Shown here: positions 1 to 64,000 of the stretch, piece after piece
Layout: the number at the start of each line of letters is the position of its first letter
How positions within the stretch are numbered: position 1 is the stretch's first letter
NCBI RefSeq assembly: GCF_000337195.1
Contig: NZ_AOID01000003.1
Span: forward strand, 1-64,000
DNA: 64,000 nucleotides
DNA from: Natrinema versiforme JCM 10478
GTDB lineage: Archaea > Halobacteriota > Halobacteria > Halobacteriales > Natrialbaceae
Reading direction: 5' to 3'
Made by a program: the position numbers and the translations under genes
The notes under the pieces: generated by a model
The model's database searches: none
What the model was told of the DNA's origin: nothing
The model's input: the letters and a program-made list of their open reading frames with translations, nothing else

Positions 1-86
1 GGCCGATACTATGACTGAGGCGTGCGTTTTCGGGCATAGAACACTTTGAAAACGCCACGTCTCACTTCTTCAACCTTATCTGAACA

Positions 87-101
87 CCGCCATACTGGCG
101 G
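87..101. repeat. Small inverted repeat upstream of the HIT gene
   Basis: CCGCC and GGCGG arms (87-91 and 97-101) flank a 5-nt loop, just before the TATA-like CTTTAG at about 111-116. It could be the 3' hairpin of a gene left of the window or an operator for the HIT gene. Nothing else in the first 139 bases looks coding. Confidence 0.35.
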
Positions 102-139
102 ACTGAAACGCTTTAGGTCGCGCTCGAGTGGCATCGGGT

Positions 140-679
140 ATGGAACAGGTCTTCGCACCGTGGCGCATCGAGTGGATCCGACGCGACGAGGGAAATCCCG
201 ACATCGAGGACTGCGTGTTCTGTGAACTGCCCGACCTGGGCGACGACCGGGAGCACCTGATCGTCGCGCGGAGCGAACACGCGTTCGTCATGTTGAACAA
301 CTACCCGTATAACCCGGGCCACGTGATGGTGATTCCACACGTCCACACCGGCGATTACACCACTCTCGACGACGACGTCCTGCTCGATCACGCCCGATTG
401 AAACAGCGGACGTTCGACGCGCTCGCGGCCGCCCTCGAGCCGGACGGCTTCAACGCCGGCTTGAACCTCGGTGACGGGGCCGGCGGCTCGATCGACGACC
501 ATCTCCACACCCACGTCGTCCCGCGATGGCAGGGCGACACCAACTTCATGCCCGTCCTCAGCGACACGACGGTGATCGTCGAGGCCCTGGAGGCGACCTA
601 CGACCACGTCCACGAGGCCTTCGCCGCCCAAGACGGGGCGACCGTCCCCGACGAGGACAGCGCGGTCGTGTTCGAGTAG
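140..679 (+). CDS. HIT family protein
   Basis: This is a histidine-triad nucleotide-binding protein of about 179 residues. HIT proteins are small cytosolic hydrolases or transferases acting on nucleotides such as AppppA or AMP conjugates. The signature His-x-His-x-His-x-x is present as HLHTHVV after residue 120. An early CxxC-like pair (CVFCEL, about residues 30-35) matches the metal-binding N-terminus of many archaeal HIT proteins. A GTG four codons upstream (128) is in frame. The ATG at 140 is preferred because a TATA-like CTTTAG lies about 26 nt before it, which fits a leaderless transcript. The natural substrate cannot be told from sequence. The gene stands alone, with a convergent wHTH gene downstream. 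Confidence 0.9.
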   Translation: MEQVFAPWRIEWIRRDEGNPDIEDCVFCELPDLGDDREHLIVARSEHAFVMLNNYPYNPGHVMVIPHVHTGDYTTLDDDVLLDHARLKQRTFDALAAALEPDGFNAGLNLGDGAGGSIDDHLHTHVVPRWQGDTNFMPVLSDTTVIVEALEATYDHVHEAFAAQDGATVPDEDSAVVFE

Positions 680-736
680 TCGACGGGGAGGCGGCTGCGG
701 ACTCGGGCGACGGTCGGTCGCCGCCGGGAGACGGCG

Positions 737-1102
737 TTAGGGTTCACAGTATAGCGGTCGCCCGTTGCACTCGCACTCGATCCGCAGCGGGTCGTCGTAG
801 GTCACCGACACGTGATCCATGGCCTGGACGTAGTGGGCCGGGGTCCCGGTCCGCGATCGATCGTTGAGCCGCGAGAGGAGTCCGGCCTCCCGGAGGTTCT
901 CGACTTTTCTATACGCCGTCGACTGCGGGAGGTCGACCGCCTCGGCGATTTCGCTGACCGTCGCCGGCTCCTCGGCGTACAGATACACCGCTCGAGCGTC
1001 GTCGTCGGCGAGCAGATCCATGACGCGGCGGGGAGTACACCCCAGCTCGCCGTCCTGTCCCAGCCGCGGACACGGGCGCGGTTGCTCGGTTCCGTCGCTC
1101 AT
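737..1102 (-). CDS. winged helix-turn-helix transcriptional regulator
   Basis: A 121-residue protein with an ArsR/TrmB-like winged helix at about residues 25-85. The segment PATVSEIAEAVDLPQST is a typical HTH, followed by a recognition helix and the wing region (LLSRLNDRSRTGTPAHY). The N-terminus carries Cys residues (CPRL, LGCTPRR) and the C-terminus ECECNGRPLYC, so a bound metal or redox sensing is possible but not shown. A TATA-like AAGTATACG on the minus strand (1121-1130) is about 25 nt before the ATG, suggesting a leaderless, single-gene transcript. The target genes are unknown. Confidence 0.8.
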   Translation of the reverse strand: MSDGTEQPRPCPRLGQDGELGCTPRRVMDLLADDDARAVYLYAEEPATVSEIAEAVDLPQSTAYRKVENLREAGLLSRLNDRSRTGTPAHYVQAMDHVSVTYDDPLRIECECNGRPLYCEP

Positions 1103-1212
1103 GTATGCTGCTACACTCGGCGTATACTTTGCTGTCGCCGCCCGTTCCCGCTGACTGGGGATCGGCCCGTATGCTTTCGTTCCGGGCGGTTATACGCGGA
1201 ACAGGCGCAATA

Positions 1213-1232
1213 CCACGGCCTGAAGGCCGTGG
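1213..1232. repeat. Left-end hairpin of the IS element
   Basis: CCACGGCCT and AGGCCGTGG form a perfect 9-bp stem with a GA loop. It lies more than 100 bp before tnpB and is the most likely left-end recognition hairpin. A second small hairpin, GTCACT-c-AGTGAC, follows at 1242-1254. Confidence 0.6.
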
Positions 1233-1319
1233 ATACGTGTCGTCACTCAGTGACACATTCTACAGACACTAACAATACCGGATATTCCATGCCAAACACA
1301 GCTTTTAATAGACTCTGAT

Positions 1320-1335
1320 CCATAACTAGTTATGG
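1320..1335. promoter_or_regulatory. 16-bp perfect palindrome in the tnpB leader
   Basis: CCATAACTAGTTATGG is a perfect palindrome between the TATA-like TTTTAATAG (about 1302-1310) and the tnpB ATG at 1346. It lies near the expected transcription start, so an operator that limits tnpB expression is possible. An out-of-frame ATG lies inside it (1332) and would start only a short peptide. Confidence 0.5.
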
Positions 1336-1345
1336 AAACAGTACG

Positions 1346-2602
1346 ATGCTGGAGACAACCCGCACCTACGTCGCACGCATCACGAACCACACGCAGGTTC
1401 GTGACGACCTCGACCAGTGCGGATTCGCAGCATCGAAACTGTGGAACGTCGGACGCTACTATATCCAAGGCCGATGGGATGAGGACGGTGAGATACCTGA
1501 CGAAGCCGAACTGAAATCGGAGTTGAAAGACCACGAACGCTACAGTGACCTGCATTCTCAGTCAAGTCAGCGAGTTCTCGAAGAACTTGCTGAAGCATTC
1601 ACCGGCTGGTACAACTCCGACGACGGCAACAACCCACCCGGCTACAGGAAACGTGGCGACGACCACCCCCGCTCCACCGTCACGTGGAAGCAGAAAGGCA
1701 TCAAGCACGACGACAAACACGGTCAACTCCGTCTCTCGAAAGGATTCAACCTGAAAGAGTCGCGGTCTGACTTCATCCTCGCAGAGTATGAAACCCGCCC
1801 CGACGTAGAAATCGAGAACATCCAACAGGTGCGTGGCGTCTGGAACGGCGACGAGTGGGAACTACACATCATCTGCAAGAAAGAGATTCCAGTCGAAGAC
1901 GCACCGGGTGACAACACGGCGGGCATCGACCTCGGTATCAGCAACTACCTCGCCATCGACTACGAGGACGGCTCCTCGGAGTTGTATCCGGGGAACGTGT
2001 TGAAAGAGGACAAGCACTACTTCACCCGCGAGGAGTACCAGACCGAAGGCGAGAACGGACCGTCGAAGCGAGCGTTGAAGGCTCGCCGGAAACTTTCCCG
2101 ACGCAAAGACCACTTCCTCCACACCCTCTCAAAACACACTGTTCAACGCTGTGTCGAAGAGGGCGTGGCGGAGATAGCAGTTGGAGACCTCAGCGACATC
2201 CGCGAAGACGAGAACGGCGACTCGCGGAATTGGGGTGAGTCGGGGAACAAGAAGTTGCACGGATGGGAATTCGACAGATTTGCCCGTCTGCTCGAATACA
2301 AGGCGGAGGAATACGGTATTCTCGTTGACCGCGTAGACGAGGAAAACACCAGCAAGACGTGTTCGTGCTGCGGACAGATTCGAGATGTGAACCGCGTGGA
2401 GCGTGGTCTGTACGTCTGCAAGTCCTGTGAAACGACGATGAACGCGGACGTGAACGGTGCAGTGAACATCCGGCGAAAGATAACTCAGAGTCCCCCGACA
2501 GGGGATATGAGTAACGGCTGGTTGGCACAGCCCGGAGTCTTCCTGTTCGACCGCGAGAGCGGGTCGTTCAAAACGAGAGAACAGGGAGACTGCAAACCCT
2601 AA
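1346..2602 (+). CDS. tnpB: TnpB, RNA-guided endonuclease-like protein of IS200/IS605
   Basis: A 418-residue OrfB/TnpB-type protein. TnpB uses an RNA from the element's right end to cut matching DNA at the donor site and is the ancestor of Cas12. The N-terminal helix-turn-helix/WED part covers roughly residues 1-185. The RuvC motifs follow: GIDLGIS with Asp195; the second motif reads AVGDLSDI around residue 280, so the position that is Glu in characterised TnpB is Gly280 followed by Asp281; and NADVNGAVNI with Asp368. The zinc finger is intact, with Cys339/Cys342 and Cys358/Cys361. The reading frame is full length, so this is not an obvious pseudogene. The C-terminal tail overlaps the presumed guide-RNA scaffold region. 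Confidence 0.9.
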   Translation: MLETTRTYVARITNHTQVRDDLDQCGFAASKLWNVGRYYIQGRWDEDGEIPDEAELKSELKDHERYSDLHSQSSQRVLEELAEAFTGWYNSDDGNNPPGYRKRGDDHPRSTVTWKQKGIKHDDKHGQLRLSKGFNLKESRSDFILAEYETRPDVEIENIQQVRGVWNGDEWELHIICKKEIPVEDAPGDNTAGIDLGISNYLAIDYEDGSSELYPGNVLKEDKHYFTREEYQTEGENGPSKRALKARRKLSRRKDHFLHTLSKHTVQRCVEEGVAEIAVGDLSDIREDENGDSRNWGESGNKKLHGWEFDRFARLLEYKAEEYGILVDRVDEENTSKTCSCCGQIRDVNRVERGLYVCKSCETTMNADVNGAVNIRRKITQSPPTGDMSNGWLAQPGVFLFDRESGSFKTREQGDCKP

Positions 2603-2651
2603 TATCCCAACGCTCGGGATTCCTCCGCCTTCAGGCAGAGGAGGATGTCAA
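2480..2651 (+). ncRNA. Putative omega/reRNA region at the IS right end
   Basis: In TnpB elements the guide RNA is made from the 3' part of tnpB through the right end, and the guide is the flanking host DNA. Two stem-loops are seen after the tnpB stop: ATCCC/GGGAT (2604-2620), and a stem with CCTC/GAGG and GCCT/AGGC arms (2621-2642). If the model holds, the guide would read into the 3' end of the methylthiotransferase gene from about 2652. The 5' limit is a guess. Confidence 0.45.
2604..2642. repeat. Right-end double hairpin of the IS element
   Basis: The first hairpin is ATCCC (2604-2608) with GGGAT (2616-2620). The second is TCCTC-c-GCCT with loop TC and AGGC-a-GAGGA (2621-2642), with a single mismatched pair. 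The paired arms lie immediately before the element boundary, as expected for an IS605 right end. Confidence 0.65.
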
Positions 2652-3901
2652 ACCGGTTTTCCGAACGCGTACATCGTCTCGTGAGCCGTCACCTCGAGGT
2701 CGACGAAATCGCCGGGCTCGATGCCGTGGTCGCTCGCGTTCTGGACGATAATCTGTCGATAGGCCGAGTCGCGGCACTTTACCGAATCGGCGGTGCCGTC
2801 CTCGACGACCAGGACGTCCTCGCGAGTTTCGCCGACCATGTCCGCGTAGGCGTCGGCGACGATCTCGCGTTTGACTTCGCTCATCTCCTTCGAGCGCTCC
2901 TTCTTGATCGTCCCGCCCAGGCCCTTCAGCTCGGCGGCGTCGGTGCCGGGCCGCTTCGAGAATCGGGTGACGTTGATCTTCTCCGGGCGGGTTTCGCGGA
3001 GCAGCGCCATCGACTGGGCGTGGTCGTGGTCGGTCTCGGTCGGGAAGCCGACGATGAAGTCCGTCGACAGCGTCCAGTAATCGAGGGCCGAATCGAAGGT
3101 CTCGACGACCTCGAGGTACTCCTCGACCTGATGCTGGCGGCGCATGTCCCCGAGCACGTCGTCGCTACCGGACTGGACCGGCGCGTGCAGGAAGTCGTAG
3201 AGTTCGTCGTATTCTGCGAAGACGTCGGCCAACTCCTCGCGGATGCCGTGGACCCCCTTCGGGTTGGCCATCCCCACCCGCACGCGGAAGTCGCCCTCGA
3301 TCTCGCAGATCTCCTCGAGCAGGCGGTGGAGCTTGCGCTCGCCCTCGTCCCAGCCGTAGACGCCGGTGTCCTGGCCGGTGATGCGGATCTCCTTTGCGCC
3401 CGCGTGGATCAGGGCGCGGGCCTTTGCGACGTTTTCCACGATCGACGGGGAGTCGATCTTGCCCGTGGCCTGCTTGGTGATGCAGTACGAGCAGTCGGAC
3501 ATACAGCCCCGCGCGATCGGGAGGATGCCGACGACCCCGTCGAGGATCGGCTCGGCGTCGGGCGTCGTCGTCGGACACTCGCCGTTGGTGACCGCTTCGG
3601 GGACCTCGTCCCAGTGGAGGACCTGCCCGTCGACGTCTGCCTGCGCGAACTCCTCGCCCTGGGCCAGGGCCATACAGCCCGTGATGAAGAGATCGGCCGT
3701 CTCGTCGGCCAGTTCCTCGGCTCGGCGAAGCATGTTCCGCTCGGTCTTCTCGACGACGGTACAGGTGTTGAGGATGGCGACGTCCGCCTCCTCGGCCCCG
3801 TCGACCCGGTAGTGACCCGCATCGCGGAGCCGTCGCTCGATCTCACGGCTCTCCCCGCGATTCGACGTACAGCCGTACGTTTCGATGTGATACCGGGCCA
3901 T
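2648..3901 (-). CDS. tRNA (t6A37-C2)-methylthiotransferase, MtaB/CDKAL1 type
   Basis: A 417-residue radical-SAM enzyme that adds a methylthio group to N6-threonylcarbamoyladenosine at tRNA position 37. The N-terminal UPF0004 domain starts YHIETYGCTSN and has the three cluster cysteines near residues 11, 47 and 76 (GCTSN, NTCTV, GCMA). The radical-SAM motif CMSDCSYC (CxxxCxxC) is near residue 135. The middle has the TIM-barrel segments TGQDTGVYG and STDFIVGFPTET, and a C-terminal TRAM domain ends at AFGKPV. The stop codon is the TCA at 2648-2650, which coincides with the right end of the IS element. The reading frame is therefore intact but has no native 3' flank. It is the last of three minus-strand genes with short gaps. 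Confidence 0.92.
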   Translation of the reverse strand: MARYHIETYGCTSNRGESREIERRLRDAGHYRVDGAEEADVAILNTCTVVEKTERNMLRRAEELADETADLFITGCMALAQGEEFAQADVDGQVLHWDEVPEAVTNGECPTTTPDAEPILDGVVGILPIARGCMSDCSYCITKQATGKIDSPSIVENVAKARALIHAGAKEIRITGQDTGVYGWDEGERKLHRLLEEICEIEGDFRVRVGMANPKGVHGIREELADVFAEYDELYDFLHAPVQSGSDDVLGDMRRQHQVEEYLEVVETFDSALDYWTLSTDFIVGFPTETDHDHAQSMALLRETRPEKINVTRFSKRPGTDAAELKGLGGTIKKERSKEMSEVKREIVADAYADMVGETREDVLVVEDGTADSVKCRDSAYRQIIVQNASDHGIEPGDFVDLEVTAHETMYAFGKPV

Positions 3902-3991
3902 TCGCTTGGACCGTTCTCAGGGCTGGCGAATCAAAAGCGCGACGGATCGCGGGCGCGACGGGCCGGCCGTCACGGCCCGCGGTCGCCTCGA

Positions 3992-4360
3992 TTACCGCTC
4001 GTCGGCGTCGGCCCCGCCCGCAGTCCCGTCTCCGGTCTCAGTTGCAGCGTCGTCGACCAGCGCCTCGAGCGCCTCCTCGCCGACGAAAAGGGAGCGACGG
4101 CCGGTCGGCTCCTGTGCGATGAGCACGCCGGCCGAAAAGTCGGGGGTTCCATCTTCGTCATAGATCCCGTCGGGACTTGTGCCGATCCGCACCGACTCGC
4201 GGACCCGCAACATCGCCTCTCGGACCGCGTCGTCCCGGTCGGCCGCCGCGCTGACGTCCAGCCGGTCGACCGACTCCTCGCGGGCCGACAGTGCCTCGAG
4301 GACGGCGTCGACGTGTGCCGGGGCGGTCTCGCCGTCATAAATGTAGCTTCGAACGCGCAT
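3992..4360 (-). CDS. conserved haloarchaeal protein of unknown function
   Basis: A 122-residue acidic protein starting MRVRSYIYDGE. The first 95 residues look like a compact alpha/beta domain with alternating helices (VDAVLEALSAREE, DDAVREAMLRVRESVRIG) and a short strand before a GRRSLFVGEEALEALV segment. The last 20 residues are low-complexity Ala/Asp/Gly. No catalytic motif was recognised. It lies 90 nt upstream of the methylthiotransferase gene on the same strand and may be cotranscribed with it. Confidence 0.65.
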   Translation of the reverse strand: MRVRSYIYDGETAPAHVDAVLEALSAREESVDRLDVSAAADRDDAVREAMLRVRESVRIGTSPDGIYDEDGTPDFSAGVLIAQEPTGRRSLFVGEEALEALVDDAATETGDGTAGGADADER

Positions 4361-4420
4361 GGTTCTACGAATCGGTCGGGGTCGAACGCGACGGGGCTCG
4401 AGCGAGTCGGCCGCCTCTCA

Positions 4421-4750
4421 TCAGAGCGGAACCGAGAGCAGTCGCACGAGCACGAGCACCATCGCGATCGCCCCCAAGACGACGAACAGTGCGTTCTCGA
4501 GGTCGGGATCGCCGGACTCGATCGGCGTCGAACTGGCTTCGGGCGCGTATTCGTCGTCGTCCGTCGCCGCTTCGTCGTCCGACTCGTCGCTCGAGTCGGA
4601 GAGATCCAGCGGGATTCGATCCCAGTCGCCGTCGCTCGAGTCGCCCTCGTTCGTCTCGCTCGCCTCGGTCGTCGGTTCGGCGTCCGGGTCCGTCGCCGAC
4701 GGCTCGCCCCATCGGTCGGTGGTGTCGTTTCCGGACGGGTCGTCTGCCAT
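4421..4750 (-). CDS. small acidic C-terminally anchored membrane protein (DUF7312-like)
   Basis: A 109-residue protein. Residues 1-80 are disordered, rich in Asp, Ser and Glu. A single hydrophobic segment (NALFVVLGAIAMVLVLVRLL) ends the chain, so the acidic part probably faces the cytosol with a tail anchor. The PIES-GDPDLENALFVVLG motif recalls DUF7312 proteins of haloarchaea; this is from memory only. The ATG at 4750 is preferred over one nine codons upstream because the shared acidic region starts there. It is the first gene of a minus-strand run with two further genes. Confidence 0.6.
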   Translation of the reverse strand: MADDPSGNDTTDRWGEPSATDPDAEPTTEASETNEGDSSDGDWDRIPLDLSDSSDESDDEAATDDDEYAPEASSTPIESGDPDLENALFVVLGAIAMVLVLVRLLSVPL

Positions 4751-4816
4751 ACGCCCTCCTAATGGATCCGCCGTCAAAAACCCGCGGTCCGATCGCGGGC
4801 GGCCGTCAGGACCGGG

Positions 4817-6574
4817 TCAGCGCCGCACGGTGCGGTCGCTGATATCGCCGCCGTAGACGACGCCGCGTTCGGCGTCGACCGTGACGACCTCGCCGGCCGC
4901 GATATCCGTGCCGTCCGCGTCGCTGATCATCGGTATCTCCAACTCGCGTGCGACCAGCGCCGGGTAGCCGGTCATCCCCCGCTCGGCGTTGATGATGCCA
5001 CCGATCCGGCTCGTATCGCCCGTAAACTCCTCGTCGAAATCCGCGGGGAGGGCGAGGATCGCCCCCTCCGGGATGTCCGAGAGGTCGCCATCGCTCACGT
5101 GGACGACCGGCCCGGTCGCCCGCCCCTCGACGACGACCTGTCCGGTCGTCAGCGCGTCGGCGGCGACGTGGACCTTCAGCATGTTCGTCGTGTTCGACCC
5201 CTCGAGGTCTGTCATCATGCCACAGAGGACGACCACGGTATCCCCGCTCTCGGCGATCCCGGCGTCGAGGGCGGCCTGGACGGCCTTCTCGACGACGGCG
5301 TCGGCACCCTGATCCGAGACGGGCGCGTACAGCGGCGTCACGCCCCACGTCAACGCGAGCTGGCGGCGCACCGCCTGACTCGGCGTCGAGGCGACGACCG
5401 GCACGCCGGGGCGGTACTTCGCCGTCTTCAGCGCCGTGTAGCCGGACTCCGTCGCGGCGACGACCGCGTCCGCGCCGATGTCCCGTGCGAGGAATCGTGC
5501 CGACCGAGCCAACGCGTCCGTCCGCGCCTCGCCCGACGCCGGCACGCGCTGCTCGAGCAACTCGGCGTACTCCTCGGAGCCCTCGACCTCGCGGATGATG
5601 CTGTCCATCGCGTCGACGACGGCGATGGGGTGGTCGCCGACCGCGGTCTCGGCCGACAGCATGACCGCGTCGGTGCCGTCGAGGACGGCGTTTGCGACGT
5701 CGGAGGCCTCCGCGCGCGTCGGCCGCCGGGCGTGGACCATCGAGTCGAGCATCTCCGTCGCCGTGATGACCGGCCGCCCGGCCTCGCGGCACTTGCGGAT
5801 GATCCGCTTTTGGATCATCGGGACGTCCTCCATCGGACACTCCACGCCGAGGTCGCCGCGGGCCACCATCACGCCGTAGGCGGCGTCGATAATCTCGTCT
5901 AAGTTCTCGACCGCGCCGGCGCGTTCGATCTTCGCGATGATCGGGATGTCCGCACCCGCCTCTTCCAAGACCTCGCCGACCTCGTAGACGTCCTCGGCGT
6001 CCCGGACGAAACTCGCCGCGACGAAGTCGACCTCCTTCTCGGCGGCCAGCTCGAGATCTTTGCGGTCCTTTTCCGTGACGACATCGAGATCGAGTTCGAC
6101 GCCGGGGACGTTGACGCCCTTGCGACCGCCCAGCTCGCCGCCGGTGTCGACCCGCGCCCGAATCGCGTCGCCGTCGTGTTCGAGGACGGTCGTCTCGATC
6201 AGGCCGTCGTCGAGCAGGATTCGGTCGCCGGGCCCGACCGCAGTGACCGACACCGAGAGGCCGACCGTCTCCGATGTCGCCTCCTCGCCCTCGACGAACC
6301 GGATTTCCGAGCCCGTCTCGAGAGTCACCGTTTCGCCCTCCGGCAGCGGTGCGGTCCGAATCTCCGGCCCTTTCGTGTCGAGCATGATCGCGACGGGCTC
6401 GGCCCGCTCCTCGTCGACCGCGCGAACGCGATCGATCAACGCCGCGCGATCCGACGGGCTGCCGTGGCTCGCGTTCAGCCGTGCGACGGACATCCCGGCC
6501 GCGGCGAGGTCCCGGATCGTCTCCCGGTCGTTCGTCGCCGGCCCCAGCGTACTGACGATTTTCGCGTTTCTCAT
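4817..6574 (-). CDS. pyk: pyruvate kinase
   Basis: A 585-residue enzyme converting phosphoenolpyruvate and ADP to pyruvate and ATP in lower glycolysis. The start MRNAKIVSTLGPAT, the substrate loop LDTKGPEIRT, the active-site stretch IIAKIERAGAVEN (catalytic Lys) and MVARGDLGVE are all present, followed by MLDSM and the C-terminal domain with the TESGYTA loop. Beyond about residue 480 is an extra PEP-utiliser-like swivelling domain (GAILALPADFDEEF, MISDADGTDIAAGEVV), as in the longer pyruvate kinases of bacilli and haloarchaea. The ATG at 6574 is chosen because a TATA-like TCTTTTAG lies about 27-30 nt upstream on the minus strand. Confidence 0.95.
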   Translation of the reverse strand: MRNAKIVSTLGPATNDRETIRDLAAAGMSVARLNASHGSPSDRAALIDRVRAVDEERAEPVAIMLDTKGPEIRTAPLPEGETVTLETGSEIRFVEGEEATSETVGLSVSVTAVGPGDRILLDDGLIETTVLEHDGDAIRARVDTGGELGGRKGVNVPGVELDLDVVTEKDRKDLELAAEKEVDFVAASFVRDAEDVYEVGEVLEEAGADIPIIAKIERAGAVENLDEIIDAAYGVMVARGDLGVECPMEDVPMIQKRIIRKCREAGRPVITATEMLDSMVHARRPTRAEASDVANAVLDGTDAVMLSAETAVGDHPIAVVDAMDSIIREVEGSEEYAELLEQRVPASGEARTDALARSARFLARDIGADAVVAATESGYTALKTAKYRPGVPVVASTPSQAVRRQLALTWGVTPLYAPVSDQGADAVVEKAVQAALDAGIAESGDTVVVLCGMMTDLEGSNTTNMLKVHVAADALTTGQVVVEGRATGPVVHVSDGDLSDIPEGAILALPADFDEEFTGDTSRIGGIINAERGMTGYPALVARELEIPMISDADGTDIAAGEVVTVDAERGVVYGGDISDRTVRR

Positions 6575-6682
6575 GGCGGGAGCTAGCGCCAGCACGCCCT
6601 AAAAGATGGTCACTTACTCGCCCGCGAGTACTCATCGAGTGTCACCCGCGGCGGACCGAGCGGACGTGCGCTTGCCCTCGAG

Positions 6683-7462
6683 TCAGTCCGCTGGGTGGCG
6701 ATCCGCCGGCCGCTCGAGCAGGCGGGTCACGCGCTCGCCGCTGAGGACTTCGGGGATGATCACCTCGTCGGCACCGGCCTCCCGCGCGACGGGCTCGTAC
6801 ATCTCCTCGCCGACGCGGACGAGGATTTCGGGCGTCGACGTCGCCGTTCCGCTGACGATCGCGATCTGGATGTTGACGTTCGAGTCGTCGATCGCGGCGA
6901 CGAGTTTCGTCGCCCGGTCGACCCCGGCCGACCGCAGCACCCGCTCGCGTCTGGCGTCGCCCTCGACGAGCAGATGCCCGTCCTCGCGGGCGCGCTCCGC
7001 ATTGTCGTCGTCGATTTCGATGACGACTACCCGTCGATCCGCCTCGGCGAGCCGGTTGGCGATCGTCCGTCCGAACATGCCGTAGCCACAGACGATCACG
7101 TGATCGTCGCTGTTGTCGATTCGTCGTTGCATCGTTGCTCGTGATACCTCCGTAGAGATCCGTCCCCCGAACAGCTCGGTGACGACCGTTTCGCCGATCC
7201 ACAGCCCCGAGAGGACGAGCGCGGCCGTCACCAGCACGGCGTAGGCCTTGGTCGCCCGTTCGGGACCTGCATGGTCCTGAAAGTGGAGATCGATGCTCGT
7301 CAGATCGACCAGCCAGAACGCCGCCTCCACGGGGCCGACGTTCCCGAGGGCCGCGAGGCCCGCGACCCCTGCGACGACGACCGCGACGAACGCACCGATC
7401 GGCGCGACCGTGTGGCGCAAAACCGGTCGATCGTCGAAGTGTGAGACGCTACCGGGGAACAC
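6683..7462 (-). CDS. membrane protein with RCK (TrkA-N) NAD-binding domain
   Basis: A 259-residue protein with two hydrophobic segments (about residues 18-45 and 72-95) joined to an RCK N-domain. The Rossmann motif VIVCGYGMFGRTIANRLAE is at about residue 120, followed by VVVIEIDDDN and VEGDARRERVL. The arrangement resembles ion-channel regulators, but there is no TVGYG filter, so it is not a complete K+ channel. It may gate a partner pore or sense nucleotide state. Translation probably starts at a GTG (7462), since a good TATA element (7484-7496, minus strand) is 27 nt upstream. A run of twelve C on the coding strand lies about 34 nt beyond that. Confidence 0.8.
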   Translation of the reverse strand: MFPGSVSHFDDRPVLRHTVAPIGAFVAVVVAGVAGLAALGNVGPVEAAFWLVDLTSIDLHFQDHAGPERATKAYAVLVTAALVLSGLWIGETVVTELFGGRISTEVSRATMQRRIDNSDDHVIVCGYGMFGRTIANRLAEADRRVVVIEIDDDNAERAREDGHLLVEGDARRERVLRSAGVDRATKLVAAIDDSNVNIQIAIVSGTATSTPEILVRVGEEMYEPVAREAGADEVIIPEVLSGERVTRLLERPADRHPAD

Positions 7463-7483
7463 AGTCTGATACCTGATCCGCGG

Positions 7484-7496
7484 CTACATATATCTA
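7484..7496 (-). promoter_or_regulatory. TATA element of the RCK-protein gene
   Basis: On the minus strand the sequence reads AGATATATGTAG, centred 27 nt before the GTG start at 7462. This spacing fits a leaderless transcript and supports the GTG. Confidence 0.6.
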
Positions 7497-7522
7497 TTTG
7501 GAGTTGTTTTTAATGCACATTC

Positions 7523-7534
7523 GGGGGGGGGGGG
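7523..7534. repeat. Homopolymer of twelve G
   Basis: Twelve consecutive G residues lie in the gap between the metG stop and the RCK-gene promoter. It is the longest homopolymer noticed in the window. Confidence 0.9.
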
Positions 7535-7630
7535 ACTACGTCCAAAACGTTGTTCTAATGGGTTCGGATTGGCGATAAAACCTCCAATTCGAACTATCCA
7601 AAACGCGCTCTCGGCCTCGAGCGATGACCG

Positions 7631-9802
7631 TTACTTGATCTTCTCGCCGAGGGCCGCGTCGCCGTGTGTCGTCAGCAGGTCAGCTTCCTCGCCGGCCGCG
7701 AGAATCATACCGTTCGACTCGACGCCGAACAGTTCCGCGGGTTCCATGTTCGCGAGCAGCACGCATTTCGTTCCGGGCAGTTCGTCGAGATCGTGGAGTT
7801 GCTTGATCCCCGCGACCACCTGTCGCGTCTCGAAGCCGATGTCGACCGCGAGTTTCGCGAGATCGTCCGCGCCTTCGATACCCTCGGCCGATTCGATCCG
7901 GCCGACGCGAATGTCCAGTTCCTGGAAGTCCTCGAATCCGATCCGGTCCTCGAGCAGCGGCTCGAGGTCGTCCGTGTCTGCCATGCGCTCGGATTCGTCC
8001 GCGTCGGTGTCGTCGCTTTCGGTTTCCGCGTCGCCGTCGTCGGATTCCTCGCCGTCGTCCGAGGCAGCCGCGACTCGTTCCTCGAGCTTTTCGGTGAGTT
8101 CTTCGACGCGCTCGTCCTCGATCTTGCCGAAGAGTTCGCCGGGCTCGTCGAAGGTTCGCGGCGGGGCCTCGAGGGCGTCCTCGAGGTGGGCGTCAGCAAT
8201 CTCGCCGTCCTCGCCGAGTTGCTCCCACAGGGCCTGGGCCTTGTCGGGGGCGATCGGCTCGAGCAGGACGCCGACGGCTTTGGCGATCTGGACGCAGTCG
8301 CGGATGACCTGCGCGGCTTCTTCGGGTTCGTCGTCGGTGAGCTTCCACGGCTCGTTGCGCTGGATGTACTCGTTGCCGAACTGCGCGAGTTGCGTCGCGG
8401 CCCCTCCGACCCCACGCATGGAGTAGTCGTTGACGTTCTCGCGAACGTCGCCGATGGCTCCCTCGATGCGTTCCTCGACCTCTGCGGAGATGTCCGTGTC
8501 GGGCGTGCCCTCGTAGTTGCGGTAGGCGAAGAGCAGCGAGCGGTACCAGAAGTTGCCGACGGTGCCGACGAGTTCGCCGTTGACCTTCTCCTGGAAGGCG
8601 TCCCACGAGAAGTCGACGTCCTGCTGGAGGCCACCGGTCGTGGTCAGGTAGTATCGCAGCAGATCGGGGTGGAAGCCCTCGTCTAGGTACTCCTTGGCCC
8701 AGATCGCGCGGTTCCGGCTGGTCGAGAGCCCCTTGCCGTTGATCGTGATGAAGCCGGTCGCGGCGATCCCGCGCGGCTTGTTGTAGCCTGCCCCCTCGAG
8801 CATGGCGGGCCAGAAGATCGTGTGGTGCTGGATGATGTCCCGGCCGATGACGTGCATAATTTCGCCACCGGAAGAGCCGTGCGCTTCCGAGCCTCCGCTC
8901 GCTTCGCTCGCGGAGACGTCCCCCTTCCAGACCTGCTCCCAGTCGTACTCGTCTTTGCCGACGCGCTCGGAGTACTGCTTCGTACTCGAGATGTACTCGA
9001 CCGGCGCGTCGACCCAGACGTAGAGGACGAGGTCGTCGCCCTCAGTGTCGTCGTCCCCGTTAGGGTAATCGATCCCCCAGTCCATGTCTCGCGTGATACA
9101 CCAGTCCTGTAGCCCGTCTTCGATCCACTGCCGGGGCTGGTTGCGCGCGTTCGAGGTGCCCTCGAGCCCGTCGAGGAACTCGGTCAGGAAGTCCGAAAAC
9201 TCCGAGACCTCGAAGAACTTGTGGGTCCGCTCGCGGTATTCGGCCGGGTTGCCCGTGATCGTACTCGTTGGGTCCTCGACCTCGCCCGGCTCTAAGTGGC
9301 GCTGACAGCCCTCGTCGCACTCGTCGCCGCGGGCTTTCTCGCCGCAGTACGGACAGGTTCCCTCGACGTAGCGGTCCGGAAGATACTGGTCGGCGTCGGG
9401 GTCGTAGGCAACCTGAATCTCCTTTTCGTATATGTAGCCCTCGTCGTCCAGCGTCCGGACGATCTCCTGGGTCAACTCGGTGTTCGTCTCGTCGTGCGTG
9501 TGGCCGTAGTTATCGAAGTCGACGTTGAACTTCGGGAACGTCTCTTCGTACTGCTCGTGCCAGTCCAGCGCGAAGTCCGCGGGATCGACGCCCTGCTGTT
9601 CGGCGTTGACGGCGACCGGGGTGCCGTGCATGTCCGACCCGCAGACGTAGGCCGTCTCCTGTCCCAGCGTCTCGAGTGCGCGGCTGAACGCGTCCGCGCC
9701 GATATACCCCCGCAGGTGGCCGATGTGGAGGTCGCCGTTGGCGTAGGGCAACCCACAGGTCACGACGGCGGGATTCTCCGTCGGAAAGTCCTCGTGGCTC
9801 AT
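7631..9802 (-). CDS. metG: methionyl-tRNA synthetase
   Basis: A 723-residue class I synthetase that charges tRNA-Met. The HIGH motif is HIGH in NGDLHIGHLRGYIGAD and the KMSKS loop is present as GLSTS after INGK. Four cysteines in the CPYCGEKARGDECDEGC region form the zinc-knuckle insert. The C-terminal 110 residues are a Trbp111/EMAPII-like tRNA-binding domain (LDIRVGRIESAEG) joined by an acidic linker of about 55 residues. The ATG at 9802 is chosen because GTTTTACG lies 28 nt upstream. Between KGDV and GEIMHVIGRD the protein carries about 17 Ser/Gly/Glu/Ala residues that the core fold does not need. The DNA there has short inverted repeats (see findings). Confidence 0.95.
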   Translation of the reverse strand: MSHEDFPTENPAVVTCGLPYANGDLHIGHLRGYIGADAFSRALETLGQETAYVCGSDMHGTPVAVNAEQQGVDPADFALDWHEQYEETFPKFNVDFDNYGHTHDETNTELTQEIVRTLDDEGYIYEKEIQVAYDPDADQYLPDRYVEGTCPYCGEKARGDECDEGCQRHLEPGEVEDPTSTITGNPAEYRERTHKFFEVSEFSDFLTEFLDGLEGTSNARNQPRQWIEDGLQDWCITRDMDWGIDYPNGDDDTEGDDLVLYVWVDAPVEYISSTKQYSERVGKDEYDWEQVWKGDVSASEASGGSEAHGSSGGEIMHVIGRDIIQHHTIFWPAMLEGAGYNKPRGIAATGFITINGKGLSTSRNRAIWAKEYLDEGFHPDLLRYYLTTTGGLQQDVDFSWDAFQEKVNGELVGTVGNFWYRSLLFAYRNYEGTPDTDISAEVEERIEGAIGDVRENVNDYSMRGVGGAATQLAQFGNEYIQRNEPWKLTDDEPEEAAQVIRDCVQIAKAVGVLLEPIAPDKAQALWEQLGEDGEIADAHLEDALEAPPRTFDEPGELFGKIEDERVEELTEKLEERVAAASDDGEESDDGDAETESDDTDADESERMADTDDLEPLLEDRIGFEDFQELDIRVGRIESAEGIEGADDLAKLAVDIGFETRQVVAGIKQLHDLDELPGTKCVLLANMEPAELFGVESNGMILAAGEEADLLTTHGDAALGEKIK
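8862..8924 (-). repeat. In-frame palindrome-bearing insertion in metG
   Basis: This encodes the Ser/Gly/Glu-rich stretch SASEASGGSEAHGSSGG inside the catalytic part. The DNA includes CGGAAG and CTTCCG arms around a CGTG-containing centre, and a GCGAGCGAAGCGAGCGG run like the intergenic repeat at 53.8 kb. Confidence 0.5.
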
Positions 9803-9961
9803 GGTCGTCACGTTGCGCTCGCGGGCGTAAAACCCGCCGGTTTCGATCGCCCGCCTGACGGCTCTCGTCACGCGTTCGTGGGTTTCCGACTCGAGCGAGA
9901 CCAGTCATCATTCGAGACCCTCGGGAACGCAGCGAATCGTCGCACACGGGCGGCAGCAGGT

Positions 9962-11047
9962 CTAATCGTCGCTCGTGATAGGCACGCTCGCACGCACCTC
10001 GAGTCGGTCGAGATCCCCAATAAAGGAAGCCAGCATCTCGCGGGTGACGTGGGGCATGCAGACAACCCGTAACTCGCCCGTAGCGGTTCTGGAAATTCGC
10101 CACCCCTCGGCCCGCAGCGCGTCGAACGTCGACCGCGGCACGTCGGCCGCGACCAGCGGCAAGGTCGGGTCGGCGACCTCGTAGCCGCGTTTTTCCAAGG
10201 CGTCAGCGAGCCATTCGGCGTTGTTCTTCGAGCGGGCGTACTGGCGGCGGTAGCCGCCGGGCCACAGCTCTTCCATCGCGGCGACGGCGCTCGCGACGCC
10301 GGCCCCGGAGCGGGTTCCGGTCAGCGTCGCCTGCGAGGTCGACTCGAGGTAGGGCGTGTCGACGGCGAGTTCGTCCAGCAGGGCGGAATCGCGGACGAGC
10401 AGTCCTCCCGCGGGCACCGCGGCCTGCCCCATCTTGTGGGGGTCGATCGCCATCGTGTCGATCGCGGCGTGGGCGAAGTTCCACTCGTAGTCGGTAAAGG
10501 GGAGGACGAAGCCGCCCCACGCGGCGTCGACGTGACACATGGCGTCGACCGAGTGGGCGATCTCGGCGAGATCCGGAATCGGGTCGACGCGGCCGTACTC
10601 GGTGGTCCCCGCGACGCCGATCACCAGCGCGGTGTCGTCGTCGACGGCGGCGCGGACGGCCGAGAGATCGGCCCGCTGCCGGTCGTCGGTCGGGATGATT
10701 CGGAGGTCGACGCCGAGCAGGTCGGCGGCCTTCTGGAAACTGAAGTGGCCCGATTCGGGCATGACGACGTTCGGCGTCCGACTGTCCGCCCGCTCGCGGG
10801 CGATTCTGACGGCTTGAATGTTCGCCTCGGTGCCGCCGCTCGTGATATAGCCCGCCGGATCGTCGAGGCCCGCGATCTCGCTCAACAGCGCGATCGCGTC
10901 GTCCTCGAGGGCCGCGACGTTCGGGTAGGTGCCAGGATCGCCGGGGTTCGTCGCGAGAAACCGTTCGGCCGCGTCGCGCGCCGCCGGGTGGGGTTCCGTA
11001 CACATCGAGGAGAGAACCCGGTCGAACGCTTGCGGCTCGATTTGCAT
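9962..11047 (-). CDS. mfnA: PLP-dependent L-tyrosine/L-aspartate decarboxylase, MfnA type
   Basis: A 361-residue group II decarboxylase. In methanogens MfnA makes tyramine for methanofuran. In archaea without methanofuran, such as haloarchaea, the likelier job is aspartate to beta-alanine for coenzyme A. The fold markers are [38 protein letters not shown] (Asp that pairs with the pyridine N) and the PLP lysine in DPHKMGQ. The start MQIEPQAFD at 11047 gives the standard length and lies about 35-40 nt after the A/T-rich AACAAATAAAC. Longer frames extending upstream have no similarity to the family. Substrate choice is inferred, not shown. Confidence 0.88.
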
Positions 11048-11267
11048 ATCACGTATGTACTCAGTCGGCGGTTTATTTGTTGCGTTCGGCGACGTTTCCT
11101 CGGCTGTTCGTTGCTCTCGCCCGTGTCTCCAGCTGCTCCCGTCCGATCGACCGGAACCGCCGCTGTCTCCCGCTCGCATTCGTGACGCCAAGAAGGTGTG
11201 CTGTCCGCGCTGGACTCGCCGTCTATATGGGCAATGTTGATAACACGCCGACCGGAACCCACCGGCA

Positions 11268-12560
11268 ATGATTTCGACAGCGTCTCGAGCCGTCGAACAC
11301 GGAGCCACCGTCGTCGGTGTGCTCTCCCTGCTGCTGTTTGGGTTTACACAGGGACGGGAGATCCAGCAGTACTCCCTCGACTTGCTCGTGGTGACTGTGC
11401 AGGTGGTGTTCCTCGACGCGCTGTCGTCGATGGCCGTCTTCACGTGTTTCGTCGCGATCACCGGACTGCTGCTGGTCCGCGAGGTGTGGACCTCCCGAGA
11501 CGTCATCGACCCGGTGACCGACGGCCCGCGGCTGACGGCAATCGTGCCGGTCTACCGCGATCACGCGCTGATGGACGAAAGCGTCGCGAGCCTCTGTGAA
11601 AGCGCCTACGAGAACCTCGAGGTCGTCATCGTCGCCGAGCCGAACGACGACGCGACCCTCGAGCGGGCCCGCGAACTCGCGAGCGCTCACGAGCGGGTCG
11701 AGTGTCTGATTAACGGGAATCCGGGCTCGAAGGCGGGCGCGATCAATGACGCCGTCCGCGAGACCGACGCCGAGCATGTCGCGGTCTTCGATGCCGACGA
11801 GCGGGTCACACCCGAGTTCCTCCCGCGAGCGATGGGCGCGGTACTCGACGGCGCGGACGTCTTTCAGGGCCGTCGGATTCCGCGACCGACCGGCGTCATC
11901 GAGACGGTCGCGTACTGCGAACGCGCGGTCTTCCACGCGAGCTACAAGCTGGTCGAACTCTCCGGGTTCGCGAACTGCCGGAGTTCCTCGACGGTTCTCA
12001 CCCGCGAGGCCTTCGAGCGCGTCGACGGCTACGACGACATGCTCACCGAGGACCTCGATTTCGCCCACAGCTGTTATCGCGAAGGCCTCGACGTGAGACA
12101 GGCTCGCCAGTGTACGAACACGATGGAGGCCCCCCACACCCTGCGCGACCTCTGGGGCCAGCGCAAGCGCTGGCGCGTCGGCCAGATCGAAGTCCTCCAC
12201 GCGACGCTTCTCGAGGCACTGGGCGGACAGGTCGACCGCCGCGGAGTCATCTCGATCGGCCGGATGTGCTCGAGCCTGCTCGGGTGTCTGTTCACGCTCG
12301 CGCTCACCTCAAAGCTCCTCCTGTTGCTCGTTCTGGGCGTCGAATCGGCGTTCCTGATTCCCTCCTTGGCGCTCATCGCGACCATCGGCCTCGTCGCGTG
12401 GCGCGACGCCCGCGACGGCCAGATCGACGGCCTCCGGTGGAGCGTCGTCCTCGCGCCGCTGCTCTATCCCGCCTTCGGTGTGCTCACCCTCAAATCGCTG
12501 CTCGAGTACGGCCTCTCGTGGGACGGGACGTGGTATCACGTCGACAAAAGCAGTTCCTGA
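11268..12560 (+). CDS. membrane glycosyltransferase family 2 protein
   Basis: A 430-residue protein. One or two N-terminal membrane segments precede a GT-A domain (about residues 88-310): [28 protein letters not shown] (DxD-type metal site), [11 protein letters not shown] (ED acceptor motif) and QRKRWRVGQ, the QxxRW motif typical of processive synthases. Three hydrophobic segments follow (about 325-420). This architecture matches cellulose/hyaluronan-synthase-like or dolichol-linked glycosyltransferases, so a role in extracellular polysaccharide or glycolipid synthesis is likely. The acceptor is unknown. A TATA-like CTATATGG (about 11222) lies about 43 nt before the ATG. The gene stands alone. 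Confidence 0.8.
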
Positions 12561-12626
12561 CGGCGACGGTAGTTCTCGAGTAGTTCGGCGTTTATACTTC
12601 GCTTGAGTGACGGCCCGCTCGTCGAT

Positions 12627-12675
12627 CCACGGCCGGGTGGGACTGAAGCGACGCAGGGGCTTTCGCGTTGTTGCC
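12627..12675 (+). repeat. Short copy of a dispersed intergenic repeat (copy A)
   Basis: The left part (12627-12650, CCAC then GGGTGGGACTGAAG) and right part (12656-12672, GGGGCTTTCGCGTTGTT) match the two ends of the longer repeat at 53757-53898 at 20 of 24 and 15 of 17 positions. Here only five bases separate the ends. It lies 88 nt before gatD, in a gap that otherwise shows no gene. Confidence 0.6.
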
Positions 12676-12762
12676 GAAGACGCATTCACGCGATCGAACG
12701 AGTCACGTTTGCTGTTGGATCGAAAGCGTGCCTTCAAGTCCGACGCCGCGCAACGCCAACGC

Positions 12763-14013
12763 ATGAACCCAGGCGACCGCGTCCGCGTCGATCGCGCGGA
12801 CCGCACCTACGAAGGCGTGTTGCTTCCCTCGAGCACGGACGATCACCTCGTGGTGAAACTCGAGGGCGGCTATAACGTCGGCGTCGATCGAGAGGGAGCC
12901 GACGTGGAGGTCCTCGCGGAGGACGTCTACCGGATCGACGGCACCGACGCGGCGGGGGACGACGCCGGCTCGGAGATCGAGTTCGACGACGACCTGCCGA
13001 CGATTTCGCTGATCTCGACCGGCGGCACCATCGCCTCGACGGTCGACTACCGCACCGGCGCGGTGACGGCCCAGTTCGACGCCGAGGACGTGCTCCGCGC
13101 GGTGCCCGACCTCGCGGGGCGGGCGAACTACCGCGGGCGCGTCGTCGCCAATATCCTCTCCGAGAACATGGAGCCGCCGCTCTGGCAGGACCTCGCCGAC
13201 GCGGTGGCCGAGGAGATCGAGGCCGGTGCCGACGGCGTCGTCGTCATGCACGGCACCGACACGATGCAGTACTCCGCCTCTGCGCTCTCCTTTATGCTCG
13301 AGACGCCGGTGCCGATCGTCTTTACCGGCTCGCAGCGCTCGGCGGACCGGCCGTCTTCGGACAACGTGATGAACGCCGTCTCGGCCGTCGAGGCCGCCAA
13401 AAGCGACTGCGCGGAGGTGCTGGTCTGTATGCACGCCTCCGAATCCGACGACGACTGTGCGCTCCACCGCGGCACGCGCGTGCGGAAGAACCACACCTCC
13501 CGCCGGGACGCGTTCGAGACCGTCGGCGCGGCACCGCTCGGCGAGGTCGACTACGAGACCGAGGAGGTCAGCTTCCGGCGCGAGTATCAGGAACGCGGCG
13601 AGACCGACCTCAAGACCGCACCCGCACTCGAGAGCGACGTCGAACTCCTCAAGTTCACGCCCGGAATGGACCCCGCGTTCCTCGACGTCGTCGAGGGGTC
13701 GGAAGGGCTGATCATCGAGGGCACCGGCCTCGGCCACGTCCACACCGATCTGATCCCCCGGATCGAAGAGCTCATCGCGGACGGGACGACGGTCGTCATG
13801 ACCAGCCAGTGTCTCGAGGGCCGGGTCTGTGACCGGGTCTACGACACCGGTCGGGACCTGCTCGAGGCCGGCGTGATCGAGGGCGGCGACACGCTCCCGG
13901 GAACGGCGAAGGTGAAACTGATGTGGGCACTCGAGAACAGCGAGGACGTCGAAGAGGCGATGGGAACCTCGCTTGCCGGCGAGATTCAGGAGCGGTCGGT
14001 TCCGTGGGAGTGA
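12763..14013 (+). CDS. gatD: Glu-tRNA(Gln) amidotransferase subunit D
   Basis: A 416-residue archaeal GatD. With GatE it turns Glu-tRNA(Gln) into Gln-tRNA(Gln), GatD supplying ammonia from an amide donor. The first 70 residues form the GatD-specific N-domain (MNPGDRVRVDRADRTYEG). The asparaginase-like core has ISTGGTIAST with the nucleophilic Thr, MHGTDTMQYSA with the second Thr-Asp pair, and a Lys in AAKSDCAEV. The C-terminal domain includes EGTGLGHVHTDL. The N-domain separates it from plain L-asparaginase. The ATG at 12763 begins this domain, and the upstream frame has no relation to it. GatE is not nearby, which is usual in archaea. Confidence 0.93.
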   Translation: MNPGDRVRVDRADRTYEGVLLPSSTDDHLVVKLEGGYNVGVDREGADVEVLAEDVYRIDGTDAAGDDAGSEIEFDDDLPTISLISTGGTIASTVDYRTGAVTAQFDAEDVLRAVPDLAGRANYRGRVVANILSENMEPPLWQDLADAVAEEIEAGADGVVVMHGTDTMQYSASALSFMLETPVPIVFTGSQRSADRPSSDNVMNAVSAVEAAKSDCAEVLVCMHASESDDDCALHRGTRVRKNHTSRRDAFETVGAAPLGEVDYETEEVSFRREYQERGETDLKTAPALESDVELLKFTPGMDPAFLDVVEGSEGLIIEGTGLGHVHTDLIPRIEELIADGTTVVMTSQCLEGRVCDRVYDTGRDLLEAGVIEGGDTLPGTAKVKLMWALENSEDVEEAMGTSLAGEIQERSVPWE

Positions 14014-14102
14014 CGGCGGACTCCGGTTGCGAAGTCGGTTTTCCTCTCTAAACGTTCGAAACGCTGTCTCGAATAGAAATAGCGGAAGGCGTTCTGCTAT
14101 CG

Positions 14103-14215
14103 TGGCAACACGGAAGGCCACGCCCTCCCCAACCGATTCGCTCTCTCACTCCGTTCGTCCGCTCATCCCTCGCACGGGATCAGAACGCGGTTCGCCGGTG
14201 GCTCACCGCGTTCCA
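14103..14215 (-). repeat. Possible third member of the dispersed repeat family (copy C)
   Basis: On the minus strand the core GAGCGGACGAACGG then GTGAGAGAGCGAA (14137-14164) matches the core of the copy at 53820-53847 at 23 of 28 positions. It is followed by GGTTGGGGAGGGCGTGGCC and a CTTCCGTGTTGCC end that resembles the right end of copy A. This fills most of the 289-bp gap between gatD and the GNAT gene; I see no gene in the gap. Confidence 0.4.
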
Positions 14216-14302
14216 GCGCGCGCCACCGCAGCGGGCAACTCCCCCTCGAGCCTGCGAAGGTCTTTCGGGCACGATCGCGTGAGATGTCAGTGTTCGATCT
14301 AT

Positions 14303-15274
14303 ATGTCACCCGATTCGGACGCCGACCCCGCCATCGAAATCCGCCGCGCGACCCACGACGATTACGAGGCCGTCGCCGCCTTCACGAGCGACATCTGGCC
14401 CGAGCGCGGCGGTGACTACATCCCGCGGGTCTACCACGACTGGCTCGAGGACGAACCCGGACAGGGCAAGAAGACCTTCCTCGCGGAGGTCGACGGCGAG
14501 GCCGCGGGGATCGTCCAGGGCGTGTTGCTCACCGACGACGAGGCGTGGTTCCAGAGCATGCGCGTCGCGGCCGACTATCGCCGGCAGGGGGTGAGCCACC
14601 GGCTGAACGAGGCGACCTTCGAGTGGGCCCGCGAGCGGGGCGCGACGGTCGGCCGCGTGATGATCTTCTCGTGGAACGCGGCCTCCTTCGGCGCGGCGCG
14701 GACCAGCGGCTACGAGCCGATCACCGAGTTTCGCTTCGCCCACCCCGACCCCGACCCGGACGCCGACGGGTCGGCGTCACACGCGGTCTCGAGCGATCCC
14801 GCGGCGGCGTGGCGGTACTGGACCCACAGCGACGCCCGGGAGTACCTCTCGGGACTCGCTCTCGCACCCGAAGAGTCGTGGGCCGTCAGGGAACTCGCTC
14901 GAGCCGATTTCGATCGGCTGGCCGACGAGACGGCCGTCTTCGCGGTCGAAGGTGAGACCGGACTCGCGGGAACTGCCTACCGATCGCGAACCTACGAGCG
15001 GCCGGTCGAGGATGACGACTCGAGCGAGGACGAATCGGACGCTGACCCGCAGACCGAGACGTGGGCCGAGTACGGCCTCGGCGCGTGGGAAGACGTCGAC
15101 GCCGCCCGCTCGCTGTTCGCCGCGATCGCTCGCGACGCGGCCGACTGCGGGGCCGACGAGACGCGGGTGCTGATCCCCGAAACGCCCAGACACGTCACCG
15201 ACGCGCCCTACGCGGGCGTCGAAATCGCCGAGGAACCCGATTTCGTGTTAGGGATCGATCTCAGCGGGAAGTGA
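14303..15274 (+). CDS. GNAT family N-acetyltransferase
   Basis: A 323-residue protein. The N-terminal GNAT domain (about residues 10-150) shows the acetyl-CoA loop region VAADYRRQGVSHRLNEAT (Q/RxxGxG/A-like) and the following helix-strand ATVGRVMIFSWN. The second half is a degenerate GNAT-like or accessory domain interrupted by an acidic linker (DDDSSEDESDADPQTE). The substrate is unknown. The ATG at 14303 begins the conserved region; an extended upstream reading runs into the repeat-bearing gap and is rejected. The next gene (SAMP1) is convergent. Confidence 0.78.
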   Translation: MSPDSDADPAIEIRRATHDDYEAVAAFTSDIWPERGGDYIPRVYHDWLEDEPGQGKKTFLAEVDGEAAGIVQGVLLTDDEAWFQSMRVAADYRRQGVSHRLNEATFEWARERGATVGRVMIFSWNAASFGAARTSGYEPITEFRFAHPDPDPDADGSASHAVSSDPAAAWRYWTHSDAREYLSGLALAPEESWAVRELARADFDRLADETAVFAVEGETGLAGTAYRSRTYERPVEDDDSSEDESDADPQTETWAEYGLGAWEDVDAARSLFAAIARDAADCGADETRVLIPETPRHVTDAPYAGVEIAEEPDFVLGIDLSGK

Positions 15275-15323
15275 CGGGACGGTGTCAAAGGGGCCGGTGC
15301 CACGATTCATTTCGAATCGGGCG

Positions 15324-15605
15324 CTACCCGCCGCTGACCGGCGGAAACAGCGCCAGTTCGTCGCCGTCCTCGAGTTCCGTTGCGAGGCCCTCCTCTTCGA
15401 CCAGCACGTTCGTCCCGTTGCGCAACACGTTGATCTGCGATCGCAACTCGCCGTCTTCGAGCACGCGGCCCTCGAGTTCGGGTGCCGCCTCGAGCAGCGC
15501 CTCGAAGGCGTCGCCGACGGTGTCGCCGGCCCCGGCGTCGACGGTCACGTGTTTGTCGCCAGCGCGTTCGGCGAGGTCGGCGAACAGTTTCCACTCCGTA
15601 GGCAT
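15324..15605 (-). CDS. samp1: small archaeal modifier protein SAMP1 (MoaD-like)
   Basis: A 93-residue beta-grasp protein ending in the di-glycine VSGG needed for C-terminal adenylation and conjugation. SAMP1 is attached to lysines of target proteins by the E1-like UbaA and also serves as the MoaD-type sulfur carrier in molybdopterin synthesis. The start MPTEWKLFADLAE and the end ELALFPPVSGG match the haloarchaeal SAMP1 pattern. The ATG at 15605 is preferred over one nine codons upstream. Neither UbaA nor molybdopterin genes are adjacent; downstream lies the convergent GNAT gene and upstream the TrkA-C protein gene, 31 nt away on the same strand. Confidence 0.88.
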   Translation of the reverse strand: MPTEWKLFADLAERAGDKHVTVDAGAGDTVGDAFEALLEAAPELEGRVLEDGELRSQINVLRNGTNVLVEEEGLATELEDGDELALFPPVSGG

Positions 15606-15636
15606 ACGTGGCGCTATCGGTGCCGGCGGCAAGTAG

Positions 15637-16941
15637 CTACCGCTCCTGTGGCCGTTCCGGTTCGCGATCGTCCTGCCCGCCGGCGACCGTCTCCCGCGCT
15701 CGCTCCTGCTCGTCGCTCTGATCGCTCGCCTCGACTAGCGTCCGTTCGGTCACCCGCCGCAGTGCGTCGGGCCGACCGAGTACGTAGGCGATGTCGCCGG
15801 CCGCGAGTCGCTCGCTGCCGGCCGGCAGCGGCAGGTACTTGTCACCGCCATCGCCGCCATCGCCGTCACCGCCGTCACTGCTGTCTGGATCGCGCTCGAG
15901 AGCGAGCACCAAGACCGGTAGCGAGTCGACCGACAGCCCCGCGAGTTGATCGTCAGTCCCGACGGAGACGGTCGTCACCGTCTCGTCGGCCGTCCGGAGC
16001 AGGGAGACGAGATCCCGTTCGGCGTCGGGGCTGCCCGGCAGGGTCACGAGCCGGTACTCCCGCTCGGGCTCGAGGTCGCGGGCGTCCTCGGCGTCGAGGG
16101 CGACCGTCGCGATATCGGCGGCGGTCGCGCGCAGTTCGCCGCCGGCGACCCGCCGAGCGGTGCCGTCCTCGTCGTCGCGCGCCCAGATGCGGACCGCATC
16201 GCCCGGGCTGGCGTCCGCCGCGGGGTCGCCGGTCAGGGCGACGGCGACGGTGCCCGGCGCGAGCGTCGGCCCGATCCCCGCCGGCCGGCTCCCCACCGCG
16301 AGGTACTCGACGGTCCCGTCCGCGGTGAGGTCCGCGTCGACGTGGCCGATCCCGTAATCGCGCTCGAGGCGGGCGATCAGTCGCTCGCGGAGTTGGTCGG
16401 CGGTGAGCCGGCGCGGGAAGCGGAACGTCTGGCCCGCGAGTTCGGCTTTCACCGATTCCTCGACGGCGTCGTAGCCGTCGATGTCGCCGATCTCCTCGGG
16501 CAGTTCGACGCTGACGACGCGACCGGCCGAGCGGACGAGTTGGGAGACTTCGGTGATCGTCCGCGGCGTGGCGACCACGAACACGTCCCGGGCGAGGAAG
16601 TCGCCCAGCCGCCGGCCGCCGTCGGCGGCGACCGCGCTGGCGGTGAACGCAGCGACGGTGTATATCGCGGTACTGGGATCGGTCAGCGGCGTATCGCCGA
16701 GAATCGCCTGTTGCAGGGCGGATTGGGTGTTCAGCCAGATCGCGACCATCGCGACGCCGAAGAGGACCGCGACGCCCTCGGGGACCTCCTCGGCGCTGTA
16801 CCAGCGGTAGGCAAACGCCACGCCGACGCCCGCACCGGCCGCGAGCAGTGCGAATCCGAGGATCCCGACGACCGCTTCCAGCAACGTCTCGGACGAGAGC
16901 AGTTCGGACGAGACCACTTGTGCGACACGAATGGCTACCAC
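15637..16941 (-). CDS. membrane protein with TrkA-C (RCK_C) domains, second of a pair
   Basis: A 434-residue protein with about three membrane segments in residues 15-110 and a long cytosolic part. That part starts with SQLVRSAGRVVSVELPEEI, contains an RFPRRLTADQLRERLI segment, and has two regions with the RCK_C-like pattern (near residues 215-260 and at PAGSERLAAGDIAYVLG). A Gly/Asp linker interrupts it at about 365-375. It begins with GTG (GTG-GTA-GCC) at 16941, 52 nt after the upstream paralogue, so the two are very likely one operon. A role as a cation-transport gate or potassium/nucleotide sensor is inferred from the domain. Confidence 0.72.
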   Translation of the reverse strand: MVAIRVAQVVSSELLSSETLLEAVVGILGFALLAAGAGVGVAFAYRWYSAEEVPEGVAVLFGVAMVAIWLNTQSALQQAILGDTPLTDPSTAIYTVAAFTASAVAADGGRRLGDFLARDVFVVATPRTITEVSQLVRSAGRVVSVELPEEIGDIDGYDAVEESVKAELAGQTFRFPRRLTADQLRERLIARLERDYGIGHVDADLTADGTVEYLAVGSRPAGIGPTLAPGTVAVALTGDPAADASPGDAVRIWARDDEDGTARRVAGGELRATAADIATVALDAEDARDLEPEREYRLVTLPGSPDAERDLVSLLRTADETVTTVSVGTDDQLAGLSVDSLPVLVLALERDPDSSDGGDGDGGDGGDKYLPLPAGSERLAAGDIAYVLGRPDALRRVTERTLVEASDQSDEQERARETVAGGQDDREPERPQER

Positions 16942-16993
16942 GAGCGATCACCCCCGGTCGTGTCCTCAGCGCGAGCGTCGATCACGGCGAGCG

Positions 16994-18256
16994 TCATCGT
17001 GCGATCGCCTCCGTGAACGCTTCGGTGGCGTCCTCCGGCCCCGCGACGAACGCCTCGTCGCCCGCCTCGAGTCGCCGCTCGATGCCGGGGCCGAACACCC
17101 AGCCGTGGCGGCGGCCGCCCGTCTCGCTGCCCTGTCGTCGCACCGCGAGGATCGTCACGGCCGCCGCCGACGCGGTCTCGTCGTCCGCGCCGGCCGCGCC
17201 GACGGTGAATCGGCGGATGGCGTACCCTTCGCGTTTGACCAGCGCGAGCGCCTCGAACTCGCCGCTCGTGCCGCGAGACCGCACGACGAGCCGCGGCGAG
17301 TCGGCCTCGAGGACGGGCTTGACGTCCCGTCTGGCGACGGCGAGGGTCACGCGTCCCGGCCCGCCGGCCGTCGCCGCGTTCGCCCTCGATGCCGGGGCGA
17401 TCGTCTCCTCGTCTTCGCCGCCGTCGGTCGCGATCTCGTCCGTTTCGGGCGGGGCCGGGCTGGCGGCCGCGGCGCGTTCGTCGTCGACGTCGGTCCGAGC
17501 GCTCAGCACCCGTCCGGTGATCGAGCGCTCGCCGGTTCGGACGGTCACCTCGTCCCCGCGGGCCAGCCCCGTCGGAACGAGCGTCGCGACCGAGACGGCG
17601 CGCTGTCCCATCGATACCCGTCGGGAGAGTCTCCCGGACGGCGGTGCCGCCACGATGGTCGCCCGCGCCTGTTCGTCGACCGTGATGTCGATATCCGCGA
17701 GGTCGTGTTCCGTTCGCAGCCGCTCCTCGAGGCGGGACGCGAGTTCCGAGAGGGGGAGGTCGGCGGGGAGTCGCCACGAGCCGGCCTTGAGCGCTTGCCG
17801 GAGATCGGGAGACAGCGGCGGATAGCCCTCCATATCGTGGATTTCGCCGGTCGGGCGGACGGTGACTTGGCCGACCGAACCGACGAGTTCGACGACGTCG
17901 GCCGAGAGGGTCCGCTGTCGGAGCCGGGTAAAGGAGAGCCGTCGGGGCAACTCGGCCCCGAGTTTGTCGCCCTGATTGTGGGCGTAGAGCGCGAGCATGA
18001 GGACGATCAGTACGGCGATCAGTAGCCGCGGTGACTGGGCGATCGTGGGTTCGACGAGACCGAGCAGGCCGCCCTGCACGCTGGCGATCGAGAGCGCGAG
18101 GACGACGACACCGAACCCGGGCAGCGTGACGCCGGTGAAGTACCGCACGAGAAAGCCGAGCGACCCGGCGACGAACGCGGGGACGATGCCGGTCAGAAGC
18201 CCGAGATAGAGGCCGAGCAGCACTTCGATCAGCAGATCGACCGGAAGCGATTGCAT
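16994..18256 (-). CDS. membrane protein with TrkA-C (RCK_C) domains, first of a pair
   Basis: A 420-residue protein built like its downstream neighbour: three membrane segments in residues 8-95, then LVGSVGQVTVRPTGEIHDMEGYPPL and GSWRLPADLPLSELASRLEERL, matching the neighbour's corresponding segments. An RCK_C-like block follows (VPTGLARGDEVTVRTGERS), then an acidic linker and a last block with VFGPGIERRLEAGDEAFVAGP. A TATA-like GATTTAACG (about 18279-18288) is 28 nt before the ATG, so this is the promoter-proximal, leaderless gene. The pair probably forms a hetero-oligomer at the membrane; the transported ion is not shown by sequence. Confidence 0.72.
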   Translation of the reverse strand: MQSLPVDLLIEVLLGLYLGLLTGIVPAFVAGSLGFLVRYFTGVTLPGFGVVVLALSIASVQGGLLGLVEPTIAQSPRLLIAVLIVLMLALYAHNQGDKLGAELPRRLSFTRLRQRTLSADVVELVGSVGQVTVRPTGEIHDMEGYPPLSPDLRQALKAGSWRLPADLPLSELASRLEERLRTEHDLADIDITVDEQARATIVAAPPSGRLSRRVSMGQRAVSVATLVPTGLARGDEVTVRTGERSITGRVLSARTDVDDERAAAASPAPPETDEIATDGGEDEETIAPASRANAATAGGPGRVTLAVARRDVKPVLEADSPRLVVRSRGTSGEFEALALVKREGYAIRRFTVGAAGADDETASAAAVTILAVRRQGSETGGRRHGWVFGPGIERRLEAGDEAFVAGPEDATEAFTEAIAR

Positions 18257-18550
18257 TGTGTGTCGGTCGGACGGAATCGTTAAATCAGCACCGACAGCGG
18301 AACCGATAATCGCGTCCTTCGGCCGGAACCGTCCAGTCAGCTGTAGGTACGGGTTTTTGCACGCTCGAGTCGTAGTGATCGGTCACGGGTCAGTCAGCTG
18401 TTCGTCGGCGACGTCACCGAAACCGTGTTCCAGCGCTCGCCCGTTCCGGTGATCGTCGTTCGCCGAGCGGGTTCGATCCCTACCACGACGGCCGGTCCGG
18501 ACGGACTCGAGACGGGGACGTTTAACTAACGTCGCCGCCCAGCGCTGTGT

Positions 18551-19735
18551 ATGGTCGACGACCGGTCGCTTCGATCGCGACTGCCGGACAACTGGCGGCG
18601 AGTGCTGACGACGCGAGCGACCGTCGTGCTCGTCTTGCTCGTCGCGCTGCTCTCGGTCGCGACCGCGATTCTCAATATTTGGAATCCCAGCCCCGGTCCG
18701 CTCCATCAATACGTTCCCGAAGCGATTCAAAGCGCCGCTGCCTTCACGGGAGCACTCACTGGATTTACGATGGTCGGCAGTGCACTCGCCCTCCGGCGTG
18801 GGCTCCGCGCCGGGTGGTGGGCGACGCTGCTGTTGCTGCCAGTGACTGCGGCACAGGGACTCCTGCAATCGAGTCAATACTCGTTCCCACTGGTCGTCCT
18901 CTCCGTCATTTCGATCCCGGCCCTCTTGCTAACGCGCAGCCGGTTCGACAAACCGCTCTCGCTGACCACGACCCAGATCGCGGCCGGCGCGGCGCTCGTC
19001 GGCGTCCAGCTGTACGGCACTATCGGGGGCTACGCCCTCCGGGATCACTTCGACGAGATCAATACCATCCTCGACGCCTTCTATTTCACGCTGATTACCT
19101 CGAGTACGGTCGGCTACGGCGACGTGACGCCGAACGCGGGGTCGGTCCAGGGGATGCTGTTTACGATGTCCGTACTCATCCTCGGCGTCGCCAGTTTCGG
19201 TATCGCCATCGGGGCGCTCGTCGGCCCGGTGATCCAAGATCGCATCTCGAAAACACTCGGAAAGATGAGCGACTCACAACTCCAACTCCTCGACGAGCAC
19301 ATCCTCGTGCTCGGCTACGGCGAACTGACGGAACCGATCGTCGACGAACTCGCGGACGCCGGCCGGCAGTTCGTCGTCGTCACCAACGACCGCGACGCCG
19401 TGACGACTCTGACCGACCGCGACCTCGCCGTCGTCACCGGCGACCCCAGCGACGAGGAGCCGCTTCGCCGCGCGAAAATCGATCGCGCGGCCGCGATCCT
19501 CGTCGCCACGAACCACGACGCTGAGGACGCCCTGACCGTCCTCACCGCCCGCGAACTCGCGCCGAACACGCGCATCGTCGCCGCCGCGACCGACCGCGAG
19601 AACACCAAGAAACTCGAGCGGGCCGGCGCTGACGCCGTGATCAGCCCCGCGATGCTCGGGGGCCACCTGCTGGTGCGGTCGGCGCTGGGCAGCGACGAGA
19701 GCGGCCTGATCGATCGAATCCTCGAGCGGGAGTGA
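18551..19735 (+). CDS. potassium channel with C-terminal RCK domain
   Basis: A 394-residue ion channel. Residues 1-130 hold several hydrophobic helices without an Arg-rich voltage sensor. The pore helix and selectivity filter TVGYGDV are at about 186-192, between helices at 140-160 and 203-225. The RCK N-domain starts at ILVLGYGELTEPIVDELAD (about 251) with VVTNDRDA and VTGDPSDEEPLRRAKI. Ion flow would be gated by NAD(H) or another ligand. The TATA-like GTTTAACTA (about 18520-18528) is 27 nt before the ATG, so the transcript is probably leaderless. It is divergent from the TrkA-C pair and likely belongs to the same potassium-homeostasis function. Confidence 0.88.
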   Translation: MVDDRSLRSRLPDNWRRVLTTRATVVLVLLVALLSVATAILNIWNPSPGPLHQYVPEAIQSAAAFTGALTGFTMVGSALALRRGLRAGWWATLLLLPVTAAQGLLQSSQYSFPLVVLSVISIPALLLTRSRFDKPLSLTTTQIAAGAALVGVQLYGTIGGYALRDHFDEINTILDAFYFTLITSSTVGYGDVTPNAGSVQGMLFTMSVLILGVASFGIAIGALVGPVIQDRISKTLGKMSDSQLQLLDEHILVLGYGELTEPIVDELADAGRQFVVVTNDRDAVTTLTDRDLAVVTGDPSDEEPLRRAKIDRAAAILVATNHDAEDALTVLTARELAPNTRIVAAATDRENTKKLERAGADAVISPAMLGGHLLVRSALGSDESGLIDRILERE

Positions 19736-19820
19736 GGTCGGCTATCCGGCGCCGCAGCGTCGCACGACCCCGACGTGGGACCGGGAACTGTTTTTATCCC
19801 TGCCACGAAAATCGGACAAT

Positions 19821-20174
19821 ATGGCGATACCAACGTGGCTGTGGACCGCAACGGACGGACCCGCCGGTCGATCACGCTCGCGGATCGAACGCGACGAGGA
19901 CAACGGCGATGGCGATGGGCTCGACCTCGAGGCGGTCTCGAACGACCTCGAACTGCTCTCGAGTCCGGTGCGGTTGGAGATCCTGCTCACCCTTGCCGAT
20001 CGCGACCACCCGATTCGGTATGGCGAGCTCCGGGAGGCGGTCTCGATCGAGGACAACGGCCAACTCAACTACCATCTGCGACGACTCGAGAGCGCCGTCA
20101 CCGGCGACGACGGTGAATACGCGCTGACCGCCCGCGGCGAACGGCTGCTGAAGCGCGCGACCGGACCGACGTGA
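19821..20174 (+). CDS. winged helix DNA-binding protein
   Basis: A 117-residue ArsR-like regulator. The domain from about residue 38 reads LELLSSPVRLEILLTLADRDHPIRYGELREAV and then NGQLNYHLRRLE, a typical recognition helix, ending with YALTARGERLLKRA. The first 35 residues are polar. TTTTTATCC is 27 nt before the ATG, indicating a leaderless transcript. The neighbouring K+ channel and branched-chain amino acid exporter genes lie on the same strand, but nothing in the sequence names a target. Confidence 0.75.
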   Translation: MAIPTWLWTATDGPAGRSRSRIERDEDNGDGDGLDLEAVSNDLELLSSPVRLEILLTLADRDHPIRYGELREAVSIEDNGQLNYHLRRLESAVTGDDGEYALTARGERLLKRATGPT

Positions 20175-20359
20175 CGGAGACTGCTCGGTCTCGGTAGAGA
20201 AACGCTCTTCTCCGAGATTTTAGGTAATTCCGGGCCGCTACCACGGACCAGAACCGATGCACCGGAGTTCGCAATCGCTCGAGACACCATTGAATCGTCG
20301 CCGAGCCGTCGATCGGTCGGTCGCCGAGGCCGGTCGCGCACCGTGCCGGAGGGTATCTA

Positions 20360-21178
20360 ATGGCCGATGAGTCACGACGACCGGTAGGGGACGACGAGAA
20401 CCGGCCGACCGCGGGCAAGCAACCGGTCACGTTCTCCGCGGCCGGCGCTCGCGACGGGTTCGTCGCCTGTCTGCCGATCGCGCTCGGTGTCGCGAGTTAC
20501 GGCGTCGTTTTCGGGGTGCTCGCGACCCAGGCAGGACTGAGCGCCGCCGAGGCGACGCTCATGAGCGCGACGGTGCTCGCCGGTGCCGCCCAGTTGATCG
20601 CGGTCGAACTCTGGGCGGACCCGGTTCCGGTCGCCGCGGTCCTGCTCACGACGCTGCTGGTGAACCTCCGGTACGTCGTGATGGGCGCGGCGCTCCGGCC
20701 TTGGTTCGAAGACCTCTCAGCGCGGGCGGCCTACGGCAGCGCATTCTTCACCGCCGACGAGAACTGGGCGCTGACGATGCGCGAGTTGACCGACGGCGGT
20801 CGGCGGGGCGCGTATCTGCTCGGTAGCGGTCTCGCTATCTGGGTTTGCTGGATCGGTGCGACGGTGGTCGGGGCGACTGCCGGCAGCGGGATCGGCGATC
20901 CCGCACGATACGGCCTCGACTTCGTGTTCGCCGCCGTCTTCGTCGCGATCGCTGCCGGCCTCTGGGAGGGGCCGAAAACACGGCGGCCGTGGGCCGTGGC
21001 CGCTGTCACCGCGGCCGCGAGCGCGCATCTCCTACCGGGCCGGTGGTACGTGCTCGTCGGCGCTGGGGTCGGCTGTCTCGTCGGCGTGGCCGCCCTCGAG
21101 GAGCCCGCAGAGCAGGCGGATCGAGCAGATCCGGGAGAGGGTGCAGATCGGACGGACGCGGGTGACAGCCGTGAGTGA
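20360..21178 (+). CDS. azlC: AzlC family branched-chain amino acid exporter, large subunit
   Basis: A 272-residue membrane protein with about eight hydrophobic segments, starting FSAAGARDGFVACLPIALGVASYGVVFG and containing the family stretch LLTTLLVNLRYVVMGAALRPW. AzlC works with the small AzlD protein to export branched-chain amino acids or analogues. The C-terminal 25 residues are acidic and hydrophilic. The azlD start lies eight bases inside this gene, so the two are translationally coupled. Confidence 0.9.
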   Translation: MADESRRPVGDDENRPTAGKQPVTFSAAGARDGFVACLPIALGVASYGVVFGVLATQAGLSAAEATLMSATVLAGAAQLIAVELWADPVPVAAVLLTTLLVNLRYVVMGAALRPWFEDLSARAAYGSAFFTADENWALTMRELTDGGRRGAYLLGSGLAIWVCWIGATVVGATAGSGIGDPARYGLDFVFAAVFVAIAAGLWEGPKTRRPWAVAAVTAAASAHLLPGRWYVLVGAGVGCLVGVAALEEPAEQADRADPGEGADRTDAGDSRE

Positions 21179-21485
21179 CGCCTTCTCCCTCGAGCCGGTC
21201 GTCGTCGCGGTGATCCTCGCGATGGCGCTGCTTACCTACGCGACGAAGGCCGGCGGGCTCTGGCTCCTCGGCCGCTTCGATGTCTCGGCGCGGGTCGAAG
21301 CGGGGCTCGAGATCCTGCCCGGCGTGCTCGTCGTCTCGATCCTCGCGCCCGAACTGCTCGCGGGCGGCCCGCCGGAGTGGGGCGGCGCGGCCGTCGTCGC
21401 GGTCGTCGCCCGCCGGACCGGCAACGTCGTACTCGCGTTGCTCGCGGGCGTCGGAACGGTACTGGTCCTTCGCGGCTCGTTCTGA
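21171..21485 (+). CDS. azlD: AzlD family transporter, small subunit
   Basis: A 104-residue protein with four hydrophobic segments; VVAVILAMALLTYATKAGGLWLLG and EILPGVLVVSILAPELLAGG are typical of AzlD. The GTG at 21171 is used as start because it overlaps the azlC stop by eight bases and gives the usual family length. An in-frame GTG three codons earlier is possible. Confidence 0.88.
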   Translation: MSDAFSLEPVVVAVILAMALLTYATKAGGLWLLGRFDVSARVEAGLEILPGVLVVSILAPELLAGGPPEWGGAAVVAVVARRTGNVVLALLAGVGTVLVLRGSF

Positions 21486-21555
21486 ACGCGGGCCGAGTAC
21501 TACCGAGCACGACTCGACCGCAACTCCTAGGCCGTCGGCCGCCAGCGATCGCCGG

Positions 21556-22983
21556 CTATCGGTGCCGACCGCGGTGGACGATCGCCACGTCTGCCTCGAG
21601 ATCGCTGAGTTTGCGGAACGTCGGCGGGGAGACGAACCGCGAGGCGGCCGACCGGTCGGTGCTCGAGCCGACGAAGCAGACGTCGTAGCGGGGCGCGGTC
21701 CGGCTGAGGTAGGATTCGACGGATGCGGTGACGACGTGGGTTTCGAAGGGGCCCGGGAACGCGTCGACGAGGTCCGCGAGGGTCGCCTCCGCCGTGCGGC
21801 GGCGTGACTCGGCGTCGATACAGGTACAGACGCTGACCGGCTGGCCGGACTGGGACACCCGAATCGCGAAGTCGAGCATCGCACGAGCGGTGTCGCCGGC
21901 ACCCCGGACCGCGACGAGGCTGTTCTGCCACCGCCGTCGACGGATCCCGTTCGACCGGAACGCGATCACGTCGATCTCGCTGTCGAACAAGCCCGTGATG
22001 AACGCCGAGAGGCCGCCGTCCTCGCGTTCGGCGTACGGCGCGACGATGAGATCACAGTTCTGTTCCCGTGCCGTCTGCAAGACGAGCCCCGCCGAGCGGC
22101 CGCCGCTGGCCGCGACGACGACCTCGCAGGGAACGTCGTACGCGCTCTCGAGGTCGGCCGCCAGCGACTCGAGACGGCGCGCGGCGTCGCCGGCCGCGCG
22201 TTCGGTGCGGCTCGCGCCCGTTTCACCGTCGCTTTCGGCGGCGTCGACACGTTGTCCCTCGGCATCTTCGTCGTCGACGATGTCGAAGAGCACCACTTTT
22301 CCGGCGTCGTGTGCGCCGGCGATCGACGCGGCGAACCGGGCGACCGTCTCCGAACGGTCATACATCGGGACAAGCACGTGGTCGTCACCGCTGGTCGTCT
22401 GGTAGAGGTAGCGAGCGCGCTGCTCGTAGAAGTGCCGCCGCCAGAGAACGAAGGCCGCCGCGACGAACGAACTCGAGACGACGATCCCGAGGACGTAGGC
22501 GAGTTGCGTGTTGCCGGTCACGAGGACGAGCAAGGCGGTCGAAAACGCCGTCGGCTCCTCGAGGTCGAGCGCCCACGTACAGACGCCGGTAAAGAAGATC
22601 CCGAGGGCGGCACCGGCCGCGTTAACCCCGCCGGCGCGTAATCCGATGGCCGCCGCGAGCGCCAGTGCGATCCAGCCACAGAGCGCGCCGACGGTCATCC
22701 CGCCGACGAACTTCGACGGCGTCGAGTACTTCCCCTCCGGATCGGCAAAGAGCGTATACGTCCCGGAGGCAAGCGGTGGAAACAGCAGAAACGAAATCGC
22801 CGCCGTCATGTTCGCCAGCCACGTCACCGCGGCGATCAGCAACGGGACGAACACCAGCACCGAGAGGTGGACGAGATTGCCCGTGTGCTCGAGCCATCGC
22901 AGGACGGCGTCGAGTTCGCGTCGCTCCAGCCGCCGGAGTCGTCTCGCGAGTGCGTACAGCCGCGCTCGCACACCCTCGAGCAT
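21556..22983 (-). CDS. HPP-type membrane protein fused to universal-stress-protein domains
   Basis: A 475-residue protein. The N-terminal 190 residues form an HPP-family membrane domain with four to five helices and the conserved LFADPEGKYSTPSKFVGG motif. A USP-like domain follows at about 200-345, beginning VLVPMYDRSETVARFAASI, and a second at about 350-475 beginning NSLVAVRGAGDTARAMLDFAI. Fusions of this kind link an anion-type channel (HPP proteins act in nitrite transport in some organisms) to nucleotide sensing; the substrate here is unknown. The ATG at 22983 is used; a longer frame upstream runs antisense to deoC and is rejected. A TATA-like GGTTTTGG is 28 nt upstream. Confidence 0.78.
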   Translation of the reverse strand: MLEGVRARLYALARRLRRLERRELDAVLRWLEHTGNLVHLSVLVFVPLLIAAVTWLANMTAAISFLLFPPLASGTYTLFADPEGKYSTPSKFVGGMTVGALCGWIALALAAAIGLRAGGVNAAGAALGIFFTGVCTWALDLEEPTAFSTALLVLVTGNTQLAYVLGIVVSSSFVAAAFVLWRRHFYEQRARYLYQTTSGDDHVLVPMYDRSETVARFAASIAGAHDAGKVVLFDIVDDEDAEGQRVDAAESDGETGASRTERAAGDAARRLESLAADLESAYDVPCEVVVAASGGRSAGLVLQTAREQNCDLIVAPYAEREDGGLSAFITGLFDSEIDVIAFRSNGIRRRRWQNSLVAVRGAGDTARAMLDFAIRVSQSGQPVSVCTCIDAESRRRTAEATLADLVDAFPGPFETHVVTASVESYLSRTAPRYDVCFVGSSTDRSAASRFVSPPTFRKLSDLEADVAIVHRGRHR

Positions 22984-23057
22984 AGGTTCCGTTGTTCGGG
23001 GAGCGACCAAAACCGTTCGGCTTCGCTCGAGGTCGGCGGGCAGTTTCCGTCGGGCTT

Positions 23058-23693
23058 CTACTCCGGTGTCCCCTCGAGAATGTCGACCCCGCTCGAGGCC
23101 CCGATCCGTTCGGCTCCGGCCTCGAGCATCGCGATCGCGTCGTCGTAGCTGCCGACGCCGCCGCTGGCCTTGACGGGGAGGTACTCGCTCATGAGTTCGA
23201 CGTCGTCGACCGTGGCACCGCCGCCGGCGAAGCCGGTCGAGGTTTTGACCATCGCCGCGTCGGCCGCGACGGCGGCCTCGCAGGCCCGGCGTTTCTCGGC
23301 GTCGGTCAGGAGCGCGGTTTCGATGATCACCTTGACCGGGATCGGCACCGCGGCGACCAGCTCCGCGAGTTCCGCCTCGACTGCCTCGTCCTCGCCCGCT
23401 CGCAGGCGGCCGACGTTGATCACGACGTCGAGTTCGTCCGCGCCGTCTTGCCACGCCGCGACTCCCGCTTTGCGTTTCACCGCGGGCGCGTGCTGGCCGT
23501 GCGGGAAACCGATCACCGTTGCGAGGGTCACGTCGGGTTCGTACTCGGCGGCCGTCTCAACCGCGTAGGGCGGGATACAGGCGTTCATGCCGTACTCGGC
23601 GGCCGCGTCGAGGACGTCTCGAACGTCCTCAAGGGTCGTCTCGGGGCCGAGGACGGTGTGGTCGATCAGGGGGGCGAGTTCGCTGCGGTCCAT
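23058..23693 (-). CDS. deoC: deoxyribose-phosphate aldolase
   Basis: A 211-residue class I aldolase that splits 2-deoxyribose 5-phosphate to glyceraldehyde 3-phosphate and acetaldehyde. The motifs are [36 protein letters not shown] and the Schiff-base lysine in MVKTSTGF, then VKASGGV. The CTTTTTCTTTATC stretch lies about 26 nt upstream of the ATG. It is 250 nt and divergent from a DUF63 gene and close to PfkB and uridine phosphorylase genes, forming a nucleoside-breakdown neighbourhood. Confidence 0.93.
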
Positions 23694-23945
23694 ACACGGG
23701 TCGACTCGCCGGATAAAGAAAAAGCCGCCCGATCGTCCTTCGCGGTGCCGTCGCTACAATGGACTCGCGGCGCGGCGATGGTTGCCGCCGTGACCGCGCT
23801 CGAGGGAATCGCCGGCCCGTCGCCGTCTGCATCCCTCGGCCGTGATTCCCCTCCGCGTCAATTATCGCCAGTGCCAACCGCGTTCGCGGCTCCGAATATC
23901 CGATAATCGGAAAGTGTTAGTCACTGGTGTGAGCTATTCCACCCT

Positions 23946-24767
23946 ATGGTATTACCCGAGGGGTTCGTCGTCCCGCCGTGGTACCTGCTGGGTCCGGTGA
24001 TCGTCGTTCTCGGCGGGGTTATCGCGCTGTTGTGGGCACTCGAGCCGCCGGTGACGGACCGGACGGTCATCGCGTTCGCGCCGTGGATGATGTTCGGCGC
24101 GTGTCTCCACGTCCTCTACAAGCTGGGCGCGTTCCCGGCGACGATCGAGCCGCTGTTTACCGCGCCGATGGTCTACGCGGTGACCGCGACCGTCGCGGGA
24201 ATCGTCTGGATTATCTCTATTTTCCTCCACGTCGGCGGGTTACAGCAAACGATCCCCCGCTTTGTCGGCATCGCCGGGACGGCGTTTTTCACCGTCTTCA
24301 CGATGTTCGCGCTTTCGGTCGGGCTCGAAGACGGAACCCTCGAGCCGTTCTGGCCCGTCATCGCCGTCGTCGTCGCGGGCGTCGCCACCGCGGTCGCGTG
24401 GATCGCGCTCAGTCTCTGGGTTACCGACATCGCGACGACGACGAGCGCGACGGGCGCGCTCGTCGTCTTCGGCCACACCTTGGACGGCGTCACGACCGCG
24501 ATCGGCTACGACGTCCTCGCGGCCGGCGAGGACGTACCGCTCTCGCTGCTGATTCTCGAGGCCGGCGAGGCGCTGCCGACCGCGGAGTACATCGGTGCCG
24601 GCTGGCTGTTCGTCCTCGTCAAGGTCGCCCTCGCGCTGGTCATCCTCGGGCTCTTCCGGGAGTACGTCGAGGAGGCACCGCGGCAGGGCCGGACGATGCT
24701 CGCACTGGTCGCCGCGGTCGGGCTCGGCCCGGCGGTCCACAACACGCTGTTGTTCGCCGTCGCCTGA
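23946..24767 (+). CDS. DUF63 family membrane protein
   Basis: A 273-residue integral membrane protein with about seven or eight helices. Features include FAPWMMFGACLHVLYKLGAFP, FGHTLDGVTTAIGYD and EAGEALPTAEYIGAGWL, the conserved polar sites of DUF63. The biochemical role is unknown; homologues occur throughout haloarchaea and methanogens. The stop codon is followed at once by a tRNA-T-arm-like sequence. Confidence 0.8.
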   Translation: MVLPEGFVVPPWYLLGPVIVVLGGVIALLWALEPPVTDRTVIAFAPWMMFGACLHVLYKLGAFPATIEPLFTAPMVYAVTATVAGIVWIISIFLHVGGLQQTIPRFVGIAGTAFFTVFTMFALSVGLEDGTLEPFWPVIAVVVAGVATAVAWIALSLWVTDIATTTSATGALVVFGHTLDGVTTAIGYDVLAAGEDVPLSLLILEAGEALPTAEYIGAGWLFVLVKVALALVILGLFREYVEEAPRQGRTMLALVAAVGLGPAVHNTLLFAVA

Positions 24768-24768
24768 G

Positions 24769-24786
24769 GGTTCGAGTCCCACCACA
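24769..24786 (+). other. tRNA 3'-end-like remnant (T-arm)
   Basis: GGGTTCGAGTCCC followed by ACCACAACC looks like the T-loop and part of the 3' acceptor of a tRNA gene. No anticodon or D-arm precedes it, as the DUF63 coding sequence ends there. It may be chance or a trace of past integration at a tRNA. Confidence 0.3.
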
Positions 24787-24853
24787 ACCGCGTGACTCCG
24801 CCGCGTTGTCCCTAGATTTTTGCCGGGCCGAGCCGTCCTCTCAGTAGTCTCGA

Positions 24854-25741
24854 ATGGATCCGATCACGGTACTCACCGCTGGGCACGTCAACTGGGACGT
24901 GACCCTTCGCGTCGACAGGTTTCCCGAACCCGATGGCGAGGCGGCGATCCGCTCGCAGCGCCAGTCGGGCGGCGGCAGCGCCGCCAACGTCGCCGCCGCA
25001 CTCGCCGGCCTCGAGGTCGAGACCGAACTGATCGGCAGCGTCGGCGACGACGACCACGGCCTGCTCGCCCGTCGGGAACTCGAGGCCGCGGGCGTCTCCC
25101 TCGAGGGGGTCCGCGTGATCGAGGGGGCCGAAACGGCCGTCAAGTACCTGTTAGTCGACGAGACCGGCGAGGTCGCGATCCTCGGCAACGACGGCGTCAA
25201 CGAGGCCGTGACGCCCGCCGACCTCGAGCCGGCGCGGATCCGAGCGGTCGATCACGTCCACCTCACGGGACAGTGGCCCGAGACCGCCGCTGCGATCGCA
25301 CGGATTGCGAGCGAGGCCGGTATCTCAGTCAGTTTCGACCCCGGCCGCCGAATCGGCGATCGGGACTACGGCGAGGCGCTCGCGCTCGCCGACCTCGTCT
25401 TCGTCAGCGACCGGGAAGCCGCGGCACTGCTCGAGGGGGACTCGATCGATGCGGCGACTGACGCTCGGATCGTCGTCGTGACCTGCGGGGCCGACGGCGC
25501 GGAAGCGTACACGCCGGACGGTCCGGTCGTTCACCCGGGGTTCGACATCGATCCCGTCGACACCGCCGGTGCTGGCGACGCCTTCGCCGCGGGCTTCCTC
25601 GCGACGTGGCTCCGGGAGCGCGAGATCGACCGCGCGCTCGCGGTCGGCAACGCCTGCGGTGCGCTGACTGCGAGCCGCGACGGGGCTCGGAACACGCCGA
25701 CGAAAGGGGCGGTCGAAGACGTTCTCACGGATCGATCCTGA
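24854..25741 (+). CDS. PfkB family sugar kinase, candidate ribose-1-phosphate kinase
   Basis: A 295-residue ribokinase-fold enzyme. The glycine-rich QSGGGSAANVAAALA near residue 37 and the ATP-binding/catalytic DTAGAGDAFAAGFLATW near residue 235 define PfkB. Haloarchaea degrade nucleosides by phosphorolysis to ribose 1-phosphate, which a PfkB-family kinase phosphorylates to ribose 1,5-bisphosphate in the non-carboxylating pentose bisphosphate pathway. The uridine phosphorylase gene 580 nt downstream and deoC nearby make that the best guess. Ribokinase or a nucleoside kinase cannot be ruled out. The AGATTTTTG element is about 37 nt before the ATG. Confidence 0.8.
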   Translation: MDPITVLTAGHVNWDVTLRVDRFPEPDGEAAIRSQRQSGGGSAANVAAALAGLEVETELIGSVGDDDHGLLARRELEAAGVSLEGVRVIEGAETAVKYLLVDETGEVAILGNDGVNEAVTPADLEPARIRAVDHVHLTGQWPETAAAIARIASEAGISVSFDPGRRIGDRDYGEALALADLVFVSDREAAALLEGDSIDAATDARIVVVTCGADGAEAYTPDGPVVHPGFDIDPVDTAGAGDAFAAGFLATWLREREIDRALAVGNACGALTASRDGARNTPTKGAVEDVLTDRS

Positions 25742-25882
25742 CCGGTGCCTTCTTCCCTGCTCTCGTACCCGCCCGAAAGCGCCGCAGTCCTGCGGTTCTC
25801 ACCGGGTGGTGTCTGACGGTAGCTATATGGGCGACGACGTTGGCCACTCGAGTGAACAGTCACGATCCCGTGACTGAGAGAC

Positions 25883-26185
25883 ATGACGGAAGGAAGGGTA
25901 AACCAGTCCCACGGATGTGACCTTCGACGGCGCATCCAGTACGACCGACGAGAAGACGAACCGCCGAGTATCGCCGCTGCAACGGCGCTGGCACGGTATT
26001 ACGGTGACGACGTCACCACGGCCAGTACGCAACTCTACGACTACATCGATCCGGACGCGCTCGATAGCCTCTTCGCCGAAACGAACCGCGGCGATACCCG
26101 ATCCGCGGGGACCGTCGAGTTCGAGGTCGACGACGCGACCGTCACCATCCGACCCGAACGCGTCGACGTGTGTCCGATCGACTGA
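25883..26185 (+). CDS. HalOD1 output domain protein
   Basis: A 100-residue protein dominated by one HalOD1 domain: PPSIAAATALARYYGDDVTTASTQLYDYIDPDALDSLFAE and a beta-rich end TVEFEVDDATVTIRP. HalOD1 occurs as an output module in haloarchaeal signalling, but stand-alone copies have no known job. A TATA-like GCTATATGG (about 25822-25830) leaves room for a 30-nt leader. It sits between the PfkB kinase and uridine phosphorylase genes, on the same strand. Confidence 0.72.
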   Translation: MTEGRVNQSHGCDLRRRIQYDRREDEPPSIAAATALARYYGDDVTTASTQLYDYIDPDALDSLFAETNRGDTRSAGTVEFEVDDATVTIRPERVDVCPID

Positions 26186-26317
26186 CGGCGACGGGCGAGT
26201 CGCCGGTTCGTCGGCCGGGCGGGGGAAACGGGGTGCTGTCGAGGGTCGCCGGACGAGTCGATCATGTCTCGGCCCTTCCTCGAACCTTTTTTTGCACCGC
26301 CCGCGGAATCCGACGGT

Positions 26318-27046
26318 ATGGCGACGCAGCCACACCTGCTGGTCGATGACGGAGATCTGACGGATATTGCGCTCATTCCGGGCGACCCGGGGCGAGTCGA
26401 TCGAATCGCTGATCACTGCGACGAGTCCGAGACGGTCGCACAAAACCGCGAGTACAAGCTCGTCAACGCCACCTACGAGGGCCGGGAGCTAACGATCTGC
26501 TCGACGGGGATTGGCTGTCCGTCCGCCGCCATCGCCGTTGAGGAGATGGCCAACGTCGGCGTCGAGACGTTCCTCAGGGTCGGCACGACTGGCGCGCTTC
26601 AGTCCGGCATCGAGATCGGCGACATGATCGTCGCGACGGGCGCGGCGAAACACGAGGGGACGAGCAAGCGCTACGAGGCCGCCGAGTATCCCGCAGTCCC
26701 GGACTACGACGTGCTCTCGGCGCTGGTCGACTCCGCCGAGGCGAACGACGAGGACGTCCACGTCGGCCCCATCGTCTCCGACGACGCCTTCTACGCCGAG
26801 ACCGACGAGCACGTCGCCGATTGGGAGGCCGCCGGTATGTTAGCCGTCGAGATGGAGGCCGCCGCCGTCTTCTCGCTGGCCCGCCGCAAGGGACTGCGCG
26901 CCGGCGCGATTTGTACCGTCGACGGCAACCTCGTCGAAGGGACTCAGAAGGGGACCGATACCGAGGACGACGAACTCCCCGACAAAGCGAAAAATAACGT
27001 CGGGCGCGCGATCGACCTCTCGCTCGAGGCCGCGACCGAACTGTAA
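26318..27046 (+). CDS. udp: uridine phosphorylase / nucleoside phosphorylase
   Basis: A 242-residue PNP/UDP-family enzyme that splits pyrimidine nucleosides with phosphate to base and ribose 1-phosphate. The start IALIPGDPGRVDRIADHCD carries the phosphate-binding GDPGR, followed by TGIGCPSAAIAVEE, RVGTTGALQSG and the nucleoside-binding VEMEAAAVFSLARRKG near the C-terminus. The ATG at 26318 is chosen because CTTTTTTTG lies about 26 nt upstream. An extension of 18 codons has no family similarity. Confidence 0.9.
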   Translation: MATQPHLLVDDGDLTDIALIPGDPGRVDRIADHCDESETVAQNREYKLVNATYEGRELTICSTGIGCPSAAIAVEEMANVGVETFLRVGTTGALQSGIEIGDMIVATGAAKHEGTSKRYEAAEYPAVPDYDVLSALVDSAEANDEDVHVGPIVSDDAFYAETDEHVADWEAAGMLAVEMEAAAVFSLARRKGLRAGAICTVDGNLVEGTQKGTDTEDDELPDKAKNNVGRAIDLSLEAATEL

Positions 27047-27067
27047 GCCGTTTCGAATCGGCCGTTT

Positions 27068-29356
27068 CTACTCCTTCGACCGTCCGAACAACCGCTCGCG
27101 GAGCGACCGCTTCGTCGGCCGCTCGGCGAGCAACACGGAACACTCGAGGTCGTCGACGACGTCGAAGACGAGCGAACCGCGGACGAGTCGGGAGAGCAGG
27201 CCGCGTTCCGTCGCGCCGATGACCACGAGCGTCTCCCCGGCGGCTTCGCGGGCGATCGCGCCTTCGATGTCGCCCGATGTATCGACCGTGAGCACGGCGT
27301 CCCCGATATCGTGGTCGGCAGCCCACTCGGTGAGGAACGCCTCGCCCGCCTCGCGCTCGCTCTCGTCGTCGACGACGTGGAGCAGGTCGATCGAGGCACC
27401 GGTGGCTGAACGCAGGGTTCTCGCGATCTCGGCGCTGAGATCGGAGTCCGGCCCGCCGGCGGTCGGCAGCAGGATCCGGCTGGGATCGTAGCCCCGGTCT
27501 TTCAACACGAGGAAGTCACACGGGAGGTCGCGGGCGAGTTCGTCGAGCGGCTGTTCGGCGCGACCTACTGACCACGGCCGGTCCCCGCCCCAGCCCATCA
27601 CCACCTGATCGTCGTCGTACTGGCGGGCGGCGTCGAACACCTCCTCGACGGAGCGGTGCGAGGCGATCGTCGTCGTCTCGATCTCCACGTCGTGGGCCGC
27701 GGCGTGCTCGCGGGCCTGCTCGAGCAGTTTCTCGGATTCGGTGTCGATCCGTTCAGCGCCGCGGTCCAGCGGCGTCTGGTCGGGGACCTGCACGATGTGG
27801 ACCGCATGGACGATGCCGTCGCGTTCGGCGGCGAGCGTGCTGGCGAGCGAGACGAGGTGCCGTTCAGTCCGCGGGTTCGACAGCGGGACCATCACGCGGT
27901 GTTCGTCCGCGGCGTCAGGGCTGGCTGCACTGGCCGCCGAAACCGCGATATCGGGCATCGCATCGGAGCGGTCGAGGACGTACTGGCCGAGGACGCCCTG
28001 CCGAGGCGTCTTCGAGCGCGCGTACAGCGCGTACCACAGCACCGCGACGGCGACGAACGCGAGGCTCAGCCCGATCTCGATCGGGTTCATGAACCCGATG
28101 AGCCCGAAGGAAAGCACCGCGCCGACGATCGGCGTCACCGGGTAGAACGGTACCCGGAAGTCCGGATCGTAGTCGGGCACGTCGGCCTGCCGGAACGCGA
28201 TCAGCGCGAGGTTCATCAGGCCGTAGACGATCAGGTGGAGCACGCTCGCCGCCTTCGCGAGGATCTCGAGGTCCTGGCCGAGCGCGGCGATGAACACGAC
28301 GATGACGCTGCCGGTCAGCAGGATCGACCGGTACGGCGTCGCGTACGTGGGGTGGATCTCGTTGAGTTTGTCCGTGACGATCTTGTCCCGGCCCATCGCG
28401 AAATTGATCCGGGCCGACGAGAGGATCGACGCGTTCGCGCTCGAGGCGGTCGCGAGCATCGCGGCCAGCGAGATCAGGGTGACGCCGACGGCGTCGAGCA
28501 CGGGGATTCCGGCGAACGTGATTTCGGCGACCTGCGAGACGGGGACGCTGTCGTCGAGCGAGTGCCACGGGACGATGCCGACCATCGTGCCGACGAGGAC
28601 GGCGTAGATGGCCGTCACGACGGCGACGCTGCCGATGACCGCGATCGGGAGGTTCCGACCGGGATTTTTCAGTTCCTCCGCGACGGTCGCGATTTTCGCG
28701 TAGCCCAGAAAGGAGACGAAGACGAGGGCGGTGCCGGGGAGGATCGCGCCGTACCCCTGCTCGGTCGGCGCGAGCCCGTCGGTGGTCAGCGTCCCCCAGT
28801 CGAAGTGCAGGAAGCCGGTCGCGGCGAAGACGGTGAGAATGCCAAGCAGGACCGTGACGATCACCGTCTGGACGCCGCCGGTCTCCTTCGCGCCCATGTA
28901 GTTGACCCCGACGAACAGGAGCCCGGCGATCAGCGCGCCGAGTTGGATGTCCGTCAGCGCGACCAGCCCGAACTCGAGGGTCGGGAGCGCGAGCACCGTC
29001 CCGGCGAGCAGGTCGGTGAGATACCCCCCGAAGCCGATGCAGTAAAACGCCGAGGCGAAGGCCAGCCCCATCCAGTCACCCATGCCGGAGATCGACCCGA
29101 ACAGCGGGCCGAGGCCGCGGTTGACGTAGTAGTAGCCGCCGCCGGCTTTCGGCATCGCCGTCCCGAGTTCGCTCACCGCCAACGCGTTGACCATCGCGAT
29201 CGCGCCGCCGATCACGAACGAGGCGACGACGATCGGGCCGGCCTCCTGGGCGGCGGCCCCGGGGAGGACGAAGATCCCCGCGCCGATCATCGTCCCCATA
29301 CCGATCGCAAGCGCCGATAGGAGTCCCAGGTCCTTGGCGAGTTCGTCGTCACTCAT
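27068..29356 (-). CDS. APC-family amino acid permease with tandem USP domains
   Basis: A 762-residue fusion. Residues 1-460 form a 12-helix amino acid/polyamine/organocation permease, starting with SALAIGMGTMIGAGIFVLPG, the family's unwound TM1 motif. Residues about 490-620 and 635-745 are two universal-stress-protein domains; the second has the ATP-type loop GATERGLLSRLVRGS. Such fusions are common in haloarchaea and suggest that ATP or stress level tunes uptake. The start overlaps the upstream USP gene by eight bases. The substrate is not evident. Confidence 0.9.
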   Translation of the reverse strand: MSDDELAKDLGLLSALAIGMGTMIGAGIFVLPGAAAQEAGPIVVASFVIGGAIAMVNALAVSELGTAMPKAGGGYYYVNRGLGPLFGSISGMGDWMGLAFASAFYCIGFGGYLTDLLAGTVLALPTLEFGLVALTDIQLGALIAGLLFVGVNYMGAKETGGVQTVIVTVLLGILTVFAATGFLHFDWGTLTTDGLAPTEQGYGAILPGTALVFVSFLGYAKIATVAEELKNPGRNLPIAVIGSVAVVTAIYAVLVGTMVGIVPWHSLDDSVPVSQVAEITFAGIPVLDAVGVTLISLAAMLATASSANASILSSARINFAMGRDKIVTDKLNEIHPTYATPYRSILLTGSVIVVFIAALGQDLEILAKAASVLHLIVYGLMNLALIAFRQADVPDYDPDFRVPFYPVTPIVGAVLSFGLIGFMNPIEIGLSLAFVAVAVLWYALYARSKTPRQGVLGQYVLDRSDAMPDIAVSAASAASPDAADEHRVMVPLSNPRTERHLVSLASTLAAERDGIVHAVHIVQVPDQTPLDRGAERIDTESEKLLEQAREHAAAHDVEIETTTIASHRSVEEVFDAARQYDDDQVVMGWGGDRPWSVGRAEQPLDELARDLPCDFLVLKDRGYDPSRILLPTAGGPDSDLSAEIARTLRSATGASIDLLHVVDDESEREAGEAFLTEWAADHDIGDAVLTVDTSGDIEGAIAREAAGETLVVIGATERGLLSRLVRGSLVFDVVDDLECSVLLAERPTKRSLRERLFGRSKE

Positions 29357-29789
29357 CGGTATCCCCCGGCGGGAGGATCACCAGCGGCCGGTCGGTGTTC
29401 GAGAGCAGTTTCTGTGCGACGTCGCCGGAGAGCAACTTCTTCCACCGACTCGCGCCGCGGGGCGTGAACATGATCGACGTGGCGTCGAGTCGGTCGGCGT
29501 GCTCGAGAATCGCCGTCGCGACGTCGGTTCCGTAGAGGACCGCTGTCTCGAGGGGAATGGGTTCCGTGGCCAGTGCCGTATCGACGCGATCGAAGATGCG
29601 GTCGGCAAACTCTCTCCGCTGTTCGACGCCGGCTTTGTCGGGCGCACCGCCGGCTTTCTCGATCACGTGAACGACGTGTAGCGTCGCGTCACCGTCGCCG
29701 ATTTCCCGGAGGATCGCCCGACACGTGGCCTCGGCATCTCGCTCGTTGGCGATCGGGACGAGGACCGTCTCGAAGAGGGAGCGTTCCAT
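29349..29789 (-). CDS. universal stress protein
   Basis: A 146-residue single-domain USP beginning SLFETVLVPIANERDAEATCRAI and ending with FTPRGASRWKKLLSGDVAQKLLSNTDRPLVIL, in which the usual G-2x-G-9x-G(S/T) ATP loop is degenerate. It may be a non-ATP-binding partner of the USP domains of the permease encoded next to it. The two genes overlap by eight bases. An A/T-rich stretch (TATTTTATATTTC, about 29910-29925) may be the promoter, giving a leader of about 100 nt. Confidence 0.85.
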   Translation of the reverse strand: MERSLFETVLVPIANERDAEATCRAILREIGDGDATLHVVHVIEKAGGAPDKAGVEQRREFADRIFDRVDTALATEPIPLETAVLYGTDVATAILEHADRLDATSIMFTPRGASRWKKLLSGDVAQKLLSNTDRPLVILPPGDTDE

Positions 29790-30040
29790 TGACTCACCCC
29801 TCGCTCCGATCGACTTCGAACGGGTTCGGTCCAGCGATCGGTTCCGTCCCCTCCGAAATCGGCGGCTTGAGTTGTGACGCGGTCATCGGTTCGACCCTTC
29901 CCCCGCAGAAATATAAAATAACCGATCGTATTACGTATACCTCAATTTTCTAGACTTGAATTACTGATTGCTGAAAATAGATGTGAGAATGATACGATCG
30001 GAAGTAAACCAGCATATAGCGGCGGATCTAACGAACGGGT
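29790..30040. promoter_or_regulatory. Shared promoter region between the USP-permease and Lrp genes
   Basis: This 251-bp gap between divergent genes is visibly A/T-richer than its surroundings. It holds GCATATAGC (about 30011-30019), 27 nt before the Lrp-type regulator, and TATTTTATATTTC on the other strand. Autoregulation and control of the permease from this gap is likely by analogy with Lrp systems. Confidence 0.5.
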
Positions 30041-30799
30041 ATGGACTATCGGCTCGACGAGATCGATCGGCGGATTATCCACGCGCTGATGGGTGACGCG
30101 CGGAACACCTCGGCCCCAACGATCGCGGACGATCTGAACGTCTCTCCCGGAACGATTCGGAACCGAATCTCGCAACTCGAGGAACAGGGCGTCATCACCG
30201 GCTATCACGCGAGCATCGATTTCGAACGGGCAGATGGCCATCTGCCGAACCTCTTCATGTGCAACGCGCCGGTCTCCGAGCGGGAGTCGGTCGCGCGACA
30301 GGCCCGGATCATCCCGGGGGTCGTCAACGTCCGCGAACTGATGACGGGCCGGCGGAACCTGCACGTGCTCGCGATCGGGAGCGACACCGAGGACTTACGC
30401 CGGATCGCCCGCTCGCTCTCGGACCTCGGCGTCGAGATCGAAGACGAGGTCCTCGTCCAGACCGAAACGACCTGCGCGTACGCGCCGTACGGACCTAACG
30501 ACGAAACCCAAAACGCCGTGCTCACGGACTTCATCAGCCTCTCCGGCGATGCGGAAGTCGCGGAGGTAACCGTCGATCGGGACGCCCCGGCCGCCGGCAT
30601 GCGGATTCAGGAGGCGGCCCGCTGTGACACGCTCACCGACGACACACTCGTGATCGCTATCGAACGGGACGATACGGTGTTGACGCCCCACGGCGATACG
30701 GAGATCCGCGCCGACGACATCGTCACGCTGTTCTCGCGGGGCGGCGTGACCGACGAAACGGTCGCGAACTTCGATGCGAGCGAGCCCGTCAACTCCTGA
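30041..30799 (+). CDS. Lrp/AsnC-type regulator fused to a TrkA-C domain
   Basis: A 252-residue regulator. Residues 1-60 are the Lrp HTH (LDEIDRRIIHALMGDARNTSAPTIADDLNVS). An AsnC-like sensor domain follows, with PGVVNVRELMTGRRNLHVLAIGS. Residues about 165-240 are an RCK_C domain (AEVTVDRDAPAAGMRIQEA; TVLTPHGDTEIRADDIVTLFS). The fusion implies response to a small ligand in addition to amino acids. A TATA-like element 27 nt upstream fits a leaderless transcript. It is divergent from the permease-USP and USP genes, which are the obvious targets. Confidence 0.88.
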   Translation: MDYRLDEIDRRIIHALMGDARNTSAPTIADDLNVSPGTIRNRISQLEEQGVITGYHASIDFERADGHLPNLFMCNAPVSERESVARQARIIPGVVNVRELMTGRRNLHVLAIGSDTEDLRRIARSLSDLGVEIEDEVLVQTETTCAYAPYGPNDETQNAVLTDFISLSGDAEVAEVTVDRDAPAAGMRIQEAARCDTLTDDTLVIAIERDDTVLTPHGDTEIRADDIVTLFSRGGVTDETVANFDASEPVNS

Positions 30800-30829
30800 C
30801 CGAACTGCCCGTAAAATCGGCTTTTCCGA

Positions 30830-31636
30830 CTACGCTGCCGTGAGCCGTCGCGCGAGCGTCGTCGTCCGATCGGTCAACGTCTCGGTCGTCGCCGAAGCCC
30901 CCTGTAGCCGGTCGTTGATCGTCTCGAACAGCGCCTCGAACGCGAGCGTTCCGTCCTCGTCCTGCCACGCCGCCGTCTCGTACGCCTCGAGCCCGCAGCG
31001 TTTGCACGTCTCGCCCTCGAGCGAGTCGAAACAGCCGTGGCAGCGCTCGAGGCCGACCGCGACCGTTTCGCTCAGCGTGACGACCTCGCGCAGCGTCGAC
31101 TGCAGGTCGGCCGCGGTGTCGGAGAAGTCCTCGAGCGCGGTCCAGATCTCGGGGTCGTACGCGCCGTCGTCGATGGCGGCGAGGCGCTCGAGTCGCGCAT
31201 CGACGATCGCGATCGCGAGCAACACGTCGCGGCGACTGCGGCGGTACGCCGAGATCGAGTCGTCGAGGGCGGCGTCCGTGCCGTCGTCGACGGCCGACTC
31301 GAGGGTGGCAGGCAGCGACGTCGCGACCGACGCGAACGACGCGACATCCGAAATCGTCTCGCCCTGCACGCCGGTCGTCTCGCGGACGCGGTGAAACAGG
31401 TCGTCGCTGGCGACCGGGTCCGTCGACGGCGGGGCCTCAAGCGTCGCGAAACAGTCGTCACAGACGGTAACGAGCGCGCTCTCGTGGACATCGCCTTCGA
31501 GGGGAACGTCGCCGACGGGAAAGAGCCGAAGCGTGACCGGGTCGTCGTCACCGCCGTCAGTGCCGCAGTGTCGACAGGAGTGTCCGTCGCGGTCGAATAC
31601 GGCCTCGCGGTCGGCGCGCCAGTCGCGTGAAGTCAC
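30830..31636 (-). CDS. HNH-nuclease-like protein with two zinc-ribbon Cys clusters
   Basis: A protein of about 268 residues. Near the start is DWRADREAVFDRDGHSCRHCGTDG, typical of the HNH/McrA-like zinc motif, followed by VTVCDDCFATL, so four cysteines in two CxxC pairs can bind zinc. The middle is helical (residues 100-200). A second Cys cluster, CHGCFDSLEGETCKRCGLEA, comes near residue 215. The HNH catalytic histidines are not obvious, so it may be a structural relative and not an active nuclease. A GTG at 31636 is favoured as start; an upstream codon at 31711 is possible but its extra 25 residues look like non-coding sequence. The target is unknown. Confidence 0.65.
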   Translation of the reverse strand: MTSRDWRADREAVFDRDGHSCRHCGTDGGDDDPVTLRLFPVGDVPLEGDVHESALVTVCDDCFATLEAPPSTDPVASDDLFHRVRETTGVQGETISDVASFASVATSLPATLESAVDDGTDAALDDSISAYRRSRRDVLLAIAIVDARLERLAAIDDGAYDPEIWTALEDFSDTAADLQSTLREVVTLSETVAVGLERCHGCFDSLEGETCKRCGLEAYETAAWQDEDGTLAFEALFETINDRLQGASATTETLTDRTTTLARRLTAA

Positions 31637-31711
31637 GAGCGAGCGAAGACAGCGCGGCGACAAAAACGCACCGACAGCCCGTGGGACCGACGGCGATCGG
31701 GGGTAACGCAC

Positions 31712-31741
31712 GAACTACTAACCGGCCGCCGGTCGTAGTTC
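31712..31741. promoter_or_regulatory. 30-bp inverted repeat over the amphi-Trp gene promoter
   Basis: GAACTAC at one end and GTAGTTC at the other are perfect 7-bp arms. Inside them ACCGGC pairs with GCCGGT after a one-base bulge. The repeat spans the TATA-like CTACTAAC region and ends 5 nt before the ATG at 31746, so a protein binding it would block transcription start. Confidence 0.55.
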
Positions 31742-31745
31742 CCGT

Positions 31746-32519
31746 ATGGTCGACTCATCGGACGACCGGGACCCATCGGACGACTCGGCGGGATCGAACG
31801 ACTCGGACGCGGACGGCCCGACCGAGTTCGAACTCGAGCGCGGGTACGACCGCGGGGACCTCGCCGGCGTCTTCCGCGAGTTCGCGACTGCCTTCGAGGA
31901 CGGCCGCCCTATTCGATTGACCGGCGACGACCGAACCGTCAGGATCGCCGTTCCGGAGCGCGTCGTCGCCGAATTCGAGGCCGAGTACGATGCCGACGAC
32001 GAGCCGCCGGTCGGCGAACTGGAACTGGAACTGGAACTCGAGTGGGACGACCCCGACGGCTCGAGCGTTCGGGTCGCCGACCGCGACTCGAGCGCCGATG
32101 GCGAGAGTGCTGGGTCAGCCGAGACCGCTGAGGCCGCCACAACCGAGACCGCTGAGGCTACCGATCACGGCACGGACGGGGACTCGACGGACGTCGATCC
32201 CGCGGCGGCAGTGATGCCCCTCGAAGGGGTGGCGGACCGCGACGGTGGCGAAGACGGTGCCGAAGCGGACGAGACGGCGGTGACGGCCGACGACGCCACA
32301 GCGCCGGCAGACGCCGACGAGACGGCCGACTCCGGCAGAACCAGTCGCTTCGAGGTCTACGAGGACAAGGGCGGCCAGTGGCGCTGGCGGCTCGTCCACT
32401 GGAACGGCAACATCGTCGCCGACAGCGGCGAGGGGTACGCCTCGCGGTCCAACGCCGAACGGGCGGCCCGAAGCGTCATGCGGAGCGCGCCGGCGGCGAG
32501 CATCGATCGACTCGAGTAG
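31746..32519 (+). CDS. amphi-Trp domain and DUF1508 (HVO_2922-type) fusion protein
   Basis: A 257-residue very acidic protein. Residues 25-110 form an amphi-Trp domain (YDRGDLAGVFREFATAFEDG, VRIAVPERVVAEFEAEY, and the alternating ELELELELEW). A long linker rich in Ala, Asp and Glu follows. The C-terminal 60 residues are a YegP/DUF1508 domain (FEVYEDKGGQWRWRLVHWNG, SRSNAERAARSV). Both modules occur separately in haloarchaea and have no proven role. An inverted repeat covers its promoter. Confidence 0.78.
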   Translation: MVDSSDDRDPSDDSAGSNDSDADGPTEFELERGYDRGDLAGVFREFATAFEDGRPIRLTGDDRTVRIAVPERVVAEFEAEYDADDEPPVGELELELELEWDDPDGSSVRVADRDSSADGESAGSAETAEAATTETAEATDHGTDGDSTDVDPAAAVMPLEGVADRDGGEDGAEADETAVTADDATAPADADETADSGRTSRFEVYEDKGGQWRWRLVHWNGNIVADSGEGYASRSNAERAARSVMRSAPAASIDRLE

Positions 32520-32536
32520 GTCGAGTCGGCGGCGGG

Positions 32537-33274
32537 CTACGATCGGATGTCCTCGGCGTCTACATCCACGTCGAGTTCTGCGGAGTGGTCGATCTGTTCG
32601 TACTCGAGGGCCGGCGTCGTCCCCGCCGGGACGGCGTTGTACTCCCTGAGAAAGCCGATGACGCCCTGTTTTCCCCCGAAGTCACCGCGGTACTGCCGGA
32701 ACAGCTGCGGTACCGTCGCCGTGTCGTCCTCGTCGTCGTAGCTGACGTTTTCCTCTAAGAACCACTCGATCGCGATATCTAACTCCTCGTCGACGTCCCG
32801 CGGCGAGTAGACCGCGATCGGCGGGCAGTGTTCGGCCCCGTGGCCCAGCGCGAAGTGCACCCGCGGGTCGCACTCCTCGAGGCGAAACTGCCGCTCGAAG
32901 GATGAGGACAGCAGCCGGGGGACGTAGCCGAAGCCCCACGACTGCTTGGAACTCCGGAGCAGGCCGTGCTCGATGTCGTTGAGGCTCAGCCAGACTCCGC
33001 TGACGGGGATCTGATCGCGCGCGAAGAACTTCCACCGATCGAGGAGCCCGCCCTCGAACAGATCGGGTTCTTCTTCCTCTATCAGCAGCTGCGCGTAGGC
33101 GTTGTAACAGTTGAGCCAGAAGGCGAGTTTCCCCTCCCGACCGGAGAGCGCTCGCTCTAGCTGCGGTCGCTCGAGCGCCGCCAGATGCTCCCGTAACTGA
33201 TCGGCGTTGCCCTCGGTCTTGACCGTATACAGGAGATCAGCCGAGAGCGAGAGGGGATCGAGCTGAGTCGACAT
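32537..33274 (-). CDS. DUF547 domain-containing protein
   Basis: A 245-residue protein with the DUF547 signature: AFWLNCYNAYAQLLIEE, ISLNDIEHGLLR-type SLNDIEHGLLRSS, and DPRVHFALGHGAEHCPPIAVYSP. The Cys, His and Asn residues in these motifs recall a papain/transglutaminase-like or thiol-type active site, but no activity is known. No signal peptide is seen. The end is an acidic tail. The gene is divergent from the AI-2E-type permease gene. Confidence 0.8.
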   Translation of the reverse strand: MSTQLDPLSLSADLLYTVKTEGNADQLREHLAALERPQLERALSGREGKLAFWLNCYNAYAQLLIEEEEPDLFEGGLLDRWKFFARDQIPVSGVWLSLNDIEHGLLRSSKQSWGFGYVPRLLSSSFERQFRLEECDPRVHFALGHGAEHCPPIAVYSPRDVDEELDIAIEWFLEENVSYDDEDDTATVPQLFRQYRGDFGGKQGVIGFLREYNAVPAGTTPALEYEQIDHSAELDVDVDAEDIRS

Positions 33275-33390
33275 TCGGTCCGAAATTCGCGAACCAGCCC
33301 CTTGAAGCCGTGTGACGGGTACACACGACAGTCCGGACTGAATACAAGTTCAGGCCGTGGTTTTATGCCTCGAACGGTGAAAATAATGGT

Positions 33391-34410
33391 GTGAATCTCA
33401 GCAAGGGATTTCTCCTCGTCCTCGTCGCCCTCTTCGCGTATCTCTCCCTGTTGCTCGTGCTCCCGTTTTTCCAGTACATCCTCGGTGCCATCCTCATCGC
33501 CTACGTCCTCTACCCGGTCCAGCAGCGCCTCGAGACACACGTCGCGCCGCCGATCGCCGCCGTCGGACTCGTCGCCCTCGCGATCGCCGGCTTCGTCATT
33601 CCGTTGATCGGCATCGTCGCGGCGGTCGCCAGCGACGCTCGCCGGCTCCTCGAGCAGATCAACACCGACTCGTTGCAGGTGGGCGACCTCGAGCGGGCGA
33701 TCGAGGAGCAGACCGGCCAGACCGTCGATCTGCCGGCGGCGGTCGCCGACGCCGCACAGAGCGCCGGCACGATGGTGCTCGAGCGCTCGACCGAGTGGTT
33801 CAGCGCGCTTACGCACGTGTTGATCGGGCTGGGGCTCGCGCTTTTCTTGCTCTACTACCTGCTCAAAGACGGTGGGGACCTGTTGGCGTGGCTGCGGGAG
33901 CTGACGCCGCTGCCGGACGACGCACAGGACGATTTCTACCAGAAACTGGACGAAGTCATGTGGGCCGTCCTCGCCGGCCACGTCCTGATCGCGATCATTC
34001 AGGGCTCTCTCGCCGGACTGGGGCTGTTGGCGACCGGCATCCCGAACGCCGCGTTCTGGACGTTCGTCATGATCATCCTCTCGCTGATCCCGCTAATCGG
34101 CTCGTTTCTGGTCTGGGGGCCGGCCGTCGTCTACCTCTTCCTGATCAGCGAACCGTTGTTCGCGGTGGGGCTGTTCGTCTACAGCGTGATCATCGTCGGC
34201 CTCTCCGACGACTATCTCCGCCCGGTCCTCGTCGATCGCTACGCCGAACTCAACCCCGCCGTCATCATCCTCGGGGTTCTCGGCGGGGTCTACGCCTTCG
34301 GCGTCATGGGCCTGTTCTACGGCCCGGTCGTCCTCGGGGCGCTGATCGCGACGCTCGACGTGATGAACGACCACTACGACCGACTCGAGGAAACGCCCGG
34401 AATGCAGTAA
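33391..34410 (+). CDS. AI-2E family transporter
   Basis: A 339-residue membrane protein of the PerM/TqsA family with about eight helices: GFLLVLVALFAYLSLLLVLPFFQYILGA, IYVL-type YVLYPVQQRLE, and the conserved FWTFVMIILSLIPLIGSFLVWGP and DDYLRPVLVDRYAELNPAVIILGVLGG. Some members export autoinducer-2 and others ions such as Na+/H+; in haloarchaea the cargo is unknown. It starts with GTG at 33391, with GGTTTTATG 28 nt upstream, which supports a leaderless GTG. Confidence 0.85.
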   Translation: MNLSKGFLLVLVALFAYLSLLLVLPFFQYILGAILIAYVLYPVQQRLETHVAPPIAAVGLVALAIAGFVIPLIGIVAAVASDARRLLEQINTDSLQVGDLERAIEEQTGQTVDLPAAVADAAQSAGTMVLERSTEWFSALTHVLIGLGLALFLLYYLLKDGGDLLAWLRELTPLPDDAQDDFYQKLDEVMWAVLAGHVLIAIIQGSLAGLGLLATGIPNAAFWTFVMIILSLIPLIGSFLVWGPAVVYLFLISEPLFAVGLFVYSVIIVGLSDDYLRPVLVDRYAELNPAVIILGVLGGVYAFGVMGLFYGPVVLGALIATLDVMNDHYDRLEETPGMQ

Positions 34411-34492
34411 CGCCGGCCCGCGATCGAGCGGGGCGACTCTGACGTGCTGTCACCCGTGACCCAACAAGGACTGTAACTGCACCGACCGACCG

Positions 34493-35020
34493 CTACCGCG
34501 ATTCCTGCCCGCCCGCGAGCAACTTGTCGACGAGGCGCGTAAACCGGTCGACGAGCCGGTCGGGAACCGTCGGCGTCACCGTCGCCAGCAGCCGGCCGGT
34601 CGCTTCGGGCTCGGCCAGTTCGAGGACGACCCGATTGCGGTCGTCGTAGCGCTTCGTGACGAGGTCGTGTTCGACTAACCGATTCAGGTGATACTCGAGC
34701 GTGCTCCGGGCGATCTCGAGGGCGTCGGCGACGTCTCCGGGGCCGGCCGGCTCGTGTTCGATCAGGTAGACGACGATCTCTCGAGCGGTCTCCCGATGGA
34801 ACAGCGCCAGCGCGGCCCGTTCCCACTCGTCGTAGGCCGGGGGGTAGTAGTGGGTTCGGCCGTAGAACTCCTCGCGGACGAGCCGGTCGTCCTCCCGTAG
34901 CCGCCGGATGTGATACTGGACCTGTCCCGGTGCGAAGTCGGACTCTCTGACGAGTTCGTTGAAATGCACGCCGGCGTTGTCGCCGATGTGAGCCTGAATC
35001 TGTTGTCGAGTGTCGGTCAT
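34493..35020 (-). CDS. tandem winged-helix transcriptional regulator
   Basis: A 175-residue protein with two winged helices. The first (residues 5-60) is VHFNELVRESDFAPGQVQYHIRRL and the second (about 85-145) is PAGPGDVADALEIARSTLEYHLNRLVEHDLV. The C-terminal 30 residues are basic and helical. A similar tandem protein is encoded at 45754-46371. The ATG at 35020 is chosen over an upstream codon at 35074 because the conserved domain starts there. A TATA-like CGTTATATG lies about 55 nt upstream. Confidence 0.78.
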   Translation of the reverse strand: MTDTRQQIQAHIGDNAGVHFNELVRESDFAPGQVQYHIRRLREDDRLVREEFYGRTHYYPPAYDEWERAALALFHRETAREIVVYLIEHEPAGPGDVADALEIARSTLEYHLNRLVEHDLVTKRYDDRNRVVLELAEPEATGRLLATVTPTVPDRLVDRFTRLVDKLLAGGQESR

Positions 35021-35338
35021 CGGTATCTCCAGGTCCGAAGCGCGGACGTATCGCCGGCTACTGCCGGGGGACATATAACGGGTTTCCCACGTTCCCAGCC
35101 CTCGAGAACCGTCGCTCAGTCGCGGGGTCGTCCGTTCGTGTGACTACCGTCGTATCAGTATAATTCACTATCCCGCCGCGGTTCTCGGGAGCGGTTCGCG
35201 GACGTACCCGTTCTGATCTAGTATAAATCGAAAATCTGATCGACAGCGTCGGCATCCGCTCGGCGATCTACGTGCTGCTCGCTCACCGCGAGCGGTTCCG
35301 GTCGAAAGAATCGGTATCGCCGCGACTCGATTTCGGCA
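35021..35338. other. Gene-free 318-bp gap
   Basis: No reading frame here resembles a protein. It holds the promoter side of the tandem wHTH gene (CGTTATATG near 35075) and two A/T-rich stretches (CAGTATAATTC near 35158, CTAGTATAAATCG near 35219) that look like TATA elements but have no gene on the right side to serve. A small RNA is possible but nothing shows it. Confidence 0.4.
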
Positions 35339-35770
35339 TCAGGCTCGAGCGCGGGTCTGTTCGGGCGTGTCGGCCTTGTTGTTCGCGTAGGCGTTGTACG
35401 CCGAGATCAGCGCGACGGCCGCGCCGGAGATCGCGGTGCCGGTCGCGAGCTCGCTGCTCCCCATTTCGATGACCGCGGGGGAGATAAGCGCCCAGAGACC
35501 GAGCAGGACGGCGAGCGACGCGACGCCGACGCTCGCCAAGCGATCTCTCGACAGCCGGACGAAGTTGTAGCCGGCGGTCAGGAAGATCGCCGTCCCGACG
35601 AGCGTATCGTTCCAGATCGCTGCATCCGTCGACTCGAGGATGAACGGCGAGGCGACGAGGTAGAGCCCGATCAGCGCGACGAGGGCGCTCAGCCACTGGA
35701 TCGCGTCGGTGTTCAGGGAGTTGTAGTCGGTTCTGGTCTCGCGGTCGGTATCGGTGTTCGTGTTACTCAT
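35339..35770 (-). CDS. SPW repeat membrane protein
   Basis: A 143-residue protein with four hydrophobic segments in two repeats. The first, IQWLSALVALIGLYLVASPFIL, is of the SPW type (WLS..GLYLVASPF); the second is SLAVLLGLWALISPAVI. A polar N-terminus of 25 residues precedes them. The function is unknown. The ATG at 35770 is preferred. Confidence 0.8.
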   Translation of the reverse strand: MSNTNTDTDRETRTDYNSLNTDAIQWLSALVALIGLYLVASPFILESTDAAIWNDTLVGTAIFLTAGYNFVRLSRDRLASVGVASLAVLLGLWALISPAVIEMGSSELATGTAISGAAVALISAYNAYANNKADTPEQTRARA

Positions 35771-35952
35771 GGCTTCCTCAATCGCGGTAGCTGCCATCCG
35801 AGGAAAACGGCAGTGCTTGCACCTGTCGGGAGAATCGCCGGCCCGAAATGGCCTCCTCGCCGTGTGGTTCGCCGCGCACGCGGTAAGAGACGCCCGGCCG
35901 GAAACACCGAAGGGAATAGGTGGGTGTCCGCCCGATTACGGGTATCGATCGT

Positions 35953-36300
35953 ATGGAGTTCCCCACGTCAGTCGCCAGCGAGTGGTTGGACCCCCAGCTT
36001 GCCCCCGTTCTCGTCTGCGTGATCGCGCTCGCGGTGCTGGGAACGGCGGTGCTGTTCGTCGCCGGACTCGTCGCGTACTCCCGGCGTCGGACGCTCCGCT
36101 ATCTGCTCATTACGGTGGTGCTCGGCATCCTCGTCGTCCGGTCGGTGACCGGCCTGGGGACCGTCCTCGGCCTCGTTCCGATGACGGCCCACCACCTCGT
36201 CGAGCACGGTTCGGACTTCCTGATCGCGGTGCTGGTCCTCTATGCGGTCTATCGGAGCGGCGCGGCGACCGACGCCATCTCGGTTGAACCGGACGACTAA
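35953..36300 (+). CDS. small membrane protein of unknown function
   Basis: A 115-residue protein with three hydrophobic segments (LAPVLVCVIALAVLGTAVLF, YLLITVVLGILVV, FLIAVLVLYAVYRSG) and a His-containing loop PMTAHHLVEHGSD before the last one. It resembles small haloarchaeal membrane proteins sometimes labelled DUF7471. The start at 35953 (MEFPTS) is favoured. The MoxR gene follows 72 nt downstream on the same strand. Confidence 0.6.
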   Translation: MEFPTSVASEWLDPQLAPVLVCVIALAVLGTAVLFVAGLVAYSRRRTLRYLLITVVLGILVVRSVTGLGTVLGLVPMTAHHLVEHGSDFLIAVLVLYAVYRSGAATDAISVEPDD

Positions 36301-36372
36301 TTTCCGTGGGTGGCTCCCCTTGTTCGTGTCGGGCGTCGTGAGATATAAGGTCACGTAGGGACGGGTATCGGT

Positions 36373-37341
36373 ATGTCAGTCCCCGACGCCGCGGCGACGG
36401 CGGGAGCCGTCGTCGACGAGATTCTCTCCGCAGTCGTCGCCGATCGAACCGTCCTCGAGGAGGTCACCGCCGGAGTGCTCGCCCGCGGTCACGTGTTACT
36501 CGAGGACGTGCCCGGAACGGGCAAGACGCTCACCGCGCGGTCGTTCGCGACCGCGCTCGGGCTGGAGTTCTCCCGGATCCAGTTCACGCCGGACCTGATG
36601 CCCGCCGACATCACCGGCTCGTACGTCTTCGAGGAGGAGACCGGCGAGTTCCACTTCACGCCCGGCCCGGTGTTCGCGAACGTAGTTCTCGCGGACGAGA
36701 TCAACCGCGCGCCGCCGAAGACCCAGTCCGCGCTGCTCGAGGCGATGGGCGAAGGACAGGTGACCGTCGACGGCGAGACCCACGACCTTCCCGAGCCGTT
36801 CGTCGTCATCGCGACGCAGAATCCCGTCGAACAGGAGGGAACCTTCGAACTGCCCGAGGCCCAGCGCGATCGCTTCATGATCAAGACCTCGCTGGGGTAT
36901 CCTGACGCCGACGGAACGCGGGAACTGATCGACCGCCGGGCCGACCGCGACCGTCCGGACCCGACCGTCGACCCGGTCGTCGACCGCGAGCGGGTGCTCG
37001 ACCTCCAGCGCGTACCCGAGGAAATTACCGTCGAAGACTCCGTCCGCGACTACATCGGTGACGTCTGCCGAGCGACCCGGACCGACGGCCGCGTCGACGT
37101 CGGCGTCTCGCCCCGCGGCGTCCAGCGACTGTTCGAGGTGAGCCGGGCTCGAGCTGCCCTCGAGGGCCGCGAGTACGTCGTTCCCGAGGACATCACACGG
37201 ATCGCTGGGCCGGCGCTCGCTCATCGCCTCGTGTTGACCCCCGAAGCGAGCGTCGACGGCGTCTCCCGGCGCGCGGTCATCGACGCCGTGCTCGAGGAGT
37301 GTCCAGTGCCGGCGATGGAGCCCCCCTCAGCGGACCAGTAA
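36373..37341 (+). CDS. moxR: MoxR family AAA+ ATPase
   Basis: A 322-residue MoxR-type ATPase. Walker A is DVPGTGKTLTARSF near residue 45, Walker B is VVLADEINRAPPKTQSALLEAM near residue 100, sensor I is VIATQNP, and the arginine-finger region PEAQRDRFM follows. MoxR proteins act as chaperones that assemble or activate protein complexes together with DUF58 (VWA-like) partners. A TATA-like AGATATAAG is about 29 nt before the ATG. The 3' end overlaps the 3' end of the convergent DUF7519 gene by 15 bases. Confidence 0.92.
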   Translation: MSVPDAAATAGAVVDEILSAVVADRTVLEEVTAGVLARGHVLLEDVPGTGKTLTARSFATALGLEFSRIQFTPDLMPADITGSYVFEEETGEFHFTPGPVFANVVLADEINRAPPKTQSALLEAMGEGQVTVDGETHDLPEPFVVIATQNPVEQEGTFELPEAQRDRFMIKTSLGYPDADGTRELIDRRADRDRPDPTVDPVVDRERVLDLQRVPEEITVEDSVRDYIGDVCRATRTDGRVDVGVSPRGVQRLFEVSRARAALEGREYVVPEDITRIAGPALAHRLVLTPEASVDGVSRRAVIDAVLEECPVPAMEPPSADQ

Positions 37342-38706
37342 CCACGTTCCGCCGCCGACCGCGACCAGAGCACCGATCACGCCCGCCGTCGCCGGCACCG
37401 ACAGCGCGGGCGCGAGGACCGCCGCTCCGGCCAGCCCGAGGGCCGCGACGAGGACGCCGGCACCCGCCATCGCCCCGCTCCAGCCGAGCCGCACGAGCTG
37501 TGGCCGACGGGACGCCTCGTGGCCGATCTCGCTCGCCAGTGTCCGCCCGTAGCGGCCGACATCGTACGCGAACAGCGCGGCTGCGATCGGCACGAACGTC
37601 GCCACACCGACCCGGACCGTCTCGAGGTCGAGCAGCACGGTATCGACAGTGCCACCGGCAATGGCTCCGCCCGCCGCGAGTGATCCGGCGAGGACGGTAC
37701 TGGGCGTGGGGGCGTCGCCTCGCAACACCGCACCTTGGTAGAGCCACGCCGCCAGCCAGCCGGCACCGAGGACGATCGCCAGCGCGCCGAAGGCCACGGC
37801 CACGACGTTCGTCTCAACGCTGCCGAGAGACCAGACACCGGCGAACGCGAGACCCACGCCCGAGACCGCGCCGACGATGATCGCGACGGCCCCGTTCCGT
37901 CGTCCGTCCGTCTGGAGCCACGTGGCGCGGATGGCCGTCGCCGAGACGGCGACGACGGCGGCGACGACGGTCACGGCCGCGATCGATCCGCGAACGACAA
38001 CGCTGCCGGCGATCACATCGACGAGCCACTCGAGGGGCGGGACGAACACGGAGAGCACCGTTAGTACCGCCAGCACGACGATCGCGAGGACGGTCGCGAC
38101 ACCCGCGGCTCTCGTGAGCGCGTTTCGCGTCCTGTCGTAGGTATCGCGTCTCGAGGGAACGGTAAACGCCGCCGGCGGGACGAGAAAGAGGGCGGCCGCG
38201 ATCGCGACGACGGCGGCGACGAGCGCGAGGAACAGTCCGGACGGCCCGTCGCCGGTGAGCAACGGGACCGCGGCGAGCGCCGGTCCGACGCCGCCAAGCG
38301 TATCGATCCAGACGGCGACCAGTGCCGCGCCGCCGGCGACGACCGCCGAACAGAGCGCGGCCGCGCCCGCCCGTAGGAGCGCGATCGGCGTCGGCTCACC
38401 GGCGAGGACGCCACCCGCTGCGAGTCCAAGGACCACGCCGACGAGCGCCGAGAGAGCCGCTATCGGCGCTCCCGCGGGACCGATGACGGCGACCCCGCCG
38501 AGGACGACGATCGGAAGCAGCGCTGACGCGACCGCGACGCGGTGGTACGAACCCGCGGACAACCCCACCGTCGCCGAGAGACCGATCCCGACGAGGACGC
38601 CGCCGGCGACGAGCGGTTCCGCGAGGGCGAGCGCCAGCGCACTGATACCGGCGGCCAACGCGATCGCTCGCCCCGTCGTCGCCGGGAGTCGACTATCGGA
38701 AGTCAT
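37327..38706 (-). CDS. DUF7519 family multi-spanning membrane protein
   Basis: A 459-residue protein with about twelve hydrophobic segments, highly rich in Ala, Val and Gly, beginning RLPATTGRAIALAAGISALALALA. No enzymatic motif is visible. Its start overlaps the stop of the DUF58 gene by four bases (ATGA), so it is the last gene of the coupled operon. It is tail-to-tail and overlapping with moxR. Confidence 0.72.
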   Translation of the reverse strand: MTSDSRLPATTGRAIALAAGISALALALAEPLVAGGVLVGIGLSATVGLSAGSYHRVAVASALLPIVVLGGVAVIGPAGAPIAALSALVGVVLGLAAGGVLAGEPTPIALLRAGAAALCSAVVAGGAALVAVWIDTLGGVGPALAAVPLLTGDGPSGLFLALVAAVVAIAAALFLVPPAAFTVPSRRDTYDRTRNALTRAAGVATVLAIVVLAVLTVLSVFVPPLEWLVDVIAGSVVVRGSIAAVTVVAAVVAVSATAIRATWLQTDGRRNGAVAIIVGAVSGVGLAFAGVWSLGSVETNVVAVAFGALAIVLGAGWLAAWLYQGAVLRGDAPTPSTVLAGSLAAGGAIAGGTVDTVLLDLETVRVGVATFVPIAAALFAYDVGRYGRTLASEIGHEASRRPQLVRLGWSGAMAGAGVLVAALGLAGAAVLAPALSVPATAGVIGALVAVGGGTWLLVR

Positions 38707-40058
38707 CGCCTCCCTCCCTTCCTGATCGCGTTGCGAAGTAAGACCCCGAGCGACTGCTCGCGGTCCCAGTCGATGACGCGAGCGCCCGTCGCGCGGGCTC
38801 GAGCGAGCCGTGTCTCCCGGTCGAGCGATTCCAGCCGCGTCGCGATATCGTCAGCGGCCGTCGTGACATCGGGCGAGATCACGCGGACCGCGTACCCCCG
38901 CGCCCGGAGCCGCTCGACGAGGTCGACCGGCTCGTCGTCCACGAACGAGGAGAACAGGTACACCTGCGCCTCGCCGGGCAGCGCCCGGGGGAGGTCCGCG
39001 ACGGGATCGTCCGTTCGCGTCCGATCGCTCGACCGGTAGCCGAGGAAATCGGCCTCCCGGACCCCCTCGAGTAGCTGCGACGCCTCCCGCCTCGTGGCGG
39101 GGTCGGTTCCCGGGGCGACGGTCGTCAGCCGCTGCTCGTGAAACCCGACGACCCCGGTCGGATGGCCCGCGGCCACCAGCGCCTCGAGCGCCTGTTCGGC
39201 GGCCTCGGCCGAGCGCTCGATCGCGGGCGGGCGTGCAGTCGTCGCCGCACGGAACTGGCTCGGCCGAGCATCGACGACGCAGACGATCCGCGTCGCCCGT
39301 TCGGCGCGGTACTCGATGGTCGCCAGCTCCCGGCTCCCGGCGTAGCGCCGCCAGTCGATCGACCGGACCGGATCGCCCGGCTCGTACTCGCGGACGGCGT
39401 AGAACTCGAGGCCGCTGCCGCCCTCGTCGGTCGGCACCTCGCCCGCGTAGTCGTTCGCCCCGTCGCCGAGCGACACCGACTCGACGACCGGCGAACAGCG
39501 GACCGCGTCGTCGCCGCCAGCGCCCGCACGCCACGTTTCGGCCACCGTTCCCGTGAGATCGCGCGTTCGGACCGTGACGTCGTCGAACGCGTGCTCGCCC
39601 CGCCGGGGTTCGAGTTCGTACTCGAGGGTCGTCTCCTCGAGCGGCTCGAGGGTCTCACACGCACGCGGGGAGCCGGAAACGACCGGCAACGTGTCGGGGA
39701 CGCCGTCGACGACGCGCAGGTCGACGATCGTGTCCGAGCCGGCGTTTTGGACGGTCGTCCGCACGGTGACGGTCTCACCGGGGTCGGCGGACACTGTCGC
39801 GGAACCAGAGTTCGTGCTCTCGTCGGCGTCGTCGATGGGCCCGCCGCTCGCGCCGTCGCGAACCGAGATACGGCGGTTGACACGCACCATGGACGGCTGA
39901 TTCGTCCCGAACGCAGCCGCGGCGACGTACCACAGCGGGAGCGTCGCGGCGGCGACGAGGAGTTGGCTGCCGGCGGCGATGCCGAGTCCCGCGAGTGCGA
40001 GCGTCGCGGCGATGGCCCACTCGTCGCCCGCGAGTCGCTCGACGGTCCGATCGCTCAT
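38703..40058 (-). CDS. DUF58 domain-containing protein
   Basis: A 451-residue protein. Two N-terminal membrane segments (residues 15-55) are followed by an immunoglobulin-like or CARDB-type segment (GETVTVRTTVQNAGSD) and the DUF58/VWA-like core with the signature REYEPGDPVRSIDWRRYAG. The VWA metal-site residues are degenerate. DUF58 proteins are the usual partners of MoxR ATPases, and moxR is about 1.4 kb away, convergent. The start at 40058 overlaps the stop of the upstream gene by four bases. Longer frames that begin upstream lie antisense to nothing useful and have no family match. Confidence 0.88.
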   Translation of the reverse strand: MSDRTVERLAGDEWAIAATLALAGLGIAAGSQLLVAAATLPLWYVAAAAFGTNQPSMVRVNRRISVRDGASGGPIDDADESTNSGSATVSADPGETVTVRTTVQNAGSDTIVDLRVVDGVPDTLPVVSGSPRACETLEPLEETTLEYELEPRRGEHAFDDVTVRTRDLTGTVAETWRAGAGGDDAVRCSPVVESVSLGDGANDYAGEVPTDEGGSGLEFYAVREYEPGDPVRSIDWRRYAGSRELATIEYRAERATRIVCVVDARPSQFRAATTARPPAIERSAEAAEQALEALVAAGHPTGVVGFHEQRLTTVAPGTDPATRREASQLLEGVREADFLGYRSSDRTRTDDPVADLPRALPGEAQVYLFSSFVDDEPVDLVERLRARGYAVRVISPDVTTAADDIATRLESLDRETRLARARATGARVIDWDREQSLGVLLRNAIRKGGRR

Positions 40059-40711
40059 CGATCCACCTCCGCGTCGACGGCTTCGATCGCCGCGAGCGTG
40101 CGACGGACGCGGCGCTGGTACGCCGCGCCGGGGTCGACCGCGGCCCGCAGCCGTTCGCCGAGCGGTTGTCGCCCACCGTCGGCGAGGAACGCGGCAGCGA
40201 CGGGGTCGTCGGTCCACGTCCCCGAGCGGACGGCCTCGCGAGCCGCGTCGGCCGCGAGCCCGCGTTTCGTGACGACGACGCGAACCGCACCCTCGACGAG
40301 CCGTCTGCGAACGTCCCTCGCCGACTCGTTCGTTCGACAGCGGTACTGGCCCTGCGCGGCGGCGGTGATGGTCCGTTGTGTCTCGCGGCCGACTGCAGTC
40401 TCCGCGCGATTGACGCCCGATTCGGGCGGCACACCCTCGAGCAGTGGGGACTCGCTCGAGCGGTCGCGGGTCCACAGCCACCAGCACACACCCGCCACGA
40501 TCGTGACTCCGAGCGCCGGAAACAGCACTGCGAGCGGATACAGCAGGACGATGAGGGTTCGGGCGGACGGGACGAAGCCGCCGAGTAGCACCGCCCCGAT
40601 CGCGAGGACGACACCGGCACCGACCACGGCCGTCACGACTCGCTCGAGATCGATGGCAGGGAGCCGGACTAGCGGATCTCGCCGCGGTCCGGAAGACGAA
40701 CGCGAACTCAT
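40055..40711 (-). CDS. DUF7269 family membrane protein
   Basis: A 218-residue protein with two membrane segments (about 27-47 and 55-75) and a cytosolic C-terminal helical domain (ESARDVRRRLVEGAVRVVVTKRGL; DDPVAAAFLADG; YQRRVRRTLAAIEAVDAEV). It lies between DUF4129 and DUF58 genes with four-base overlaps on both sides and is part of the same operon. The role is unknown. Confidence 0.72.
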   Translation of the reverse strand: MSSRSSSGPRRDPLVRLPAIDLERVVTAVVGAGVVLAIGAVLLGGFVPSARTLIVLLYPLAVLFPALGVTIVAGVCWWLWTRDRSSESPLLEGVPPESGVNRAETAVGRETQRTITAAAQGQYRCRTNESARDVRRRLVEGAVRVVVTKRGLAADAAREAVRSGTWTDDPVAAAFLADGGRQPLGERLRAAVDPGAAYQRRVRRTLAAIEAVDAEVDR

Positions 40712-42372
40712 TCCGACCCCTCCTCGTCCGACTCGTGGGTAAGCAGGTCCTGCACCGCGGCCCGCGCCGCCGCCGCTCGCTCCGAAGACGGCTCGCGGCC
40801 GCCGTACTCGATGTCGCGAACGATCTCGACGAGGCGGCTCACGCGGTCGGCGGGGAACCCGGCGGCGAGCGCGTCGTGAGCCACCGCTCCGGGGGTCGCC
40901 GTCTCGCGGTCCGCTATCTCGAGGCGGTCGAGGAACGCGTGCCACGCCGCTCGGACCTCCGCGCGCGGCCCGCGAGGGGTCAGCGGTTCGGCCGCGAGAC
41001 CGGGTCTCCCCGCGTCGTCAGCCTCGGAATCGCCCGGCTCGTCGGCGTCCTCGTCGTCCGCAGTCGGTCCGAGAAGCCCCGCGAGCAGCGACCGATCGCT
41101 GTCGGCCGACGATCGACCGAGCGAGCCCAGCGATCCGAGCGACGGGAGAGAGCCGAACGCGCGGCCGACCGACGGGAGGACCGCTCCGAACGAGGGGAAT
41201 CCGAGCCCCGGGCCACCGAACTCGAGGCGAGGCATCGAAACGGTCGGGAGCGATATCGATGGCAGGCTGTAGCCGCCGATAGCGCCGAAGAGACGGCTGA
41301 GTGCGGCCCCAAGGCCCCCGAGTACGTCCGCGAGCGCGACGAACAGCGCTGCCGCCGCGTTTCCGCGCCGCCGCTCACTGGTGGCGACCAGTCGGAAGTA
41401 GGTCACAACGCCGCCGATACAGAATCCTGGGACGAGCACGACGACCGCCGCCAGCCGCAGGTAGAGGTTTCCGACGGTCACCGTTGCGGTCTCCGCACCG
41501 ACCTCGGCCGTCACGGTCGCCCCGTCATCGATCGGCAGCCAGAGCCGCGCCCGCCCGTTTTCGCCGGTCGTCGCCGTCCCGCCGCTCTCGAGGGAGACCG
41601 TCGCGTTCGGGACGCCGTCCCCGTCGGCCGACACCTGGACGGGAGCGGGCGAGCCGGGGAACAGAACCGGCGAGACGAACTCGACCGTCGGTTCGGCCAC
41701 CTCGACGGTCCGATTGCCAGCGATCGGGTCGCGTTCGACGCGGAGGTCGACCGGGCCGGTCGTCTCCGGGAGCGTCACGGTGGCCTCCCCGTCATCGTCG
41801 GTCGTCGTGACGGCCGTCCCATCGCGGAAGACCGTCGCGTTGGGCACCGCCGTCGAGCCGACCGACGCCGAGATCTCGAGGTCGCGAGCCGGAGCCGCCC
41901 CGCCGTGGGTCTCGAGCGTCGCAGCCGTCCGGACGTCGAACGTCCGCGATTGATTCTCCTCGGGGATCGAGACGGTCATCTCCTCGGCGTACGGGACGAT
42001 GATGGTGGCCCTGCCGAATTCGTCTCCCTCCGTGACGTTCTCGCCGTTGACTGCGATGGTTGTCGTGCTGAAATGGCTGGGATGGTCGGTCTGGACCGTC
42101 ACGTTGCTTCCCGGTTCGATTTCGCCGTCGATCTCGATCTCTCTCGTCTCCGATTCGTCGTCGCTCTCGCTGTCACGCTCGCTCGTGTCGTCGGGCGACT
42201 CCGTGACGAACTCGGGTGTATTTCCCATCGATTCCCAGTCGCCGGCGATGGGCTCTCCGTCGCTCCCCCCGGGCCCGTCGAGTCGCGGGTCCGCCGCGGG
42301 CAGCGCGCTCGCGACGACGAACAGACAGCACAGACAGCCGACGACGAGCAGGAGCCGCCGTGCCCCCGTCAC
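40708..42372 (-). CDS. DUF4129 domain protein with signal peptide and Ig-like repeats
   Basis: A 554-residue protein. A signal-like N-terminus (LLLVVGCLCCLFVVASALPAAD) is followed by an acidic region and three to four beta-sandwich repeats (PVQVSADGDGVPNATVSLESGG, ASVGSTAVPNATVF) of carboxypeptidase-regulatory type that would lie outside the cell. A membrane helix at about 315-335, a Ser/Leu/Gly-rich stretch and the C-terminal DUF4129 part (AWHAFLDRLEIADRETATPGAVA; DIEYGGREP) follow. DUF4129 often accompanies transglutaminase/MoxR systems. The GTG start at 42372 is supported by the four-base GTGA overlap with the M48 gene stop. Confidence 0.82.
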   Translation of the reverse strand: MTGARRLLLVVGCLCCLFVVASALPAADPRLDGPGGSDGEPIAGDWESMGNTPEFVTESPDDTSERDSESDDESETREIEIDGEIEPGSNVTVQTDHPSHFSTTTIAVNGENVTEGDEFGRATIIVPYAEEMTVSIPEENQSRTFDVRTAATLETHGGAAPARDLEISASVGSTAVPNATVFRDGTAVTTTDDDGEATVTLPETTGPVDLRVERDPIAGNRTVEVAEPTVEFVSPVLFPGSPAPVQVSADGDGVPNATVSLESGGTATTGENGRARLWLPIDDGATVTAEVGAETATVTVGNLYLRLAAVVVLVPGFCIGGVVTYFRLVATSERRRGNAAAALFVALADVLGGLGAALSRLFGAIGGYSLPSISLPTVSMPRLEFGGPGLGFPSFGAVLPSVGRAFGSLPSLGSLGSLGRSSADSDRSLLAGLLGPTADDEDADEPGDSEADDAGRPGLAAEPLTPRGPRAEVRAAWHAFLDRLEIADRETATPGAVAHDALAAGFPADRVSRLVEIVRDIEYGGREPSSERAAAARAAVQDLLTHESDEEGSE

Positions 42373-43457
42373 GATTCCACCTCCAGTTCGGCCGCCATTT
42401 CGGCCAACCGTCGCACGCGGAGCTCGACCGGCGGGTGAGTCTCGGCCGAGTCGGCATCGACGGGTCCCGAGGGCGTGGTAGCCTCGAGCCACGACGTTAC
42501 GTTCGCACGCCGGTTTGTCTCGTCTCCCGGCCGCCGGATCTCGGGCAGCGACGTCGTCTCGTCGCCAGTTACGGGATCGGTCGGGATGATACACAACGCT
42601 CTTATTTTGGCCGTTCGGAGGTCCGTCTCCGGCGTTCCGGTCGTCTCGGCGAGGGTCACCAGCGCGCTCGCGAGCGCCATCGGCGTCCCGGTGATCCGGG
42701 CGGCCGCGGCGTCGGCGGCGAACTCTCGCGACTGTGACAGCGTTCGGGTCGCCCAGTCGGCGATCGTCGGAAACACCCAGAAGATCGGCGCGACGAAGAC
42801 GGAGGTGAGCACGACCAAGGGGAGAAACCAGTACAACGCGATCCGCCCGCCGTCCGATAGCTCGCCGGGATCGGAAAGTGCACGGCGCGCGAGCAGCGCC
42901 GCGTGGTAGGCCCGGTCGGCGATTTCGAGGAACAGCGTCGTGATCGTCATCAGCGTCACGTCCCGGTTGGCGACGTGGGCGATCTCGTGGGCGAGGACCG
43001 CCTCGAGTTCGTCGGCGTCGAGGGCCTCGACCAGTCCCGTCGTGACGACGATCGTCGCGTCGGTGAGCCGGCCGACGGTGTAACAGCTTGCCGCCTCGGC
43101 GGCGACGACGCGAACGTCCGGCTCCGGAACGTCGGCGGTCATCGCCAGCCGTCGGACCGTTCGCGCGACGGCGTGGTCCGCGTCGCCGGCGTCGCCGCGC
43201 GTTCCCGAGAGTACGCGCCGATAGCCGTAATACGTCTGCGCCGCGAGGAAGCCGCCGATCAGCACCAGTGCCGTCGTCCACGAGACCGGCAATCGGAGGG
43301 GGTCGAACTCGACGGCTCCGTACTGGAGGTAGACGATCGTCCCGCCGACGACTCCCGGGAGCAGGACGCCGTACGTCCACAACAGCGCGAGCACGAACGC
43401 GGCAGTAACCGAGACGAACACACCGAGGACTGCACAGATCCGCAAGCGAAGATTCAT
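42369..43457 (-). CDS. M48 family (HtpX-like) membrane metalloprotease
   Basis: A 362-residue protease. Two pairs of membrane helices surround the catalytic domain. The zinc motif HEIAH is at about residues 157-161, with a third ligand likely in SQSREFAADAAAARI. VVTTGLVEALDADELEAVLAHE is typical of M48/Ste24-like enzymes. It is the first gene of the coupled operon with DUF4129, DUF7269, DUF58 and DUF7519 genes. The A/T-rich AAAATTTTTGG about 37 nt before the ATG is the likely promoter. Membrane-protein quality control is the likely role. Confidence 0.9.
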   Translation of the reverse strand: MNLRLRICAVLGVFVSVTAAFVLALLWTYGVLLPGVVGGTIVYLQYGAVEFDPLRLPVSWTTALVLIGGFLAAQTYYGYRRVLSGTRGDAGDADHAVARTVRRLAMTADVPEPDVRVVAAEAASCYTVGRLTDATIVVTTGLVEALDADELEAVLAHEIAHVANRDVTLMTITTLFLEIADRAYHAALLARRALSDPGELSDGGRIALYWFLPLVVLTSVFVAPIFWVFPTIADWATRTLSQSREFAADAAAARITGTPMALASALVTLAETTGTPETDLRTAKIRALCIIPTDPVTGDETTSLPEIRRPGDETNRRANVTSWLEATTPSGPVDADSAETHPPVELRVRRLAEMAAELEVES

Positions 43458-43692
43458 GGAGGGCGCTTGCTCGAATTCCCGGCTCCGAGACCAAAAATTT
43501 TCCCCGAACGTTCAGGGTAGGTGTCGTCTCCCGCGACCGACCGCCGCGGTGCCCACAGTCGATATGTAGCCACCCCCTTCGGATATTGGGGGCGCTCGAG
43601 CCGTCCGTGCCACGATTTCACTGCGATTGCCCGCCGAACTCCTGCGTGGTACTTGACAAACATTTACTTCGCACGGGATGCTAGCGCTAAGT

Positions 43693-44295
43693 ATGGTCGA
43701 ATCCCTCGTGGGGAACGTGCCGCTTCTGCTCTTGGTGGTGGGTCTCGTACTGATGGTACTCGAGGCCACCTCGCCGGGTGCCCACCTCATCGTCATCGGG
43801 ATCGCGCTGGTCGGCGCGGGGTTGATCGGCGTGCTCTTTCCGAGCCCGCTTAGTCCGATCATTCTGGCGGGGTTGACCCTCATGATCGGGCTCGCAGCGG
43901 CGTATGTCTACAACCGGTTCGACTTCTACGGCGGCAAAGGGACGGCTCGAACCACGGACTCGGACTCGCTGTCCGGCGCGACGGGTTACGTCACCGACAC
44001 GGTCACGAACCGCAGCGGCGAGGTCAAACTCGAGGAAGGCGGGTTCGCCCCCTACTACAGCGCGCGAACCACCAGCGGCACGATCGAGGAAGGCGAGGAG
44101 GTCATCGTCATCGATCCCGGTGGCGGAAACGTGCTCACGGTCGAATCCCTCGACGCGGTCGGTGAGGACGAGATCGACCGCGCGCTGGCACGAGACGCCC
44201 AACAGGGCGAGCAAGAGGAGCAAGAACCCGCGGACGGCGGCGACGGATCGCCGACCGACGCCGAACCGGAGACCGAAACGGAGCGCTCGAGTTGA
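43693..44295 (+). CDS. nfeD: NfeD family membrane protein
   Basis: A 200-residue protein with three membrane helices (residues 10-80: PLLLLVVGLVLMVLEATSPG; IGIALVGAGLIGVLFPSPLSP; ILAGLTLMIGLAAAYVY) and a C-terminal OB-fold-like domain (GATGYVTDTVTNRSGEVKLEEGGFAPYYSA; GEEVIVIDPGGG). NfeD proteins work with SPFH/stomatin proteins in membrane microdomains, and the SPFH gene follows 72 nt downstream. The start at 43693 is favoured over 43678 because CATTTACTTCG is 27 nt upstream. Confidence 0.88.
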   Translation: MVESLVGNVPLLLLVVGLVLMVLEATSPGAHLIVIGIALVGAGLIGVLFPSPLSPIILAGLTLMIGLAAAYVYNRFDFYGGKGTARTTDSDSLSGATGYVTDTVTNRSGEVKLEEGGFAPYYSARTTSGTIEEGEEVIVIDPGGGNVLTVESLDAVGEDEIDRALARDAQQGEQEEQEPADGGDGSPTDAEPETETERSS

Positions 44296-44367
44296 CCCGT
44301 GAGGCCGGCTCGCAAATGTTGGAGAAATAAGGGAACGCTTTTCTCCCCACCGCCGTAAGGCCGAAAT

Positions 44368-45546
44368 ATGGTGCTACAACTGTTCCCGATGCAAACCGCC
44401 GGCGCAGCCGTGTTGCTCGTCGGTGCCCTCGTCCTCGTTCTCGTCGTCGCCGCGCTGCTAAGCGCGATCGAGATCGTCGACGCCTACGAGAAGCGAGCCC
44501 TCACCGTCTTCGGCGAGTACCGCAAACTGCTCGAGCCGGGGATCAACTTCGTCCCGCCCTTCGTCTCGAACACGTACGCGTTCGATATGCGTACCCAGAC
44601 CCTGGACGTGCCCCGGCAGGAAGCGATCACCCGCGACAACTCGCCGGTGACCGCCGACGCCGTCGTCTACATCAAGGTGATGGACGCCAAGAAGGCGTTC
44701 CTGCAGGTCGACGACTACAAGAAGGCCGTCTCGAACCTCGCCCAGACCACCCTGCGTGCCGTACTGGGCGACATGGAACTGGACGACACGCTGAACAAGC
44801 GCCAAGAGATCAACGCCCGCATCCGCGAGGAACTCGACGAACCCACCGACGAGTGGGGTATTCGAGTGGAGTCGGTCGAGGTCCGCGAGGTCAACCCCTC
44901 GAAGGACGTCCAGCGCGCGATGGAGCAACAGACCTCCGCCGAGCGGAAACGCCGCGCCATGATCCTCGAGGCCCAAGGTGAACGCCGCAGCGCCGTCGAG
45001 AAGGCCGAAGGTGACAAGCAGAGCGAGATCATCCGCGCTCAGGGTGAGAAACAGAGCCAGATCCTCGAAGCGCAGGGTGACTCGATCTCGACCGTGTTGC
45101 GCGCCCGCTCCGCCGAATCGATGGGCGAACGCGCGATCATCGACAAGGGAATGGAGACGCTCGGCGACATCGGGCAGGGCGAGTCGACGACGTTCGTCAT
45201 GCCCCAAGAACTCACCTCGCTCGTCGGCCGCTACGGCAAGCACCTCTCGGGCAGCGACGTCGAGGGGAACGGTACCGACCTCGAGAGCCGCGAGTTCGAC
45301 GACGAGACCCGCGAACTGATCGGGTTAGACGACATCGCCGAGATCATCGGCGAGATCGATCAGGAAGCCGATATGGACGTCGAAGCGATGGAACAGGAGG
45401 CCCAAGCCATCAAGGAAGGCAAGGATCCCGCGGATATCTCGGATCCGGACGAGGTCATCGAGGAGATGGACCAGGACTTCCAGGGCCAGACCGACGGCGG
45501 CACCGAGATGCCGGCCGACGAGGACGAGTCGTCCTCGAGCGACTGA
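44368..45546 (+). CDS. SPFH/band 7 (stomatin/flotillin-like) protein
   Basis: A 392-residue protein. One N-terminal membrane helix (residues 11-35) is followed by the SPFH domain (YEKRALTVFGEYRKLLEPGINFVPPFV; DMRTQTLDVPRQEAITRDNSPVTADAVVYIKV) and a long coiled coil rich in Glu/Gln/Arg (ILEAQGERRSAVEKAEGDKQ). The end is acidic. It is the partner of NfeD and is thought to form membrane scaffolds that recruit proteases. The nfeD-SPFH order is a conserved pair. Confidence 0.93.
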   Translation: MVLQLFPMQTAGAAVLLVGALVLVLVVAALLSAIEIVDAYEKRALTVFGEYRKLLEPGINFVPPFVSNTYAFDMRTQTLDVPRQEAITRDNSPVTADAVVYIKVMDAKKAFLQVDDYKKAVSNLAQTTLRAVLGDMELDDTLNKRQEINARIREELDEPTDEWGIRVESVEVREVNPSKDVQRAMEQQTSAERKRRAMILEAQGERRSAVEKAEGDKQSEIIRAQGEKQSQILEAQGDSISTVLRARSAESMGERAIIDKGMETLGDIGQGESTTFVMPQELTSLVGRYGKHLSGSDVEGNGTDLESREFDDETRELIGLDDIAEIIGEIDQEADMDVEAMEQEAQAIKEGKDPADISDPDEVIEEMDQDFQGQTDGGTEMPADEDESSSSD

Positions 45547-45753
45547 TCGTCTCCGTTCCGTTCGATCGCGGTCGATCCGTCTCAGGTGCCGTCGATTCGC
45601 GTTCTTTCTCTCTGTCTCTCGCTCGCAACCGTCTGCGTACCGTTCGCGCTCATCGCTCGGAGCAACGTATTGAGCTCCTAACTGGTAATACTCGGTGAAC
45701 AAAGCGGAGCGAAACCTGTTTTACGTGTCACGCCGTTGTGGACGGTAGTAGGT

Positions 45754-46371
45754 ATGACAGCACCCGATGGGGTCGACGACGAGAAACGAGCGACCCTGCG
45801 CCGATTCGCCGCCCTCGGTGCCGCCTCCCCGCTGGTCGGACGCTCCGATTCAGCGGCGGCTGACACGGGTGAAAGCGACGCGCGCGACGCCATCGCGGGC
45901 TATCTCTCCACGACGCCCGGCGCGCACTTCTCGAAGATCCGCGACGACTTGCAACTCGGGACCGGCGAAACCCAACACCACCTCCGCCGGCTCGAGGAAC
46001 TCGAGGCCATCGAACGCTATCGCGACGGCGACTACAAGCGGTTCGTCACGGCCGGCCGGTTCGACGAATTCGAAAAACGCGCGCTCGGCTACCTCCGCCG
46101 GGAGACCCCACGAGGGATGCTGATCGAACTGCTCTTGAACTCGGACGCCACCGCCGGCGACCTCGCGACGGCGCTTGAGGTTTCCCCGCCGACGGTGAGC
46201 AAGTACGCCGGCGAACTCGAGGAGGCCGGGCTGCTCTCCCGTGACGACGGCTACGCCGTCGAACGACCCGAGACGGTGCTGGTACTGGTCGTCGGTCACG
46301 CGGACTCCTTCGGCGACCGCGCGCGGACGCTCGCTCGAGACGCGGATCAGTTCCTCGAGTATCAGCCCTGA
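45754..46371 (+). CDS. tandem winged-helix regulator with a Tat-like N-terminus
   Basis: A 205-residue protein. Two winged helices are at about residues 45-95 (AHFSKIRDDLQLGTGETQHHLRRLEE) and 125-165 (ATAGDLATALEVSPPTVSKYAGELEEAGLL). The N-terminus reads TLRRFAALGAASPLVG, which has a twin-arginine-like RR followed by a short hydrophobic stretch. This is odd for a cytosolic regulator and could be a membrane tether or chance. The start at 45754 (MTAPDG) is favoured over a TTG six codons earlier. The gene follows the NfeD-SPFH pair on the same strand, 207 nt away. Confidence 0.72.
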   Translation: MTAPDGVDDEKRATLRRFAALGAASPLVGRSDSAAADTGESDARDAIAGYLSTTPGAHFSKIRDDLQLGTGETQHHLRRLEELEAIERYRDGDYKRFVTAGRFDEFEKRALGYLRRETPRGMLIELLLNSDATAGDLATALEVSPPTVSKYAGELEEAGLLSRDDGYAVERPETVLVLVVGHADSFGDRARTLARDADQFLEYQP

Positions 46372-46423
46372 CTGTCTGGGGTACAGAACTGTTACTCGGC
46401 GGTAAGACCTCCTTACCGCGATA

Positions 46424-47083
46424 TTATGACGACCCGTCCGACTCGAGCAGCGACGCGAGTTCGGTCAGCGACGCGAGGTCGTGGGTCGCATCGACCGACT
46501 GCTCGCGGTTGTGGGGCCGCCGGAGGAACGCGGTCTCGAGACCGGCCGCGTGCCCGGCGGTCACGTCTGTAACCGAATCGCCGACGTAGATCCCGCTCGT
46601 AACGTCGAGGGCCTCGAATGCCTCTTCGATGTAGGAGGGGTCGGGTTTGCGCCGCTCGTAGCCCTTGACCGTCGGGTCCCGGCCGCGGACGACATCGAAC
46701 TCGAACCCGTAGTAGTCGGCGACGAACTCGGCGGTCTCGTGGCGGTTGTTGGTGACGAGTCCGATCGCCGTTCGCTCGCCGAGCTCGTGAATCGCGTCGA
46801 TATCGTCGTAGGTGCCGCGCTCGCCCGACCGAAGCCGGTCGTGGGTGCCGCTCGAGGCGTGTGTCTCTTTCTGTTTCCAGAACTGTGCGAGATCGATCTC
46901 GAGATCCCGGCAGTGTCTCCGAATCCGTTCGTGGTCGTGCTCCCTGAAATCGCGGCGCTGCGACGGCGTCGGGTCGACCCCGAGGTCGTCGAGGGCTGCG
47001 TCGGCGGCGTCGGCGTACACCTGCGGGTGCGTCCGCGGCCCCTCGAGGATGACGCCGTCCATATCGAACAGTACTGCCGTCAT
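46424..47083 (-). CDS. HAD-superfamily hydrolase
   Basis: A 219-residue haloacid-dehalogenase-type phosphatase. Motif I is LFDMDGVILEG (nucleophile Asp), motif II is IGLVTNNRHE, motif III includes the Lys-Pro-Asp of RRKPDPSY, and motif IV is YVGDSVTDVTAG. The cap (residues 20-90) is helical. This is the phosphoglycolate-phosphatase-like subfamily; the substrate is unknown. Confidence 0.85.
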   Translation of the reverse strand: MTAVLFDMDGVILEGPRTHPQVYADAADAALDDLGVDPTPSQRRDFREHDHERIRRHCRDLEIDLAQFWKQKETHASSGTHDRLRSGERGTYDDIDAIHELGERTAIGLVTNNRHETAEFVADYYGFEFDVVRGRDPTVKGYERRKPDPSYIEEAFEALDVTSGIYVGDSVTDVTAGHAAGLETAFLRRPHNREQSVDATHDLASLTELASLLESDGSS

Positions 47084-47192
47084 GCCCCGATATTGAGGGC
47101 TCGCGATAGAAGAGCGTTCGCGTCGCTATCAGCGGCGGTTCGTTACGATCGGTAAACCGAGAGCAGAAACGGACCGCGCGACTGCAGCCGAC

Positions 47193-47426
47193 TTACGCGT
47201 CGACTTTCCAGGTGGTACTCGAGGAATACCCCCACTTCTCGATCTCGACGTCGTAGTCGCCCTCTTGAAGTGCGGTGATGTTCGAGCCGACCTCTTTCGC
47301 CGTCATACCGAGCTCCTTGCCGATGAGGCGGGATTTGAAGTACGTCTTCGTCGCCGCATTGTTTCGGAGGTACTCCAGAATCCGCTGTTGTTTGCTCGTG
47401 AGGTCGGGGGCCATTGCAGTGCTCAT
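47193..47426 (-). CDS. DUF7123 family small protein
   Basis: A 77-residue winged-helix-like protein: LTSKQQRILEYLRNNAATKTYFKSRLIGKELGMTAKEVGSNITAL. The fold suggests DNA binding, but no target is known. A TATA-like CCCTAAGGG on the minus strand is 27 nt before the ATG at 47426, with a 17-bp direct repeat just upstream of it. Longer frames extend over the repeat region and are rejected. Confidence 0.75.
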   Translation of the reverse strand: MSTAMAPDLTSKQQRILEYLRNNAATKTYFKSRLIGKELGMTAKEVGSNITALQEGDYDVEIEKWGYSSSTTWKVDA

Positions 47427-47460
47427 ACACGAACGGATGACAGGAACACCCTTAGGGGGT

Positions 47461-47477
47461 TTGGTACGTGCGGTTAA
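47461..47477. repeat. 17-bp direct repeat, unit 1
   Basis: TTGGTACGTGCGGTTAA is identical to the unit at 47541-47557, 80 bp away. It is 35-51 nt before the DUF7123 start codon, just beyond the TATA element. A partial copy (CGTGCGGTT) lies at 47489-47497. Confidence 0.7.
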
Positions 47478-47540
47478 CCCGCTCCAGTCGTGCGGTTTCC
47501 CCGGGGCGTAATGAGATACTAACCGGGCGGAAAGGTTTCG

Positions 47541-47557
47541 TTGGTACGTGCGGTTAA
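47541..47557. repeat. 17-bp direct repeat, unit 2
   Basis: This is an exact copy of 47461-47477. It is followed by the A/T-rich TATATA stretch at about 47556-47562. The gap 47427-47667 holds only these repeats and promoter-like sequence. Confidence 0.7.
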
Positions 47558-47667
47558 TATATACTGCCCGCTGACTGTCGTTTGTTCGTGATGGTTTCCG
47601 GCCGACGGGATCCGATCGGAATTTCGATTGCCACAATGTGAGCGGGGCCCGTCACAGCGGCCGAGAG

Positions 47668-48192
47668 TCACGTATCGATGTCGTAATACCCTGTTACGAA
47701 CGGTCCGAACGAAGCCGCAACCGCCTCGCCCAGCGCTTGTGTCCTGCTCGTCAAGCCGTCGGTGAGCGCGCCCGCGGCTCCCTCGGCCTCGGCGACGTTC
47801 TCGGTGCCGAGCAGGTCGTCCATGACCGGTCCCAGCTCCGCGCCGTCCGCGACCCGTTCGGCAACCCGGTCGGGAAGGCGAAGCGTCGGCCCGCCGCCGC
47901 GCTCGAGTCGATCGCCGTCGGTGACGGCTCCCCACATGATCAGGGAGAGCTTCGGTGTCGCCCCGAGCCGAACGACCCCGCCCTCGAGGCCGACGCCGTA
48001 GTCTGCCTCGGTCGCCGCGAGTGCGCGCCGGGCGCGGTTCTCGGCACCGGAAACCGTCTCCTCGAGCGATCGCGGCTGTTCGCTCACCCCGGAGTCGACG
48101 TCGACGGCGGTTACGGTCGGTTCGTACCGCTCGAGCGTGCGTTCGACCGCGTCGATCTTGACCGGGTTCGTGCTGCCGACTGCGAGTTCCAT
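47668..48192 (-). CDS. inosine/xanthosine triphosphatase (YjjX/DUF84 family)
   Basis: A 174-residue NTPase that removes non-canonical ITP and XTP. The start MELAVGSTNPVKIDAVERTLE and the segment SGVSEQPRSLEETVSGAENRARRALAA, with VGLEGGVV, are family markers. The ATG at 48192 is used; an in-frame codon five residues earlier is possible. Its cleaning role matches no neighbour in particular. Confidence 0.85.
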   Translation of the reverse strand: MELAVGSTNPVKIDAVERTLERYEPTVTAVDVDSGVSEQPRSLEETVSGAENRARRALAATEADYGVGLEGGVVRLGATPKLSLIMWGAVTDGDRLERGGGPTLRLPDRVAERVADGAELGPVMDDLLGTENVAEAEGAAGALTDGLTSRTQALGEAVAASFGPFVTGYYDIDT

Positions 48193-48420
48193 ACCGGGCG
48201 TCCGCACGGAGCGGAGTTGGCACCTCCGATTCCGCCTGCGGCGGTCGTCTTCTCTGCTTCAATGTTTCTATTTATCATGCTCGTTCGCCCGAATTACCCG
48301 TTTTCGAGGGATATGGGGGAGCGATTTCGAAACCATTAAACCTCGAGTCTCTGAACGTGAGAGGTAACGGATCCGTCCGGGCTTTTGCAATCGGTTCGGC
48401 CGGGCAGCAATCGCCATCGT

Positions 48421-49404
48421 ATGACTAACGCACCATCGAACACGAGAGTACGACGTAGCGAACCCGAAACGAACGAACAGGAGACCGAGAGCGAGGAGCA
48501 GCAGGATCTGGTCTGCCCTGAGTGTGCCGGCAACCTCGTCGTCGACGACGAGCACGGCGAGACCGTCTGTGAGGACTGCGGACTGGTCGTCGAGGAAGAC
48601 TCCGTCGACCGCGGTCCCGAGTGGCGAGCCTTCGACGCCGCCGAGAAAAACGAGAAGTCCCGCGTGGGTGCACCCACGACGAACACGATGCACGACAAGG
48701 GGCTCTCGACGAACATCGACTGGCGAAACAAGGACGCCTACGGCAACTCCCTGGGCTCGCGCCAGCGCGAGAAGATGCAGCGCCTGCGCAAGTGGAACGA
48801 GCGCTTCCGCACCCGCGACTCCAAGGAGCGCAACCTGAAACAGGCGCTGGGCGAGATCGACCGGATGGCGAGCGCGCTCGGCCTCCCGACGAACGTCCGC
48901 GAGACCGCGTCGGTCATCTACCGCCGCGCGCTCGACGAGGACCTGCTGCCGGGCCGCTCCATCGAGGGCGTCTCGACGGCCTGTGTCTACGCCGCCGCCC
49001 GACAGGCCGGCGTCCCCCGGAGCCTCGACGAGATCGCCGACGTCTCCCGCGTCGAGAAAAACGAGATCGCGCGCACCTACCGCTACGTGGTCCGCGAACT
49101 GGGCCTCGAGGTCCAGCCGGCCGACCCCGAGAGCTACGTCCCCCGCTTCGCCTCGGGACTCGAACTCTCCGACGAGGCCGAACACCGCGCGCGGAGCCTG
49201 CTCCAGAACGCCAAGGAAAAGGGCGTCCACAGCGGCAAGTCGCCGGTCGGCCTCGCGGCCGCCGCGGTCTACGCCGCGGCGCTCCTGACCAACGAGAAGA
49301 CCACGCAGGCCGCCGTCTCCGACGTGGCCGACATCTCCGAAGTCACCATCCGAAACCGCTATCACGAACTCCTCGAGGCCGAGGAGACCATCGGGATGGC
49401 CTAA
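48421..49404 (+). CDS. tfb: transcription initiation factor IIB (TFB)
   Basis: A 327-residue TFB, which bridges TBP and RNA polymerase at promoters. The N-terminal zinc ribbon LVCPECAGNLVVDDEHGETVCEDCGLV has the four cysteines. The B-reader region PEWRAFDAAEK and the B-linker follow, then two cyclin repeats (ASALGLPTNVRETASVIYRRA; SPVGLAAAAVYAAALLTNEK) ending with VSDVADISEVTIRNRYHEL, the C-terminal HTH that reads the BRE. Haloarchaea carry several TFBs; which paralogue this is cannot be told. A CATTAAACC element is about 80 nt before the ATG, so a leader of about 55 nt is likely. Confidence 0.95.
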   Translation: MTNAPSNTRVRRSEPETNEQETESEEQQDLVCPECAGNLVVDDEHGETVCEDCGLVVEEDSVDRGPEWRAFDAAEKNEKSRVGAPTTNTMHDKGLSTNIDWRNKDAYGNSLGSRQREKMQRLRKWNERFRTRDSKERNLKQALGEIDRMASALGLPTNVRETASVIYRRALDEDLLPGRSIEGVSTACVYAAARQAGVPRSLDEIADVSRVEKNEIARTYRYVVRELGLEVQPADPESYVPRFASGLELSDEAEHRARSLLQNAKEKGVHSGKSPVGLAAAAVYAAALLTNEKTTQAAVSDVADISEVTIRNRYHELLEAEETIGMA

Positions 49405-49480
49405 CGCGGGCGACGCACGCCCACGCCGACACTCGCCGAAACGACACCGTTTTTGTCGCTCTCGCTCCCACTCCATAGCA

Positions 49481-50155
49481 ATGGGACTGGATTTCGACTC
49501 GTTCGTCCTCGCAGCCGCGACGGCGAATCTCTCCGACGAACCCGCAGCCCGCGAGCACGCGGACGCGATCGAATTTCGGATGGACCTGGCCGACGAACCC
49601 CTGGCCGCGCTCGAGGACTACGACGGCGAGTTACCGATTTTGGCGACGAACCGCGCCGAGTGGGAAGGCGGGGAAGCGACCGACGAGGGACGACTCGAGG
49701 CGCTCGCCGAGGCGACTGCATTCGATGCCGTCGATGCGATCGACGTCGAACTCGAGTCGATCCTCGAGGGTGAAGCCGAGGAGTTGCTCGAGACGGCCCG
49801 CGAGCGCGGCGTTTCGATCGTCGCGTCAGCCCACGATTTCGAGGGAACGCCGCCCCGCAAAGAGATGGTCCGGACGCTGACAGAGGCCGGCAAGTACGCC
49901 GACGTGGCGAAGCTGGCGGTGACTGCGGAGTCGAAGGTGGACACGCTCGCGTTACTCTCTGCGACCGAGCAGCTGACCTCACACGGCGATACCGTGGCGA
50001 CGATGGCGATGGGCGAAGTGGGGAGTCACACTCGAGCGGTAGCTCCTGTGTACGGGTCGAAAATTGGCTACGCCCCCGTGGATCCTGCGGATGCGACTGC
50101 GCCGGGGCAGTACGACCTCGAGACGCTCGCCGATCTGGTCGCACGACTCGCGTGA
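49481..50155 (+). CDS. aroD: 3-dehydroquinate dehydratase, type I
   Basis: A 224-residue TIM-barrel enzyme that turns 3-dehydroquinate into 3-dehydroshikimate. The start GLDFDSFVLAAATANLSD is followed by AIEFRMDLADEP, IVASAHDFEGTP (catalytic His) and VAKLAVTAESK (Schiff-base Lys), and the C-terminal MGEVGSHTRAVAPVYGSKIGYAPV. CGTTTTTGTC is 28 nt before the ATG, so the transcript is probably leaderless. It fits with the DHQ synthase II gene 550 nt beyond its end and ADH synthase at 57.1 kb. Confidence 0.93.
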   Translation: MGLDFDSFVLAAATANLSDEPAAREHADAIEFRMDLADEPLAALEDYDGELPILATNRAEWEGGEATDEGRLEALAEATAFDAVDAIDVELESILEGEAEELLETARERGVSIVASAHDFEGTPPRKEMVRTLTEAGKYADVAKLAVTAESKVDTLALLSATEQLTSHGDTVATMAMGEVGSHTRAVAPVYGSKIGYAPVDPADATAPGQYDLETLADLVARLA

Positions 50156-50214
50156 GCTGAAAACAACGAGAATCGGAATGTTAAGGGCAGGGGCTCCCTA
50201 CCATCCCACATACA

Positions 50215-50652
50215 ATGACATGGCTCCGTGCGCTTCTCGCCGCCGGCCTCTCCGTGATCATGCCCGGCGCGGGTCACGTTCTCATTCGGGACTGGCTGCG
50301 CGCCGCCGCGTTCGCGGGACTTTTCGTGTCGGCGAGCGCCCTCTTTCTTCCGATCGACCAGCTGACGGCCGCCGGGCCGGTAACGAGCGTCGACGATATT
50401 ACCGTGTACGCGGACATCATGGCCGCGGAGACCGACGCGATAGCGCAGTTCCTCCTCTCGTTTATCGCGCTGTTCGCCGCGATCGATTCGACGTTTCGCG
50501 CGCTCGGCCACTCCTCGGTCGGGGCCGACGCCACGGAGGGGCCGACCTGTCCCGAGTGTGGCAAAGAAATCGATGCGGATCTCGAGTTCTGTCACTGGTG
50601 TACGACCCGCCTCGAGCCCGTCGATCCCGAGGCGGAGACGAACGATCTCTGA
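50215..50652 (+). CDS. membrane protein with C-terminal zinc ribbon
   Basis: A 145-residue protein with a hydrophobic N-terminal half (three segments: LAAGLSVIMPGAGHVLI, FAGLFVSASALFL, LLSFIALFAAIDS) and a C-terminal zinc ribbon CPECGKEIDADLEFCHWC (two CxxC). It resembles the DUF7575 family of haloarchaea. A metal-sensing or protein-interaction role is likely. The DHQ synthase gene follows convergently. Confidence 0.72.
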   Translation: MTWLRALLAAGLSVIMPGAGHVLIRDWLRAAAFAGLFVSASALFLPIDQLTAAGPVTSVDDITVYADIMAAETDAIAQFLLSFIALFAAIDSTFRALGHSSVGADATEGPTCPECGKEIDADLEFCHWCTTRLEPVDPEAETNDL

Positions 50653-50706
50653 AGCGAGCGACGGAGACGACTGTGGTGGACGACTGAGTCGACCGATCGA
50701 AACCCG

Positions 50707-51909
50707 TTACTTCTCGATGATGCTTTCTTCGACCGGCTCGCCGAAGTGGCGGGCCGTGTTCTCGGCGTACAGGAGGATCTCGTCGCCGGCCTCGAGGTCC
50801 GTGACGGCCTTCCGGCCCGCTTCGGCGGCGACCTTGATCGTCTCGGCGTTCTGGAGTAGCGTCTCGACGCGGTCGCCGTCCTCGGTCTCGAGCGCGACGC
50901 GGAACATCGGCCGCTGCTCGATCTTGACCCGACCGACGATGGCTTCGCGGGTGTTGCCGTCGGTGTCGACGACCTGGACCTCGTCGCCGCTCTGGAGCTC
51001 CGAGAGGTACTTCGTGCCGCCGTCGGGCGTTCGGACGTAGGCGTGGACCGCGCCTGCGTTGACCCGGAACGGCCGCGAGGCGACGTAGGGCGATTCTGCG
51101 GTTTCGGCGTGGACGAAGACCAGTCCGCGGCTCATCGATCCGACGAGCATCCCCTCGTCGTGCTCGAGCAGACTGCCCGTATCGATGCAGACTCGGTCCG
51201 CGCTGCCCGCCCGTTCGACCTCGAGCACTTCGGCGTACTCGAGGTCGAGGCGTTCGCGTGCGGCCTGATCGCGCATTTCGACGGTCTTGCGAATCTCGTC
51301 GGGGTCCCCGGAGTCGAGCAGGACGGCGTCGGACCCGATCTCGAGGGTCTCGAAGGCCGTTTTGGCCTCCTCGGCGCTGGTGACGCCCGCGACGAGGTCG
51401 GTCTCGTCGCCGATGCGGGCGATCAGGTTCTCGAGGGGGATGATCGTCCAGTCCTCGCCGACGACGATCGTGTGGTCGGCTTCCTCGGCGGCGGTCTCAG
51501 CGAAGCGCTCGTACTCCTTGCCGAGGATGCGGACGTACGCGCCGCGTTCGAAGTCGCCGTTCCGGCGCAGCGTCGAGAGGTCCGCCGACCCCGAGAAGTC
51601 CTCGGGCAGGTCGATGGTGGCGTCGCCTTCGCCGTCTTTCCCGACGACGATCGCGTCCGCCTGCGAGGCCGGTTCCGTGTCGCTTGCGCCGTCGGCCTCG
51701 GCGTCGTCGATGTCGTCGACCAGCGTCACGTCCCCGTCGGTCCGGAACGCGGCGACGTTGATATCGCCCAGTTCCCGGACGCGGGACACGTCGTCCTCGT
51801 CGACCAGTACCCAGTCTGCACCCGCCTCGAGCGCGGCGGTGATCCGCTCCCGGCGGTCGTCCCAGTCGCCGACGGTGTCGTCGGCTTTTACCCAGACAGC
51901 TCGCGTCAT
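50707..51909 (-). CDS. aroB': 3-dehydroquinate synthase II (archaeal type)
   Basis: A 400-residue archaeal DHQ synthase that converts 2-amino-3,7-dideoxy-threo-hept-6-ulosonate to 3-dehydroquinate, bypassing DAHP. It starts TRAVWVKADDTVGDWDDR and has the conserved blocks VGEDWTIIPLENLIA, YAEVLEVERAGSADRVCIDTGSLL, MLVGSMSRGLVFVHAET and RPFRVNAGAVHAYV. The ATG at 51909 gives the family length; no clear TATA element is seen upstream. Near residue 80 the stretch ADGASDTEPASQADAIVVG includes an extra low-complexity piece that carries 8-bp inverted-repeat arms in the DNA (51664-51700). Confidence 0.93.
   Translation of the reverse strand: MTRAVWVKADDTVGDWDDRRERITAALEAGADWVLVDEDDVSRVRELGDINVAAFRTDGDVTLVDDIDDAEADGASDTEPASQADAIVVGKDGEGDATIDLPEDFSGSADLSTLRRNGDFERGAYVRILGKEYERFAETAAEEADHTIVVGEDWTIIPLENLIARIGDETDLVAGVTSAEEAKTAFETLEIGSDAVLLDSGDPDEIRKTVEMRDQAARERLDLEYAEVLEVERAGSADRVCIDTGSLLEHDEGMLVGSMSRGLVFVHAETAESPYVASRPFRVNAGAVHAYVRTPDGGTKYLSELQSGDEVQVVDTDGNTREAIVGRVKIEQRPMFRVALETEDGDRVETLLQNAETIKVAAEAGRKAVTDLEAGDEILLYAENTARHFGEPVEESIIEK
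51664..51700 (-). repeat. Inverted repeat in the DHQ synthase II coding sequence
   Basis: CGAGGCCG (51664-51671) and CGGCCTCG (51693-51700) are perfect 8-bp arms 21 nt apart. They fall in the Ser/Asp/Glu-rich linker and are a weaker case of the in-frame insertions in metG, trpA and trpB. Confidence 0.4.
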
Positions 51910-52143
51910 AAATCGACCCTCGGAGGGAACCGGCTTGAACGTGGCGAATCGAGCAGGAACGTCAGACAGCTCGAGCAATACCGGACTATCGGCCGTCTCG
52001 CCGAATCAGGTCTCTGAGTCCCATACCGTCGTAACTGACAGAACTGTACAGATACCGACGATAGTGTCGAAAGTAACGATAGTAACAATAGTTCGAATAC
52101 CTTCTCAGAAGTTGATAATACCCGTCCGGACGAACGGGTTGAT

Positions 52144-52725
52144 ATGGGTCAGCGCCACCTCGATGAGACCGAACTGACGATCGACTGCGCCGCCCGCCGT
52201 CTCGAGGTGGAACCCGCGGCCGAGATTGCTCGCGCGGCGTTCGACCACGCGGGCGAGCTGGCTGCCCTCGAGTACGGCCGACCCGCGGCCGTGCTGGGTG
52301 CCGTCCGGCTCGCGTGTCGGCGCACGGACGTCACCGAACCCGCCCTCGGACGGCTCGAGGACGCGTTCGATGTCGATCCGGATCGAGTCGTCGCGGCCGA
52401 CCGGGTGCTGGCGGAGCACCTGATGTCACCCGCCGACGACGCCGAGATCCGCTCGCTGCGCCAGACACTCATCGTGGCACGAGAAGTGCTGGCCGCGGTC
52501 GAGCGCGGCCGCGGCGCTGGCCCCGAACTCCCGGGCTCGCACCTCGCTGACGCCGCGCCCTTCCTGCTCGCGCGGGCAAGCAGCCACCTCGATTCCCGCA
52601 CCGACCGCGAGTTTCGGGGGCTCGAGCCGGCGGCGCTTCGCGACCATATCGAGCGCCTCGAGGCAGACCTCGAGCTGGCTCGACTGGGTACGGACCTGTA
52701 CGCGCGGGTCTCCGACGAGGAGTGA
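52144..52725 (+). CDS. conserved haloarchaeal protein with a TFB-cyclin-like helical domain
   Basis: A 193-residue, mostly helical protein. The segment EIARAAFDHAGELAALEYGRPAAVLGAVRLACRRTDVTEPALGRLEDAF followed by VAADRVLAEHL can be laid over the second cyclin repeat of the window's own TFB (AARS-type helix, GKSPVGLAAAAVY, then an HTH). There is no zinc ribbon or B-reader, so it cannot be a full TFB. It could bind DNA or compete with TFB, which is a guess. TTGATAATACCC is 28 nt before the ATG. It ends convergently with the HFX_2341 regulator gene. Confidence 0.6.
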   Translation: MGQRHLDETELTIDCAARRLEVEPAAEIARAAFDHAGELAALEYGRPAAVLGAVRLACRRTDVTEPALGRLEDAFDVDPDRVVAADRVLAEHLMSPADDAEIRSLRQTLIVAREVLAAVERGRGAGPELPGSHLADAAPFLLARASSHLDSRTDREFRGLEPAALRDHIERLEADLELARLGTDLYARVSDEE

Positions 52726-52780
52726 CTGCTGTCGCCCCACCGCTGACGTCCACCCCTCCACCGATGCCACCGCCCCAATC

Positions 52781-53647
52781 CTATCGCAGCTCGTCGGCCT
52801 CGTCCATGAGCTTGTGTCGGAACGCCCGGTAGGCGTTTTCGCCCCGTTCGGTCAGTTCGACGACGCGCCGGCGGCCGACCGACTCGATCGTCACGTAGCC
52901 GTCCTCGGAAAGCGGCTCGAGGACGTGGGTGTCGAGGACCCGAAACGCGCCCTTGTCCTCGCCGGAGCGGTCGTCTGGCGACCGTCGATCGGCCATGAAG
53001 GCGAGTTCCTGCTCTCGAGCGTACTCGATGAGGTCCTTCTTTTTCGGCGGTGCCGTCCGGTCGTCGTGAAAGCCGTCCCACGCGGCCGGATCGGCGAGAA
53101 ACTCCATGATGGCGACCTGCTCGCGCGTCGGCGACTCAATGGGGTAGGTCGGTACCTCCTCCATCTCGTCGAGGCCGAACGAGATGGGTTCGGTCGTCCC
53201 GTCGTGGGCGTACTCCGACGGCTCGACGTAGTAAGCGTGGGCGTCCGTCGAGACGTCCATGCACGCGATGGTCGCGCCGATCGCCGGAATCGTACCGGCC
53301 CCCGAAACGTTGACGTACACCTGATCCTCGGCGTGGATATCGGCGATCGTCGTCACGTCGCCGAGGACGGCGTACACGTCCGTCAGATCGCACGCTCTGG
53401 TCCGCACCTCGGGGACGATCGACTCGAGTTCCTCACGTAACTCGTCGTGATAGTCGGCGGCCGCGGTTGCGTTTCGCTCGCTGTGGCCGTCTCCCTCCTC
53501 AGCTCGTTTCCCGTCCGTCTCCCCACCGCCGGCGCTATCGTCCTCGAGCAGGTAGACCAGATCCGCCCGCTGGGTCCGGATCGGCTCAAGGATCCGATCG
53601 AACTCGTAGCCCAGCGGCACGACGTGCACTCGCCTGACGACCTCCAT
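52781..53647 (-). CDS. HFX_2341-type transcriptional regulator (DUF6293), CARF-like
   Basis: A 288-residue protein. The N-terminal 140 residues resemble a CARF Rossmann-type domain: VHVVPLGYEFDRILEPI at the start and VNVSGAGTIPAIGATIACMD, which is like the nucleotide-binding turn of Csa3-type regulators. A winged-helix region occupies the C-terminal third (PTREQVAIMEFLADP, KKDLIEYAREQELAF, HVLEPLSEDGYVTIESVGRRRVVELTERG). The family is a haloarchaeal regulator; the CARF assignment and any cyclic-oligonucleotide ligand are inferred. AGTTATTTTTGC is 27 nt upstream, so it is probably leaderless. No cas genes are nearby. Confidence 0.82.
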   Translation of the reverse strand: MEVVRRVHVVPLGYEFDRILEPIRTQRADLVYLLEDDSAGGGETDGKRAEEGDGHSERNATAAADYHDELREELESIVPEVRTRACDLTDVYAVLGDVTTIADIHAEDQVYVNVSGAGTIPAIGATIACMDVSTDAHAYYVEPSEYAHDGTTEPISFGLDEMEEVPTYPIESPTREQVAIMEFLADPAAWDGFHDDRTAPPKKKDLIEYAREQELAFMADRRSPDDRSGEDKGAFRVLDTHVLEPLSEDGYVTIESVGRRRVVELTERGENAYRAFRHKLMDEADELR

Positions 53648-53756
53648 ACGACAAGCGGCGTGTCAGCAAAAATAACTGCTGCGGAATCGGGAGCGGCCCC
53701 TCGAGCCGATATCCCTCTACCCCGGTCAACCACCGAGTGTCGACCAGCCGGCCAAA

Positions 53757-53898
53757 CCACCGCCGGGCGGGACTGAAAGGGGCGACGTGGCTCGGGGACG
53801 GCGGACGACGCAAGCACTGGAGCGAGCGAACGACGTGAGCGAGCGAAGCGCGCAGCGAGTCCGCCGACTCGAGCCTCGTCGGGGCTTTCGGGCTGTTC
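53757..53898 (+). repeat. Full copy of a dispersed intergenic repeat (copy B)
   Basis: The 142-nt unit begins CCAC-CGCCGGGCGGGACTGAAAGG and ends GGGGCTTTCGGGCTGTTC. CTGAAAG near the left end can pair with CTTTCGG near the right end (7 bp, one G-T), so the RNA would close into a long-loop hairpin. The core (53820-53859) repeats GAGCGAGCGAA-type motifs. With the promoters of the two divergent genes it accounts for most of the 332-bp gap 53648-53979; no gene is seen in it. Confidence 0.6.
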
Positions 53899-53979
53899 TC
53901 GTTGGTATCGATCGCAACGACGGATACTGCATCGAATCGGCGAAACGTTGAGAACGCCCGCGCTCGTATACCGATCCAG

Positions 53980-54654
53980 ATGGCCGCCTACGACGCGATC
54001 TGTTTCGATCTCGATAGCACGCTCTGCGAGCCGACCCAGGACGCCGCGACCCTGCTCGAGTCCGCCTTCGACCGCGCCGGCTGCGAGCAGTTCTGTACGC
54101 CCGCGGAGTTGCGGGCCGCCGTGCCCCACCTGCCGACCGCCGAGACCGACCGCGAGTTCTACGAGCACCTCTTTACCGAAGTCGCACAGCGGGCCGGCGC
54201 GGCCCCCGATCTCGCGCCGACGCTCGCGTCCGAATACCTCGCGGTACAGGACCCGACCGCCGTCAGATTCCGACCCGGCGCGAAAGCGGCGCTCGAGCAC
54301 GCTCGCGGCCGAAGTCGGGTCGGACTCATCACGAACGGCGGCCGGAAAACGCAGACGCAGAAACTCCGGGCGCTGGGCATCGCGGACGCCTTCGACGTGC
54401 AGGTGTTTACCGAGCCGAGCGCGGGCATCCTGCCGAAGCCGAACGCGGCCCCCTTCGAGCGCGCGCTCGCCGAACTCGAGGTCGCGCCGGATGCGGCGAT
54501 CCATATCGGTGACTCCCTCCACGCCGATATCGCGGGGGCCAATGCGATGGGGATCGATTCGGCGTGGCTCGATACCGGGCGCGACGACGGGCCGAGCGAG
54601 CACGTGCCGACCTACGAACTCGCGTCGCTCGAGGCGTTCGAGACGATCGTCTGA
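53980..54654 (+). CDS. HAD family hydrolase
   Basis: A 224-residue HAD phosphatase. Motif I is ICFDLDSTLCEP (nucleophile and acid Asp), motif II is VGLITNGGRKTQTQKLRALG, motif III has Lys-Pro in ILPKPNAAPF, and motif IV is IHIGDSLHADIAGANAMG. This is close to the YjjG/phosphoglycolate-phosphatase group. The ATG at 53980 is preferred because the 26 residues before it are not conserved-looking. The nearby dispersed repeat ends 82 nt before the ATG. Confidence 0.85.
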   Translation: MAAYDAICFDLDSTLCEPTQDAATLLESAFDRAGCEQFCTPAELRAAVPHLPTAETDREFYEHLFTEVAQRAGAAPDLAPTLASEYLAVQDPTAVRFRPGAKAALEHARGRSRVGLITNGGRKTQTQKLRALGIADAFDVQVFTEPSAGILPKPNAAPFERALAELEVAPDAAIHIGDSLHADIAGANAMGIDSAWLDTGRDDGPSEHVPTYELASLEAFETIV

Positions 54655-54692
54655 GCCGGCTCGAGACGTTGATCACGACTGCGACGCCCGTT

Positions 54693-55232
54693 CTACTTGT
54701 CGGGCAGCAGATCCGTGTGTACCACGGCGCGATACTGGGTGTCGGTCCCCTCCTTGAGTCGCTTGAGTAGGGCTGCCGCGTTCGGAAAGTTCTCCGGGAG
54801 TTCGAACGCGTCGGCCTCGTCCTCGTCGCGCTGTTTGCAGAGTTTGACGAACGCCACCAGCGCCTCGTCGGTGTTCGGCCGCGCGTAGACGACGCCGATA
54901 TCCCGCTTGAGGGTGTCGCGCCACGACTCGATCACCGGTTCCACCGCGTGTCGCGGCTGCTGCATCCGCTCGGCGAGTTCGTCCGTATCGATATCGGGGC
55001 CGCTCTCGCCAGTCAGGCCCTCGAAGGCCGCATCCAGATCGGCGGCTTCGGCCTCGAGTGCCGGCGCGTCGGCTTCGGCCTCGAGCAATTCGGCGAACGC
55101 CTCGACCTCTTCGCGACGGACTGCGACGGGGTAGACGAAGTCGTGTGTGTCCTTGGGCAGGGTGTAGGACTTCGCCGCGACGCCCTGCTCGCCGGGACCG
55201 GAATTGCCCAGCATCAGATCGAGTATTCCCAT
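54693..55232 (-). CDS. conserved haloarchaeal protein of unknown function
   Basis: A 179-residue acidic, mainly helical protein starting MGILDLMLGNSG. It has two Glu/Ala-rich helical stretches (EVEAFAELLEAEADAPALEAEAADLDAAF) and a mixed C-terminal region (IGVVYARPNTDEALVAFVKLCKQRDEDEADAFELPENFPNAAALLKRL). No known domain was recognised. CACTTATTCG is 28 nt before the ATG, so it is probably leaderless. Confidence 0.6.
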   Translation of the reverse strand: MGILDLMLGNSGPGEQGVAAKSYTLPKDTHDFVYPVAVRREEVEAFAELLEAEADAPALEAEAADLDAAFEGLTGESGPDIDTDELAERMQQPRHAVEPVIESWRDTLKRDIGVVYARPNTDEALVAFVKLCKQRDEDEADAFELPENFPNAAALLKRLKEGTDTQYRAVVHTDLLPDK

Positions 55233-55301
55233 GTCCGAAACAGGTATCGTGAGGCGAATAAGTGTTCCGCGCTCGACTCGATTCGGTCGCGCTCGATGGC
55301 T

Positions 55302-55952
55302 CTACCACTCCTCGCCGAGTGCCGACTTCGCGCCACCGTAGCCACTCGCGGTCGTCCACGTCCGGCCGCTCGCCACGTGCTCGACCTCGTAGGACCCGCC
55401 ACAGCCCCCACACCGGTACTGGTCCGGCGACTTCACCGGTTTCGACGCGCGGTGGCGCTTCGCCCGCCAGTCGCAGTCGGCCGCGAGACACCGGAGGACG
55501 TACCGCGGCCGCGCGAACGCCTCGCAGTAGCGCGGGGCCTCGAGGGCCGCGGCCCGCTCGCGAAACCGATCACCATGGCCGGATTCCCCGAACTGCTGGA
55601 ACTCCCACGCGTGGACGAGTTCGTGGCGGACGATCCCCGCAAAATCTGGCCAGTCGTACCGTTCGTAGGCCCGCCGCGCGAGCACGATCGTCGCCACCTC
55701 GCGGTCGGCGTGCCAGCGACAGAGACCCGCGCGACGGCGCGCCCGTGCCGACACGTCCCACTCGAGGGCTCCGAGATCGACCGCCAGTTCGGACTCGTCG
55801 ATTACCTCCCGGGCGTGAATCCGCGCTCGGGCGACGATTTCGTCCGCGAGTGTCAGTTCCTCCCCGTCGCTCACGGCCTCGAGGACGAAGCGGGTCGCCG
55901 AAATGCTTCCGGTCGACCCTACCGAGGAGGAGCACAAACTGCGACGGCCCAC
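55302..55952 (-). CDS. SprT-like zinc metalloprotease-domain protein
   Basis: A protein of 190-216 residues with the zinc motif HELVHAW and a second His region (ESGHGDRF), the SprT/Spartan pattern for DNA-protein-crosslink proteases. A C-terminal zinc ribbon follows: CLAADCDWRAKRH and YRCGGCGGSYEV. The start is uncertain. The GTG at 55952 has the A/T-rich AATTATTTGCGG 26 nt upstream; a second GTG at 55874 (SDGEELTLAD) begins the better-conserved-looking region. The gene is divergent from the CDF exporter and shares its palindrome-bearing gap. Confidence 0.7.
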   Translation of the reverse strand: MGRRSLCSSSVGSTGSISATRFVLEAVSDGEELTLADEIVARARIHAREVIDESELAVDLGALEWDVSARARRRAGLCRWHADREVATIVLARRAYERYDWPDFAGIVRHELVHAWEFQQFGESGHGDRFRERAAALEAPRYCEAFARPRYVLRCLAADCDWRAKRHRASKPVKSPDQYRCGGCGGSYEVEHVASGRTWTTASGYGGAKSALGEEW

Positions 55953-55982
55953 CGCGGTCTTGCTAGTCTATCCGCAAATAAT

Positions 55983-55996
55983 TGCTAAGGTTAGCA
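55983..55996. promoter_or_regulatory. DtxR-like palindrome between sprT-like and CDF genes
   Basis: TGCTAA-GG-TTAGCA is a near-perfect palindrome in an A/T-rich context (CAAATAATTG before it). DtxR/IdeR-family metal regulators bind TTAGGTTAGCCTAA-type sites, and haloarchaea have DtxR homologues (Idr, SirR). It is about 62 nt before the CDF start and overlaps the upstream side of the sprT-like promoter. Confidence 0.45.
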
Positions 55997-56057
55997 TAGA
56001 AACCGTCGTCTCATAGCAGCCGGTTTAATAAGTCGGGCCCACTGCGTTCGATCTACG

Positions 56058-57017
56058 ATGAGTCGCAACGAGTCGGCACACGCCCACGACGACTCACACG
56101 CTCACGACGATCACGGCCACAGCCACGGGCACGGCCACGGCGGGGCGTCGACGAGCAGCCGCAAGCTCGCCGCCGTCTCGCTGATCAACGTCGTCGGCTT
56201 CGTCGTCGAACTCGCGGGCGGGCTGGCGTTCGGATCGGTCGCGCTCATCAGCGATGCGGTCCACATGCTGTTCGACGCGCTCGCGTACGTGATGGCCTTC
56301 GCCGCCGCCCACGTCGCCGAACGCTACGGCGAGGACGAACGCTGGTCGTACGGCCTCCACCGCCTCGAGCCCTTCGCCGCCTTCCTCAACGGCATGTTGC
56401 TCCTCCCGATGGTCGGGTTCATCCTCTGGGAGTCCTACCAGCGGTTCCTCGAGCCCGTTGCCATCGGGGCCGGGCCGACGATCGCCATCGCGGTGGGCGG
56501 CCTGCTGGTCAACCTCGGCTCGGTCTACGTGCTCCACGGCGACGCGATGAGCCTCAACGAGAAGGGGGCGTTCTATCACCTGCTCGGCGACGCCGGCGGC
56601 TCGGTCGCCGTCATCGTCTCCGTAATCGCCATCGAGGTGACCGGCATCCGCGTGATCGACCCGATCGCCGCGGCGCTGATCGCCGCCGTCGTCACGTGGT
56701 CTGCGATCACAGTCCTGCGCGGCAGCGGCGAGATCTTCTTCCTCAAGACGCCGCTCGAGAGCGACGACATTCGGCTGCATCTCACCGAAATCGACGGCGT
56801 CGACCGCGTCGACGACTTCCACGCGTGGCAGATCTGCAGCCAGATCACGGTCGCGACGGTCCACGTCGAAACGGACGTCGAGACGATGGTCGAGGCCGAC
56901 GCGGTCGTCGGTCGCGTCCACGACGAACTCGCCGGCCACGGCGTCGATCACGCCACCGTCGAGCTCTCCCCGCGCTACGCCGATCGCGACGTGCATCTCG
57001 ACACGCACTGTCACTGA
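56058..57017 (+). CDS. cation diffusion facilitator family transporter
   Basis: A 319-residue CDF exporter for divalent metal ions such as Zn(II), Co(II) or Mn(II). The N-terminus is His/Asp-rich (HAHDDSHAHDDHGHSHGHGH) and would bind metal. Six helices follow, with the transport-site motifs LISDAVHMLFD (HxxxD-like, helix 2) and HLLGDAGGSV (HxxxD, helix 5). The C-terminal 85 residues are a cytosolic metallochaperone-like domain (VDDFHAWQICSQITVATVHVETD). GTTTAATAAG is about 33 nt before the ATG. Confidence 0.92.
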   Translation: MSRNESAHAHDDSHAHDDHGHSHGHGHGGASTSSRKLAAVSLINVVGFVVELAGGLAFGSVALISDAVHMLFDALAYVMAFAAAHVAERYGEDERWSYGLHRLEPFAAFLNGMLLLPMVGFILWESYQRFLEPVAIGAGPTIAIAVGGLLVNLGSVYVLHGDAMSLNEKGAFYHLLGDAGGSVAVIVSVIAIEVTGIRVIDPIAAALIAAVVTWSAITVLRGSGEIFFLKTPLESDDIRLHLTEIDGVDRVDDFHAWQICSQITVATVHVETDVETMVEADAVVGRVHDELAGHGVDHATVELSPRYADRDVHLDTHCH

Positions 57018-57077
57018 CGCCCACCGCTGGAGCCGGTGCTCTCCGGTGGTCGAACGCTGCGAGAGAGAAGTGAAGAG

Positions 57078-57872
57078 TTAGGCCTCGAGCGCCAGTCCCG
57101 CTTCGGCCAGCGCCTCGTCGGTCGAGCGGTCGTCGTGGACGACGGCGGCGACCGCTCGTGCGATGGCCTCGGGGTCCTCGTGCTGGAAGATCGAGCGGCC
57201 CATGGAGATCCCGGCACCGCCGGCGTCCATCACGCCGCGGACCATGTCGATCGTCTCGCGGTCGGTGCCCCGCGAGCCGCCGGCGATGACGACCGGCAGC
57301 CGGGTCGACTCGACGACGTGCTGGAAGCTCTCGGAGTCGCCGCTGTAGCCGGTCTTGACGATGTCAGCGCCGAGTTCCTCGGCGAGTCGGACCGCGTGAC
57401 CGAGCGCTTCGGGGTCCGCGGAATCGACGCCGGGGCCGCGGGCGTAGGCCATCGCGAGCACCGGAATGCCAAAGCGCTTCGCCGTTTCGGTGACCTCCGA
57501 GAGCTGGCTGATCTGATCTGGTTCGTAGTCCGAGCCGACGTTGATGTGGAAGGAGACGGCGTCGGCACCCGCTCGGATCGCTTCCTCGACGGTGCCGGTC
57601 AGCCGCTTGTCCTGCTCGTCGGGGCCGATCGTGGTCGAGCCGTTGAGGTGGACGATGTAGCCCTTGCCGTTCTTGTTCTCGTGGACGCGGGGCGCGATCC
57701 CTTTCTGCGTGAGAACCGCGTCCGCACCGCCGGTGGTGACGCCGTCGATGGTCGATTCGATGTCTTTCAGTCCCTGGACGGCACCCATCGTGAGGCCGTG
57801 GTCCATGGGGACGATTACGAACGATCCGTCTGTCCCGATTCGCTCGAGTCGTGCGTCGATTCCTGTGGTCAT
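57078..57872 (-). CDS. aroA': 2-amino-3,7-dideoxy-threo-hept-6-ulosonate synthase (ADH synthase)
   Basis: A 264-residue DhnA-type class I aldolase that starts the archaeal alternative shikimate route from 6-deoxy-5-ketofructose 1-phosphate and aspartate semialdehyde. VIVPMDHGLTMG, FHINVGSDYE, DIVKTGYSGD (Schiff-base Lys) and AGGSRGTD are visible. It is 24 nt downstream of trpA in the same direction and is thus the last gene of the trp operon. DHQ synthase II, the next enzyme, is encoded at 50.7-51.9 kb. A fructose-bisphosphate aldolase role cannot be fully excluded. Confidence 0.88.
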   Translation of the reverse strand: MTTGIDARLERIGTDGSFVIVPMDHGLTMGAVQGLKDIESTIDGVTTGGADAVLTQKGIAPRVHENKNGKGYIVHLNGSTTIGPDEQDKRLTGTVEEAIRAGADAVSFHINVGSDYEPDQISQLSEVTETAKRFGIPVLAMAYARGPGVDSADPEALGHAVRLAEELGADIVKTGYSGDSESFQHVVESTRLPVVIAGGSRGTDRETIDMVRGVMDAGGAGISMGRSIFQHEDPEAIARAVAAVVHDDRSTDEALAEAGLALEA

Positions 57873-57896
57873 TGCGGGAGTGTAGCAAGCTTGCCG

Positions 57897-58802
57897 TTAT
57901 GGCTGTTCTGGTTCCGGTGTATCTTCGGGGTCGACCGTGATAGAGTCCGCGCCGCGGCGTGCGCCGCGCTTGAGTTCGCGGGCTTTGGCCTCGAGCGCGT
58001 CGACCGCGTCGCTGGGGTCGTCGCTCGAGGCGATGATGTCGACGAGCGCGCTGCCGACGATGACGCCGTCGGCACCCGCCTCGATGATTTCGGCCGCGTG
58101 GTCACCCTCGCTGACGCCGAAGCCGACTGCCTTGGGCACGTCGTACTCCGACAGCCGCGCGAGGCTGTCGTGGGTCGCACTCGAGACGTTCGCGCGCGCG
58201 CCGGTCGTCCCGAGGCGGGCCTGCACGTAGGCGAAGCCCGAGACGTGAGACATGATCGTATCGAGGCGCTCGCCCTCGGTCGTCGGCGCGATGATGAAGA
58301 CGAGATCGAGCCCGTGGTCGTCACAGGCCGCCCGCAGCGGCTCGGCCTCCTCGGCGGGGAGGTCGGGGACGATGATGCCTGAGAGGCCCGCCTCCGCGGC
58401 CCGTTCGACGAACGGACGAACATCGGGCTTGCTCTGCGGCTTCGCCGCATCGCTATCCGAGGCGCGTGGCGCCTCGCTGTCCCCGTACTGGAGGATCATA
58501 TTATAGTACGTCATCACCAGTAGCGGTGCCTCGGTCTCGAGGTCGTCGACCAACTCGAAGAAGCCCTCGGGGGTTGTCCCCGCCGCGAGCGCGCGGTTGA
58601 TCGCCGCCTGAATCGTCTGCCCCTCCGCGATCGGCTCCGAGAAGGGGAGCCCGAGTTCGATCAGGTCCGAGCCGCCGCGATCGAGGGCCTCGACATATTC
58701 CTTGGTGTCCTCGAGCGAGGGATCGCCCGCCGTGATGTAGGTGATCAGTGCGGGGTAGTCCTCGCGGATGGCGGCCTCGACGTCGCTGTCGTACTCGCTC
58801 AC
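57897..58802 (-). CDS. trpA: tryptophan synthase alpha chain
   Basis: A 301-residue subunit that releases indole from indole-3-glycerol phosphate. The catalytic Glu is in [19 protein letters not shown]; the Asp usually found in the ADG of the family's SDPLADG motif is Glu here (AEG). The core TIM-barrel sequences are intact ([30 protein letters not shown]). Near residue 103 the stretch [17 protein letters not shown] is an extra piece absent from the fold. The start overlaps the trpB stop by four bases. Confidence 0.93.
58442..58486 (-). repeat. In-frame palindrome-bearing insertion in trpA
   Basis: Two palindromes lie in tandem: TGCGGC-TTC-GCCGCA and GAGGCGC-GTG-GCGCCTC. Together they encode [14 protein letters not shown]. 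Neither the frame nor the conserved motifs are broken. Confidence 0.55.
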
Positions 58803-60115
58803 GAGTCGAACACCTCCACGTCAGGTGCGGCCTCGAGATCACGCTTCTCGGTCTCCTCGAGCACCGTTTCGAGGTCCTTGTCGCCGCGGCCGGAGACGTT
58901 GACGACGACGAGGTCGCCGAGTCGGTCGTGTTCTTCCTCGAGATAGCCCAGCGCGTGACTCGACTCCAGCGCCGGGATGATCCCCTCGAGTCGTGAGAGC
59001 CGGTGGAAGCCGTTGAGCGCGTCGTCGTCGTCGACGCTCGCGGGCGTGACTCGCCCGGTCTCGACGAGATGCGAGAGTTCGGGGCCGACCCCGGCGTAGT
59101 CCAGTCCCGCGCTGACGCTGTGGGACTCCATGATCTGGCCGTCGGTGCTCTGGAGGAGCTTCGTCATCGCGCCGTGGAGGACGCCGTCGGTGCCCGTCGA
59201 GAGCGTCGCGGAGTTGGGTGCGAGACCCTCTTCCTCGTCGATCTCGAGGCTCGAGCCGCCGGCTTCGACGGCGTAGAGGTCGACGTGCTCTCGCGGCTCG
59301 TCGCCGCTCGAGCCGTCCGCGAACCGTGGGTTCGCGCAGTCGGGGACGAACGCGTGGAAGGTCCCCATCGTGTTCGAGCCGCCGCCGGCGCAGGCGACGA
59401 CGCTATCGGGCAGTCGGCCGGCCTTCTCTTGAATCTGGTCGCGGATCTCGTCACCGATGACCGCCTGAAAGTCCCGGACCATCTGCGGGAAGGGGTGTGG
59501 ACCGACGACGGAGCCGATGACGTAGTGGGTCCGCTCGACCGTCGTCGCCCAGTCGCGCATCGTCTCGTTGATCGCCTCCTTGAGGGTGGCGCTGCCGGCC
59601 TCGACCGGATTCACCTCGGCCCCGTTCATCCGCATCCGGTAGACGTTCGGCCGCTGGCGGTTGACGTCGGTTCGGCCCATGTAGATCTCGCAGGGCATGT
59701 CCAGGTGGGCCGCGGCCATGGCCGTTGCGGTGCCGTGTTGGCCCGCACCGGTCTCGGCGATGATCCGCTCTTTGCCCATATACTTCGCGAGCAGGACCTG
59801 TCCGAGTGCATTATTCAGCTTGTGGGCCCCGCCGTGGAGCAAGTCTTCGCGCTTGAGATAGACCTCGCGGTCGTAGCGCTCGCTTAGTCGATCCGCGCGC
59901 TGGAGCGGCGTCGGCCGCCCGCCGAAATCGCGCATCCGCTCGCGGAACTCGTCCATGAAGCCGTCCTCGTTTTCCAGGACGTAGCGTTCGTAGGCGTCCT
60001 CGAGTTCCTGTAGCGCCGGCATCAGGGCCTCGGGGACGTATTGGCCGCCGTAGTCGCCGAACGTGCCCGCCCGGTCGGATCGGCTCTCGTCGTCTCGTTC
60101 GCGTTCCGTGCTCAT
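58799..60115 (-). CDS. trpB: tryptophan synthase beta chain
   Basis: A 438-residue PLP enzyme that joins indole and serine to tryptophan. The PLP lysine is in [15 protein letters not shown], the phosphate loop is [17 protein letters not shown], and the C-terminal serine-binding AILALE-type region is seen as [13 protein letters not shown]. The N-terminal [19 protein letters not shown] is standard. An extra stretch [16 protein letters not shown] in the middle contains palindromes. The gene is 25 nt downstream of trpC. Confidence 0.95.
59290..59337 (-). repeat. In-frame palindrome-bearing insertion in trpB
   Basis: CGGCTCG and CGAGCCG (7-bp arms) and then CGCGAACC-GTG-GGTTCGCG (8-bp arms, 3-nt loop) occur next to each other. 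They encode the piece [15 protein letters not shown], which the TrpB core does not need. Confidence 0.55.
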
Positions 60116-60140
60116 GTCTGTGTGTCTCCGTCGTGTTCGT

Positions 60141-60932
60141 TCATGTCTGATCCGTCTCCGCCGATTCCGCCCGCGTGAGTCGCCGCGTGTTCTCTGTCAC
60201 GTCGCTGTCGCCCGCGCCGTGGTCCATGATGGCGCTGCCGACCAGCAGGGCGTCGGCACCCGCCGCGCGCATCCGTCGAACGTCCGCCGGCGACGACACG
60301 CCACTCTCGGCGATCAGCGTTACGTCGTCCGGCACCTCGGGCGCGACCGACTCGAAGGTTTCGAGGTCCACCTCGAGTCGCCCCAGATCGCGGTTGTTCA
60401 CGCCGATGATGTCGGCCCCCGCCTCGAGCGCGGTCTCGAGTTCCACCCGGTCGTGGACCTCCACGAGGGGTTGAAAGCCGCGCTCGCGGGCGGCCGTGAC
60501 GAGCGCCTCGAGGTCGTCGACGAACCTGGTGATCAGCAAGAAGAGGTCCGCTTCGACGACGTCCATTCCCGCCTCGTCGAGGACGAAGTCCTTGCGTAAG
60601 ACGGGGACGTCGACGGCCTCGCGGATGCGGGTCAGCGCCTCGGGCGAGCCGCCGAAGTGGGTCGGTTCCGTGAGGACCGAAATCGCCGCCGCGCCGCCCG
60701 CGACCATCGCCTCGGCGAGTTCGACGGGATCGTCCTCTCGAGCGCCGTCGGCCGTCGGACTCGTCGGTTTCACCTCCGCGATCACTGGGACTCGCCCGTC
60801 GGCCTCGGCGGCGGCCAGCGCGTCGGGCAGCGAGCGCGCGTCGACGTCGACGACGCCTTCCCCGCCCGACCGCTCCCGTGCCGCCTCGAGTATCGACCGC
60901 ACCGCGGGAGCGAGCTCCGTATCGGAGTTCAT
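60141..60932 (-). CDS. trpC: indole-3-glycerol-phosphate synthase
   Basis: A 263-residue TIM-barrel enzyme. [15 protein letters not shown] (catalytic Lys), [25 protein letters not shown] (catalytic Lys), [36 protein letters not shown] and [14 protein letters not shown] are all present. It is the first gene of the trpC-trpB-trpA-aroA' operon. Transcription is expected to be leaderless, from a TATA-like TTATGTA about 26 nt before the ATG that lies inside an array of GTAC cores. Confidence 0.95.
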
Positions 60933-60935
60933 TAT

Positions 60936-60961
60936 TGTACATCGACGTACTCATATGTACA
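60936..60961 (-). promoter_or_regulatory. trp operon operator: three GTAC cores 10 bp apart
   Basis: GTAC occurs at 60937, 60947 and 60957, exactly 10 bp apart, the outer two as TGTACAT and ATGTACA in inverted orientation. The array covers positions 4 to 29 nt before the trpC ATG, i.e. TATA box and transcription start. TGTACA is the TRP-box core recognised by TrpY in methanogens. Protein binding here would block initiation. Confidence 0.65.
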
Positions 60962-61123
60962 TAAGGCTTGCGTCATCCTCAGCCGATAGCGCACGCTGGG
61001 ACGCGACGAGCGAGGCGAGGCCGACCGGACCGAGACTCGACACCCAGTACTCGAGTCCGGGGGAAGACCACCTCGAGAGCGAGGACCGGCGGCTATTCAA
61101 GCACGGATCGCCTACGGACGGCT

Positions 61124-61594
61124 ATGGAGGACGTTACGGACGCTGGAATCTACGCACGGCAATCGTCGTATCTCGACCGGTACGTCCAGCTCGGAGCCGC
61201 CAGCGGGCGGGTCCTGAGCGTCTCGTTTCCCGAGATCCCCGACGACGACGCCGAGGACGACCACGACGTGCTCGATCAGCTATTCGAGTACCTCGACGGG
61301 CTCGAGCCGGTCACCTTCGACGACGTCACGGTCGCGATGACCATGCCCACCGATCAGCGGGCAGTCCTCGAGGGAGTCCGAGACATTCCCTACGGCGATC
61401 AGGTGACCGTCGAGACGCTCGCCCGGATGACCTCGGGGCTCGATCACGAGGACGAAGACGACATCATCCTCGTCCGGACCGCGCTCGCCGAGAATCCGGC
61501 CCCGATCCTCATTCCGGACCACCGCGTGCGCGACGGCCCGAGCGCCGCGCCGCCGGATGTCGAGCAGAAGTTGCGCTCGCTCGAGGGATTGTAA
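61124..61594 (+). CDS. MGMT-family DNA-binding-domain protein without the catalytic Cys (ATL-like)
   Basis: A 156-residue protein. The second half follows the MGMT C-domain: VRDIPYGDQVTVETLARMTSGL and the helix-turn-helix, then ILIPDHRVRDGPSAAPP. In active methyltransferases the motif is PCHRV; here it is PDHRV, so alkyl transfer is not expected. ATL proteins bind alkylated guanines and mark them for repair. The first 60 residues form a short N-domain (VLSVSFPEIPDDD). The gene starts divergently from the trp operon. Confidence 0.8.
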   Translation: MEDVTDAGIYARQSSYLDRYVQLGAASGRVLSVSFPEIPDDDAEDDHDVLDQLFEYLDGLEPVTFDDVTVAMTMPTDQRAVLEGVRDIPYGDQVTVETLARMTSGLDHEDEDDIILVRTALAENPAPILIPDHRVRDGPSAAPPDVEQKLRSLEGL

Positions 61595-61659
61595 CTATAC
61601 CGTCGTCCGACTGCCGCGAGCCGCCCCTTTCTCGATGGCTCGATGCCGGTCTGCGAGAA

Positions 61660-62259
61660 TCAGAACTCAGAACCCGATCGATCGACCTTCTCGGGCGCTT
61701 CAAAATCGGTCGCCAACTCGAGTAACTGCACCAGAATCCGGCCCGTCGCGCCCCAGACGGTGTAGCCGTTGACGTGGAAGTAGTGGATGACGATCTCGCC
61801 GTAGTAGGGGTGTGAGCGCCGTTCGTACTCGTAGTTGTCCGGATCGAGCAGTCCCGAGAGCGGGAGCACGACGATCTCGGCGACTTCGCTGTCGTCGCGG
61901 ACGTACTCCCGATCCGGGACGTGTGCGACGAAGGGCGTGACCGCGTACTCCGTGACGGTTCGGATGTCGTCAAGTTGGCCGACGACTTCGGCCTCGCTGC
62001 GCTCGAGACCGATCTCCTCGTCTGCCTCCCGGAGCGCGGTCTCGAGGATGGTGTCGTCTTCCGGCTCGGCCCCGCCGCCGGGGAAGCTCATCTGCCCGGG
62101 GTGTTCGCCGAGGTGGTCGGCCCGCCGGGTAAAGAGCAGGTGGTCCTCGCCGTCGCGGTCGACGATCGGCGCGAGGACCGCCGCGTCGAACTCCTGATCG
62201 CCGATCTCGGTGGGCTCGTAGTTCGCGACCGGCTCGAGGGTCAATCTCCGCGCCGTCAT
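61660..62259 (-). CDS. Nudix hydrolase, CoA-pyrophosphatase type
   Basis: A 199-residue protein with the Nudix box GGGAEPEDDTILETALREADEEIGL (GX5EX7REUXEEXGU) preceded by LLFTRRADHLGEHPGQMSFPGG, the signature of NudL-type CoA pyrophosphatases. It would hydrolyse CoA or related NDP-X compounds to 3',5'-ADP and 4'-phosphopantetheine. The start overlaps the stop of the upstream DUF7109 gene by four bases, so the two are coupled. Confidence 0.88.
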   Translation of the reverse strand: MTARRLTLEPVANYEPTEIGDQEFDAAVLAPIVDRDGEDHLLFTRRADHLGEHPGQMSFPGGGAEPEDDTILETALREADEEIGLERSEAEVVGQLDDIRTVTEYAVTPFVAHVPDREYVRDDSEVAEIVVLPLSGLLDPDNYEYERRSHPYYGEIVIHYFHVNGYTVWGATGRILVQLLELATDFEAPEKVDRSGSEF

Positions 62260-62756
62260 TCCTCGAGCGCGTCCTCCAGCCGCGTCCGTTCGTCCGCGAG
62301 ATCGACCGGTGCCCACGCCTCGACGTCGTAACTGACGTCGATCAGGCTCCGGAGCTGCTCCGTGTCGGCCGCCGCGACGGCTTCGTCGGCGGCGTCGATC
62401 AGGCGCTCGCGGGTCGCCGCTCCCAGCGCGTCGCGGTCGAGCTGTCGGCGTTCGATGTCGAGAATGTGCGGAACGTCCTCCGCGTGTTCGGGCACCGTCG
62501 GAAAGGCCGTCGGGCCGGCGACCAGCAGCGGCTCGCCGTCCGCGGTCGACGCCGCCGCGGCGTCCTCGCCGGGATCGTACCGAACGAGCGCGAACGACTC
62601 GAGCGCCTCGTCGATCGCCGCCCCGAGGGCATCGTCGTCGACGGACTGCCCGTCGGCGCGGTAGGCGGCCTCGGCGAGCGCCCGCTCTAACTCCGTGCGG
62701 GTCACCCCGCCGAAGAGGTCGACCACGCCGGCCAGTTCGTCGGCGGTCGCGTCCAT
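62256..62756 (-). CDS. DUF7109-like haloarchaeal protein
   Basis: A 166-residue acidic, helical protein starting MDATADELAGVVDLFGGVTRTELERALAEAAYRADG. It contains DPGEDAAAASTADGEPLLVAGPTAFPTVPEHAEDVPHI. The DUF number is from memory of similar haloarchaeal genes that precede Nudix genes. It is translationally coupled to the Nudix gene and separated from the GT81-like gene by about 33 nt. Confidence 0.65.
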   Translation of the reverse strand: MDATADELAGVVDLFGGVTRTELERALAEAAYRADGQSVDDDALGAAIDEALESFALVRYDPGEDAAAASTADGEPLLVAGPTAFPTVPEHAEDVPHILDIERRQLDRDALGAATRERLIDAADEAVAAADTEQLRSLIDVSYDVEAWAPVDLADERTRLEDALEE

Positions 62757-62789
62757 ACGCGATCCAACGGCGGGTGACGGGATTAGTCT

Positions 62790-63938
62790 TTAGTCTTGCG
62801 AGCGCGAGCCGAGCCGCCGCTCGCGCCACGGCCGGGCCGCTGCGAGCACGTCGGCCGGCGTGAACGGGGCGTCGACCCACCGGGGGAGGCGCGCGTCGGG
62901 TCCCGGCGGCGCGATCGATTCGGCGTAGCGGGCCACTTGATCCCGCTCGCCCGCGGGGTCGTACTCGAGCCCGTTGAACGCCGCGTCGGCGCGGTACTGG
63001 TCGATCAGGTCGTCGCCGACGGCCCGATATCGCTCGGGCAAGGTCTCGTACTCGGGGGCGACCCCGTGTTCCTCGAGCACCCGCAGGAGTTCGGCGGCGA
63101 CCTCGCGGCTCATCCCCTCGAGACCGGTATCGCCGGCGACCGCGCGGTGGTCGTGCTCGTGGCGGCCGAGGTCGACCTGTGCGGTCCCGCCGAAGCCAGC
63201 GACCTCGTAGGCGTCGCCGAGCGTCCCGACCTCGAGGCCCCATGCCCGGGGCGCGCGAAGCCGGCGGGCGAGGCCGGCGGTCGCGGCGAACTCGCCGGCA
63301 AGCGCGTATCGGAACGCGCCGAGGTAGTCGACGATCGGCGCGTCGTGGGCGTCCGCGAGGGTCCGCAACAGCGGTTCGTAGAACAGTCGGAAGAGGCGAC
63401 CGTAGAGCCGTCCGCGCTCGACGCGGGCGTAGTATCCCTTCGCGAAGTCGAAGTCCATCGTCAGCGGCGCGAGCAGCCGACGGACGTGCCCGGCCTCGTA
63501 GCTCCGCGCGTCGGCGTCGTGGACGACGACGGCGTCGGCGGCGTCGGCGGCGGGACCGAGCGCGAGCCAGACGTCCCGGCCCTTGCCGAACTCGCCGCCC
63601 AGTCCCGCGTCGGCGAGCAGCGCGTCGACGGCCGGCGCGTTACACCAGAGCACGCGCGTCGGCAGCGCGAACGCGTCGAGCCACTCGCGAAACGGGCCGA
63701 TCCGGTCGGGCTCGGCGCGGACGGGGACGAAGACTGCGGCCGGCCCCGGCTCGAGGGACTCGAGTTCCCGAAGTACGCGTTCGGCGGCGGGGCTCTCGTG
63801 CTCGCGGCCGGCCATCGGGACGACGACGGCCGTCTCGGCGACCACGGCGGCGGCGTCGCGGGCGAGGTCGCCGCCCGCTCCCCCGTCTCCCGCGCCGAAC
63901 TCGTGGAGCGTGGCGATCCGCTCCTGGACGTACTCCAT
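62790..63938 (-). CDS. glycosyltransferase, glucosyl-3-phosphoglycerate synthase-like (GT81)
   Basis: A 382-residue GT-A enzyme. The nucleotide-sugar loop is AAVFVPVRAEPDR, the metal site is HDADARSY, and MDFDFAKGYYARVERGRLYGR and FRYALAGEFAATAGLARRLR follow, as in the glucosyl- and mannosyl-3-phosphoglycerate synthases that make precursors of glucosylglycerate-type compatible solutes. The ATG at 63938 (MEYVQER) is favoured, and 12 residues of upstream reading are rejected. In a halophile an osmolyte role is reasonable; other phosphosugar acceptors are possible. Confidence 0.75.
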   Translation of the reverse strand: MEYVQERIATLHEFGAGDGGAGGDLARDAAAVVAETAVVVPMAGREHESPAAERVLRELESLEPGPAAVFVPVRAEPDRIGPFREWLDAFALPTRVLWCNAPAVDALLADAGLGGEFGKGRDVWLALGPAADAADAVVVHDADARSYEAGHVRRLLAPLTMDFDFAKGYYARVERGRLYGRLFRLFYEPLLRTLADAHDAPIVDYLGAFRYALAGEFAATAGLARRLRAPRAWGLEVGTLGDAYEVAGFGGTAQVDLGRHEHDHRAVAGDTGLEGMSREVAAELLRVLEEHGVAPEYETLPERYRAVGDDLIDQYRADAAFNGLEYDPAGERDQVARYAESIAPPGPDARLPRWVDAPFTPADVLAAARPWRERRLGSRSQD

Positions 63939-64000
63939 CGGTGTGGTGTTCGAGCGGACCGGTAAAACGGCCACGAATGCGGCCAGATCGACCGGCCGGC

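Follow-up and report, generated by a model that had tools for sequence, protein, structure and literature searches.

Helically phased GNNC units over the promoters of both tryptophan operons suggest a putative trp operator common to haloarchaea

What controls tryptophan synthesis in haloarchaea? Two studies saw a joint response of the trp genes and neither found the factor behind it: in Hbt. salinarum trpCBA-OE1472F and trpD1FE1G1 were both induced in the absence of aromatic amino acids (PMC4162585), and in Har. hispanica both trp operons responded together, with no TrmB sites nearby and no factor found by the authors (PMC10817205). The question is raised anew by the trpC promoter of Natrinema versiforme JCM 10478, in which three GTAC cores follow one another at exact 10-bp steps. 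The window analyzed here is a stretch of 64,000 nucleotides on one contig (C3) of the 4.19-Mb genome, which is assembled in 72 contigs. From this window and from comparisons among haloarchaea we derive a likely site and describe precisely how it is laid out at both trp operons, and we name one candidate protein that is found in every genome tested.

The operon lies on the minus strand and its genes were assigned as follows:

60141..60932, minus strand: trpC, indole-3-glycerol phosphate synthase, the first gene of the operon (PF00218, 1.7e-69, 234 bits)
58799..60115, minus strand: trpB, tryptophan synthase beta (PF00291 (PALP) and conserved gene order)
57897..58802, minus strand: trpA, tryptophan synthase alpha (PF00290, 4.3e-83)
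57078..57872, minus strand: aroA'-type aldolase, step one of the archaeal aromatic pathway, the last gene of the operon (PF01791)

The aroA'-type aldolase gene was present in 75 of 80 haloarchaeal trpC loci, and its Hbt. salinarum ortholog, OE1472F, is reported to be in an operon with trpCBA (PMC4162585). No regulator gene conserved beside trpC was found in the same 80 loci, and the position divergent from trpC, which trpY occupies in the TRP-box system, is held here by an MGMT-like ORF. This ORF (61126-61594, plus strand) was kept in place in 54/80 loci; it looks MGMT/alkyltransferase-like by eye, with IPDHRV replacing the catalytic PCHRV, and a Pfam search with it gave no match, even at E 0.5.

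The elements upstream of trpC are listed below:

60933..60974, minus strand: whole conserved footprint, -42 to -1, with BRE, TATA, three putative operator units and the predicted start site
60967..60972, minus strand: BRE-like CGCAAG, compared with the haloarchaeal consensus CGAAA (PMC4983044)
60961..60965, minus strand: TATA element CTTAT, -33 to -29, which fits the haloarchaeal consensus TTWT (PMC4983044)
60957..60960, minus strand: putative operator unit 1, GTAC, in the context TTATGTACAT, -28 to -25 from trpC, abutting the TATA element
60947..60950, minus strand: putative operator unit 2, GTAC, -18 to -15 from trpC
60937..60940, minus strand: putative operator unit 3, GTAC, -8 to -5 from trpC, adjoining the predicted transcription start
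60936..60950, minus strand: 15-bp element GTACGTCGATGTACA, with a degenerate form GTNCRTYRRTGTNCA common to the trpD promoter (GTACATTGGTGTCCA)

Counted from the trpC start (60932, minus strand), the three cores begin at -28, -18 and -8 and lie in the stretch between the TATA element and the start codon. Because of the position of the TATA element, transcription probably starts at most a few bases from the ATG, and the trpC transcript would be leaderless or nearly so. The first-pass annotation had described the three cores with their 10-bp spacing and the inverted pair of outer flanks, TGTACAT/ATGTACA, just as they were found (units 1 and 3 contain the exact TGTACA), and its placement of the array over the promoter of trpC-trpB-trpA-aroA' was borne out by the Pfam matches together with the position of the TATA element and the start.

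GTAC by itself was commoner in the window than expected (196 occurrences against 148 in dinucleotide shuffles), hence single cores carry little weight and the case for the array rests on its spacing and on its conservation, the latter being decisive. With regard to spacing, the window holds four copies of GTACN6GTAC where 0.27 are expected, and the trpC array accounts for two of these; GTACN6GTACN6GTAC occurred once in the whole genome, at the trpC array itself, and not at all in the backwards-read control. No further full array of the trpC type was found across the genome.

Conservation was assessed for the upstream regions of 79 of the 80 named haloarchaeal loci (L048 was omitted, as its start codon is uncertain), with the window's own family defined as Natrinema/Haloterrigena (the best relatives) plus related Natrialba-type genera. 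The pattern GNNC was present at -28, -18 and -8 of trpC in 78/79, 78/79 and 79/79 genomes, so that a helically phased array over the core promoter, as put forward by the first-pass annotation, is conserved in related genera. Outside the window's family the counts were 28/28, 27/28 and 28/28 for all genomes and 16/16, 15/16 and 16/16 with one genome per genus, and in these 16 genera nearly every other offset from -40 to -1 had no GNNC at all, whereas the inner bases of the cores varied at several positions. The strict threefold GTAC was found in 49/51 genomes of the window's family and in 0/28 elsewhere; as a description of the class, a strict TGTACA/GTAC core is too narrow, because the class-wide constant is a GNNC at each 10-bp step. 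For the window's family, the 42 bp that precede trpC and the start codon itself were close to GRCGCAAGCCTTATGTACATATGAGTACGTCGATGTACAATAATG, and the DNA upstream of this block was random (0.13 bits per position). Over all 79 genomes the mean information was ~1.3 bits per position between -50 and -1 versus ~0.1 between -150 and -61, with an abrupt rise at about -42. A fixed G and C with freer inner bases looks like the trace of protein contacts, and the strict 10-bp step would place the half-sites on one face of the DNA.

GNNC units were also observed at the second trp operon, trpDFEG, which extends the first-pass annotation and which was located in this genome via the anthranilate synthase domain. 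The trpD promoter was conserved over ~65 bp in the window's family and was conserved class-wide as well. At offsets 0/10/30/40 the GNNC frequencies were 1.00/1.00/0.98/0.88 in 49 genomes of the window's family and 1.00/0.98/0.75/0.65 in 40 genomes of other families, where offset 0 equals 1.00 by construction (the alignment was anchored on the first core) and the other three do not; besides these four offsets GNNC was near zero. Read from these alignments, the trpD promoter carries two GNNC-N6-GNNC dyads, three helical turns (30 bp) apart, throughout the class. Both dyads lie downstream of the TATA element, the second one possibly within a short 5' leader, and the last dyad, GTACATTGGTGTYCA, forms one motif with the last two trpC units, GTACGTYGATGTACA (GTGCGTTAGTGTACA in Haloferax). 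Between the dyads of the trpD promoter (L115:8182-8250) a block CATTACAAGACAACTA was kept in the window's family, with the form CATtacAAcnCgaA class-wide, and this block may contain the start site or another site.

A genome scan with GTNCRTYRRTGTNCA, allowing 0-1 mismatch, returned 63 places (four of them exact), with trpC and trpD scoring highest. A third target was sought among the inspected candidates (the first 30 and part of the rest) and none stood at a plausible promoter, trpC and trpD being the only inspected strong matches that directly precede a plausible gene start; for this reason the regulon looks narrow.

The resemblance to TRP boxes that was noted in the first-pass annotation pointed to a TrpY-like gene, and a search of the genome recovered one. 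It encodes P0004, a protein of 167 aa (G000:C45:22788-23288; L297:6789-7292), which was found, at 81% identity, with a query for the archaeal 'ACT-domain regulator of amino acid metabolism', its own sequence serving for all further comparisons; an ACT-domain search also gave a weak match to this gene. Against the NCBIfam model NF053754 (TrpY_fam) P0004 scored 241.7 bits over the full length (1-163/163, E 3.8e-72), above the curated cut-off of 180, which makes it a member of the family. Exactly one TrpY_fam gene was present in each of 79/79 haloarchaeal genomes (41 genera), and among 14 control genomes matches occurred only in Haloferax volcanii, Methanosarcina acetivorans and Lactococcus lactis, two of them above the cut-off. 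Residues 88-167 of P0004 correspond to an ACT fold (Z 10-11); HTH-like helices were predicted in the N-terminal half, for which the fold matches were mostly HTH proteins but weak (Z ≤ 6.1), and the N-terminal HTH region, including R55/R56, was near-invariant among haloarchaea. A sequence search of PDB chains with P0004 gave no match. The gene lies on another contig than trpC, unlinked to the trp genes; around it (L297:5122-8533, contig C45) hisB was near in 17/29 loci by a motif test, and the gene often precedes a YigZ/IMPACT-like gene. No phased array was found in the promoters of the trpY family, and a single GTAC was present in many of those from the window's family.

In Methanothermobacter thermautotrophicus the gene of TrpY (MtTrpY) is divergent from its trp operon and autoregulates, and the TRP box, since the work of Xie and Reeve in 2005, is said to have the consensus TGTACA. 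MtTrpY is a tryptophan-dependent repressor of trp that binds TRP boxes (PMC6737238). The haloarchaeal case resembles this system in the TGTACA-type boxes over a trp core promoter (trpEGCFBAD in the methanogen), in the TrpY-family protein in the genome and in the target, tryptophan biosynthesis. It differs in having two split operons, strict 10-bp phasing and half-sites that show TGTACA in the window and are relaxed to GNNC in other families, as well as in a regulator gene that is unlinked, shows no clear operator at its own promoter, and is placed in a separate TrpY branch (PMC6737238, the one paper in the literature searched that names both TrpY and Haloferax).

We read the conserved units at trpC and trpD as a putative trp operator covering the core promoter, and a class-wide operator of this kind has apparently not been described in the literature searched. 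It is probable that the trpC cores are the operator of a haloarchaeal trp regulon, with a TrpY-family protein as the most likely regulator co-repressing both operons. Evenly poised is the fuller proposal that a class-wide GNNC operator, laid out in exact helical turns, is read by an unlinked, universally single-copy TrpY-family co-repressor of the two split trp operons. This would be a TRP-box switch in dispersed form which has kept the phasing of half-sites more strictly than their inner sequence. What the sequences show is GNNC units at a fixed spacing, kept class-wide at both operons and placed over the promoter, and a TrpY-family gene everywhere tested; from these we infer binding, the identity of the regulator, its ligand and the sign of control. 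A half-site would be G-N-N-C (GTAC in the window's family), one every 10 bp, and two adjacent half-sites would form a 14-bp dyad, GNNC-N6-GNNC. Three half-sites would extend from the 3' edge of TATA to the start site at trpCBA-aroA', and two dyads, 30 bp apart, would lie 3' of the TATA element at trpDFEG. If a dimeric regulator occupied these sites, it would get in the way of TBP/TFB and RNA polymerase, which makes co-repression the simplest mechanism: with plentiful tryptophan (or another aromatic amino acid), sensed by the TrpY-family protein (predicted N-terminal helix-turn-helix, C-terminal ACT) through its ACT domain, both operons would be shut down together. If this is true, TrpY control, which is known to operate in a single methanogen, would extend to a whole archaeal class with good genetics, and haloarchaeal work could gain a new promoter that responds to tryptophan.

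TrpY is the leading hypothesis for the regulator because a TrpY_fam gene is present in this genome and once in each of the 79 haloarchaea. Several points speak against it. The trpY-family gene is unlinked to trp and its own promoter has no array, unlike MtTrpY; the haloarchaeal homologs were reported in a separate, unstudied branch, and in Thermococcus kodakarensis trp is not under the control of the TrpY homolog (PMC6737238). In Hbt. salinarum the regulator gene reported to rise strongly when aromatic amino acids are absent is LrpA2 (PMC4162585). Against tight control, PMC13147458 (2026) describes the trpCBA promoter of Hfx. volcanii as 'not tightly regulated', with reference to Large et al. 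2007. Moreover, universal presence cannot separate trpY from other universal regulators.

Lrp dimers recognize dyads of ~15 bp, and phased arrays over promoters are often bound by them. The main rival, although we consider it unlikely, is an operator whose binding protein is of the Lrp/AsnC (feast/famine) type, for example LrpA2. The archaeal Lrp/AsnC proteins of Hbt. salinarum (LrpA1/LrpA2) share with the present case sites across TATA and start, a separation of ~20 bp and amino-acid control, and this genome holds ten AsnC-type matches. LrpA2 (OE2776F), which responds to aromatic amino acids, was induced 14.9-fold without them and was proposed as a regulator (PMC4162585), but this rise may be an effect instead of a cause. 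The repeats proposed for LrpA1 at its own promoter, -31/-25 and -12/-6, have a geometry like that of units 1 and 3 (PMC2894021), whereas the published FFRP motifs of Hbt. are A/T-rich with CG and are not GTAC/GNNC (PMC4236453). Furthermore, 0/10 AsnC_trans_reg loci of this genome had the motif in their own promoter, where an autoregulated gene would carry it.

Less likely still is binding by another family, e.g., the TrmB-type HAH_0923 or an unrecognized wHTH protein, possibly as an activator. HAH_0923 tracks the expression of the trp operons and was suggested by the authors of that study (PMC10817205), and 35 TrmB-domain matches were counted in this genome, but no convincing operator was found in the TrmB promoters scanned. 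As for activation, Tar (TK0271) of T. kodakarensis, a MarR-like activator, uses a palindromic site at aromatic amino-acid operons, TGGACA-N8-TGTCCA, which resembles the half-sites here; its spacing is different, however, and its sites lie upstream of BRE/TATA (PMC6737238), whereas the trpC and trpD units are found on TATA and 3' of it, the region in which archaeal repressors act.

That the block is simply an unusually conserved core promoter (BRE, TATA, -10 and start site) with no specific regulator is very improbable. The BRE CGCAAG and the TATA TTWT do belong to the conserved block, and the loose regulation of the Hfx. trpCBA promoter mentioned in PMC13147458 would agree with it, but none of the known core elements includes the 10-bp GNNC pattern, which is found again at trpD with other distances to TATA and the start codon, and a control promoter, that of the trpY-family gene, was far less conserved at similar depth (0.67/0.15 bits vs. 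1.56/1.16 at trpC). A chance array is refuted for practical purposes: GTAC is over-represented in the window, but the triple is unique in the genome and, as judged from the alignments, the trpC array is not chance because its pattern is conserved across 79 haloarchaeal genomes.

With TrpY-type control of a narrow regulon as the preferred reading, two minor features of the window can be added. The TGTACA at 52045-52050, which had been listed in the first-pass annotation as a further occurrence, was rejected as an extra site, being at chance level (3 in the window vs. 1.8 expected); it lies ~136 bp from the probable aroB' ATG (~51909), and the Hbt. ortholog OE1475F had no response to aromatic amino acids (PMC4162585). 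At 52781-53647 on the minus strand, in the interval from the DHQ synthase II gene to the trp operon, there is a gene for a predicted regulator of the HFX_2341/DUF6293 family, which has a winged helix at its C-terminus.
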